Positions 1-36,040 of a stretch of 36,040 nt of DNA are shown here, piece by piece. The stretch lies in assembly GCF_019599295.1 (NCBI RefSeq), contig NZ_JAIEWN010000005.1, forward strand, positions 98,821-134,860. Reading direction: 5' to 3'. Each line of letters begins with the position of its first letter. Position 1 is the stretch's first letter. The position numbers and the translations under genes were made by a program. Below the pieces are notes generated by a model. The model saw only the letters and a program-made list of their open reading frames with translations, did not search any database and had not been told where the DNA came from. Origin of the DNA: Oscillochloris sp. ZM17-4. GTDB lineage: Bacteria > Chloroflexota > Chloroflexia > Chloroflexales > Chloroflexaceae.

Positions 1-25
1 ATACCGCTATCTGCTGCGGCAACCC

Positions 26-55
26 TTGACAGCAGGCGGAGCTTCATCGTATGAT
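26..55 (+). promoter_or_regulatory. Sigma-70-type promoter for the secreted repeat protein
   Basis: TTGACA at 26-31 and TATGAT at 50-55 are separated by 18 bases, close to the consensus housekeeping promoter. Transcription would start near 62 and leave an untranslated leader of about 115 bases before the start at 177. The rest of positions 1-176 shows no gene. The call rests on motif match only. Confidence 0.6.
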
Positions 56-176
56 GGCATGCGTACTTGTAAATGATAAACACTAAAGAATATGCCCTGT
101 CGCGCTTGCGCCGCGCCGCGCAGCCGCAGGTGCCTCTCTCTTTTCGCTTTACGGTTTTAGCAGAACTGGAGTGCGT

Positions 177-1136
177 ATGAGCCAGCGACGAGGACGATGG
201 ACGGGAGCGCTGAGCCTGCTGGCGCTGTTGCTGCTGCTGGGGGCGCTGCCGCCGGTCGCCAGCCAGGCCCAGGCCGCAAAGAGCTACTTCCCGCAGACGG
301 GCCACTACGTGGGCGGGGCCTTCAAGGACTACTGGGAGAGCCGGGGCGGGCTGGCGATCTTCGGCTACCCGGTGAGCGAGGAGTTCATCCAGAAGAGCGA
401 CGGGCGGGTGGTGCAGTACTTCGAGCGCGCCCGCTTCGAGGTTGTCGGGACATCCGCCGGCCTCGGCCTGATCGGCGCCGACTACATGCGCGCCCGCGGG
501 CTGGGCTTCCCCCGCGTGGCCGCGACGGCCAGTACCTCGGCGGTGCGCTACTTCGCGGAGACGGGTCACACCCTGCGCGGGGCCTTCAAGGGCTACTGGG
601 AGAGCCGGGGCGGGCTGGCGATCTTCGGCTTCCCGCTGAGCGAGGAGATCACCGAGCAGCTCGATGATGGGCGCAACTACACCGTGCAGTACTTCGAGCG
701 CGCCCGCTTCGAGCTGGCCGGCGGCCAGGTGCGGCTGGGCCTGCTGGGCAGCGCCCTGGTGCCATGCCAGCGCCGCCCGGGCCTGCCGCCCAACAGCCCG
801 CCCGCCGGGCCGGTCGCGGAGGGCAACGCGAGCGAGTGCAACGCCATCCCCAACGCCGTGGCCAGCGGCCGGGTCTACCCCAGCCCGAGCGCCCCCGGCG
901 CCATCCTGGGCTTCGAGGCCCGCGGCTACCTGCCGAATGAGCCGGTCAGCCTGTGGCTGAACGTGCCGGGCGGCTCCACCCGCGGCCTGCCCTACCAGGC
1001 CATCGCCGACAGCACCGGCTACGTCCTGATCGGCTTCTACACCCAGTCAAACGAGCCGACCGGCCAGTGGAGCATGGTCGGCCAGGGCACCCGCAGCGGG
1101 CGCGTCGTCCTCGCGCCGTTCGTGTTGCAATGGTGA
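177..1136 (+). CDS. Secreted protein with two YFxxTGH/YWESRGG repeats
   Basis: The 319-residue product begins with a basic stretch and a Leu/Ala-rich hydrophobic segment ending near ASQAQA, a typical Sec signal peptide, so it is probably exported. Two copies of a roughly 50-residue repeat follow (about residues 37-90 and 124-180). Each contains a YF..TGH motif, G-A-F-K-x-YWESRGGLAIFG and a closing VQYFERARFE. I recall this repeat from many Chloroflexota surface proteins; its function is unknown to me. The C-terminal 90 residues look like a beta-rich domain. The ATG at 177 is preferred over the GTG at 171 because GGAG at 168-171 sits five bases before it. The gene converges on htrA, with strong hairpins between them. 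Confidence 0.8.
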   Translation: MSQRRGRWTGALSLLALLLLLGALPPVASQAQAAKSYFPQTGHYVGGAFKDYWESRGGLAIFGYPVSEEFIQKSDGRVVQYFERARFEVVGTSAGLGLIGADYMRARGLGFPRVAATASTSAVRYFAETGHTLRGAFKGYWESRGGLAIFGFPLSEEITEQLDDGRNYTVQYFERARFELAGGQVRLGLLGSALVPCQRRPGLPPNSPPAGPVAEGNASECNAIPNAVASGRVYPSPSAPGAILGFEARGYLPNEPVSLWLNVPGGSTRGLPYQAIADSTGYVLIGFYTQSNEPTGQWSMVGQGTRSGRVVLAPFVLQW

Positions 1137-1140
1137 GGGC

Positions 1141-1211
1141 GTGGGAGAGCTGCGCTCTCCCACAACATGCTAGTGGGTGTTGGCGGCTTCGCCGCCAACA
1201 CCCACTAGCAT
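1141..1211. terminator. Double hairpin between convergent genes
   Basis: Two perfect hairpins lie back to back. The first has a 10-bp stem (1141-1150 with 1154-1163, loop TGC). The second has a 21-bp stem (1167-1187 with 1191-1211, loop TTC). They separate the convergent secreted-protein gene and the protease gene, so either could end transcription from both sides. No long T-run follows. The second belongs with the other long perfect palindromes of this window in form, though not in sequence. Confidence 0.6.
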
Positions 1212-1222
1212 ACGATTCTCGC

Positions 1223-2488
1223 CTACGGCCGCGCATCCAGCGTCAGCTGCACATCCTGCGGCCGCCCATCGCGCAGGATGCTCAGGGTGATCGTGTCACC
1301 CACGGCATACTCCTGGTCGAGGTAGCCGATCAGATCGTCCCCGCTCGCCACCGGCTGCCCATTGATCGCGACGATGATATCGCCGTCGACGCGAATATCC
1401 ACCCCGTTATACTGCTCCACGCGCTCGCCCACCTGGATCGCGGCCCGCTCCGCCGGGCTCTCCGGCTGCACCCCCGTCACCAGGACGCCCTTGCTCGCCT
1501 GGAGGCCGAAGCGCTCGGCGAACAGCGCGTCGAGCGGGAGCATGCTGATCCCCATCCAGGGGTGCTCGTAGCGCCCGCGCGCGATCAGCGCCGGCGCCAC
1601 CCGCGACACAGACCACGCGGGGACGGCGTAGCCCACGCCCTCGAAGGAGCCGCCGCCCGCGCTCACCGCGATCGCCGTGTTCACGCCGATCACCTCGCCG
1701 CGGATGTTCAGCAGCGGGCCGCCCGAGTTGCCCGGGTTGATCGCGGCGTCGGTCTGGATGATATTCGGGATGCTGAAGGTGCCGAAGTCGCGGCTCGGCC
1801 CGCGCAGGGTGCGGCCCACCCCGCTGATCACGCCCACCGTGAGCGTGTTCTGCTCGCCGAAGGGGTTGCCGATCGCCACGGCCGTCTGCCCGACCGCCAC
1901 CGTGCGCGAGTCGGCCAGGGGCAGCGGGGCCACGCCCGGCGGCAGCTGGCTCACCTTGATCACCGCCAGGTCGCTGTCGGGGTCGGTGCCGATCAGCCGG
2001 CCGATGCTGGTGCTGCCATCGTAGAAGCGCACCTGGAGCTCAGTCGACCCCTCGACCACATGGTTGTTGGTGATGATATAGCCCTGGTCATCGTAGAGGA
2101 ACCCGGAGCCCTGCGATGTCGGCCCGTCGGGGACATTGGGGATCGCCGGGTGGCCTGAGGGCAGGCCGAGGTTGGGGTCGCTCACCACCTCAATGCTCAC
2201 CACCGCCGGCCCGGCCCGCCGATACAGCGCGACCAGCAGATCCTCCTGGCCGCGCATCGCGCTCCCCAGATCCGGGTCGATCGTCGGCTGGGGCGGGATC
2301 GTGGGCAGCGGGGCGTCGGTCGGCTGGGGCGCGCGCGGGGTCGGCGAGGGCCGGGCCGCGCCGCCGGACTGCATGGCGGCAACCTGGGTCTGGATGGCCG
2401 CCACCGTCGGCTCGGTGCTGCCGGCTGAGGGTGCGAAGCTACATCCGACGAGGGAGAGGGCGGCGAGGAGCGGGAGTAATCTGCGCAT
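1223..2488 (-). CDS. HtrA/DegP-type serine protease with one PDZ domain, lipoprotein
   Basis: A trypsin-like protease of the HtrA family, expected to act on misfolded or exported proteins outside the membrane. The start at 2488 gives an N-terminus with Arg-Arg, a hydrophobic stretch and a lipobox LSLVGC (Cys16), so the protein is probably lipid-anchored. A Pro/Thr-rich linker spans about residues 45-72. The catalytic triad is visible: His143 in NNHVV, Asp173 in DPDSDLAVIK, and Ser255 in NPGNSGGPL. One PDZ domain follows (about 315-415). The 421-residue length is usual for the family. No strong ribosome-binding site is seen. It is the last gene of a leftward run after crtB and the DUF2085 gene, with a 17-bp-stem hairpin just upstream that may partly insulate it. 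Confidence 0.93.
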   Translation of the reverse strand: MRRLLPLLAALSLVGCSFAPSAGSTEPTVAAIQTQVAAMQSGGAARPSPTPRAPQPTDAPLPTIPPQPTIDPDLGSAMRGQEDLLVALYRRAGPAVVSIEVVSDPNLGLPSGHPAIPNVPDGPTSQGSGFLYDDQGYIITNNHVVEGSTELQVRFYDGSTSIGRLIGTDPDSDLAVIKVSQLPPGVAPLPLADSRTVAVGQTAVAIGNPFGEQNTLTVGVISGVGRTLRGPSRDFGTFSIPNIIQTDAAINPGNSGGPLLNIRGEVIGVNTAIAVSAGGGSFEGVGYAVPAWSVSRVAPALIARGRYEHPWMGISMLPLDALFAERFGLQASKGVLVTGVQPESPAERAAIQVGERVEQYNGVDIRVDGDIIVAINGQPVASGDDLIGYLDQEYAVGDTITLSILRDGRPQDVQLTLDARP

Positions 2489-2510
2489 AGGGGGCACCTG
2501 GGTATAAGGA

Positions 2511-2547
2511 TGAGAGTCCAGGGAGGGTTCCCCTCCCTGGACTCTCA
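2511..2547. repeat. Perfect 17-bp stem hairpin
   Basis: Positions 2511-2527 pair perfectly with 2531-2547 around a TTC loop. It fills the gap between the DUF2085 gene and the protease gene, both leftward. It could attenuate or terminate transcription between them. The loop matches that of the hairpin at 1167-1211, but the stem sequence is different. Confidence 0.6.
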
Positions 2548-2575
2548 CAGAGAATCGGGCGGAAGGCGCCGGCGC

Positions 2576-3100
2576 CTAGCGGGCCGGGGCCGGCCAGAGG
2601 CCGGGCCAGATCGAGCAGAAGAAGAGCCCTGATGCGAAGCCGGCCTGCGCGCCATTGATCAGCAGCAGCCAGAGCGGGGCGAACCACCAGCCCTGATAGT
2701 GGCCGACGATCTCCAGGGGCCAGAGCAGGAAGGGCAGTGCCGCCAGGGCCAGCCGGGCCGCCCACGGCAGCCCGCGGAACCACCGCAGGGGTGCCCCTGC
2801 GTGGTCGCCCTGCGCGCCCACCAGCAGACGCGCCGCCCAGAGGCCGATCGTCGCCCCCCAGCAGCGGACGCAGACCGCCATCGGCAGGCCCAGCAGCATG
2901 ATCGAGCGATCCGGCGTTGGGCAGACATAGCGGCTCAGCAGGTCGCGCGCCAGCAGCCCCGACTCCGTCAGGCCGGGCAGGCCGGTGGCGCGGAAGAGCG
3001 GCGAGATGATCGGCCCCAGGAAGAGCACCCAGAGGATCAGGTCGAAGGCCCAGCGCGGCCAGGGTCGATAGTGGTTGAGCCGAAGGGTTGATGTTGCCAT
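2576..3100 (-). CDS. DUF2085-family membrane protein
   Basis: A 174-residue protein with about four hydrophobic segments. It carries the cysteine pattern of the DUF2085 family: a Cys in YVCPTPDRS and a C-V-R-C motif in MAVCVRCWGA, near residues 60-80. The family is widespread and uncharacterised; the cysteines suggest metal or redox binding, which is inference. I place the start at the ATG ending at 3100 because everything upstream is repeat sequence. It lies downstream of crtB in the same direction, with only a heptad-repeat hairpin between, so the two are probably co-transcribed. Confidence 0.75.
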   Translation of the reverse strand: MATSTLRLNHYRPWPRWAFDLILWVLFLGPIISPLFRATGLPGLTESGLLARDLLSRYVCPTPDRSIMLLGLPMAVCVRCWGATIGLWAARLLVGAQGDHAGAPLRWFRGLPWAARLALAALPFLLWPLEIVGHYQGWWFAPLWLLLINGAQAGFASGLFFCSIWPGLWPAPAR

Positions 3101-3102
3101 AG

Positions 3103-3170
3103 CTGAATGCTGAATGTTGAATGTTAAATGCTGAATGCCCGGCATTCAACATTCAACATTCAACATTCAA
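3103..3170. repeat. Heptad inverted repeat (unit GAATGTT/GAATGCT)
   Basis: About five 7-bp units on the left (3103-3139) and four on the right (3143-3170) are reverse complements with two mismatches, and can form a long hairpin with a CGG loop. The element fills the whole gap between crtB and the DUF2085 gene. It supplies the TGA stop of crtB (3167-3169) and ends two bases before the next start codon. Confidence 0.85.
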
Positions 3171-4159
3171 AATTTCTGAACCTCCAGCCAGATCCGTGGC
3201 AGGAGGACGAGCTTATCGCGCAGGGTGAGGTGGGCGCGCCGGGTAAATGAATCGTAGCCGTGAGCCGCGAGATTGTCAAGGATGCCGCGGTAGAACTTGG
3301 CGGCGGCCGCCACCCCGAGGCGGCTATCGGGCGGGAGCAGGCCGATCCCGGGCCAGCTCTCATCGTAGAGGCGGCGGGCGCGCTCCACCTCGAAGCGCAT
3401 CAGGCTGCGGTAGCGCTCGTCGTAGACGTGGTTGAGGATATCCTCGGCCGTCAGCCCGAATCGCTCCAGGTCCTCCTGGGGCAGGTAGACCCGCCCGCGC
3501 CGGGCGTCCTCGCCGACATCGCGCAGGATGTTGGTCATCTGGAGGGCGACGCCGATCTTGATCGCGTAGGGCGCGGCGCCGGGGGCCGCCCCGGTGACGC
3601 CCATGCTCAGCAGGCCCACCACCGAGGCCACGCGGTAGCAGTAGAGCCACAGGTCGGCGAAGGTGGCGTAGCGGTGCATGGTCAGATCCATCGCCATCCC
3701 GGCCAGCAGCTCGTCCACCAGGGCCGGCGGCAGGTTGTAGGTCGCCCGCGTATCGTGCCAGGCGAGGAGCACCGGGTTATCGGAGAGCGGGTGCGCGGCC
3801 CGGGCCTGATGCACCCACTCGGCCAGGGCGCGGGTCGCATCGCCGCTGGCCTGGTCGACCGTATCGTCGGTGACGCGGCAGAAGGCGTAGAAGGCGCGCA
3901 CGGCCCGGCGCTTCTCAGCCGGCAGGAACTGCGTGCTGAGGAAGAAGCTCTTAGAGCTCTCGCGGATGATCTGCTCGCAGTGGCGGTAGGCCTCAGCGAT
4001 GCGGTGGGGGGAGTGCGGCGGGCGCTCGTCGGAGCCGACCTGCGGGGGCAGCTCCGTCAGGTGAAAGAGCAGCGCGAGCTGCTCCTCGGCGGGGAGCGGC
4101 TGCGATATGGAGGCGGCACCGGCGCCCAGTGCCAGCGATGAGAGTGATTTCAGCGACAC
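3167..4159 (-). CDS. crtB: Phytoene synthase (squalene/phytoene synthase family)
   Basis: Condenses two geranylgeranyl diphosphates to phytoene, the first committed step of carotenoid synthesis. Both Asp-rich diphosphate-binding motifs are present: DDTVD at residues 98-102 and DVGED at 214-218, the latter followed by the family's RGRVYLPQEDL. SKSFFLS near residue 70 and FYAFCRVTDD near 90-99 are also typical. The 330-residue length is normal, with a slightly long N-terminus. The start is GTG at 4159, backed by AAAGGAG at 4166-4172 on the minus strand. The stop codon is the first TGA of the adjacent heptad repeat. Squalene synthase is the main alternative; the CarH-like gene upstream favours a carotenoid role. 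Confidence 0.88.
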   Translation of the reverse strand: MSLKSLSSLALGAGAASISQPLPAEEQLALLFHLTELPPQVGSDERPPHSPHRIAEAYRHCEQIIRESSKSFFLSTQFLPAEKRRAVRAFYAFCRVTDDTVDQASGDATRALAEWVHQARAAHPLSDNPVLLAWHDTRATYNLPPALVDELLAGMAMDLTMHRYATFADLWLYCYRVASVVGLLSMGVTGAAPGAAPYAIKIGVALQMTNILRDVGEDARRGRVYLPQEDLERFGLTAEDILNHVYDERYRSLMRFEVERARRLYDESWPGIGLLPPDSRLGVAAAAKFYRGILDNLAAHGYDSFTRRAHLTLRDKLVLLPRIWLEVQKF

Positions 4160-4405
4160 ACGGCGCTCCTTTATGTCTCGTCAGGACACATGGGAACTAC
4201 ACCCCGGCGACAGTATGTGCGCCACAGGAGAAGCGGGCGAGGGCGGCAGTGTGAGTTGTCTATGGTGCGGAGAAGCGTGGGAGCGGCGGCGATGGGGCCT
4301 TCAGCCCCTATGCACGATTAAGAACTCTTGGGAAACAACTTCTCTATCTTAATAATACGTGAATAGTAGCAGACTAGCAAACCGCATACGGGGAGATAAC
4401 ACAGC
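4160..4405 (-). promoter_or_regulatory. crtB leader region, no gene
   Basis: This stretch holds the crtB ribosome-binding site and no recognisable gene. On the minus strand TCGTGCATAG near 4308-4317 matches 8 of 10 bases of the TTGTGCATTA repeat in the CarH-like promoter, which might be a weak operator. I found no convincing -35/-10 pair, so the promoter is not located. Confidence 0.3.
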
Positions 4406-4447
4406 GACGCGGGGCGCGGGCGCCCCAGCGTGCCCGCGCCCCGCGTC
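4406..4447 (-). terminator. GC-rich terminator hairpin after the CarH-like gene
   Basis: A perfect 16-bp stem (4406-4421 with 4432-4447) with a 10-base loop lies 15 bases past the stop of the leftward regulator gene. No T-run follows on the minus strand, so it may be a GC-only or Rho-assisted terminator. It would separate the regulator from crtB. Confidence 0.6.
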
Positions 4448-4461
4448 TGGATCTGCGGTTG

Positions 4462-5406
4462 CTAGCGCCCGCTGAGAATATCAGCGACCGAGTCCACAAC
4501 CTCCTGGGCGTCGCGCCCGAGGAAGGTGCCGGGCATCTTCTGGGTGAGCAGCGGGTTGAGGTTGAAGGCCCGCCCGCCGTAGCCGAATGCCGGGAAGGGC
4601 GGGTCCATCGCCTGGATGTATCGCCCGACCTCCATGAGCTGGGTTGCGGTGTCGGTCGTCGACGCGGCCATACAGACAATATCGGGCTGGAGCTGATGCA
4701 CGGTGTCGAGCAGATCGCGCATCGGCACCTCGGCGCCGAGGTAGATCACCTGCCAGCCGTGGCGCACCAGGAAGACGGCGATCATCAGGGCGCCCAGGTC
4801 GTGCTGCTCGCCGGGCGCGCAGCCGATCATCACCAGGCCGCGGCCGTCGGTGATATTGTAGGTGTTGAAGAGGCCCGAGAGCTTGCGCCGGATAAACTGT
4901 GTGGCGAAGTGCTCTGCGGTGACGCTGATCTTGCCGGCGTGCCACTGCTCGCCGATCTCGATCATCGTCGGCTGTACCAGCTTGAGGAAGACATCCTCCA
5001 GCGGATAGATCGCAAACGCCTCGCCGAGGATCTGCTCGGCGCGCGTGGCGTCGAAGTCGACCAGGGCGGCGTACAGCCGGCTGTTCAGCCGATCCCATGT
5101 GTGCGGCTCGGTGTCGACCGCCGTGTTCAGCCAGCCCAGGTTCGACTCGGCGCCGTCCGTCATCAGGGCGATCGCCTGGCTGATCGTCAGCCCTTCTGCC
5201 GTCCGATCCCGCAGCCAGCGGATCGTCGCAATGTCGCGCTCCGAGTAGAGACGGTGTCCACCCTCCGTGCGCTGCGGGCGCGGCACGCCATAGCGGCGCT
5301 CCCAGGCTCGAAATGTGTCGGCCGGGACGCCTGTCTCCTGCGCCACAGCCTTTGTGTTGTACCGTGGCTTGTCGGAGAATTGCGATAAGAAGTGCTGCTG
5401 TGCCAT
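4462..5406 (-). CDS. CarH/LitR-like MerR regulator with B12-binding photoreceptor domain
   Basis: Probably a light-responsive repressor of carotenoid genes using adenosylcobalamin. The order matches CarH: a MerR winged helix-turn-helix (about 14-82, with AWERRYGVP and GGHRLYSERD), a four-helix bundle (about 100-185) and a Rossmann B12-binding domain (about 188-310). Residues diagnostic of photosensory CarH are present: Trp155 followed nine residues later by Glu165-His166, and Glu200-x-His202-x-x-Gly205, whose His should ligate cobalt. In known CarH proteins the dark B12-bound tetramer binds DNA and light breaks it apart. The gene lies upstream of crtB in the same direction with a terminator between. 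A strong promoter with repeats at 5545-5587 suggests autoregulation. Light response is inferred from motifs. Confidence 0.88.
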   Translation of the reverse strand: MAQQHFLSQFSDKPRYNTKAVAQETGVPADTFRAWERRYGVPRPQRTEGGHRLYSERDIATIRWLRDRTAEGLTISQAIALMTDGAESNLGWLNTAVDTEPHTWDRLNSRLYAALVDFDATRAEQILGEAFAIYPLEDVFLKLVQPTMIEIGEQWHAGKISVTAEHFATQFIRRKLSGLFNTYNITDGRGLVMIGCAPGEQHDLGALMIAVFLVRHGWQVIYLGAEVPMRDLLDTVHQLQPDIVCMAASTTDTATQLMEVGRYIQAMDPPFPAFGYGGRAFNLNPLLTQKMPGTFLGRDAQEVVDSVADILSGR

Positions 5407-5544
5407 GCCCGTTCGCCTTCTCAGCCTGCGCTGAACGCTGCGTTGCGAATCTCGCTCTTAGACTATAGATTTCATAAAATATGGCGGTGTAAAGAACCGC
5501 CTGTACGCTTGTACTATAAGAAAACATGTTACAATTGCCTTTAC

Positions 5545-5587
5545 ATTGTAGCATAATGCACAAACCGTGTCAATGTAATGCACAACC
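5545..5587 (-). promoter_or_regulatory. Promoter and probable operator of the CarH-like gene
   Basis: On the minus strand TTGACA (5568-5573) and TACAAT (5545-5550) stand exactly 17 bases apart, a near-consensus promoter facing the regulator gene. Two copies of TTGTGCATTA (plus-strand 5554-5564 and 5576-5586) are spaced 22 bp apart, two helical turns, on either side of the -35 box. Known CarH operators are direct repeats overlapping the -35 element, so this arrangement fits autorepression. The rest of 5407-5641 holds no gene. Confidence 0.7.
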
Positions 5588-5641
5588 AAACCTTCGCATA
5601 CTACTGCGTGAAATGCTGCCTGCGCGGCACCTACTAACCCT

Positions 5642-6598
5642 ATGCGCGCACTTATCACTGGCATCAACGGGTTCGTCGGCAGCCACCTCGCCGAGCACCT
5701 GCTCCAGCAAAGCGGCTGGGAGATCTGGGGGCTCTCGCGATCTCCCACCATCGCCCTGGCCTCGCTCCAGGGCCGGGTGACGCTGCTTCAGGCAAGCTTG
5801 TCTGACCCGCAGTCGACGAGCGAGGCGATCATCGTCGCCCAGCCAGATGTGATCTTCCACCTGGCGGGGCAGCCCTTTGTGCCCGAGTCGTTCCGCGACC
5901 CAGCGGCCACGCTGGCGGCCAACACCCTGGGGGCGCTGCATATCTTCTTGGCTCTGATCGCCCAGCGCATGGGCACGCGGGTGCTCGTGGTCGGGACAAA
6001 CGAGGAGTACGGGCAGATCCATGCGGAGGATCTCCCGGTGCGCGAGGATGCCCCGCTGCGGCCCACCAGCCCCTACGGGGTGAGCAAGGTCGCCCAGAGC
6101 ATGCTCGCCCTTCAGTACCACCTCAGCCACCGGCTCGACATCGTGCGCGTGCGCCCCTTCACCCACATCGGCCCACGCCAGAACGAGCGATTCGTCACCG
6201 CCGCCTTCGCCCGCCAGATCGCCCGCATCGAGCTCGGGCTTCAGCCTGCGTCGATGCAGGTCGGCAACCTGAGCGCATGCCGCGACTTCACCGACGTGCG
6301 CGATATCGTGCGGGCCTACGCCCTGCTTGCGCAGCACGGCGAGGCCGGCGAGGTCTATAATGTCGGCTCTGGCCAGGCAGTGATGATCCGCGACCTGCTC
6401 GACACCCTCCTCGCCGAGAGCACGGCCGTGATCGAGATCCGGCCCGACCCGAGCCTGATGCGCCCGATCGATGTCCCCCTCATCGTCTGCGATGCGGGGA
6501 AGATCCGCGCCCGCACCGGGTGGGAGCCGTCGATCCCGATCGTGCAGACCCTGCGCGACATCCTCGCCTACTGGCGTCAGGCTGAGCGCACGATGTGA
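5642..6598 (+). CDS. NAD(P)-dependent sugar epimerase/dehydratase, GDP-4-keto-6-deoxymannose reductase type
   Basis: An extended short-chain dehydrogenase of 318 residues. The nucleotide-binding GxxGxxG motif is at 7-13 (GINGFVG) and the catalytic Tyr145-x3-Lys149 lies in SPYGVSK. The active-site stretch VVGTNEEYG (117-124) and RPFTHIGPRQ near 175 resemble GDP-4-dehydro-6-deoxy-D-mannose reductases, which make GDP-rhamnose or related sugars. GDP-mannose 4,6-dehydratase or another epimerase remains possible. The ATG at 5642 is the natural family start. A broken nucleotidyltransferase of the same likely pathway follows 180 bases later. Confidence 0.8.
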   Translation: MRALITGINGFVGSHLAEHLLQQSGWEIWGLSRSPTIALASLQGRVTLLQASLSDPQSTSEAIIVAQPDVIFHLAGQPFVPESFRDPAATLAANTLGALHIFLALIAQRMGTRVLVVGTNEEYGQIHAEDLPVREDAPLRPTSPYGVSKVAQSMLALQYHLSHRLDIVRVRPFTHIGPRQNERFVTAAFARQIARIELGLQPASMQVGNLSACRDFTDVRDIVRAYALLAQHGEAGEVYNVGSGQAVMIRDLLDTLLAESTAVIEIRPDPSLMRPIDVPLIVCDAGKIRARTGWEPSIPIVQTLRDILAYWRQAERTM

Positions 6599-6778
6599 TC
6601 TGCCACAGCCGTTCACGACCAAACTGTCATCAGACGATCAGCAATTCGTCAACTATACATACATATCCAACCGATACTATAGAAGGCGTGCCCCGTAGCG
6701 CTTGGCCCCTGCCTACTCCAGGTGCTCAGCGGGCTACAGCTGTCATCTCGCCATGCGTCTATATCATGAGGGAGCCCT
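6599..6778 (+). other. Gap before the nucleotidyltransferase, no gene seen
   Basis: An AT-richer stretch than its surroundings. It contains TATACA near 6653 and TACTAT near 6676, which could be -10 boxes, but no matching -35 element is clear. The weak GAGGGAG at 6768-6774 lies just before the ATG at 6779. Confidence 0.3.
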
Positions 6779-7769
6779 ATGAAAGCAGTGATCCTCGTCG
6801 GTGGTCTGGGCACGCGCCTGCGCCCGCTCACATGCAACACGCCAAAGCCCATGATCCCGCTCGTCAATCAGCCGTTCATCGAGTCGATGCTGATCCGTCT
6901 GCGCGACCAGGGGATAGACGAGGTCGTGCTGGCCGTCCAGTATCTCGCCGAGCGCTTCCACGCCAGCCTTGGCGATGGCTCACGCCTGAACATGAAGCTG
7001 CATATCATTGAGGAGCCCCGAGAGGCAGAGCAAGGTGACGATCTCGCTCACCCCGGTCGACGATCCGACCCAGTTCGGCCTGGTCGAGATGGAGAAGGAT
7101 AACCGGGTACACCGCTTCCTGGAGAAGCCGCGGGCCGAGGACATCACCACCAACCTGATCAACGCCGGCACCTATATCATCGAGCCGGAGATCCTGCGCT
7201 ACGTGCCGCCGAACGTGTTCTATATGTTCGAGCGCGGGCTCTTCCCGGTCGTGCTCCAGACCGGCGACCTCATGGTCGGCTTCCCCTCGCGCGCCTACTG
7301 GACGGATATCGGCAAGCCGCAGACCTACCTGGATGTCCATCACGACATCCTGATCGGCAAGGTGCGCCACACCTTCCGCGGGACACAGATCGCCGACCGG
7401 GTCTGGGTGGAGGGCGACGCCGACATCCACCCGACGGCCCAGGTTGTCGGGCCGGTGGTGATCGGCCGCGGGGTGACGATCGCGCGCGGGGCGCGGGTGA
7501 TCGGGCCGACGGTGATCGGCGATGGCTGCCACATCGGCCCGGAGGCCGCCCTTGAGGGGGTCGTGCTCTGGGATGGGAATCAGATCGGAGAGGGGACGAC
7601 GCTGCGCAACTGCGTCCTCGGCCGCAACAATCAGATCGGCGCCAAGACGATGATCACTGACGGGACGATCGTCAGCGATAACTGCACACTTGGGCCGGAG
7701 AACCGCCTGGAGCGCGGCATCCGCATCTGGCCCGGCACCAGCCTGGGCGAGCGGGCGATCTCGTTTTAG
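6779..7769 (+). pseudogene. Mannose-1-phosphate guanylyltransferase-like protein, broken by internal deletion
   Basis: Two reading frames together make a sugar-nucleotide pyrophosphorylase. The first (6779 to about 7018) carries the nucleotide-binding signature VGGLGTRLRPLT and the Lys motif TPKPMIP, ending at LHIIEEP. The second, in another frame (from about 7020), resumes at SKVTISLTPVDDPTQFG and runs through FLEKPR, NAGTYI and a left-handed beta-helix of hexapeptide repeats to 7769. In relatives these parts are joined by roughly 40 residues holding the metal-binding NGD motif; here they meet directly and out of frame. The upstream frame reads on to 7102. The product should be inactive unless this is an assembly error. 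It would supply GDP- or UDP-sugars to the reductase upstream. Confidence 0.8.
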
Positions 7770-7792
7770 GGGCGGACATGTCCCGGCGGCCC

Positions 7793-7851
7793 GTAGGGCC
7801 GAAGCATGCATCCGGCTCGCGTAGCGAGCCGGATGCATGCTTCGGCCCTAC
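7793..7851. terminator. 28-bp stem palindrome of the GTAGGGCCGAAGC family, bidirectional terminator
   Basis: Positions 7793-7820 pair perfectly with 7824-7851 around a GTA loop, followed on the plus strand by TTTTTG. It lies between convergent genes and looks like a terminator for both. The outer 15 bases, GTAGGGCCGAAGCAT, recur at three other loci. On the minus strand its first TAG (7848-7850) is the stop codon of the CvpA-like gene. Confidence 0.85.
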
Positions 7852-8564
7852 TTTTTGTTGGCACCAACTTGGTCGATCTTATCAAGGACGCGCCGATCCT
7901 GCTCGGCGACCGTCTTCGGCGGCGGGGTGGCGCTGGGCTGGGTCGCCGCCTGGCCTTTTGCGGCGGCGCTGGCCGATGCAGACGTGGCGATGGCGGGCTT
8001 CGTGGTGGTGGCGGACGGCGTGGCGGTGGTGGCCGGCCGGCTGAGCGCCCGCGAGACCCGCAGCGTGCCGCGCAGCATCACGAAGACCGTCGTGCTGCCA
8101 ACCATAGCCAGGATAAACCAGGGTAGCCAGAGGTCGAGCACTCCAGCGACGAGCGAGCCGGCGATCATCCGCTCGGCCTCGCCCGAGGGCCAGTTCTCAT
8201 TGGCGTAGCGCAGCAGATAGCTGACGATCAGCGCGCCGTTGAGCGCCCCGATACAGGCGCCGAGCAGGCGGTCGAACAGGCCCGGCCCCTTCGCCTTCGG
8301 GTCGCGCGGGAGCAGCAGGCTGCCGCCGTAGCCCACCAGCAGGGCGACCAGTAGAAAGATCGCCGCCGTCACCAGGAAGGTGACCCACCCCGGCGGCTCC
8401 ATCTGCGTGCTCAGCCAATCCGACCAGCGCGCCTGCCAGAGGTCGATCAGCACCGCGCCGAGGAGCGTCCCGGCGACTGCGATCAGGCCGCGTCGCACGC
8501 CGCGGAAGAGGCCGAACAGCCCGAGCACCCCCAGGGCCGCCACTGAAAGTATTGTCAGCACCAT
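7848..8564 (-). CDS. CvpA-family membrane protein
   Basis: A 238-residue protein with four hydrophobic segments in the first 150 residues and the small-residue-rich layout of CvpA (colicin V production) proteins, starting MVLTILSVAALGVLGLFG and including GLFRGVRRGLI. Family function is unclear and linked to envelope processes. The C-terminus is a Ser/Thr/Ala-rich linker ending in a charged segment. The start at 8564 has AAGGA eight bases upstream. The stop codon belongs to the adjoining palindrome. Confidence 0.7.
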   Translation of the reverse strand: MVLTILSVAALGVLGLFGLFRGVRRGLIAVAGTLLGAVLIDLWQARWSDWLSTQMEPPGWVTFLVTAAIFLLVALLVGYGGSLLLPRDPKAKGPGLFDRLLGACIGALNGALIVSYLLRYANENWPSGEAERMIAGSLVAGVLDLWLPWFILAMVGSTTVFVMLRGTLRVSRALSRPATTATPSATTTKPAIATSASASAAAKGQAATQPSATPPPKTVAEQDRRVLDKIDQVGANKK

Positions 8565-8638
8565 GGCAGAGTCCTTCCCATCGCGATCTTCTACCACTGA
8601 TTGTAGCACACCCTCGCCCCAGGGCACCGCGATAAAGC

Positions 8639-8648
8639 ATGCTATAAT
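8639..8648 (+). promoter_or_regulatory. Extended -10 promoter for GAPDH
   Basis: ATGCTATAAT at 8639-8648 contains TGnTATAAT, the extended -10 motif. No good -35 box is found, which such promoters tolerate. It faces the GAPDH gene with a leader of about 130 bases. Confidence 0.5.
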
Positions 8649-8696
8649 AGCCCCTGTCATACTTTGCGTGTTCTCGCGACGGCATCAGGCCCGTCT

Positions 8697-8746
8697 CTAC
8701 GTCGGTAGATAGCTCATACAAGAGCGCTGCTACGTCGCTGGTAGAT
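8697..8746 (+). promoter_or_regulatory. Repeated CTACGTCG...GGTAGAT motif in the GAPDH leader
   Basis: CTACGTCGGTAGAT (8697-8710) recurs as CTACGTCGCTGGTAGAT (8730-8746), 33 bases apart. Each copy is itself an inverted repeat (CTAC...GTAG). Between the promoter and start codon, this could be an operator pair or an RNA element. No regulator can be named. Confidence 0.4.
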
Positions 8747-8787
8747 GCCTGCGAGCCTATAGCATATGGAGTAAGGAGGCACGACCC

Positions 8788-10105
<1,318 letters not shown>

Positions 10106-10257
10106 ACCATTCGCTCCTCTAGTACCGCTGGCAGATCTCCCTGCCGTATAGTAAGAAACGCAGCCCTCCTGAGATTTTACACACCTCCTACAGTGGCTCG
10201 TTTCTTTTCGGGGGTGGGCGCGTCGTTCGACGGCGTGTGCCGGCCGGACACGCAAAA

Positions 10258-10282
10258 GCGGGGGCGGCTCAGCCGCCCCCGC
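10258..10282 (-). terminator. Rho-independent terminator after the sigma-like gene
   Basis: An 11-bp GC stem (10258-10268 with 10272-10282) with a 3-base loop is followed on the minus strand by CTTTTG. It lies just past the stop of the sigma-like gene and separates it from the zinc-finger gene, which therefore needs its own promoter. TACTAT in the 10106-10257 gap is a possible -10 box. Confidence 0.75.
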
Positions 10283-10304
10283 GCACCCAATGCGTGATGC
10301 CTCC

Positions 10305-11090
10305 CTACTGTGCGATAAGCGCCCGCAGCTGCTGGTTCCTGCTGAGCCGACCCAGCACATTGCGCTTGACGTTGTAGACATCATTCACGCTGCTGAACAG
10401 CTCGCTGCGCCTAGCGTAGATCGCGCGCGGCGTGAGGCAGAGCACAAACGAGAAGTAGACGACCACCCGCTCCACCTCGTTGTTGAGCTGCCCGCCGATA
10501 AAGCGCCAGAACTCCTCGCTGTCAACCCGGCTCATCGCCTCCTCGTCGGGCGAGTAGTGCGGGGCGTGGCTGGGGCTGATCGTCTCCTCGGGCAGCATCT
10601 CGGCCCACGACTGCGCGCGGACGCTATCGATCACCACACTGGTGGCGCAGAGCTGGAGGTACTGGAGCAGCGAGGCGAGGCTGGGGAAGGAGGCGAAGCG
10701 CTCGGGGGAGAGGGCGCGCCAGAACTTGGTGAAGGCGCCGACCACGAAGTACTCGCTGCTCTCGCCGCTGCTGGTGAAGGCGCCGCTCCGGCGGATCCAG
10801 CCCTCGACGAGGCCGCTGTAGTGCATGTAGAGCTGCTCCCAGGCCGCCTCATCGCGCTCAGCAAGGGCGCGGCGAAAGAGCTCGTAGCTGAAGCGCGTAT
10901 CGTGCTGCTGCCCCCGGTAGAAGCGCTCACTCTCGGTGGCGCAGCGCCGCACAAGCGCGGCCAGATCCATCATTGTCATGGAGGCATCCTCGACAACGCT
11001 CACGCCCTCGCGCCCGGTGCGCGGGGTGGCGGGGCCGAGCGCGGCTGCGGGAGATTGTCGGGTCTGCGTATCGATATGCTGAGTGATCAT
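10305..11090 (-). CDS. Sigma-70-like RNA polymerase factor
   Basis: A 261-residue protein resembling the divergent sigma-70 family proteins common in Chloroflexia. About residues 75-160 look like sigma region 2 (LYMHYSGLVEGWIRR, FTKFWRAL, LQYLQLCATSVVIDSVRAQ). A helical region around 190-255 stands where region 4 should be (VYFSFVLCLTPRAIYARR, VYNVKRNVLGRL). The first 40 residues are unstructured. The ATG at 11090 has a strong TGAGGAGG upstream. Pairing with the zinc-finger gene suggests a sigma/anti-sigma couple, although a terminator lies between them. Confidence 0.65.
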   Translation of the reverse strand: MITQHIDTQTRQSPAAALGPATPRTGREGVSVVEDASMTMMDLAALVRRCATESERFYRGQQHDTRFSYELFRRALAERDEAAWEQLYMHYSGLVEGWIRRSGAFTSSGESSEYFVVGAFTKFWRALSPERFASFPSLASLLQYLQLCATSVVIDSVRAQSWAEMLPEETISPSHAPHYSPDEEAMSRVDSEEFWRFIGGQLNNEVERVVVYFSFVLCLTPRAIYARRSELFSSVNDVYNVKRNVLGRLSRNQQLRALIAQ

Positions 11091-11340
11091 GGCCTCCTCA
11101 ATTCTCTAGGCAGCTCGCCAGTGCCATACCTGACACTGCGCGCGTGTGGCATGGGTGGCGGGCGAAATAGGTGCGTGCTGATGTAGGGTGGGTGCTCTGG
11201 CGTGCTCTCGCCCGGCCAGAGCGCATCGCTACGATGATTGTAGGCAATGCGGTTAGAGCTGAGAAGATCAGGAGATGAGCAACGGATGACAGATGCTACG
11301 ACGGTGAGTCGTACGTATATGGGGCGTGAGAGGTCGAGGG
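11091..11340. other. Intergenic, no gene seen
   Basis: This gap lies upstream of the sigma-like gene and downstream of the HAD hydrolase. It contains a small hairpin TACGAC-GGTGA-GTCGTA at 11297-11313 that could serve the hydrolase gene as a weak terminator. No promoter stands out. Confidence 0.3.
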
Positions 11341-12048
11341 TTAGTCGCGCGTGAAAGGGGGGAGCAGCAGCCCGATCAATGAGTCCAGGGTGCTGAGACG
11401 CGCGGCGTCGAGGTCATCGACCGGCAGGGAGCGGTCGATTTGATAGGCGAGCATGCCAACTGAACGAGCCGCCGCAACATTTTCGGCCAGGTCGTCGACA
11501 AACAGGCATGCGGAGGGCGGGAGGTTCAAGGCCTCCGCCGTCGCCAGGAACGCGCGGCGGTCGGGCTTGTAGACGCCGAGCATGGCGCTGGTGAGCGCCA
11601 CATCGAACTGGGCCGGGTCGATCCCGGCGTTGGCGAGCGTTCGGTCGACGCTCGGGAGCTCGTAGTTGGTCAGGATGGCGAGCCGGAGGCCGCCGGAGCG
11701 CAGGGAGCGCACGGTGGGGGCTGCGTCGGGGTAGGCGCCGAAGGTGGTGTGGTAGATCGCGCCGACCTCTACGGTGAGGCGCACGATCTGTGCGGGCTGG
11801 AGCCCGTGGGTGTGCCCGAGGCTCGCCCAGAAATCGGCCCAGAAGGCGGGCTCGTCATCGCGGTGCTGTGGCCACGGCCCAGGCCAGCTCGTCCAGGCCC
11901 GCACCGCCGCGTGCTGCGGGAGCTCGGGCGCGATCGCAGCCATCTGCTCCTCGACCGCGGCGAGCTGCGCCGGGTCGAAGTAGAGCAGGGTGAGATCACG
12001 ATCAAAGATGACTGCCTGGATCTGCATGATCTGATCATAACGATTCAT
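11341..12048 (-). CDS. HAD-superfamily hydrolase
   Basis: A 235-residue haloacid-dehalogenase-type hydrolase, likely a phosphatase. Motif I is FDRDLTLL, close to the N-terminus with the nucleophile Asp first. Motif II is LTNYE (in LAILTNYELPS), motif III the Lys in GVYKPDRRAF, and motif IV FVDDLAENV. A helical cap lies between I and II. The substrate cannot be told from sequence. The start at 12048 has GGGG upstream; an internal ATG at 12027 is also possible. TATAGT near 12075-12080 on the minus strand may be its -10 box. Confidence 0.85.
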   Translation of the reverse strand: MNRYDQIMQIQAVIFDRDLTLLYFDPAQLAAVEEQMAAIAPELPQHAAVRAWTSWPGPWPQHRDDEPAFWADFWASLGHTHGLQPAQIVRLTVEVGAIYHTTFGAYPDAAPTVRSLRSGGLRLAILTNYELPSVDRTLANAGIDPAQFDVALTSAMLGVYKPDRRAFLATAEALNLPPSACLFVDDLAENVAAARSVGMLAYQIDRSLPVDDLDAARLSTLDSLIGLLLPPFTRD

Positions 12049-12128
12049 GCCCCAGCTCACAATGGGACTCGGGTACTATATTCGCGCGCGTGCGGCGGCG
12101 CGTCTTGGGCTAGCCTGGGCGCGTGGGG

Positions 12129-13010
12129 CTAGAGCGAGCCCTGGAGCACGACCTGCTGCCCGGGGTGTACGCTGCCGCCGGTCGGCTCGACGGTGAGCAT
12201 CACCTGGCGGAAGGCGTTCACCTCGCGGGGGGCCTCGACGACCAGGGTGGCGAGGCCGGTCTCATCGACGGCGAAGGTGCCGCCGGCGACCTGGCTGCTC
12301 TCGTCGGCCAGCCAGAACTGGTAGACCTGGCCGGGCGCCAGGGCGGGCAGGCCGCTGAAGATCACCACGGCGCTCGCCTCGCCGGGGTACATATACATCT
12401 CGCCGCGGGCGAGCAGGCTGGCTGATGCGGCGCTGAGGTCGCGGGTGGCCACGCCGGGGGCGCTGACGAAGGAGATGACGTACTGGTCCTCCCGCAGCCG
12501 CGCGCTCAGGCTGCGGATCTCCTCGCGGCTCGTCGCCAGCTGGGCGGCCAGCTCGCCCTGCTGGCCCTGGGTCTGGGCCAGGATCTGCTGCATCTGCCCG
12601 AGGGTGTCGACCAGCTGGCGGTTGCTGCGGTCGAGCCCGGCGACCTGGCTGCCGAGGGACATGGTCAGGCCGCCGAGGGCGATCAGCAGGGCGGCGAGGA
12701 TGGCCATGGCCGCCGGCATAAGCCGGGAGGGCCGGCGGGCGGGCGCCGGGGCGGCGGGCCGGGCGGGCGCGGCGGGCCGGCTGGCGGCGATGCGGTCGAA
12801 CAGCCGCTCGCGCACATCGGCGGGCGGGTCGGCGAGCGCGACAGCGTAGGGCAGCATCGCCACGACCTCGCGCAGCCGGCGCAGCTCGGCGCGGCGCTCG
12901 GGCGACTCGGCGAGCTGCTGCTCGACGGCGGCGCGGTCGGCAGCGTCGAGTGCGCCGAGGGCGTAGGCCTCAAGCTGGCTGTCGGGGGTGTCGGAGGTGT
13001 CAGTGTGCAT
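12129..13010 (-). CDS. Anti-sigma-K factor RskA-type membrane protein
   Basis: The 293-residue product shows the RskA layout. An N-terminal helical anti-sigma domain (about 8-75, with LEAYALGALDAADRAAVEQQL) is followed by an Ala/Pro-rich linker and one transmembrane helix (about 100-120). A coiled-coil stretch follows, then an extracytoplasmic beta domain with GLPALAPGQVYQFWL and the closing VMLTVEPTGGS. It should hold the ECF sigma factor encoded just upstream until a signal triggers proteolysis. The two genes are separated only by a heptad-repeat hairpin and are surely co-transcribed. Confidence 0.88.
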   Translation of the reverse strand: MHTDTSDTPDSQLEAYALGALDAADRAAVEQQLAESPERRAELRRLREVVAMLPYAVALADPPADVRERLFDRIAASRPAAPARPAAPAPARRPSRLMPAAMAILAALLIALGGLTMSLGSQVAGLDRSNRQLVDTLGQMQQILAQTQGQQGELAAQLATSREEIRSLSARLREDQYVISFVSAPGVATRDLSAASASLLARGEMYMYPGEASAVVIFSGLPALAPGQVYQFWLADESSQVAGGTFAVDETGLATLVVEAPREVNAFRQVMLTVEPTGGSVHPGQQVVLQGSL

Positions 13011-13021
13011 CAGTATTTTTT

Positions 13022-13086
13022 ACTGGTGAATGGTGAATGGTGAATGGTGAATGTCGGGCAATTCACCATTCATCATTCACCATTCA
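13022..13086. repeat. Heptad inverted repeat (unit GGTGAAT)
   Basis: Four GGTGAAT units on the left (13023-13050) face complementary ATTCACC units on the right (13061-13086) with one mismatch. The element fills the gap between sigma and anti-sigma genes. It encodes the last three residues (Asn-Gly-Glu) and the stop of the sigma factor, and ends about 12 bases before the anti-sigma start. Confidence 0.85.
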
Positions 13087-13648
13087 GGTGCTCCAGCAGG
13101 CCCTTGAGCTTCTGGAGCGCGAGGCGGACGCGGGTCTTCACCGTGCCCAGGGGGTTATTGAGCCGCTCGGCGATCTCGCGCTGCGAGAGGCCGTTGAAGT
13201 AGGCGAGCTCGATCACCTCGCGCTGGTCATCGGGCAGGTCGGCGAGGGCGCTGATGATCAGGCGGCGGCGCTCGCCCTCCCAGGTGAGGTCATCGACGCC
13301 GGGCTGGCCGTCGGGGATGGCGAGCAGGATATCGCTGTCATCGCCGGGTCGGGTCGCCGGGCGAGCCTGGCGGCGGCGCAGCTCGTCGATGCAGTGGTTG
13401 CGCGCGATCCCGAAGAGCCAGGGCGGGAAGGAGCCGCCGGTGATCTGGAAGGTGGCGCCGCGGCTCCAGACGCGCCAGAAGGTCTCCTGGACGACATCCT
13501 CGGCGTGCTGTGGGTTTGCCAGAATACGCAGGGCCAGCCCGTAGACGACGCGCGCGTAGCGGTGGTAGAGCAGATCGAGGGCGTCGGTGTCGCCGCCGGC
13601 GACACGCGCCATCAGCGCCTCATCGTTGAGCGGTTCAGTCGCAAGCAT
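13073..13648 (-). CDS. ECF RNA polymerase sigma factor (SigK-like)
   Basis: A 191-residue extracytoplasmic-function sigma factor. Region 2 spans about 20-90, with LYHRYARVVYGLALRIL and AEDVVQETFWRVW. Region 4 spans about 130-185, with LPDDQREVIELAYFNGLSQ and EIAERLNNPLGTVKTRVRLAL, the -35-recognition helix-turn-helix. The RskA-type gene directly downstream is its likely anti-sigma factor. The C-terminal Asn-Gly-Glu-stop is written by the heptad repeat. I chose the ATG at 13648; upstream alternatives have no better ribosome-binding site. Confidence 0.93.
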   Translation of the reverse strand: MLATEPLNDEALMARVAGGDTDALDLLYHRYARVVYGLALRILANPQHAEDVVQETFWRVWSRGATFQITGGSFPPWLFGIARNHCIDELRRRQARPATRPGDDSDILLAIPDGQPGVDDLTWEGERRRLIISALADLPDDQREVIELAYFNGLSQREIAERLNNPLGTVKTRVRLALQKLKGLLEHLNGE

Positions 13649-13754
13649 TCGTTCGTGTGTGCCGGCCAAAGAGATGACCTCAATAGATCTTACGCAGGAG
13701 CCTCCGGCTCTGGATGTATGTGTGGCGGCTCCTATTATAACAAGCTTCGGCGCA

Positions 13755-13782
13755 TTGACGCCGGGGCGATATCGGGTAAGAT
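13755..13782 (+). promoter_or_regulatory. Promoter of the small membrane protein, possibly leaderless
   Basis: TTGACG (13755-13760) and TAAGAT (13777-13782) lie 16 bases apart. The expected start of transcription falls at about 13789-13790, on the ATG itself, so the message may lack a leader. Confidence 0.45.
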
Positions 13783-13789
13783 ATGCGCC

Positions 13790-14236
13790 ATGGATCATAA
13801 CTTCTTCGCATACCAGCGCCGGGCGCTGCGCCCGCTGCTGCGCTGGGGCATGGGCAGCAGCGTCGTCGGCGTGGGGCTGGCCCTGCTGCCGAGCGACTAC
13901 TGGCGACAGATGGGGCTCCAGGCCGCCGCCTGGGGCGTGATCGACGCGGCCCTGGCGTTCGCCGGGCGTCGCTCGGCGCTGCTGAAGGCCGAGCGCAGCT
14001 TCGCGGGCGACCTGAGCGAGGCGAAGGAGCACGCTGAGGCCGACCAGTTTCGCCGCATCCTGCTGGTGAACGCCGGCCTGGATGTGCTCTATATCGTCGC
14101 CGGACTCGCCACGGCTCAGTACTACGCCGACCGGCCCGACCGCCGCGGCCTCGGCCACGGCATCGCCGTGCAGGGGCTCTTCCTCCTGATCTTCGATAGC
14201 CTGCTCGCCCGCGACGTCGGCGCGCGCTGGCTCTAA
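13790..14236 (+). CDS. Small integral membrane protein, unknown function
   Basis: A 148-residue protein with about four hydrophobic segments (around 19-33, 42-58, 87-105 and 120-140). It begins MDHNFFAYQRRALRPLLRWG. The conserved-looking GVIDAALAF and LLVNAGLDVLYIVAGLA stretches resemble small uncharacterised membrane families (DUF6992-like, from memory). It diverges from the ECF sigma gene and may belong to its regulon, which is inference. Confidence 0.65.
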   Translation: MDHNFFAYQRRALRPLLRWGMGSSVVGVGLALLPSDYWRQMGLQAAAWGVIDAALAFAGRRSALLKAERSFAGDLSEAKEHAEADQFRRILLVNAGLDVLYIVAGLATAQYYADRPDRRGLGHGIAVQGLFLLIFDSLLARDVGARWL

Positions 14237-14241
14237 TGAGG

Positions 14242-14320
14242 GGGCAGGGGACAGGGCACAGGGGATAGGCCGGGCAATCCGACTCATACCCTGTGCCCTG
14301 TGCCCTGTGCCCTGTACCCT
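14242..14320. repeat. Heptad inverted repeat (unit CTGTGCC)
   Basis: Four 7-bp units (CTGTGCC three times, then CTGTACC, from 14291) face a degenerate complementary arm (about 14245-14269, GGGGACAGGGCACAGG). It fills the gap between the membrane-protein gene and the methyltransferase start at 14324. Confidence 0.8.
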
Positions 14321-14323
14321 AAG

Positions 14324-15445
14324 ATGATCACACGCGACCTCTTCCCGCTGCTCCAGTGCCCGACCTGCCGCTCGCGCGACCTGTACGTGGCGGCCGACGG
14401 CCTGCACTGCGCGTCCTGCGCGAATATCTACGGCTTCGAGGACGGCTACATCGACCTGATGCCGCGCGGCGCCGACTACGGCTATGTCTCGAAGTATGTG
14501 ACCGACGAGGCCGAGCTGGCCGAGGAGCTCGACTACCGCGACCTGGCCCCGCCGCTGCTGGCCGCCGGCGTGCGCGACCGCGCCCTGCGCCGGATGATGC
14601 GCTGGCAGCCCAGCGATAGGGTGCTCGACAATGGCTGCGGCACCGCCAAGCACGCCGTCTGGAACGCGCCCTATGTCGCCAGGATGGTCGGCTCGGACCC
14701 GGCGACGCTCTTCGCCGATGAGGCGGTGGCCACGGTGGCCCTGACGAAGGCCGACTCGCGCTCGCTGCCCTTCGCCGAGGGCAGCTTCGATAAGGCATTC
14801 GCGATCGATATTCTGGAGCACTTCCCGATCGATGTGATCGACGACTATCTGGCCGAGACGGCCCGCGTGCTCAGGCCGGGCGGGCTGATGCTGGCCTTCT
14901 CGAACACCCGCGAGATGTCGCCCATCCAGCCGGTGATCAACCTCAGCCGCAGGCTGGGCCGGCTCTTTGTGCGCGCCGGGGTCTACGACTTCTCGCGCGA
15001 GGCCCGCCGCAAGTCCGACCACCTGAAGGCGCTGGAGACCTGGGAGGACGTGCTGGAGGCCTTCGAGCGGGCCGGGCTGCGCCCGGTGCGGGTGATCTTC
15101 TGGAACAGCCTGTTCACCACCTTCGTCGAGCACGTGCTGATGAAGCTGGGCGAGGCGGTGATGGGAAGGATGAAGGATGAAGGCGGAAGGATGAAGCCAT
15201 CCAAGCCCAAGATTCATGACGACAACGCTGACGCGCTTCATCCTTCACCCTTCACCCTTCATCCTTCACCCGACGGGATCGCCCGCGAGATCCGGGCCAG
15301 GCGGCGCATCCGCTCGCAGCTCCGCCCGGGCAGCCCGGTCTACTACGCGCTGATGGCGGTGACGCTGCTGATGGAGCTGGACCTCTGGCTGTTCGGCTGG
15401 ATGCGCTGCGGCAGCTACTTTATCCTGGTGGAGAAGCCGAGATGA
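14324..15445 (+). CDS. SAM-dependent methyltransferase with N-terminal zinc ribbon and repeat insertion
   Basis: A class I methyltransferase of 373 residues. A Trm112-like zinc ribbon opens it (CPTCRSRDL then CASC, residues 10-35). The Rossmann core follows with motif I VLDNGCGTAKHA near 100-112, DSRSLPFAEGSFDKAFAIDILEH (around 145-167) and VLRPGGLML. The target is unknown. Residues about 281-316 (MKDEGGRMKP...LHPSPFTLHPSP) are encoded by an in-frame heptad repeat, flanked on both sides by ordinary sequence. A C-terminal hydrophobic stretch (YYALMAVTLLMELDLWLFGW) may touch the membrane. The stop abuts another heptad hairpin. Confidence 0.78.
   Translation: MITRDLFPLLQCPTCRSRDLYVAADGLHCASCANIYGFEDGYIDLMPRGADYGYVSKYVTDEAELAEELDYRDLAPPLLAAGVRDRALRRMMRWQPSDRVLDNGCGTAKHAVWNAPYVARMVGSDPATLFADEAVATVALTKADSRSLPFAEGSFDKAFAIDILEHFPIDVIDDYLAETARVLRPGGLMLAFSNTREMSPIQPVINLSRRLGRLFVRAGVYDFSREARRKSDHLKALETWEDVLEAFERAGLRPVRVIFWNSLFTTFVEHVLMKLGEAVMGRMKDEGGRMKPSKPKIHDDNADALHPSPFTLHPSPDGIAREIRARRRIRSQLRPGSPVYYALMAVTLLMELDLWLFGWMRCGSYFILVEKPR
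15163..15271 (+). repeat. In-frame heptad repeat inside the methyltransferase gene
   Basis: The left arm (15163-15196) is built of GGATGAA units. The right arm (15237-15271) holds five units of CTTCATC/CTTCACC type, complementary to it. About 40 bases lie between. The structure is that of the intergenic heptad elements, but it is translated in frame and adds roughly 36 residues. Confidence 0.8.
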
Positions 15446-15500
15446 AGGCAACAGGTAAAAGGTAAAAGGGTGTGGCCTTTTACCTTTTACCTGTTGCCTT
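15445..15500. repeat. Heptad inverted repeat, perfect 25-bp stem (unit GGTAAAA)
   Basis: Positions 15445-15469 pair perfectly with 15476-15500 around a GTGTGG loop, with two GGTAAAA units per arm. It begins at the last base of the methyltransferase stop and ends ten bases before the acetyltransferase start. Confidence 0.85.
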
Positions 15501-15510
15501 GAGCATCGCG

Positions 15511-16689
15511 ATGGAATACCGAGCCCTCACAGTATCAGACCTCGACCGATGGCGCGACCTGGAGGTCTACGCCTTCGCGACGAGCCCGGGCAGCGATGCG
15601 CCGAGCGCGGAGAAGCTGGGGCGCATGCGCGGCCTGTTTGTGGACGGCGGCGCGCAGGCGGCCCAGCTGGAGCTGATCCCGCTGCGGCTGGAGACGGGCC
15701 GCGGCCAGATCGCCGCCGCCGGGATCGGCGGGGTGGCCAGCGCGCCCGAGTCGCGCCAGCGCGGCCACGTGGCCGCGCTGCTGCGCCATAGCTGCGACGA
15801 GCTGCGCGAGCAGGGCGTGCCGCTGGCGGTGCTCTACCCCTTCAAGCGGGCCTTCTACGGGCGCTACGGCTGGGCCACCTTTATGGAGCGGCGGGTCTAC
15901 ACGGGGTCGCCGGAGCGCTTCGCCAGCTTCCGCCCGGCACCCGGCGGCTTCCAGGCTGCCGGCCCCGATCAGGCGGCCGACTTCGACGTGATCTACCGCG
16001 GCGCCCTGCGCGGCCGCTTCGGGCCGACGGTGCGCAACGCCGACTGGTGGCGCGAGTCGGTGCTGGCGGACGGGGACGGCAAGCCCTATCGCGCCTACAT
16101 CTGGCGCGACGAGGGCGGCAACCCGCGCTCCTACATGATCTACCGGGTCAAGGACGCGGTCGGCGGCCGGCGCATGGAGTGCCAGGATATTGTGGCCCTC
16201 GACCCGACCGCCCGCGCCCAGCTCTTCGCCTTCTTCGCCGGCCACGCGGACCAGGTGGCCCATGTGCAGTTTAAGGCGCCGGCCGATGCGCCGGTGAACC
16301 TGCTGATGCCCGAGCCACTGAGCTGCACGGTCGAGCCGCACTTTATGCTGCGCCTGGTGGATGTGGCCGCCGCCCTGGCCGGCTATGGCTTCCCCAGAGA
16401 TCTTAAGGGCCGCCTGCGGGTCGGCGTCGGCGACGACTGGATCACGGAGCACAACGCGGTGTTCGAGCTGGAGCTCGCGGCGGGCCGGGCCGAGGTGCGC
16501 CGCCTGCCCTCCGACAGCCCGGCCGACGTCAGCTGCGATGTGCGCGTGCTGGCCCAGATCTACAGCCGCTACCTGCGGCCGCGCACCGCCGCCGCCTTCG
16601 GGATGCTGGCCGCCGCCAGCCGCGAGGCCCTCGACCTCGCCGAGCGGGCCTTCGCCGGCCCGGCGCCCTTCAACGCGGATTTCTTCTAG
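15511..16689 (+). CDS. Eis-type GNAT acetyltransferase
   Basis: A 392-residue N-acetyltransferase of the Eis family, which acetylates amines such as aminoglycosides or peptides in relatives. The acetyl-CoA loop reads APESRQRGHVAALLRH (about 75-90), followed by the family hallmark PLAVLYPFKRAFYGRYGW (about 108-126). The second GNAT-like domain and the C-terminal SCP2-like domain (about 290-390) make up the usual length. The substrate cannot be told. The start is weak: no ribosome-binding site is visible at 15511, and TTG at 15499 is an alternative. A short palindrome separates it from the glycosyltransferase downstream. Confidence 0.85.
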   Translation: MEYRALTVSDLDRWRDLEVYAFATSPGSDAPSAEKLGRMRGLFVDGGAQAAQLELIPLRLETGRGQIAAAGIGGVASAPESRQRGHVAALLRHSCDELREQGVPLAVLYPFKRAFYGRYGWATFMERRVYTGSPERFASFRPAPGGFQAAGPDQAADFDVIYRGALRGRFGPTVRNADWWRESVLADGDGKPYRAYIWRDEGGNPRSYMIYRVKDAVGGRRMECQDIVALDPTARAQLFAFFAGHADQVAHVQFKAPADAPVNLLMPEPLSCTVEPHFMLRLVDVAAALAGYGFPRDLKGRLRVGVGDDWITEHNAVFELELAAGRAEVRRLPSDSPADVSCDVRVLAQIYSRYLRPRTAAAFGMLAAASREALDLAERAFAGPAPFNADFF

Positions 16690-16695
16690 GAGGGC

Positions 16696-16724
16696 GTAGA
16701 GGACGCAGCACGCTGCGCCCCTAC
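16696..16724. repeat. Short palindrome of the GTAGGGNCGCAGC family
   Basis: Imperfect 29-base inverted repeat running from GTAGAGGACGCAGC to GCTGCGCCCCTAC. It lies seven bases after the acetyltransferase stop and eight before the glycosyltransferase start. Confidence 0.65.
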
Positions 16725-16731
16725 AGATGAT

Positions 16732-17772
16732 ATGGCTATTCGACCTCTGTATATATCTCCGGTTGGCCGCGGCGGGGTGGACTTCGGGATCCAGAACATC
16801 GCCCGCTCGGTGCGGGCGGTCGGGCTGCGGCCGGAGCTGCTGCGCCTGCCGGAGATCTACAACTTCGCGCCCTTCCTCATCCCGCGCGGCCTGCCGGCGG
16901 GCTGGTGGCGCGGCTTCGATGTGGCGCAGGGCCGCTCGCGGGTGGCCTTCGCCTTCCGCGAGGCTGGCCTGCCGGTGGTGACGACCGTCCACCACCTGAC
17001 GACCGACCCTGACCTGCAGCCCTACAGCTCGCTGGCCCAGCGGATCTTCTACCGGCTGGTCGAGTCGCGCTACGACGGGCTCTCGGTGGCCCGGGCGGAC
17101 GCGGTGGTCTGCGTGAGCCGCTTCACGCAGCGCCAGGTGGAGCAGACCTACGGCCGGCGCGACAGCACGATCATCTTCGACGGGATCGACACCGGGGTGT
17201 TTGTGCCGACGGCGGGCATGGCCAGGGCCGACCACGGGCTGCCCGCGTCGGAGGCGCGCATCCGGCTGCTGTTCGTGGGCAACCGCACGCGCCGCAAGGG
17301 CTTCGATCTGCTGCCGCAGATCATGGGCCTGCTGCCGGACGACTACACGCTCTTCTACACCGGGGGCTTCCAGGGCGGCGAGACGGCGCCGCCGCACCCG
17401 CGCATGGTGCCGATCGGCTCGCCGGACCGGGCGGGGCTGGTGGCGGCCTACCAGAGCTGCGACATCCTGCTGTTCCCCTCGCGGCTGGAGGGCTTCGGCA
17501 TCGCGCCGGCCGAGGCGCTGGCCTGCGGGCGCCCGGTGGTGACGACGAACGCGAGCGCGCTGCCCGAGGTGGTGGACGAGGGGCAGAGCGGCTTCCTGGT
17601 GGCGCGCAACGATGTGGCGGGCTACGCGGAGCGGGTGCGGGCGCTGGGCGAGGACGCGGGGCTGCGCCGGCGCTTCGGCGAGTTCGGCCGCGAGAAGGTG
17701 GCGTCTCGCTTCGGCTACGACCAGCTGGGGCAGGGGTTCGCGGCGCTGTACGCGCGGCTGCTGGGGAGGTGA
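16732..17772 (+). CDS. GT4-family glycosyltransferase
   Basis: A 346-residue GT-B glycosyltransferase. The N-terminal acceptor domain begins with YISPVGRGGVDFGIQNIARS. The donor domain has LLFVGNRTRRKGFDLL (about 178-195) and the nucleotide-sugar motif EGFGIAPAEAL (E-x7-E, about 251-262), then GRPVVTTNASALPEVV. It transfers a sugar from a nucleotide donor to an unknown acceptor, plausibly in envelope polysaccharide or glycolipid synthesis. It converges on the broken MurJ gene, whose open frame runs antisense through its 3' third. Confidence 0.87.
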   Translation: MAIRPLYISPVGRGGVDFGIQNIARSVRAVGLRPELLRLPEIYNFAPFLIPRGLPAGWWRGFDVAQGRSRVAFAFREAGLPVVTTVHHLTTDPDLQPYSSLAQRIFYRLVESRYDGLSVARADAVVCVSRFTQRQVEQTYGRRDSTIIFDGIDTGVFVPTAGMARADHGLPASEARIRLLFVGNRTRRKGFDLLPQIMGLLPDDYTLFYTGGFQGGETAPPHPRMVPIGSPDRAGLVAAYQSCDILLFPSRLEGFGIAPAEALACGRPVVTTNASALPEVVDEGQSGFLVARNDVAGYAERVRALGEDAGLRRRFGEFGREKVASRFGYDQLGQGFAALYARLLGR

Positions 17773-17794
17773 TTCTACAGGTATGCTGGTTGAA

Positions 17795-17815
17795 GTTGCC
17801 AGCACAGCTGGCAAC
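17795..17815. repeat. Hairpin at the MurJ break point
   Basis: GTTGCCAGC (17795-17803) pairs with GCTGGCAAC (17807-17815) around an ACA loop. It lies exactly where recognisable MurJ sequence ends, 22 bases after the glycosyltransferase stop. Confidence 0.6.
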
Positions 17816-18580
17816 CAGGGCCGAGGTGGCCACCACGCTGATGTGGGCGGCGGCCTGGCCGAGCACGCGCGGCCCCATCTGGCGGGCCACCGCGCCCAGC
17901 TCGGCCATCTGCCGGCCGAGGCCGGGGCGCAGGCGGGCGCCGATGCCGATCAGGGCGGGCAGCTGGACGAGGGCGTAGAGCAGGGCGCCGATCACCACGC
18001 CCCAGGCCATGCCCCAGATGCCCAGCCAGGGCGCGCAGAGCGCCCCGGCGATGATGCCCAGGTTGTAGATCGAGGGGGCCAGGGCCGGCATGGCGAAGCG
18101 GTCGCGGGCGTTGAGCGCGGCCATGGCCAGCCCGCCCAGGCCCAGCAGCAGCGGCGAGAGCAGGAAGAGCCGGGCCAGCTGGACGATCAGGTCGAGGGTG
18201 GCCGGCTCGAAGCCCTGGCCGCCGTAGACGGCGCGCACCATCCAGGGCGCGGCGGCGAAGATCGCCGCGCTGGCCAGCGAGAGCGCCAGCAGCGCCCAGG
18301 TCAGCACCGCGCCGGCGAGATCCCAGGCCCGCCCCTCGCCGTCGCGCTCCCAGACCTGGATAAACACCGGGATGAAGCTGCTGCCCAGCGCCCCGCCGAT
18401 GATCACCAGGTAGAGCAGATCGACGATCTGGAAGGCCGAGCGGTAGGCCGCCATCTGGGCGGAGGTGCCGAAGAAGTAGGAGGCGATCACGTCGCGCAGG
18501 ACGCCGGTGGCCCGGCTGAGCACGAAGCCGCCCATGACGATCAGGCTGTTCCCGAGGGCGCCGGAGCGGGCGCGGCGCAT
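17816..18580 (-). pseudogene. murJ: Lipid II flippase MurJ (MviN), C-terminal half missing
   Basis: MurJ flips lipid II across the membrane for peptidoglycan synthesis and normally has about 430-520 residues and 14 membrane helices. Here the family sequence starts normally (MRRARSGALGNSLIVMGGFV, SRATGVLRDV) and continues through GSSFIPVF and ALNARDRFAMPALAPSIYN. It ends near residue 255 (GQAAAHISVVATSALVAS). Beyond that the frame is just the complement of the glycosyltransferase gene. About half the protein, including the later helices, is absent. Deletion, pseudogenisation or misassembly are possible. The start at 18580 matches the family N-terminus. Confidence 0.78.
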
Positions 18581-18592
18581 CAGCGAGACAAG

Positions 18593-18621
18593 TTGCACGC
18601 GGGGCGTCCTTATGCTATACT
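18593..18621 (+). promoter_or_regulatory. Promoter of rpsT
   Basis: TTGCAC (18593-18598) and TATACT (18616-18621) are 17 bases apart and face rpsT. The leader would be about 110 bases, long enough for autoregulation by S20 as known in other bacteria, though no such structure is demonstrated here. Confidence 0.65.
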
Positions 18622-18741
18622 CTTGCGCTAGTAGCCCGCGCGAGTGGGCGAGCGGGAGGGGCGATGGCGGCACCGGCCACCTGACACCCCTCCCGACCTT
18701 GTACACATTCAGACAGCTGATCATATCGGAGGATCCGAGCC

Positions 18742-19011
18742 TTGGCAAACACGAAGTCGGCGAAGAAGCGCATCGCGTCGAACGCCCGCAAGCACGCCCG
18801 CAACCAGATGTACCGCTCACAGGTGAAGACGGCCGTCAAGAAGGCTGAGCAGACGATCTTCGCCGGGTCGCCCGACGAGGCCAGCATCCGCGCGGCGCTG
18901 AGCATCCTCGATAAGGCCGCCGTCAAGGGCATCATCCACAAGAACAACGCGGCCCGCCGCAAGTCGCGCCTGGTCAAGAAGCTGGGCGCCGACGCCGCCG
19001 TCGCGGTGTAG
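18742..19011 (+). CDS. rpsT: 30S ribosomal protein S20
   Basis: An 89-residue, Lys/Arg-rich primary 16S rRNA-binding protein. The start [20 protein letters not shown] and the central VKTAVKKAE are family hallmarks, and the length is normal. It starts with TTG at 18742, preceded by GGAGG at 18728-18732. Low-efficiency starts are known for rpsT elsewhere and linked to autoregulation. It converges on holA across a long heptad array. Confidence 0.95.
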
Positions 19012-19016
19012 GGTAG

Positions 19017-19240
19017 GGGACAGGACATAGGGGACAGGGGACAGGCAGCAGTATCGCTTTTGCGATCTGTTGCCTGTTTTGATTCTGAGAGTCTGCCCCC
19101 TGTCCCCTGTCCCCTGTCGCCTGTCGCCTGTCGCCTGTCGCCTGTCGCCTGTCGCCTGTCGCCTGTCGCCTGTCGCCTGTCGCCTGTCGCCTGTCCCCTG
19201 TCCCCTGTCCCCTGTCCCCTGTCCCCTGTCCCCTGTCCCC
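19017..19240. repeat. Heptad array: 20 tandem copies of CTGTC(C/G)C plus an inverted partner
   Basis: From 19100 to 19239 CTGTC recurs every seven bases without interruption, 20 times: two CTGTCCC, eleven CTGTCGC, then seven CTGTCCC. A shorter complementary arm (GGGGACAGGACATAGGGGACAGGG, in units) lies at 19017-19045. The array separates the convergent rpsT and holA genes and ends immediately before the holA stop codon at 19241. Confidence 0.92.
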
Positions 19241-20188
19241 TCACCGGCACGCCTCGGCGACGAACAGCTCCAGGGCCACCTCGGGCTGGATGCGCCCGGT
19301 CTTAGTGGACAGGTCCAGCTCCAGCAGGCGGTCGTGCAGGCGCTCCAGGTCGCCGGCGGCGAAGCCGCGCACCTGCTCCATAGCCTTGCGCACCACGAAG
19401 GGGCGCTGGCCCAGCTCGGCGGCGATATCGTCGGGGCGGCGGCGCTGGGCGCTCAGCTCGCGCACGCCGAGCAGGATGCGCACCTGGCGGGCGACCATAA
19501 ACAGGATGTAGGTGGGGGCCTGGCCGTCCTCCAGCAGCTGGCGCGCGCCGCGCAGGGCGTCGCCCAGCCGGCGCGCGCTCAGGTCGTCGATAAAGGCAAA
19601 CAGGTTCTGCTCCTGCTCGTCCTGCACCAGCAGGTCCACCTCGGCCGGCGTGACCCGGCCGCCCCGGCCGACGTAGCTCGCCAGCTTCTCCAGCTCGTTG
19701 ACGATGGCCCGGCTGTCGCCGCCGACGAACTCGATCAGGCGCTGGGCGGCGGCCGGCTCCAGGCGCACCTGGCGGGCCTTGGCCCGCTCGGCCACCCAGC
19801 GGGTCAGCTCACCGCCCTGGAGCGGGGTGAACTCCTGGACGCTGGCGGCCTTCTTCAGGTAGGTGAAGAGGATGCTGCGCCGGTCCACATCGTCGCTCTC
19901 GACGAAGACCAGGTCGCATGTGGCGGGCACGCGGTCGAGGTAGGCCCGCAGCTCCTCGCGGTCCTTGCCGGCCTTGGTGTGCTTGAGGGCGTCGGAGACG
20001 ATCACCAGGCGCCGGTCGGCCAGGAAGGGCATGGCCTCGCAGGCGGCGGCCAGGGCGTCGATCTTCAGCTTGCGCCCGTCGAGGGAGGCCACGTTCAGGT
20101 CGGCGAGGTCGGGGGGGAAGTTGGCGCGCATGCGGGCCAGGGTCTGGCTGCGCTGGTACTCGTCGGGGCCGTGGAGGAGGTGGATCAT
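19241..20188 (-). CDS. holA: DNA polymerase III subunit delta
   Basis: Subunit of the clamp loader that opens the beta clamp during replication. The 315-residue product has the delta layout: a nucleotide-binding-like N-terminal domain beginning MIHLLHGPDEYQRSQTLARM, LNVASLDGRKL, MPFLADRRLVIVSDA near 60-75, and LVFVESDDVDRRSILFTYLKK. It also has the lid region with GGDSRAIVNELEKLASYV and a helical C-terminal collar domain. The start at 20188 lies six bases after a heptad repeat, with GGAGG absent. The stop directly abuts the 20-copy array. Confidence 0.9.
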   Translation of the reverse strand: MIHLLHGPDEYQRSQTLARMRANFPPDLADLNVASLDGRKLKIDALAAACEAMPFLADRRLVIVSDALKHTKAGKDREELRAYLDRVPATCDLVFVESDDVDRRSILFTYLKKAASVQEFTPLQGGELTRWVAERAKARQVRLEPAAAQRLIEFVGGDSRAIVNELEKLASYVGRGGRVTPAEVDLLVQDEQEQNLFAFIDDLSARRLGDALRGARQLLEDGQAPTYILFMVARQVRILLGVRELSAQRRRPDDIAAELGQRPFVVRKAMEQVRGFAAGDLERLHDRLLELDLSTKTGRIQPEVALELFVAEACR

Positions 20189-20194
20189 ACATTT

Positions 20195-20271
20195 ATTGCA
20201 GATTGCAGATTGCAGATTGCAGATTGCACCATCAGCTACAATCTGCAATCTGCAATCTACAATCTGCAATT
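20195..20271. repeat. Heptad inverted repeat (unit TTGCAGA)
   Basis: Four TTGCAGA units (20196-20223) face four complementary units (20239-20271), separated by about 12 bases. It covers the region directly upstream of the holA start. Confidence 0.88.
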
Positions 20272-20280
20272 CAGAGTGGT

Positions 20281-20442
20281 GCCCTAGCTGCCGTGGATGG
20301 GCCAGTTTCGAACCTGCGATAGCAGGTGGGTGCCCGCCTGTGAGTTTCTGCGGCCCGCCGCATAGCTCAACTCGTTAGAGCGAAGCTCCCATGGAAACCG
20401 TATTGGCTCAAAACACGCACCCACCTCACATACAGTTAGGGC
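20281..20442 (+). ncRNA. Candidate structured RNA, family unknown
   Basis: The ends pair as a 10-bp helix (20281-20290 with 20433-20442) that includes one G-U pair favouring the plus strand. Inside, 20324-20333 pairs perfectly with 20417-20426 (10 bp). A hairpin CCTGC-GATA-GCAGG (20313-20326) would compete with that second helix. The interior contains AGCTC...GAGC resembling a tRNA D-arm, but no tRNA can be folded. Heptad elements flank it on both sides. No reading frame is convincing. I cannot match it to a named RNA family. Confidence 0.35.
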
Positions 20443-20470
20443 GAGGTGGATGATACCACCCCGACTCCCT

Positions 20471-20540
20471 GATTGCAAATTGCAGATTGCAGATTGCAGA
20501 TTGGGCCGCAATCTGCAATCTGCAATCTGCAATCTGCAAT
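20471..20540. repeat. Heptad inverted repeat (unit GCAGATT)
   Basis: About four GCAGATT units on the left (20471-20503) and complementary AATCTGC units on the right (20510-20540) surround a GGGCCG loop. It ends four bases before the stop codon of the M28 peptidase gene. Confidence 0.88.
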
Positions 20541-20544
20541 GACG

Positions 20545-21747
20545 CTAGCGGTAGGAGTCCTCGCCGTCGAGGGTCTGGAGCATGGCCATGCTGAAGCGGG
20601 CGGCGCGCTCCAGGGCCTCGGGCTGGATGTTGCCGATGGCGTCGCTGTCGCGGTGCCAGTTGGCGGGCCAGCCGTCCCGGTCGATGCCGACCAGGCAGAT
20701 GCCGCGGTGGCCGCGCCGGCGCAGGGCGGCGACCTCCTCAAGGATCATGAGCTCTTTGCCGTAGACGCCGAAGCTTCGGTTCGCGTGGGCGGTGCGCTCG
20801 ACCAGGGCGACCGACTCGCTGTCGGGGGCGTAGCTGCTGAGGTAGGAGAAGCCGCTGTGGCGCGAGACATAGGCCAGGTCGCCCCGGCCGACCATCTCGA
20901 AGTCGAGGAAGTAGGCGCTGCGCAGCAGGTCGCCGTACTCATCGAGCAGGGCGTGGGTGCCCAACAGGCCGGTCTCCTCGGCGCCGGTGAAGACCAGCCA
21001 GACATCGGTGTGCTCAAGGGGCTGGGCGCTGAGGGCGGCGCCGATGCCGAGCAGGCAGGCGACGGCGCTGGCGTTGTCGTTCGCGCCGTCCACATATCGC
21101 CCGGACTCGTCGGCGATGATGGCGCCGAGTCCGGCGACCTGGGCCGCGCCGATGGCCCGGCCCAGCCAGCGCGCGCCGGCGGCCTGCGCGACAGCGCCGG
21201 CGGCCTGGAGGCCGATCACGGCCGTGGTGGCGGCGGGCAGGGTCGCCTTGCGGGCGTCGCTGAAGGTATCGCGGTGGCGGTTGGTGTCGGTGTGGCCGAG
21301 CAGCACCACGGTGCGCCGGTAGCGGCCCGTGCAGGGGATGCGGACGATCAGGTTGGCCGAGGCGCGCTGCGGGCCGACGCGGGCGAGGGGCTGGCGCAGC
21401 CCGCTGGCCGCGCGCCAGGTGAGGTAGGCGGCGCCGGCCCCGAGGAGCGTGCCGGCGGCCCGGCCGAGCCAGCCCAGGCGGCCGAGCAGCAGCCCGCCGA
21501 TCGACAGCGCGAAGGGCGTGCCGAGGGCGTAGCCCCAGGTGTCGGGCGTCTGGAAGGGCTGGGACTTCACCTCGTCGATGCCGATATCGTGGAGGGCCTT
21601 GCGGATGTAGGTGCGGGCGCGGGCCTCGGCCTCGTGGCCCGCCGGGCGCGGGCCGATGTTGTAGGCCAGGGCGGAGACATGGTTCAGCAGCGACTCGCCA
21701 TCGAGCGGGTCGATCTCAAGCGCAGAGTTGACGCGGGCATTGAGCAT
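20545..21747 (-). CDS. M28-family zinc metallopeptidase
   Basis: A 400-residue aminopeptidase-type enzyme with two zinc ions. The ligands are in the expected places: His152 and Asp154 in GHTDT, bridging Asp224 in GANDNASA, Glu257-Glu258 in TGAEETG, Asp282 in LDFEMVG and His365 in NWHRDSD. Hydrophobic stretches near 78-110 and 172-210 interrupt the fold and may be membrane segments or cap insertions. No signal peptide is seen. GAGGAGG lies six bases before the start. It seems complete. Confidence 0.88.
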   Translation of the reverse strand: MLNARVNSALEIDPLDGESLLNHVSALAYNIGPRPAGHEAEARARTYIRKALHDIGIDEVKSQPFQTPDTWGYALGTPFALSIGGLLLGRLGWLGRAAGTLLGAGAAYLTWRAASGLRQPLARVGPQRASANLIVRIPCTGRYRRTVVLLGHTDTNRHRDTFSDARKATLPAATTAVIGLQAAGAVAQAAGARWLGRAIGAAQVAGLGAIIADESGRYVDGANDNASAVACLLGIGAALSAQPLEHTDVWLVFTGAEETGLLGTHALLDEYGDLLRSAYFLDFEMVGRGDLAYVSRHSGFSYLSSYAPDSESVALVERTAHANRSFGVYGKELMILEEVAALRRRGHRGICLVGIDRDGWPANWHRDSDAIGNIQPEALERAARFSMAMLQTLDGEDSYR

Positions 21748-21761
21748 AGCGGCCTCCTCGG

Positions 21762-22063
21762 GGATTGCAGATTGCAGATTGCAGATTGCAGATTGGGCGC
21801 GGCGCGGCTAAACGTGGCCCATAGTATAGCTGATTCGCAGAGGCGCACCTACCTCTGTCGAGATGCGTACATGACATCGCTCGCCCGCTTCCTCATGAGA
21901 TAGATCTGGTGCCCCTTAGTATTGATCAAAAGTAAAGCTGATGAAGTTGAGAGATCTTCTCTTTGGGGGTTGCTACCTGAAAACTTGCGTGCGTGCGAAC
22001 GAAGATGAGGTGCGAGCAACGCTCGCACCTCATCTGCAATCTGCAATCTGCAATCTGCAATCG
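21762..22063. repeat. Composite element: GCAGATT heptads flanking 230 bases without a gene
   Basis: Four GCAGATT units at 21763-21796 and four complementary AATCTGC units at 22029-22060 enclose about 230 bases of lower GC. At the right end lies a perfect 15-bp hairpin (22003-22017 with 22021-22035, loop AAC). No coding frame or known motif is recognised between. The stretch includes the gap 21748-22065. Confidence 0.6.
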
Positions 22064-22065
22064 CC

Positions 22066-22470
22066 CTACGGCTGGGCGGCGCGCTCGGCCAGCCAGACCC
22101 GCAGGTCGGTGACGGAGAACTCGGGGGCGATCGCCTCGATATCCTTGAGGGCCGCGCTCGTCGGCAGGTCGGCCGGGATCTGGTAGTGCGTGTAGAGCTC
22201 GTCCTGGGTCAGGCCGTAGGCGCCCAGCACATCGCTGATCGTCATCCAGCCCTTGACCTCGGCCGGGTCGGCGCCGGTCACCTCCACCGGCGCGCCGTCG
22301 AGCGTGATCTTGCCCGAGGTGGACCAGAAGCCGGCGATCTGGGCGAGCTGGATGGTGCCGAGGAAGGCGGCCAGCACCAGGGCGGCGTAGAGCGGGGCGG
22401 GCATATGCAGGCTGCGCCAGCGCCGCTGCGCGGTGGGCGCGACCTGGCGGCGGGGGGGGTCGGTGGCCAT
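22066..22470 (-). CDS. Small membrane-anchored protein following the polyferredoxin
   Basis: A 134-residue protein with one N-terminal membrane helix (about 24-46) and an outer domain of about 85 residues. The part from MTISDVLGAYGLTQDELYTHY to SVTDLRVWLAE is helical and resembles a small domain seen next to NapH/NosR-type iron-sulfur membrane proteins (from memory). It has no cysteines, so it is not itself a redox protein. GGAG precedes the start. It is the last gene of the leftward operon and may help the ferredoxin, by context only. Confidence 0.55.
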   Translation of the reverse strand: MATDPPRRQVAPTAQRRWRSLHMPAPLYAALVLAAFLGTIQLAQIAGFWSTSGKITLDGAPVEVTGADPAEVKGWMTISDVLGAYGLTQDELYTHYQIPADLPTSAALKDIEAIAPEFSVTDLRVWLAERAAQP

Positions 22471-22493
22471 AGGGATACTCCTCTCGATAATCG

Positions 22494-22557
22494 GGGCGCA
22501 GCAGGCGCCGGGCCTTCATACAGGTGCGCGGATGGATGGGCTGCGTCTGCTGCGCCC
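22494..22557. repeat. Inverted repeat of the GGGCGCAGCAG family
   Basis: GGGCGCAGCAG (22494-22504) and its complement CTGCTGCGCCC (22547-22557) enclose about 42 bases. Read on the minus strand its outer end continues the TAA stop (22558-22560) of the polyferredoxin gene. Confidence 0.65.
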
Positions 22558-23439
22558 TTACTTCGTGGTCAGGGGGATGCTCAGCCGCAGGTCGAGGGCC
22601 TCGGGGTGGACGCAGGAGTCCACGCACTGGAGGCAGCTGATGCAGCGCATATCGGTGATCTCGCTGGAGGCGGCCACATCGATGCCCATGGGGCAGCGGT
22701 GGGTGCAGAGGGTGCAGCCGGTGCAGGCGGAGTCCTCGCGCTGGATTCGCATGGGGCTGAGGCGGCCGACTAGGCCGATGGTGGCGCCGAGGGGGCAGGC
22801 GTAGCGGCACCAGGGCCGCTCGACGACCAGGGAGGCGAGCAGGACCACGCCGAGGATCACGGCCCCGGCCGTCAGCTCGAACTCGGCCACGCTGATCAGG
22901 GCCGACCAGGGGTCGTAGTCGCGGAAGACCATAGAGCCGTAGGCGACGGTGCCGCCGATGATCGTGGCCAGCACAACGTAGCGGCCGTAGCTGAGCACGC
23001 GGTCGATGGTGCCGAAGATCGGCCGGCGGGCGGCGCGGCGCAGGGCGCGGGCGGCGCGGCCGAGCGGCTTGATGCGGGCCTGGAGCCAGCGGCTGAGGCT
23101 ATTGACCCACTCCTGGATGGTGCCGAAGGGGCAGATCCAGCCGCAGAAGGCGCCGCGGGCGAGCAGCGTCAGCAGCACCACGGCCCCCAGCAGCACCAGG
23201 TTCGAGAGGTGGGTGTGGCTGATGGTGCCGCCGGTGGTGAAGTAGCTGTAGAGCGTCTCCAGGCCGCCGAAGGGGCAGACGGCCTCGGGCGAGGTGCTAT
23301 CCTCACTGAGGGTGTGCCGGACGACGCCGGCCACAATCATGGCAAGAAAGCCGAACTGGGTGATCCGCCGTAGGCTCTGGGTTCCCCAGAGGGCGGCGAG
23401 GCGGTTGCGGTTGCGGGCGGCTGCGGGCTTCGTGCTCAT
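22558..23439 (-). CDS. NapH/NosR-like polyferredoxin membrane protein
   Basis: A 293-residue membrane protein with about five helices and two kinds of cysteine motif. CGWICPFGT and CRYACPLGA are the cytoplasmic Cys pairs typical of NapH/NosR/CcoG-type proteins. Near the C-terminus two [4Fe-4S] motifs are clear: CTGCTLCTHRCPMG and CISCLQCVDSCVHP. It likely passes electrons from a membrane donor to an unknown acceptor. The start at 23439 has an excellent GGAGGAGAC ribosome-binding site. It is third in a response regulator, kinase, ferredoxin operon. Confidence 0.85.
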   Translation of the reverse strand: MSTKPAAARNRNRLAALWGTQSLRRITQFGFLAMIVAGVVRHTLSEDSTSPEAVCPFGGLETLYSYFTTGGTISHTHLSNLVLLGAVVLLTLLARGAFCGWICPFGTIQEWVNSLSRWLQARIKPLGRAARALRRAARRPIFGTIDRVLSYGRYVVLATIIGGTVAYGSMVFRDYDPWSALISVAEFELTAGAVILGVVLLASLVVERPWCRYACPLGATIGLVGRLSPMRIQREDSACTGCTLCTHRCPMGIDVAASSEITDMRCISCLQCVDSCVHPEALDLRLSIPLTTK

Positions 23440-23524
23440 GGTCTCCTCCTGGGCGGCTGCTTTATCTAGAGATAGGGTAGCAGGACAGGATGGAGAACTT
23501 GTGGAGAGCGCGTGTGGGTTGCGC

Positions 23525-23566
23525 GTAGGGATACGCAGCATGCTGCGTCCCTACGCGCGTCCCTAC
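23525..23566. repeat. Palindrome of the GTAGGGNCGCAGC family with a half copy
   Basis: GTAGGGATACGCAGC and its complement form a 30-base inverted repeat (23525-23554), and CGTCCCTACGC repeats at 23556-23566. Read on the minus strand, the outermost TAG (23563-23565) is the stop codon of the histidine kinase. Confidence 0.75.
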
Positions 23567-24298
23567 GCGACGGGGAGGGTGAAGGAGAAGGTGCTGCCGC
23601 GGCCCTCGACGCTGTCGGCCCAGAGGCGGCCGCCGTGGCCCTCGACGAGGTGCTTGGCGATGGCCAGGCCGAGCCCGGTGCCGCCGACGTGGCGGGTGCG
23701 CGCCCGATCGACCTTGTAGAAGCGCTCGAAGATCCTGGGCAGATCCTGCGCGGGGATGCCGACGCCGGTGTCGCAGACGTTCACCAGCAGCCACGGCCCG
23801 GGCCGGCCGGCGTCCTCGGCGATCATGTGCGCCTGCACCCTCACCTCGCCGCCCTCGGCGGAGAACTTCACCGCGTTGTGCAGCAGGTTCAGCAGCACCT
23901 GGCCGACCCGGTCGGGGTCCATGAGCACGGCGGGCTGGTCGGCGCCGAGGTCGGCGCCGGCCCGCGACCTCGCCGACGAGCGCGTCGGCCTGGTGGTCGC
24001 GCAGGAGCGTGATCATGCCGAGCCCGACGGCGTCATCGGCGACGGCGAGCATCTGGGCGGCCTGGGCGCTGACGAAGCGCACCCGGCGGGACTGATCGAC
24101 GACGACGGTGCCGGCGTCGAGGGCGGCGGCGGCGGCCTGGAAGAGCGGCTGTCCCCCGGCGTCGAGGTCGTCGTGCGGGGGCGGCGGCGCGGGGGCGGGG
24201 GCGGGGGCGGGCGACGCCGGGCGGCGGGTGAGCAGCCAGGAGATCACGCCCAGGCTGGCGAGCAGGCCGATGGCGAGGGCGATGTCAAGCAGCGACAT
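23563..24298 (-). pseudogene. Sensor histidine kinase missing its phospho-acceptor domain
   Basis: Two frames belong to one kinase. From 24298 to about 23968 the frame encodes a membrane helix, a Pro/Ala linker and the start of a PAS-like domain (VVVDQSRRVRFVSAQAAQMLAVAD). From about 23967 to 23563 another frame encodes a complete ATPase domain, with N-box NLLHNAVKFS, G1 DTGVGIP, F-box FERFYK and G2 GGTGLGLAI. The rest of PAS and the whole HisKA dimerisation domain with its His are missing, and the two parts meet out of frame. The pairing with the response regulator shows its intended partner. Deletion or misassembly. Confidence 0.8.
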
Positions 24299-24307
24299 AT
24301 TTTGTGG

Positions 24308-24377
24308 AATGTTGAATGCTGAATGTTGAATGCTGAATGTTCGAACATTCAACATTCAACATTCAGCATTCAACATT
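24308..24377. repeat. Heptad inverted repeat, 34-bp arms (unit GAATGTT/GAATGCT)
   Basis: Positions 24308-24341 pair with 24344-24377 with one mismatch around a two-base loop, about five units per arm. It fills the gap between the response regulator and the kinase and overlaps the regulator's TAA stop. The kinase start lies nine bases beyond. Confidence 0.9.
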
Positions 24378-25068
24378 ATTGCTCGGGTGCCTCGAAGCGG
24401 TAGCCGACGCCGCGGACCGTCTGGATATAGCGCGGGTGGGCGGGCTCGGGCTCGATCTTCTCGCGGAGCCAGCGGATATGGACATCGACGGTGCGGCTAT
24501 CGCCGATAAAGTCGAGCCCCCAGACCCGCTCCAGGAGCAGGTCACGCGAGAGGGCGATGCCGCGGTTGCGGACGAGGCAGGTGAGCAGGTCGAACTCCTT
24601 CTGGGGCAGGGTGAGCTCGCGGCTCTCGCTCCAGGCGCGGCGGCTGCTGGTGTCGACGCGCAGGGCGCCGGCCTCCAGCACCTCGCGGCCGCCGGCGCGG
24701 GGCTGGCGCTCGGAGCGGCGCATGATCGCGCGCACGCGGGCCAGGAACTCGCCGAGGCTGAAGGGCTTGCTGATGTAGTCGTCGGCGCCGAGCTCAAGCC
24801 CGGCGATGCGGTCGACCTCGTCCTGGCGGGCGGTGAGCATCATGATCGGGACATCGCTCTCCTGGCGGAGGATGCGGCAGACGGAGAAGCCGTCGAGCCG
24901 GGGGAGCATAATGTCGAGCACGATCAGGTCGGGCTGCTCGCGGCGGGCCTGCTCAAGGCCCTGCACGCCATCGGAGGCGATCAGGACGCTGTAGCCCTCG
25001 CGCTCAAGGTTGTAGCGGATGGTTTCCGCCAGGGTGGTCTCGTCTTCGACGATCAGAATGGTGGACAT
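24376..25068 (-). CDS. OmpR/PhoB-family response regulator
   Basis: A 230-residue two-component regulator. The receiver domain (1-120) has the acidic pocket Glu8-Asp9, phospho-acceptor Asp52 in LIVLDIMLP, and the conserved Lys in YISKPF. A winged-helix DNA-binding domain follows (about 135-228), with LTLPQKEFDLLTCLV, SRTVDVHIRWLREKI and VRGVGYRFE. It most resembles PhoB/PhoP-type regulators. Its partner is the damaged kinase downstream, and the shared operon with an iron-sulfur membrane protein hints at redox or electron-transport control, which is inference. A 7-bp-stem hairpin (25080-25102) lies in its leader, and no ribosome-binding site is evident. Confidence 0.9.
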   Translation of the reverse strand: MSTILIVEDETTLAETIRYNLEREGYSVLIASDGVQGLEQARREQPDLIVLDIMLPRLDGFSVCRILRQESDVPIMMLTARQDEVDRIAGLELGADDYISKPFSLGEFLARVRAIMRRSERQPRAGGREVLEAGALRVDTSSRRAWSESRELTLPQKEFDLLTCLVRNRGIALSRDLLLERVWGLDFIGDSRTVDVHIRWLREKIEPEPAHPRYIQTVRGVGYRFEAPEQ

Positions 25069-25131
25069 GTGGGTGTTGTGCGCGGGTTTCTCAGGCCCGC
25101 GCGCTCCTTCTCTTCACGCGCGCTCACCGAT

Positions 25132-25175
25132 AAAAAATGCCGGCGCACCGGCGCAGATGCGCTGATGGCCGGCAT
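25132..25175 (-). terminator. Rho-independent terminator after tRNA-Pro
   Basis: On the minus strand an 8-bp stem (25168-25175 with 25137-25144) is followed by six T residues (25132-25137). It lies 32 bases past the tRNA 3' end and before the response regulator. Confidence 0.75.
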
Positions 25176-25206
25176 GTGTCGCCCGCTCGATCCGATGCGG
25201 CGATGG

Positions 25207-25283
25207 TGGTCGGGGCGGAGGGATTCGAACCCACGACCCCCGCGTCCCAAACGCGGTGCTCTACCAGGCTGAGCCACGCCCCG
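25207..25283 (-). tRNA. tRNA-Pro (anticodon UGG)
   Basis: A full cloverleaf: acceptor CGGGGCG/CGCCCCG, D-arm GCTC...GAGC, and anticodon stem CCGCG/CGCGG with loop TTTGGGA, giving anticodon TGG. The T-arm has loop TTCGAAT, with one T-T mismatch in the stem. The discriminator A and the 3' CCA are encoded (25207-25209). It is single and followed by its own terminator. Confidence 0.96.
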
Positions 25284-25330
25284 ATGGATGTAAGGGTAGC
25301 AGTAAGATCAGCGAATGTCAAACGGTGCAA

Positions 25331-25382
25331 CGAATGGGAGCGAATAAGCGAATGGGACATTCGCTCATTCGCTCCTATTCGG
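25331..25382. repeat. Inverted repeat with GCGAAT units
   Basis: The left arm (25331-25354) and right arm (25358-25382) are complementary with a few mismatches. The core recurs as AGCGAAT with 8-10 base spacing, so this is a looser cousin of the heptad elements. It encodes the last four residues and TGA stop of the 170-residue protein. Confidence 0.7.
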
Positions 25383-25877
25383 TATCCCTTTGCGCGGGCG
25401 GACGTGCAGCTGGGCGCGCACGCGGTCGACCTCGGCGATGGCATGGCGGACCTCGGCGAGCCACTCGCCGTGCTCGGCGGCGAAGGTGCGCACCGCGTAG
25501 GCCAGGGCGCCGCTGCGGGTCTCGGCGACGCCGGCGGCGACCAGGGTGTCGAGGACGTCGCGCTCGGCGCGGGCGAGGCGGGTCATCACCGGGGCGGTGC
25601 GCGAGCTGAAGAGGGCCTCGGCCTCGCCGGCGCGCATGCCCCAGGCGACGGGGAGCTTCTGTCCGCGCTCGATCTCGCCGGCGATCTGGATGCGCAGGGC
25701 GCGGCTCTCCTCGCGGAGGCGGGCGATCAGGGCGGCGGCCTCACCGGGGCCGGCCGGCGGGGCGACCTGGAGCATGATCACCAGCTCATCGGCGTAGCGG
25801 CGCACCAGGGGCGGGCCGGCGGCCAGGGCGGGCGGCAGGCGCTGGGCGATCCAGAGCTGGAGGTCGTCATCGCTCAT
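25365..25877 (-). CDS. Hypothetical protein, 170 residues
   Basis: I do not recognise this protein. It is soluble, rich in Ala, Arg and Glu, and largely helical. It begins MSDDDLQLWIAQRLPPALAAG. The part from ETRSGALAYAVRTFAAEHGEWLAEV to the end resembles the helix pattern of ribbon-helix-helix or CopG-like proteins, a faint hint of DNA binding. The terminal Asn-Arg-Ser-Glu-stop is written by the inverted repeat. The ATG at 25877 is one base from the expected start of a divergent promoter, so the message may be leaderless. Confidence 0.6.
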   Translation of the reverse strand: MSDDDLQLWIAQRLPPALAAGPPLVRRYADELVIMLQVAPPAGPGEAAALIARLREESRALRIQIAGEIERGQKLPVAWGMRAGEAEALFSSRTAPVMTRLARAERDVLDTLVAAGVAETRSGALAYAVRTFAAEHGEWLAEVRHAIAEVDRVRAQLHVRPRKGIPNRSE

Positions 25878-25884
25878 GGGGGAT

Positions 25885-25916
25885 ATTGTACTCGAAACCG
25901 AGGGATGGGGTACAAT
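25885..25916. promoter_or_regulatory. Symmetrical divergent promoter
   Basis: ATTGTAC (25885-25891) and GTACAAT (25910-25916) are inverted copies. On the plus strand they give TTGTAC, 19 bases, TACAAT; on the minus strand they give the same. Each -10 box is thus the -35 box of the opposite promoter, serving the deacetylase gene to the right and the 170-residue gene to the left. The 19-base spacing is long. Confidence 0.45.
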
Positions 25917-25948
25917 AGAGCGACAGCATGGTAGATATGGAGCCCCCG

Positions 25949-26992
25949 ATGAGCACCGTGATCCTGAGCGACGCGCGCTTTTCCGCACACACATGGTATG
26001 GGCACCCCGAGTGCGCGGATCGGCTCGACGCGATCATGGAGGCGATCGCGGTGTCTGGCCTGGCCGACGACCTGCGCCAGGCGGCGCCGGCCGAGGCGCC
26101 CGAGGCGGCGCTGCTGGCCGTCCACACCCCCGAGCTGCTGCGGCGCATCCGCACCCTAAGCAGCTACGGCGGCGGCCAGATCGATGGCGACACCTATGTG
26201 ACGGCCGACAGCTGGGACGCGGCGGTGTACGCGGCCGGCGCGGCGATCGGGGCCGTCGATGTGGCGCTGGGCGGCCGGCGGGGCAACGCCTTCGCCCTGG
26301 TGCGCCCGCCCGGGCACCACGCCACCCCCGGCCGGGCCATGGGCTTCTGCCTGATCAACAACATCGCCGTGGCCGCCCGCCACGCGATCGACCACTACGG
26401 CCTGGGGCGCGTGGCGATCGTGGACTACGATGTCCACCACGGCAACGGCACCCAGGATATCTTCTACGACGACCCGCGGGTGCTGTTCATCTCCACCCAC
26501 GCGGCGCCATTCTACCCCGGCACCGGGGCGATGGCCGAGGTGGGCGCGGCCGGGCCGGCCGCCGGGACGACGCTGAACATCCCGCTGCCCTTTGGGGTCG
26601 GCGACGCGGGCTACGCGAAGGTCTTCGCCGATCTGGTGGCCCCGGCCCTGCGCCGCTTTAAGCCCGAGCTGCTGCTCGTCTCCGCCGGCTACGACAGCCA
26701 CTGGAAGGACCCGCTCGGGCCGATGGCGCTCTCGACGGCGGGCTTCTCCCACCTCACCGCCACGCTGCTGGGCCTGGCCGATGAGCTGTGCGCGGGCAGG
26801 GTGGCCCTGATCCTGGAGGGCGGCTACAGCCTGGAGGCCCTGGGCGCCTGCGCCGTCTCCTCGCTCCGCCTGATGCTCGGGCGCGACCCCGGCCCCGATA
26901 TGCTCGGCGGGCAGCCGACGGGCGGGACGGACCCCGGCCCGCAGATTGCGATGATCCGCCAGAGGCACCCGATCTTTCTTGATTCATTGTAG
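25949..26992 (+). CDS. Histone-deacetylase-family hydrolase
   Basis: A zinc-dependent deacetylase of the AcuC/acetylpolyamine amidohydrolase/class II HDAC group, 347 residues. Active-site elements are intact: His123-His124 in RPPGHHA, zinc ligands Asp161 and His163 in [13 protein letters not shown], Asp249 in [10 protein letters not shown], and the transition-state Tyr in [10 protein letters not shown]. The substrate could be acetyl-lysine or acetylated polyamines. I chose the ATG at 25949 because GGAG lies six bases before it; ATG at 25928 has no such site. The stop codon TAG is the first bases of the palindrome that follows. Confidence 0.9.
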
Positions 26993-27048
26993 GGCCGAAG
27001 CATTCGGTGCGCGCCGCGCGCGGCGCGCACCGAATGCTTCGGCCCTAC
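26989..27048. repeat. Perfect 60-base palindrome of the GTAGGGCCGAAGC family
   Basis: Two 28-bp arms (26989-27016 with 27021-27048) around CGCG. The outer 15 bases match the element at 7793 while the inner 13 differ. Its TAG at 26990-26992 stops the deacetylase gene. Probably also a terminator. Confidence 0.85.
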
Positions 27049-27059
27049 GGGGGGATACA

Positions 27060-27180
27060 TGGGGTCGCAGCAGGCTGCTGCGCCGTGCGCGGTGAGATGA
27101 TGACACATTTGTACGGGCGTAGCCGTCGCAACAGGCTGCGCCGTGCGCGGCGCAGCCTGTTGCGACTGCTGCGCCCCTAC
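27060..27180. repeat. Nested palindromes upstream of hisH
   Basis: CGCAGCA-GGC-TGCTGCG (27066-27082) is followed by an 18-bp perfect stem (27125-27142 with 27149-27166). The right edge ends TGCTGCGCCCCTAC (27167-27180), the outer end of the GTAGGGNCGCAGC family. CGCCGTGCGCGG occurs twice. It looks like one element inserted into another. No gene lies in 27049-27189. Confidence 0.65.
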
Positions 27181-27189
27181 GAGGATTTT

Positions 27190-27834
27190 ATGATGATCGC
27201 GGTGATTAACTATGGCGCGGGGAACCTGCCGAGCGCGGTGCGCGCCCTGCGCCACGTGGGCGCCGACCTGGAGGTGACCGACGACCCGGCGGCGGTGCTG
27301 GCCGCCGACGCAGTGGTGCTGCCCGGCGTCGGGGCGACGGCCGACACTATGCGCAGCCTGCGAGATCTCGGCATCGCCCAGGTGCTGCCCGAGGTGGTCG
27401 CCTCGGGGCGGCCCTTCCTGGGGATCTGTGTCGGCATGCAGGTGCTGCTGGCCGAGAGCGAGGAGTTCGGCGACCACCCCTGCCTGGGGATTATCGGCGG
27501 CAGCGTGCGGCGTCTGCCCGAGGCGGCCGGCAAGATCCCGCAGATCGGCTGGAACCAGGTGCGCTACGCCCCGGGCCACGCCGGCCACCCGCTCTTCGCC
27601 GACATCCCCGACGGCAGCGACTTCTACTTTGTCCACTCCTACTCCTGTGATGTGGCCGACCCGGCCATCGTGGCGGGCCGCACCGACTACGGCGTCGACT
27701 TCCCCAGCGTGATCGTGCGCGACAACCTCAGCGCTGTGCAGTTCCACCCCGAGAAGAGCGGGCGCTGGGGGCTCCAGCTGCTCCAGAACTTTGTACGAAT
27801 CTGCGCGCGGGCCGACGCGCGCCACGTGAGATAG
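27190..27834 (+). CDS. hisH: Imidazole glycerol phosphate synthase subunit HisH
   Basis: The glutaminase subunit, giving ammonia to HisF in histidine synthesis. The 214-residue protein has the class I glutamine amidotransferase triad: Cys80 in FLGICVGMQ, His186 and Glu188 in [23 protein letters not shown] at the N-terminus is typical. Two adjacent ATGs (27190 and 27193) are possible; GAGG lies at 27181-27184. hisA follows after seven bases, so the two are co-transcribed. No hisF is in this window. Confidence 0.94.
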
Positions 27835-27841
27835 TGAGGCT

Positions 27842-28561
27842 ATGGATATCATCCCTGCGATCGATCTGAAGGACGGCCGCTGCGTGCGGCTCTACCAAGG
27901 CGACTTCGCCCAGGCCACGGTCTATGGCGATGACCCGGTGGCCATGGCGCTGCGCTGGGCCGATATGGGGGCCACCCGGCTCCATGTGGTGGACCTGGAT
28001 GGGGCGAAGGGCGGGCGCCCGGTGAACACCGAGGCGGTGCTCGGGATCGTCCGCGCCCTGAAGATCCCCGTGCAGCTCGGCGGCGGCCTGCGCCGCGAGG
28101 AGGACATCAACGCCGCCCTGGCGCTCGGGGTCGAGCGGGTGATCCTCGGCACCGCCGCCGTCGCGCAGGCCGACCTGGTTGCCCGCGTGGCCGCGCGCTT
28201 CGGCGACCAGATCATCGTCGGCGTGGACGCGCGCGATGGCATGGTGGCCACCGATGGCTGGACGAGCACGGCCGCGGTGCGGGCCACCGAGCTGATCGAC
28301 CATATGGCCGAGCTGGGGGTGCGCCGGATCATCTACACCGACATCAGCCGCGACGGCACCCTGACCGAGCCGAACTTCGCGGCCCTGGGCGAGCTGATCC
28401 GGCCGGGCGGGCCGGCGATCATCGCCAGCGGCGGCATCGCCGCCACCCCGCACCTGCTGCGCCTGGCCAAGCTCGGCGCCGAGGGCGCGATCGTCGGCAA
28501 GGCGATCTACACCGGCGCGATCGATCTGCGCGAGGCGCTCGCCACGCTGGCTCATTCATAA
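27842..28561 (+). CDS. hisA: ProFAR isomerase HisA
   Basis: Isomerises ProFAR to PRFAR in histidine synthesis. A 239-residue TIM barrel with catalytic Asp8 (PAIDLKDG) and Asp129 (VGVDARDG). Phosphate-binding loops include QLGGGLR and IASGGIA. Length and sequence are normal. GTGAGG lies just upstream of the ATG. The TAA stop overlaps a heptad-repeat element. In Actinobacteria a dual PriA enzyme is similar, but nothing here suggests that role. Confidence 0.95.
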
Positions 28562-28615
28562 TGTTGAATGTTGAATGTTGAATGCTCAGGCCATTCAACA
28601 TTCAACATTCAACAT
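28560..28615. repeat. Heptad inverted repeat (unit GAATGTT)
   Basis: Arms at 28560-28584 and 28592-28615 are complementary, with three and a half GAATGTT units each and a 7-base loop. It starts within the hisA stop codon and ends 13 bases before the next start. Confidence 0.9.
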
Positions 28616-28628
28616 CCAAGAGGACACT

Positions 28629-29726
28629 ATGACCAACCCCGACCTGACGGCGAAATATGAGGAGGAGCGCCTGCGCGCCCACGGCCAGTCGCAGATCGTC
28701 TACCTCCAGGGCCAGATCGATGAGCTGCGCCGGCTGCTCAAGGATCAGACCAATAAATATAACTGGGCCATGGAGCAGGTGCGCAAGACGGAGGCGACCG
28801 TCGTGCAGGTGCAGAGCCTGTTCGACAAGCACACCGAGGAGGTGTCCCAGTCGGCCGACGCGGTGCGGCGCGACGTGATCTCCCTGCGCCGCGAGGTGGC
28901 CGGGGCGCTGGTGAAGATCGACGAGAGCGTGAAGCCGCTGCGCGAGATGCAGGCCCAGATCCAGCAGGTGGCCGACGCGCGCAAGCAGGACCGCGACTTT
29001 GTGGCGGGCTGGTTTGGCCGCGTCGAGGCGGTGGAGCAGCAGCTCCTCGGCATCCAGGCCCAGATCAAGGAGATCGACGAGCGCCAGCGCCAGTACGCGC
29101 TCCAGCTCGACCGGCTGCGCGAGGCGGACTCGGCGGCCTTCCAGGAGGCCCGCAAGGTCTCCGACGAGCTCCAGATCGAGAAGCAGAGCCTGCGCCGCCA
29201 GGCCGTGGAGTCGCAGCAGCTGGTGACGGATGTGCGCGCGGTGCTAGAGGATCACGACTCGCGCATCCACCGGCTCGACGAGATCCGCCAGCAGATCGAC
29301 CTCTTCGCCGAGACGCTGCCGCAGCAGGTGATCGAGATTGGGGCCAGGTTCCCCGATATTATCGCCGACATCAAGCGGGTCGAGCGGCTCTCCACCGAGC
29401 GCTTTCTGATGAACCAGGAGCGGCTGGAGGACATCCGCCAGCAGGCCGACGAGAAGATCAGCACGCTCCAGGAGTCCGACGAGCAGCATATGCGCCAGCT
29501 CACCTCGTGGCTGGAGCGGATCGACGGCTGGCTGCGCGAGCTTGAGCAGCGCCTTGGCCGGACGACGACGCGCCTTGATGCGGCCCAGCAGGTGCATATC
29601 GCGCGGATCGTCGAGATCGAGAACCGCGAGATGGACACGCTGACGAATCTGCTGGCCAGCGTCCGCAGCCAGTTCGAGCGGATCAAGGCGGCGCAGGTGG
29701 AGGCGAAGGCCGGGGAGGGATCGTAG
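28629..29726 (+). CDS. Long coiled-coil protein, unknown function
   Basis: A 365-residue, highly charged protein made almost wholly of helix with heptad hydrophobic spacing, for example IVYLQGQIDELRRLLKDQ (22-40) and VEAVEQQLLGIQAQIKEI (about 135-153). No signal peptide, membrane segment or enzyme motif is present. Cytoskeletal, scaffold or chromosome-associated roles are conceivable but unsupported. AGAGGA precedes the ATG. It follows hisA in the same direction. Its stop TAG is supplied by a short palindrome. Confidence 0.75.
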   Translation: MTNPDLTAKYEEERLRAHGQSQIVYLQGQIDELRRLLKDQTNKYNWAMEQVRKTEATVVQVQSLFDKHTEEVSQSADAVRRDVISLRREVAGALVKIDESVKPLREMQAQIQQVADARKQDRDFVAGWFGRVEAVEQQLLGIQAQIKEIDERQRQYALQLDRLREADSAAFQEARKVSDELQIEKQSLRRQAVESQQLVTDVRAVLEDHDSRIHRLDEIRQQIDLFAETLPQQVIEIGARFPDIIADIKRVERLSTERFLMNQERLEDIRQQADEKISTLQESDEQHMRQLTSWLERIDGWLRELEQRLGRTTTRLDAAQQVHIARIVEIENREMDTLTNLLASVRSQFERIKAAQVEAKAGEGS

Positions 29727-29749
29727 GGACGCAGCGCGCTGCGCCCTTA
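29723..29749. repeat. Short palindrome giving stop codons to both convergent genes
   Basis: GTAGGGACGCAGC faces GCTGCGCCCTTA. Its plus-strand TAG (29724-29726) ends the coiled-coil gene, and its minus-strand TAA (29747-29749) ends the methyltransferase gene. The hairpin between may terminate both transcripts. Confidence 0.8.
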
Positions 29750-30808
29750 GGCCTGGCGCTCGAGGACGAAGATGCGCGGGTGGAGGCCGCCGAGGTCGAT
29801 GCGGAGGAGGCTGTGCAGGCCCCACTCGGGCCGCCCGTCGAGCAGGCGCTCCATGAGGCGCACCTCGTGGGAGAGCAGGACGCAGTGGGAGCCGGGCCGG
29901 GCCACGCGGGCGGCCTCGGCGAGGATGGCCGGGTAGAGCGTGAGGTTCTCGGCGTGGGAGCCGACCAGGTGGCCGAAGGGCAGGTCCGCGCAGATCGCGT
30001 CGATGCTCGAGTCGTGCAGCGGGAGGCGGGTGGCGTCCCAGGGGTGTAGCTCGCAGCGCGCGGCGATGCCGGCGGCGGCGACGTTGGCGCGGGCGCACTC
30101 CAGGGCGGCCGGGTCGATGTCGCAGCCGAAGGCGCGGCGGGCCGGGCCGGCCAGCAGCCGCTCGATCAGCAGGGAGCCCGAGCCGCAGCCGATGTTGAGG
30201 AAGCGGTCGTCGGGGCCGGGGGCGGTGAGCAGGGCCATGGCGTGGGCCACGGCGCCGTTGAGCGCGCCCTCGCGGTTGCAGACGCGCCAGGGCCGGGTGG
30301 CTAGCGGCCGGGGCGAGAGCCGCACGAGCAGCTCCCAGCCCTCGCCGGACGCGGCGCGGCGCAGGCGCAGCAGCAGGTCGCCGTCGTCGGCGCCGACGCT
30401 GAGGCCGGTGGAGGCGGCGAGCTCGGACTTGAGCCGGGTGAGGACGGCGGACTCGGCCCCGGCGGCGCTGAGGAAGAGGGTGGCGAAGGCGCCCGGCGGG
30501 TGCAGGCGGCGCACCCGCTCGATCAGGGCCAGGATGGCGCGGAAGTGCTCGTCGCCCAGCAGGGCCTTCGGGCGGGGCACCGGGAACGCTCTGACGATGT
30601 AGACGGACTGGGCGGTGCGCAGGCCGAGCAGGGCGCGCAGCTCGCCGGCGTAGTCCATGGGGATGACGCCGGGGGGGGCGTCCCGCTCGGGGCGGGCGAC
30701 CGACCCGAGGCGGCGGATCTCGTCGCGGACGATCAGCTCCAGCCCCTCGGGGGCGATGACCTCGATGCGGTGGGGGCGCCCGACGGGGCGCGGGGGTGTC
30801 TTTGCCAT
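29747..30808 (-). CDS. THUMP-type RNA methyltransferase
   Basis: A 353-residue SAM-dependent methyltransferase. The N-terminal half (about 10-170) fits a ferredoxin-like/THUMP RNA-binding region. The Rossmann core has motif I FLNIGCGSGSLLIERLL, then FGCDIDPAALECARAN and the catalytic DLPFGHLVG, the (N/D)-x-P-(F/Y) motif of base N-methyltransferases. This resembles Trm14/TrmN-type enzymes that methylate guanosine in tRNA; a 23S rRNA target of RlmL type is the alternative. The start at 30808 gives the expected N-terminus. The gene diverges from the glycosidase-like gene. Confidence 0.75.
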   Translation of the reverse strand: MAKTPPRPVGRPHRIEVIAPEGLELIVRDEIRRLGSVARPERDAPPGVIPMDYAGELRALLGLRTAQSVYIVRAFPVPRPKALLGDEHFRAILALIERVRRLHPPGAFATLFLSAAGAESAVLTRLKSELAASTGLSVGADDGDLLLRLRRAASGEGWELLVRLSPRPLATRPWRVCNREGALNGAVAHAMALLTAPGPDDRFLNIGCGSGSLLIERLLAGPARRAFGCDIDPAALECARANVAAAGIAARCELHPWDATRLPLHDSSIDAICADLPFGHLVGSHAENLTLYPAILAEAARVARPGSHCVLLSHEVRLMERLLDGRPEWGLHSLLRIDLGGLHPRIFVLERQA

Positions 30809-30819
30809 ACGGCTATAAT

Positions 30820-30871
30820 AAGGCAAAATGCAAAATGCAAAATCTGGATTTTGCATTTTGCATTTTGCCTT
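30820..30871. repeat. Heptad inverted repeat, perfect 25-bp stem (unit GCAAAAT)
   Basis: Positions 30820-30844 pair perfectly with 30847-30871 around a two-base loop, with three GCAAAAT units per arm. It lies between divergent genes, where both promoters should be, so it may affect both. TATAAT at 30814-30819 is a possible rightward -10 box without a clear -35. Confidence 0.85.
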
Positions 30872-30884
30872 GACAAGGTGATCT

Positions 30885-32144
30885 ATGGGCGAGACCTCGT
30901 TCTCCCTCGGGGTGACATACTGGCCGCGCCCGCAGCGCGCCGGCGCGCCGGTGCTGTGTAGCTGGGCCTGGTGCGACCACGGCGCCGTCCGCGATGAGCT
31001 GTCCCACGTGGCGGCCCTCGGCTTCGGCGCGGTGCGCCTGGAGCTGCGCTGGGCCGAGGCCCAGCTCGGGCCGTCGAAGATCAGCACGGCGGCCCTGGCC
31101 GGCCTGGAGCAGGGCCTCGACGCCGCCCACGACGCCGGCCTGCGGGCGACGGTGGCGATCATGGGCGGGGCGCTCGGCGGCGCCGCGCACCTGCCGGCCT
31201 GGGCGGTGGGCTTCCGCAGCGTCGAGGAGGCTCTGCGCGCCCGCCAGCCCGCCGCCCCGCCCACGCCGCCCATCCTCGCCGACGGCTCCTACCGCGCCGA
31301 GCCTGCCCGCGACCTCTACGCCGACCCGGATATGCGCGCGGCCGCCCGCTACCTGCTGCGCGAGACGGTGGGCAACTTCGCGGCGCACCCCGCCGCCCAT
31401 GCCTGGGAGCTGGCCGCCGGCCTCGGCCGTGCCCGCCGCCCGCCCTCGCACCGCGCCGCCGCCGCCTGGTGGGCCGACCTCGCCGAGCAGGCCCGCGCCC
31501 AGGGCGCCCGCGCGCTGGTGGGCGTGGTGGACGGCGACTCGCTCTCCCGCGCCGACTCGCTGCGCCCGGAGCAGGTCGTGGCCGCCGGGGCCGCGCTGGC
31601 CGTGTCGGCGGTGACATCCCCGCCGCCCCAGGTCGCGCGCCCCTGGGAGACGGGCTACGCCACGCTGATGCACGCGGTGGCCGCCGGCCTGCTGCGCGCC
31701 GATGGCCGCGCCGCGCCGGTGGTGGTGGCCGACCTGGGCCTGCCCACGGCGGCCGAGGGGCGGGCCGGCTGGGTGGACAGCGAGGCCTACGGCCAGCCCG
31801 CCCACGCCTTCCTGGCCGACGAGGAGCGGCAGGCCCGCTTCGTCGAGGCGGCACTGGAGGAGCTGCGGCGCGCCGGGGCCGGTGGGGTCTGGCTGGCCGG
31901 CTATGGCGATGTGGCCGCGGGCCTGTGGGCGGTACCGCCTGTGGACCGGGCCTGGCCGGCGCGCACGTGGGGACTGGTGGCCGCCGACGGCCGCGAGAAG
32001 CCGGCCGCCGCCGCCGTGCGCGCCTTCGCCGCCCGCCTGTGCGCCGATGATCTTCCGGCTCCCGTCGGCCCGCCCACCCTGCCGATCGACCCCGAGCGCT
32101 ACTGGCGCGACCCGCGATCCGCCCTGGCGGCCCTCGCGGGATAA
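30885..32144 (+). CDS. Glycoside-hydrolase-like TIM-barrel protein, catalytic acids apparently absent
   Basis: A 419-residue protein that starts like GH5/GH42 family glycosidases: LGVTYWPR, then DELSHVAALGFGAVRLELRWAEAQ, DAAHDAGLRATV and YLLRETVGNFAAHPAAHAWEL. In active relatives the last stretch is followed by Asn-Glu with the acid/base Glu; here it reads WELAAGLGR. The nucleophile strand, usually ending Glu-Phe-Gly, reads VVVADLGLPT. Both expected glutamates therefore appear replaced, suggesting a non-catalytic or changed role. There is no signal peptide. The family assignment is by general resemblance. Confidence 0.6.
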   Translation: MGETSFSLGVTYWPRPQRAGAPVLCSWAWCDHGAVRDELSHVAALGFGAVRLELRWAEAQLGPSKISTAALAGLEQGLDAAHDAGLRATVAIMGGALGGAAHLPAWAVGFRSVEEALRARQPAAPPTPPILADGSYRAEPARDLYADPDMRAAARYLLRETVGNFAAHPAAHAWELAAGLGRARRPPSHRAAAAWWADLAEQARAQGARALVGVVDGDSLSRADSLRPEQVVAAGAALAVSAVTSPPPQVARPWETGYATLMHAVAAGLLRADGRAAPVVVADLGLPTAAEGRAGWVDSEAYGQPAHAFLADEERQARFVEAALEELRRAGAGGVWLAGYGDVAAGLWAVPPVDRAWPARTWGLVAADGREKPAAAAVRAFAARLCADDLPAPVGPPTLPIDPERYWRDPRSALAALAG

Positions 32145-32147
32145 TGT

Positions 32148-32222
32148 GTAGGGCCGAAGCATTCGCCACGCATGCAGATCTGATAGCGCCAGCGCGTGTG
32201 GTGGCGAATGCTTCGGCCCTAC
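32148..32222. repeat. Palindrome of the GTAGGGCCGAAGC family with a 31-base core
   Basis: Arms of 22 bp (32148-32169 with 32201-32222) share the outer 15 bases with the copies at 7793, 26989 and 34187. The inner seven (TCGCCAC) are specific to this locus. The core contains GCAGATC, as does the core at 34187. It lies three bases past the stop of the glycosidase-like gene and 12 before the ABC start. Confidence 0.85.
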
Positions 32223-32234
32223 GGTGGAAATGAC

Positions 32235-34034
32235 ATGACCCGAGCTGAGTTCACGGTGGCCGACGCCCGCAGCTACGACCGGCGCTCGCCGACGCGCTGG
32301 GTGGCCTCCCACATCCTGCGCTACCCGGTGCTTCCGACCATCTTTCTGCTGACCACCGTGGCCATGGCGGCTACGCAGAGCCTTGCCGCCGTGATGGTGG
32401 GCCGGGCCTTCGACGTGATCATCGGCGGCGGGGACGCCGGGGCGATCGGGCTGGCCGCGCTGTGGGTGGTGGCGGCCTACCTCGGCTACGGGCTCAGCGA
32501 CATCGTCAACAGCCTGGCCATCCGCGTGCTGGCCCAGCGGGTCGAGCGCGACGCCCGCGATGAGATCTATCTGAGCCTACTTGGCAAGAGCCAGAGCTTC
32601 CACGGCCGCCAGCGCGCCGGCGACCTGATGGCCCGCGTGACCAACGATGTGCAGCAGGTGAACCTGCTGGTCAGCCCGGCCCTCGGCGGGCTGACCGAGT
32701 CGACCCTGACGCTGGTGGTGCCCCTGGTGACGATCGCCCTGCTGCGGGTCGAGCTGCTGCTGGTGCCGATGATCTTCCTGGTGGCCTTCAGCGTGGCCCT
32801 GCGCCGCTTCAACAACAACCTGCGCCCGGTGGCCGGCGCCCTGCGCGAGCGCTTCGGGGTGATGAACGCCGGCCTGGCCGAGGCGATCTCGGGGATCGAG
32901 GTGGTGAAGGGCTTCGCCCAGGAGCCGGCCGAGGAGCGCCGCTTCGACGGCACGGCGGCGGCATACCGCGACAGCTTCGTGCGCGAGGGCGAGGTCTCGG
33001 CGCGCTACCTGCCGCTGCTGGTCTACGGGCTGACGATCGGCCTGGCCCTCGGCCACGCCCTGACCCTCTTCCTGGCGGGGCGGCTCTCGGTCGGCGAGGT
33101 GATCACCTTCATGGCGCTGATCGAGACCCTCAGCTTCCCGACCCGCTTTCTGCTCCAGCTCTTCCCGATCATCCAGCAGGGCGTGGCGAGCGTCGAGCGC
33201 ATCCTGGGCCTGATCCGCGCCGAGTCGGACCTGGACGAGAACAGCGCGGGCTACGCGGCCCCGCTCAGCGGGGATATCGTCTTTGAGGACGTCTCATTTG
33301 GATATACCGAAGCACAGCCGACGAGCGAGCGCTCGTCGGCTGTGCTTCATAAGATCTCCTTCCGCGCCCGCGCCGGGCAGACGGTGGCGATCGTCGGGCA
33401 GACCGGCAGCGGGAAGACGACCCTGACCCGGCTGGTGAACCGCACCTTCGACGCCGTATCAGGGCGGGTGCTGGTGGACGGGGTGGACGTGCGCGAGTGG
33501 AGCATGGACAGCCTGCGCTCGCAGATCGCGACGATCGAGCAGGACATCTTCCTGTTCTCGCGCAGCATCGCCGATAACATCGCCTTCGGGGCACGCGGGC
33601 CGGTGGGCCGGGAGCAGGTCGAGCGGGCGGCGAAGGAGGCCCAGGCCCACGCGTTCATCATGGCCATGCCCGAGGGCTACGACACGGTGGTGGGCGAGCG
33701 CGGGGTGACGCTCTCGGGCGGCCAGCGCCAGCGAATCGCCATCGCCCGCGCCTTCCTGAGCGACCCGCGCATCCTCATCCTGGACGACAGCACCTCCGCG
33801 ATCGATAGCGCCACCGAGGACCAGATCCAGCGGGCGATGCGCCGCATCCTCAGCGGGCGGACGACCCTGCTGATCACCCACCGGCTCTCGCAGATCCGCA
33901 GCGCCGACCACATCCTGCTGATCAAGAACGGCCGCCTGATCGACCAGGGCGGCCACGAGGAGCTGCTGGCGCGCAGCGCGGCCTACCGCCAGCTGTTTGT
34001 GCGCGACGAGGCCGCGCCCTCGGCCCGGGCATGA
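32235..34034 (+). CDS. ABC exporter half with degenerate ATPase site
   Basis: A 599-residue half-transporter: six-helix membrane domain (about 25-320) then ATPase domain (about 345-585). Walker A is GQTGSGKTT (about 387-395), signature LSGGQ near 494 and Walker [12 protein letters not shown]. The residue after the Walker B Asp is Asp518, not the catalytic Glu. This is the mark of the degenerate half in heterodimeric exporters such as TM287/288 or BmrCD. The second half, with a normal Glu, lies downstream. Residues about 358-371 ([14 protein letters not shown]) are encoded largely by an in-frame palindrome right after the A-loop Tyr in FGY. Substrate unknown: drug or lipid. Confidence 0.92.
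33309..33348 (+). repeat. In-frame palindrome inside the first ABC gene
   Basis: An 18-bp perfect stem (33309-33326 with 33331-33348) around GAGC. The outer GAAGCA/TGCTTC matches positions 9-14 of the GTAGGGCCGAAGCAT family. Translated, it adds roughly ten residues to the loop after the A-loop Tyr. Confidence 0.8.
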
Positions 34035-34366
34035 CCTGTACCTTCCCGGTATCTCCGCTGGGGCTGCGCGCCCCAGACCCGCGCCAGGGGGCGCGTGCCC
34101 ATGTGCATGAGGTTAACCGAAACCGGATTGACCGCCCGCCGCCCGGTGTCGGCCCGCTGGGGCGGCCCACCCCCGCCGGGGGCATCGTAGGGCCGAAGCA
34201 TGCGCACCCCATGCATGTGCGACACGCAGATCCATCCGGTGCGCATGCTTCGGCCCTACAGGGGGCGGCCATCCTAATGCACATGGGCTGGCCCCCGGGG
34301 CGCTGCGCGGGGCGCAGCGCCCGCATCCGGAGACGCGGGCGCTGCGCCCGCATATAGGAGAGCAGT
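34035..34366 (+). other. Gap between the ABC halves, filled by inverted repeats
   Basis: No gene is seen. It contains the 73-base palindrome at 34187-34259 and, from about 34295 to 34350, GC-rich inverted repeats of GGGCGCTGCGCCC type. The ribosome-binding site GGAG (34357-34360) lies six bases before the second ABC start. Confidence 0.6.
34187..34259. repeat. Palindrome of the GTAGGGCCGAAGC family with a 29-base core
   Basis: Arms of 22 bp (34187-34208 with 34238-34259). The outer 15 bases are conserved and the inner seven (GCGCACC) are specific. It lies free in the gap between the ABC genes, 150 bases after the upstream stop. Confidence 0.85.
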
Positions 34367-36040
34367 ATGGGACTGACAGGCGGCCTGAGCGCCGAGGAGT
34401 ACGACCGCAGCTACAGCGATGCGCAGCTCATCCGCCGCATCGCGGCCTACTTCCGGCCGCAGGGCAGGCGGGTGGCCCTGGTCTCCACCATGGTGGCCCT
34501 GGCCTCGCTGGCGGCTACGGTGGTGCCGCTTGTGATCTCGCGCGGCATCGACGCCCTCGCCGGCAGCCCGAGCGCCCAGCTGCTGCTCGGCCTCTCCGGC
34601 CTGGTGACGGTGCTGGGCGGGGTGGGCTGGGTCTTCAACTTTGTGCGCCAGCGCTACGCGGCCCGCGCCGTGGGCGATGTGGTGCTGGCCCTGCGCCAGG
34701 ACGCCTTCCGCGCCGTGATGCGCCGCGATATGTCGTTCTACGACCAGTACGCCTCGGGGCGGGTGGTCAGCCGGGTCACCTCGGACACCCAGGACTTCTC
34801 GACGGTGGTGACGCTGACGGTGGACCTGCTGAGCCAGCTGGTGCTGGTGGGGGTGATCTCGGCGGTGATGCTGGCCGTGAACTGGCGGCTGGCTCTGGTG
34901 ACGCTGTCCCTGGGGCCGGTGGTGGTGGTGGTGGCGACGGTCTTCCGCAGCCTGGCCCGGCGGGCCATGCAGCAGTACCAGCGCGCCCAGGCCACGGTGA
35001 ACGCCAGCATCCAGGAGACGATTAGCGGCATGGCGGTGGCGAAGGGCTTCCGCCAGGAGGCCGCGCTCTACGCCGACTTCCAGGCCACCAACGCCCTGGC
35101 CTACCGCGTGCAGCTGGCCCGCGTGGCCGTCTTCGGCAGCATCTTCCCGCTGCTGAACACGATCTCGGGGCTGGGCACCTCGGCGGTGATCTATGTGGGC
35201 GGCCTGCTGGTGATCGGCGGCAGCGTCAGCGTGGGCGACTGGTACCTGTTTGTGCAGGGCCTGGCGATCTTCTTCTACCCGATCACCAGCATCGCCTCGT
35301 TCTGGAGCCAGTTCCAGCAGGGCCTCGCCGCCAGCGAGCGGGTCTTCTCGCTGATCGACGCCGAGCCGCGGGTGGTGCAGGAGGCGAATGAGGACCCCGG
35401 GCGGCTGCGCGGGGAGATCGCGTTTGAGGGGCTGGAGTTTAGCTACGGAGGTCGGGAGGCGGGAGGCGGGAGGCGGGAGGCGGGAGGTGAGGACGCGACG
35501 ACGCAGAGCGCAGAGCCCCTGCCACCAGCCACCAGCCACCAGCCTCCTCTGCCCGCCCCGACGCTCGTCCTGCACGACTTCTCCCTGCACATCCGGGCCG
35601 GCGAGCGGCTGGCGATCGTCGGGCACACCGGGGCGGGCAAGTCGAGCCTGGTGAAGCTGATCATGCGCTTCTACGAGTTCCAGGGCGGCCGGCTGCTGGT
35701 GGATGGGCGCGACATCCGGCGGCTGGATCTGGCCGCCTACCGCCGGCAGATCGGCCTGGTGCCGCAGGCGCCCTTCCTCTTCTCGGGCACGGTGGCCGAC
35801 AATATCCGCTACGGGCGGCCCGGCGCGAGCGACGAGGAGGTGGCGGCGGCGGCCGGGCAGATCGGCGCGGGCGGCTGGGTCGCCGACCTGCCCGAGGGGC
35901 TCGCCACCGACGTGGGCGAGCGCGGGGCGCGTATCTCGCTGGGCCAGCGCCAGCTGGTGGCCATGTCGCGCGTGCTGCTCCAGGACCCGGCGATCATCCT
36001 GCTGGACGAGGCCACCGCCAGCATCGACCCCTTCACCGAG
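34367..36040 (+). CDS. ABC exporter half with canonical ATPase site (3' end beyond window)
   Basis: The first 558 residues of a half-transporter, open at the window end. The membrane domain has six helices (about 35-335). The ATPase domain has Walker [10 protein letters not shown] (about 419-427), signature ISLGQRQ, and Walker [13 protein letters not shown] with catalytic Glu548. It should pair with the degenerate half encoded upstream to form one heterodimeric exporter. Residues about 361-400 (Gly/Arg-rich then [13 protein letters not shown]) come from an in-frame heptad insertion directly after the A-loop Tyr in FSY, the same loop interrupted in the partner. GGAG precedes the ATG by six bases. 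Confidence 0.92.
35454..35542 (+). repeat. In-frame heptad arrays inside the second ABC gene
   Basis: Five GGGAGGC-type units (35454-35488) and three CCACCAG units (35522-35542) are separated by 33 bases. The two are only partly complementary (GGAGGC with GCCTCC). The reading frame is kept through all of it. Confidence 0.85.

Follow-up and report, generated by a model that had tools for sequence, protein, structure and literature searches.

A predicted, conserved CarH-type switch upstream of carH and crtB in phototrophic Chloroflexales

We analyzed a 36,040-nucleotide stretch of DNA (the window) and found a gene whose product is, with a probability of about 0.8, a CarH-type B12 photoreceptor that represses its own sigma-A-type promoter, such that light would raise expression of carH and some expression of the neighboring crtB. 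By analogy with studied CarH proteins, this protein would bind B12, repress in the dark, and be released by light. In the dark, an adenosylcobalamin-bound oligomer would occupy three 11-bp units in tandem, with the −35 box at the center, and would thereby shut out RNA polymerase. In the light, the Co-C bond would break, the oligomer would fall apart, and the open promoter would raise carH and, by readthrough or cotranscription, some crtB. The genome carries two reaction-center (Photo_RC) genes, and the named organisms closest to it are Chloroflexales bacterium ZM16-3 and Oscillochloris assemblies, so the host is very likely an anoxygenic phototroph of this group. According to an excerpt of PMC6739363, knowledge of CarH and LitR comes mainly from nonphototrophic bacteria. 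Among the open-licence full texts listed, most of them judged by title, we saw none that treats a CarH operator of the Chloroflexota; the one related item was a passage on CarH in Herpetosiphon. CarH itself is a known kind of regulator, and the sequence comparisons below argue for a real, well-conserved CarH-type switch in phototrophic Chloroflexales, for which dark repression and light release are predicted from the studied relatives.

The carH product retains the domains and sensing residues of CarH

The regulator is encoded as follows.
4462..5406, minus strand: carH, 314 aa, with a MerR-type DNA-binding domain, a B12-binding four-helix bundle, and a Rossmann B12 domain

The product matches the Pfam domains MerR_1, B12-binding_2, and B12-binding, in that order, and the PDB entries that it matches best are those of Thermus CarH (3whp and 5c8d; E about 6e-34). 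In the alignment, the sensing residues W155-H156, E165-H166 (Wx9EH), and E200-x-H202-x-x-G205 correspond to Thermus CarH W131, H132, E141, H142, E175, H177, and G180; the Thermus numbering, here and for the interface positions below, is presumed, with the sensing residues anchored on the motif. The MerR-type domain contains an RxWERRY recognition helix, and the four-helix bundle contains Wx9EH with His directly after Trp, both of which a passage in PMC9304148 gives as features of class I LitR/CarH. The B12 motif D/ExHx2G/P-x41-SxT/V-x22-27-GG is present as ExHxxG, 43 residues (versus 41 in the definition), STT, 25 residues, and GG. Against the NCBIfam CarH equivalog, the protein scores 178.5 bits, below the cutoff of 400, with the next model at 54; we infer that this cutoff was set for a narrower group.

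A search for CarH returned 32 loci, from which L038 was excluded (match to the DNA-binding part only); 29 loci at about 70% identity or more are treated as close orthologues. The query and all 29 share W-H, E-H, E-x-H, and RxWERRY without variation, and the remainder of the B12 motif fits the spacing pattern in all 29 except L028, L031, and the short L032.

The protein is thus like Thermus thermophilus CarH in domain order, RxWERRY, Trp-His, Wx9EH, and the B12 motif, but unlike it at the tetramer interfaces, where the Arg-Asp salt-bridge pair and one of the two glycines are not kept (R176 is Q201, D201 is E226, and G160 is N184; only G192 is retained, as G217). Because these three residues are replaced, the oligomer may differ from that of Thermus. 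Many myxobacterial CarH proteins have these interface features, with an acidic-Arg pair for Arg-Asp and one Gly often replaced by Pro (in a portion of PMC9304148). The altered interface would suit a protein that binds the operator and reports adenosylcobalamin supply or redox state, with light release weak or irrelevant in a dim-light organism. We consider this reading unlikely: none of the 29 close orthologues departs from Trp-His, Wx9EH, or the lower-axial His, the parts associated with photolysis in the Thermus protein.

The carH promoter contains three in-register units of a predicted operator

Upstream of carH, the following features were identified.
5557..5584, minus strand: predicted CarH-type operator, TGTGCA-N5-TTGACA-N5-TGTGCA, three in-register 11-bp units
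5568..5573, minus strand: −35 element TTGACA, also the middle operator unit
5545..5550, minus strand: −10 element TACAAT, with a 17-bp spacer and TG in front
5407..5540, minus strand: leader of about 130 nt from the promoter to the carH start, with a terminator-like hairpin at 5483-5501
5642..6598, plus strand: divergent gene sharing the intergenic region with carH, an NAD-dependent epimerase by eye

The original prediction had described an operator-like autoregulatory promoter with a consensus −35 element flanked by TTGTGCATTA repeats 22 bp apart, next to a gene keeping the light-sensing residues Trp-x9-Glu-His and Glu-x-His-x-x-Gly. The residues are kept, as detailed above, and both repeats are present on the minus strand, at 5576-5585 and 5554-5563, exactly 22 bp apart. 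It overlooked that 22 bp is 2 × 11, with the −35 box serving as a third unit in the same register. At up to 1 mismatch, TTGTGCATTA has 3 matches in the window (0.30 expected), and the 6.69-Mb genome contains no second such pair. When the 235-bp intergenic region was shuffled 2,000 times, one shuffle produced an exact 10-mer repeat at 22 bp, and 3 produced a three-unit tandem score of 12 of 12. The promoter itself, TTGACA-17-TACAAT with TG before the −10 element, matches the consensus at 11 of 12 positions.

Both the register and the overlap with the −35 element fit the plan of a CarH operator, for which passages in two papers give the consensus nAnnTnnACAn (PMC8156234) and, in Thermus, three tandem 11-bp repeats, one containing the −35 element (PMC9304148). 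The middle TTGACA is a full unit, and each outer TGTGCA is one base off; since the outer units read TnnGCA rather than the TnnACA of Thermus thermophilus, they are pseudo-repeats by the strict rule. Myxobacterial CarH/CarA operators are similar in lying over promoter elements and in that mixtures of full and pseudo-repeats are bound, as with a mapped Sorangium operator of one full and two pseudo-repeats (same paper, in part). Comparison across relatives, set out below, strongly supports a CarH-type protein whose own promoter carries a conserved operator.

The whole leader (5407..5540) folds no better than shuffles. Rfam gave no known RNA above threshold in the leader or the carH-crtB gap (two matches were subthreshold), and the plasmids searched with the carH promoter gave no match. 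The divergent gene also adjoins carH in most relatives. At 5528-5557 on the plus strand, a weak promoter-like GTTACA-18-CATAAT overlaps the operator and is directed at the gene at 5642; CarH might affect that gene too.

The predicted operator is conserved at carH and tied to its presence

The exact operator was found upstream of all 28 testable close orthologues, 92 to 380 bp before the start codon; the remaining one, L033, has only 17 bp upstream. The apparent absence of a site at L007 was rejected, as its TTGACG unit at 380 bp had been missed when TTGACA was demanded. Upstream of carH in L035 (53% identity) and L037 (Halobacillus, 35%), the exact operator was not found. In 27 nonredundant promoters (the 28 loci plus the window, near-duplicates dropped), the 28-bp site carried on average 1.65 bits of information per column, versus 0.22 in the preceding 60 bp; 17 core columns of the site equal 2.00 bits by construction because sites were picked by pattern. 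The 18 columns after the operator, −10 element included, held 1.09 bits per column, and the −35 to −10 spacer was 17 bp in all 27. The site kept by these close relatives points to a putative light switch.

Across 82 genomes of the order, the operator occurred at up to 1 mismatch 81 times in 51 genomes. The reversed motif gave 0 sites, and a permuted motif that retained the TTGAC core gave 1, with 1 more read backwards. Judged by coordinates, carH is the gene immediately downstream at 48 of the 81 sites. The window's own family contributes 36 of these (including G022, where a contig end truncates carH to a fragment), and family f4, where the carH products share 53 to 58% identity, contributes 12; most of these 48 hosts have reaction-center genes. 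Each of the six genus members has one operator per genome at this threshold. Within the own family, the operator is present in 36/36 genomes with a close carH and in 1/5 without (G003, G004, G020, G039, and G038, the last with a 53% copy; Fisher P = 5e-5, uncorrected for kinship).

The repeats might instead belong to another DNA-binding protein or be a conserved strong promoter, a reading that we judge very improbable. It could draw on the operator-like copies before genes with no clear pigment link (MFS and MarR, below) and on G004, where two copies occur and no close carH was found in an assembly that is 85% complete. It is opposed by the exact 11-bp register, by conservation of outer units that lie outside the promoter consensus, by the tie between site and carH, and by the almost empty permuted control.

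Outside the own family, the picture was more varied. Family f4, which we take to be the Roseiflexaceae, has 25 genomes with a 49-58% carH, 12 with the operator there at up to 1 mismatch and 13 without. Loci were also scored more loosely, by the T, R, C, and A of each of three units within 500 bp upstream (maximum 12). Scores of 10 to 12 were obtained in 8/9 f4 carH loci examined (the sole 10 at L169 is 453 bp upstream), 11 to 12 in 3/3 f3 loci (L153, L154, and L167, partly in shifted register), and 10 in L158 (G038). None of the four carH loci of f2, presumably the family of Herpetosiphon, has an operator within 500 bp (L151, L152, L165, and L166; best, 8 to 9 of 12). A passage in PMC6210107 describes a Herpetosiphon with CarH beside phytoene synthase as constitutively pigmented, so a neighboring carH need not bring light induction, a point in favor of a supply or redox sensor. 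But as the four f2 loci lack the operator, the Herpetosiphon case would not be the same circuit, and the absence fits constitutive pigment. We retain a light-responsive CarH as the preferred reading, against which the pseudo-repeat outer units, the changed interface residues, the NCBIfam score below cutoff, and the f4 carH loci without a site also count.

crtB follows carH across a gap with a stable hairpin

Downstream of carH, three features bear on whether its promoter reaches crtB.
3167..4159, minus strand: crtB, probable phytoene synthase (Pfam SQS_PSY)
4380..4464, minus strand: very stable G+C-rich hairpin region, 85 nt, −50.6 kcal/mol, z −3.9
4352..4380, minus strand: weak promoter-like TTGCTA-17-TATTAT in the carH-crtB gap, 9/12, a consensus match only

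In the whole genome, SQS_PSY is matched only by the crtB product; its best NCBIfam scores, 259.6 for cyanobacterial CrtB (cutoff, 550) and 234.5 for HpnD (cutoff, 278.6), are below cutoff. This probable phytoene synthase gene lies next to carH, on the same strand, starting 302 nt after the carH stop and past the hairpin, a possible transcription barrier before crtB. A similar sequence also follows carH in the nearest relative, L007.

In 26 of the 29 close orthologues, a same-strand crtB follows carH, with gaps of 29 to 67 nt in 4 (L008, L010, L011, and L013), 124 to 127 nt in 5, 206 to 768 nt in 16, and 1,454 nt in L009. Cotranscription is likely where the gap is 29 to 67 nt, and joint control of carH and crtB may be the ancestral state. 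No crtB match was found downstream in L028 (about 1.2 kb available) or L033 (about 5 kb), and in L029 the contig ends at once; in the more distant L035 (53%), crtB is on the other strand. Excerpts of PMC9304148 describe carH as often near carotenoid genes in myxobacteria, a likeness to this locus. There, in the Cystobacterineae, the operator drives one large operon of most carotenoid genes and carH; here, in contrast, the site precedes carH, crtB comes next, and no other known carotenoid gene follows.

The dependence of crtB on the carH promoter in this strain is the least certain part of the proposal. It has a substantial competitor, somewhat short of an even chance, in which CarH does operate a circuit here, but one confined to its own gene, and crtB is transcribed from its own promoter without light control. 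The 302-nt gap, with its −50.6 kcal/mol fold and promoter-like site, would fit such an arrangement, as would the lack of a three-unit TnnRCA site in the gap in the window and 26 relatives and the single operator in each of the six genus members. The short gaps in 4/26 relatives and the same-strand crtB in 26/29 orthologues argue for joint control. Since the operator occurs once, at carH, and the gap holds a hairpin and no operator, light control of crtB in this strain is only plausible. The predicted light-induced carotenoid synthesis is supported only in part: the conserved crtB position and operators before polyprenyl synthase genes in relatives favor it, and the single exact operator, the hairpin, the crtI-family loci without a site (below), and the constitutively pigmented Herpetosiphon count against it.

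Operator copies at other genes suggest a regulon in the family

In this genome, the exact operator occurs once, at carH, accompanied by 13 sites at 2 to 3 mismatches (2 in the reversed control). A second strong operator was considered and rejected. Of the 13, only the MFS promoter (G000:C106:4698) was compared within the genus, the rest being judged by eye; it keeps TGTGCA-N5-TTGACA in 6/6 genomes, one base off in one. No two-unit site was found at any of 20 loci of the crtI family in the genus (13 of which exceed the family cutoff), no convincing three-unit site at the genus polyprenyl synthase and GTP cyclohydrolase promoters, and no tandem score above 10/12 in seven stretches of reaction-center regions of the family. 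In two genus members (L171 and L214), a two-unit TTGACA-N5-TGTGCA precedes a sigma-factor gene; the stretch from this genome (L213) gave no sigma-factor match.

Three of the weaker sites deserve mention in their own right. L040 (G000:C1:455338-455365) is a 2-mismatch operator-like site over a −35/−10-like promoter before a TetR-like gene. L041 and L045, 3-mismatch sites, both read TGTGCAT...GTTAAC...TTTCGTGTA and have no pigment genes nearby by eye; their motif is possibly a different conserved element.

Among relatives, 26 of the 33 sites not at carH were examined, with neighbors identified by tblastn with proteins from the same loci and named by Pfam (sigma factor, polyprenyl synthase, MFS, GTP cyclohydrolase, PTPS, MarR, and the pterin-cluster dehydrogenase) or, for the dehydrogenase of the sigma-factor cluster, by eye. 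Nine (7 genera) lie at varied combinations of polyprenyl synthase, short-chain dehydrogenase, and sigma-70-type factor, seven (5 genera) precede an MFS transporter, three (2 genera) lie at the pterin genes PTPS and GTP cyclohydrolase I, two (1 genus) precede a MarR gene, and five had no match. These copies make a CarH regulon likely in the family, judging from the sites, with the exact site in this genome at carH only. The expectation that operator copies would mark other carotenoid genes fails in this genome, to the extent of the search, and stands in relatives if polyprenyl synthase is counted as a carotenoid-precursor gene.

At L113, L116, L117, L124, L127, L128, and L130, the gene for a sigma-70-type factor follows the CarH-type operator directly or after the dehydrogenase or polyprenyl synthase; the L113 product spans regions 1.2 to 4 (Pfam).

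The pterin genes, which carry the operator in two genera, recall Pseudomonas class II LitR, under which GTP cyclohydrolase I and a short-chain dehydrogenase are light induced. In contrast to the CarH proposed here, class II LitR is considered incapable of binding B12, and that of P. mendocina answers to a LOV protein (all from parts of PMC9758184).

A second CarH-family protein occurs beside reaction-center genes

In 13 f4 genomes and G050 (L217-L230), we observed a second CarH-family protein with 33 to 39% identity to the window CarH (tblastn). Its gene is divergent beside reaction-center genes in 14 of the 16 loci examined (not L231 or L232). In three aligned copies, the EH of Wx9EH is E-R or E-Q, RxWERRY is absent, and ExH is kept. 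Upstream of the gene, 8/14 loci match 15 to 16 of 16 tandem 11-bp TnnRCA positions, which 0/200 shuffles reach; L230 matches 14/16 (4/200 shuffles), and the other five are no better than chance.

These loci allow a wider, tentative proposal, which we hold to be rather doubtful as a whole: that CarH heads a light-stress regulon and that, in Roseiflexus-like genomes, a second, CarA-like copy directly regulates the reaction center. The regulon would comprise carH, polyprenyl synthase with the dehydrogenase and sigma-70-type factor, tetrahydropterin genes, and an MFS transporter. Through the sigma factor, one of the predicted operator targets in relatives, light sensed via B12 would lead to broad changes in transcription. 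The CarA-like copy would have moved beside reaction-center genes with its own 11-bp tandem sites, making a B12-family repressor a direct regulator of a photosynthetic reaction center. The reaction-center genes of the present host are themselves a difference from Thermus thermophilus. To our knowledge, AerR of purple bacteria has no MerR-type DNA-binding domain. It is alike as a B12-binding protein in photosystem gene control but unlike in acting through the repressor CrtJ (from a portion of PMC5362033). In Chloroflexus, photosynthesis genes are scattered, and their regulation is called unclear in a passage of PMC9316378.

Apart from these loci, L003:49-2163 (G000:C97) encodes a protein of ~700 aa with a CarH-type B12 domain in which Trp-His, Wx9EH, and ExHxxG are intact; DICT and GAF matches are weak and below cutoff, and no DNA-binding domain was found in it. 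Its motifs make it a possible further B12 light sensor. More long frames with a CarH-like B12 domain turned up in the CarH search of the order's genomes.
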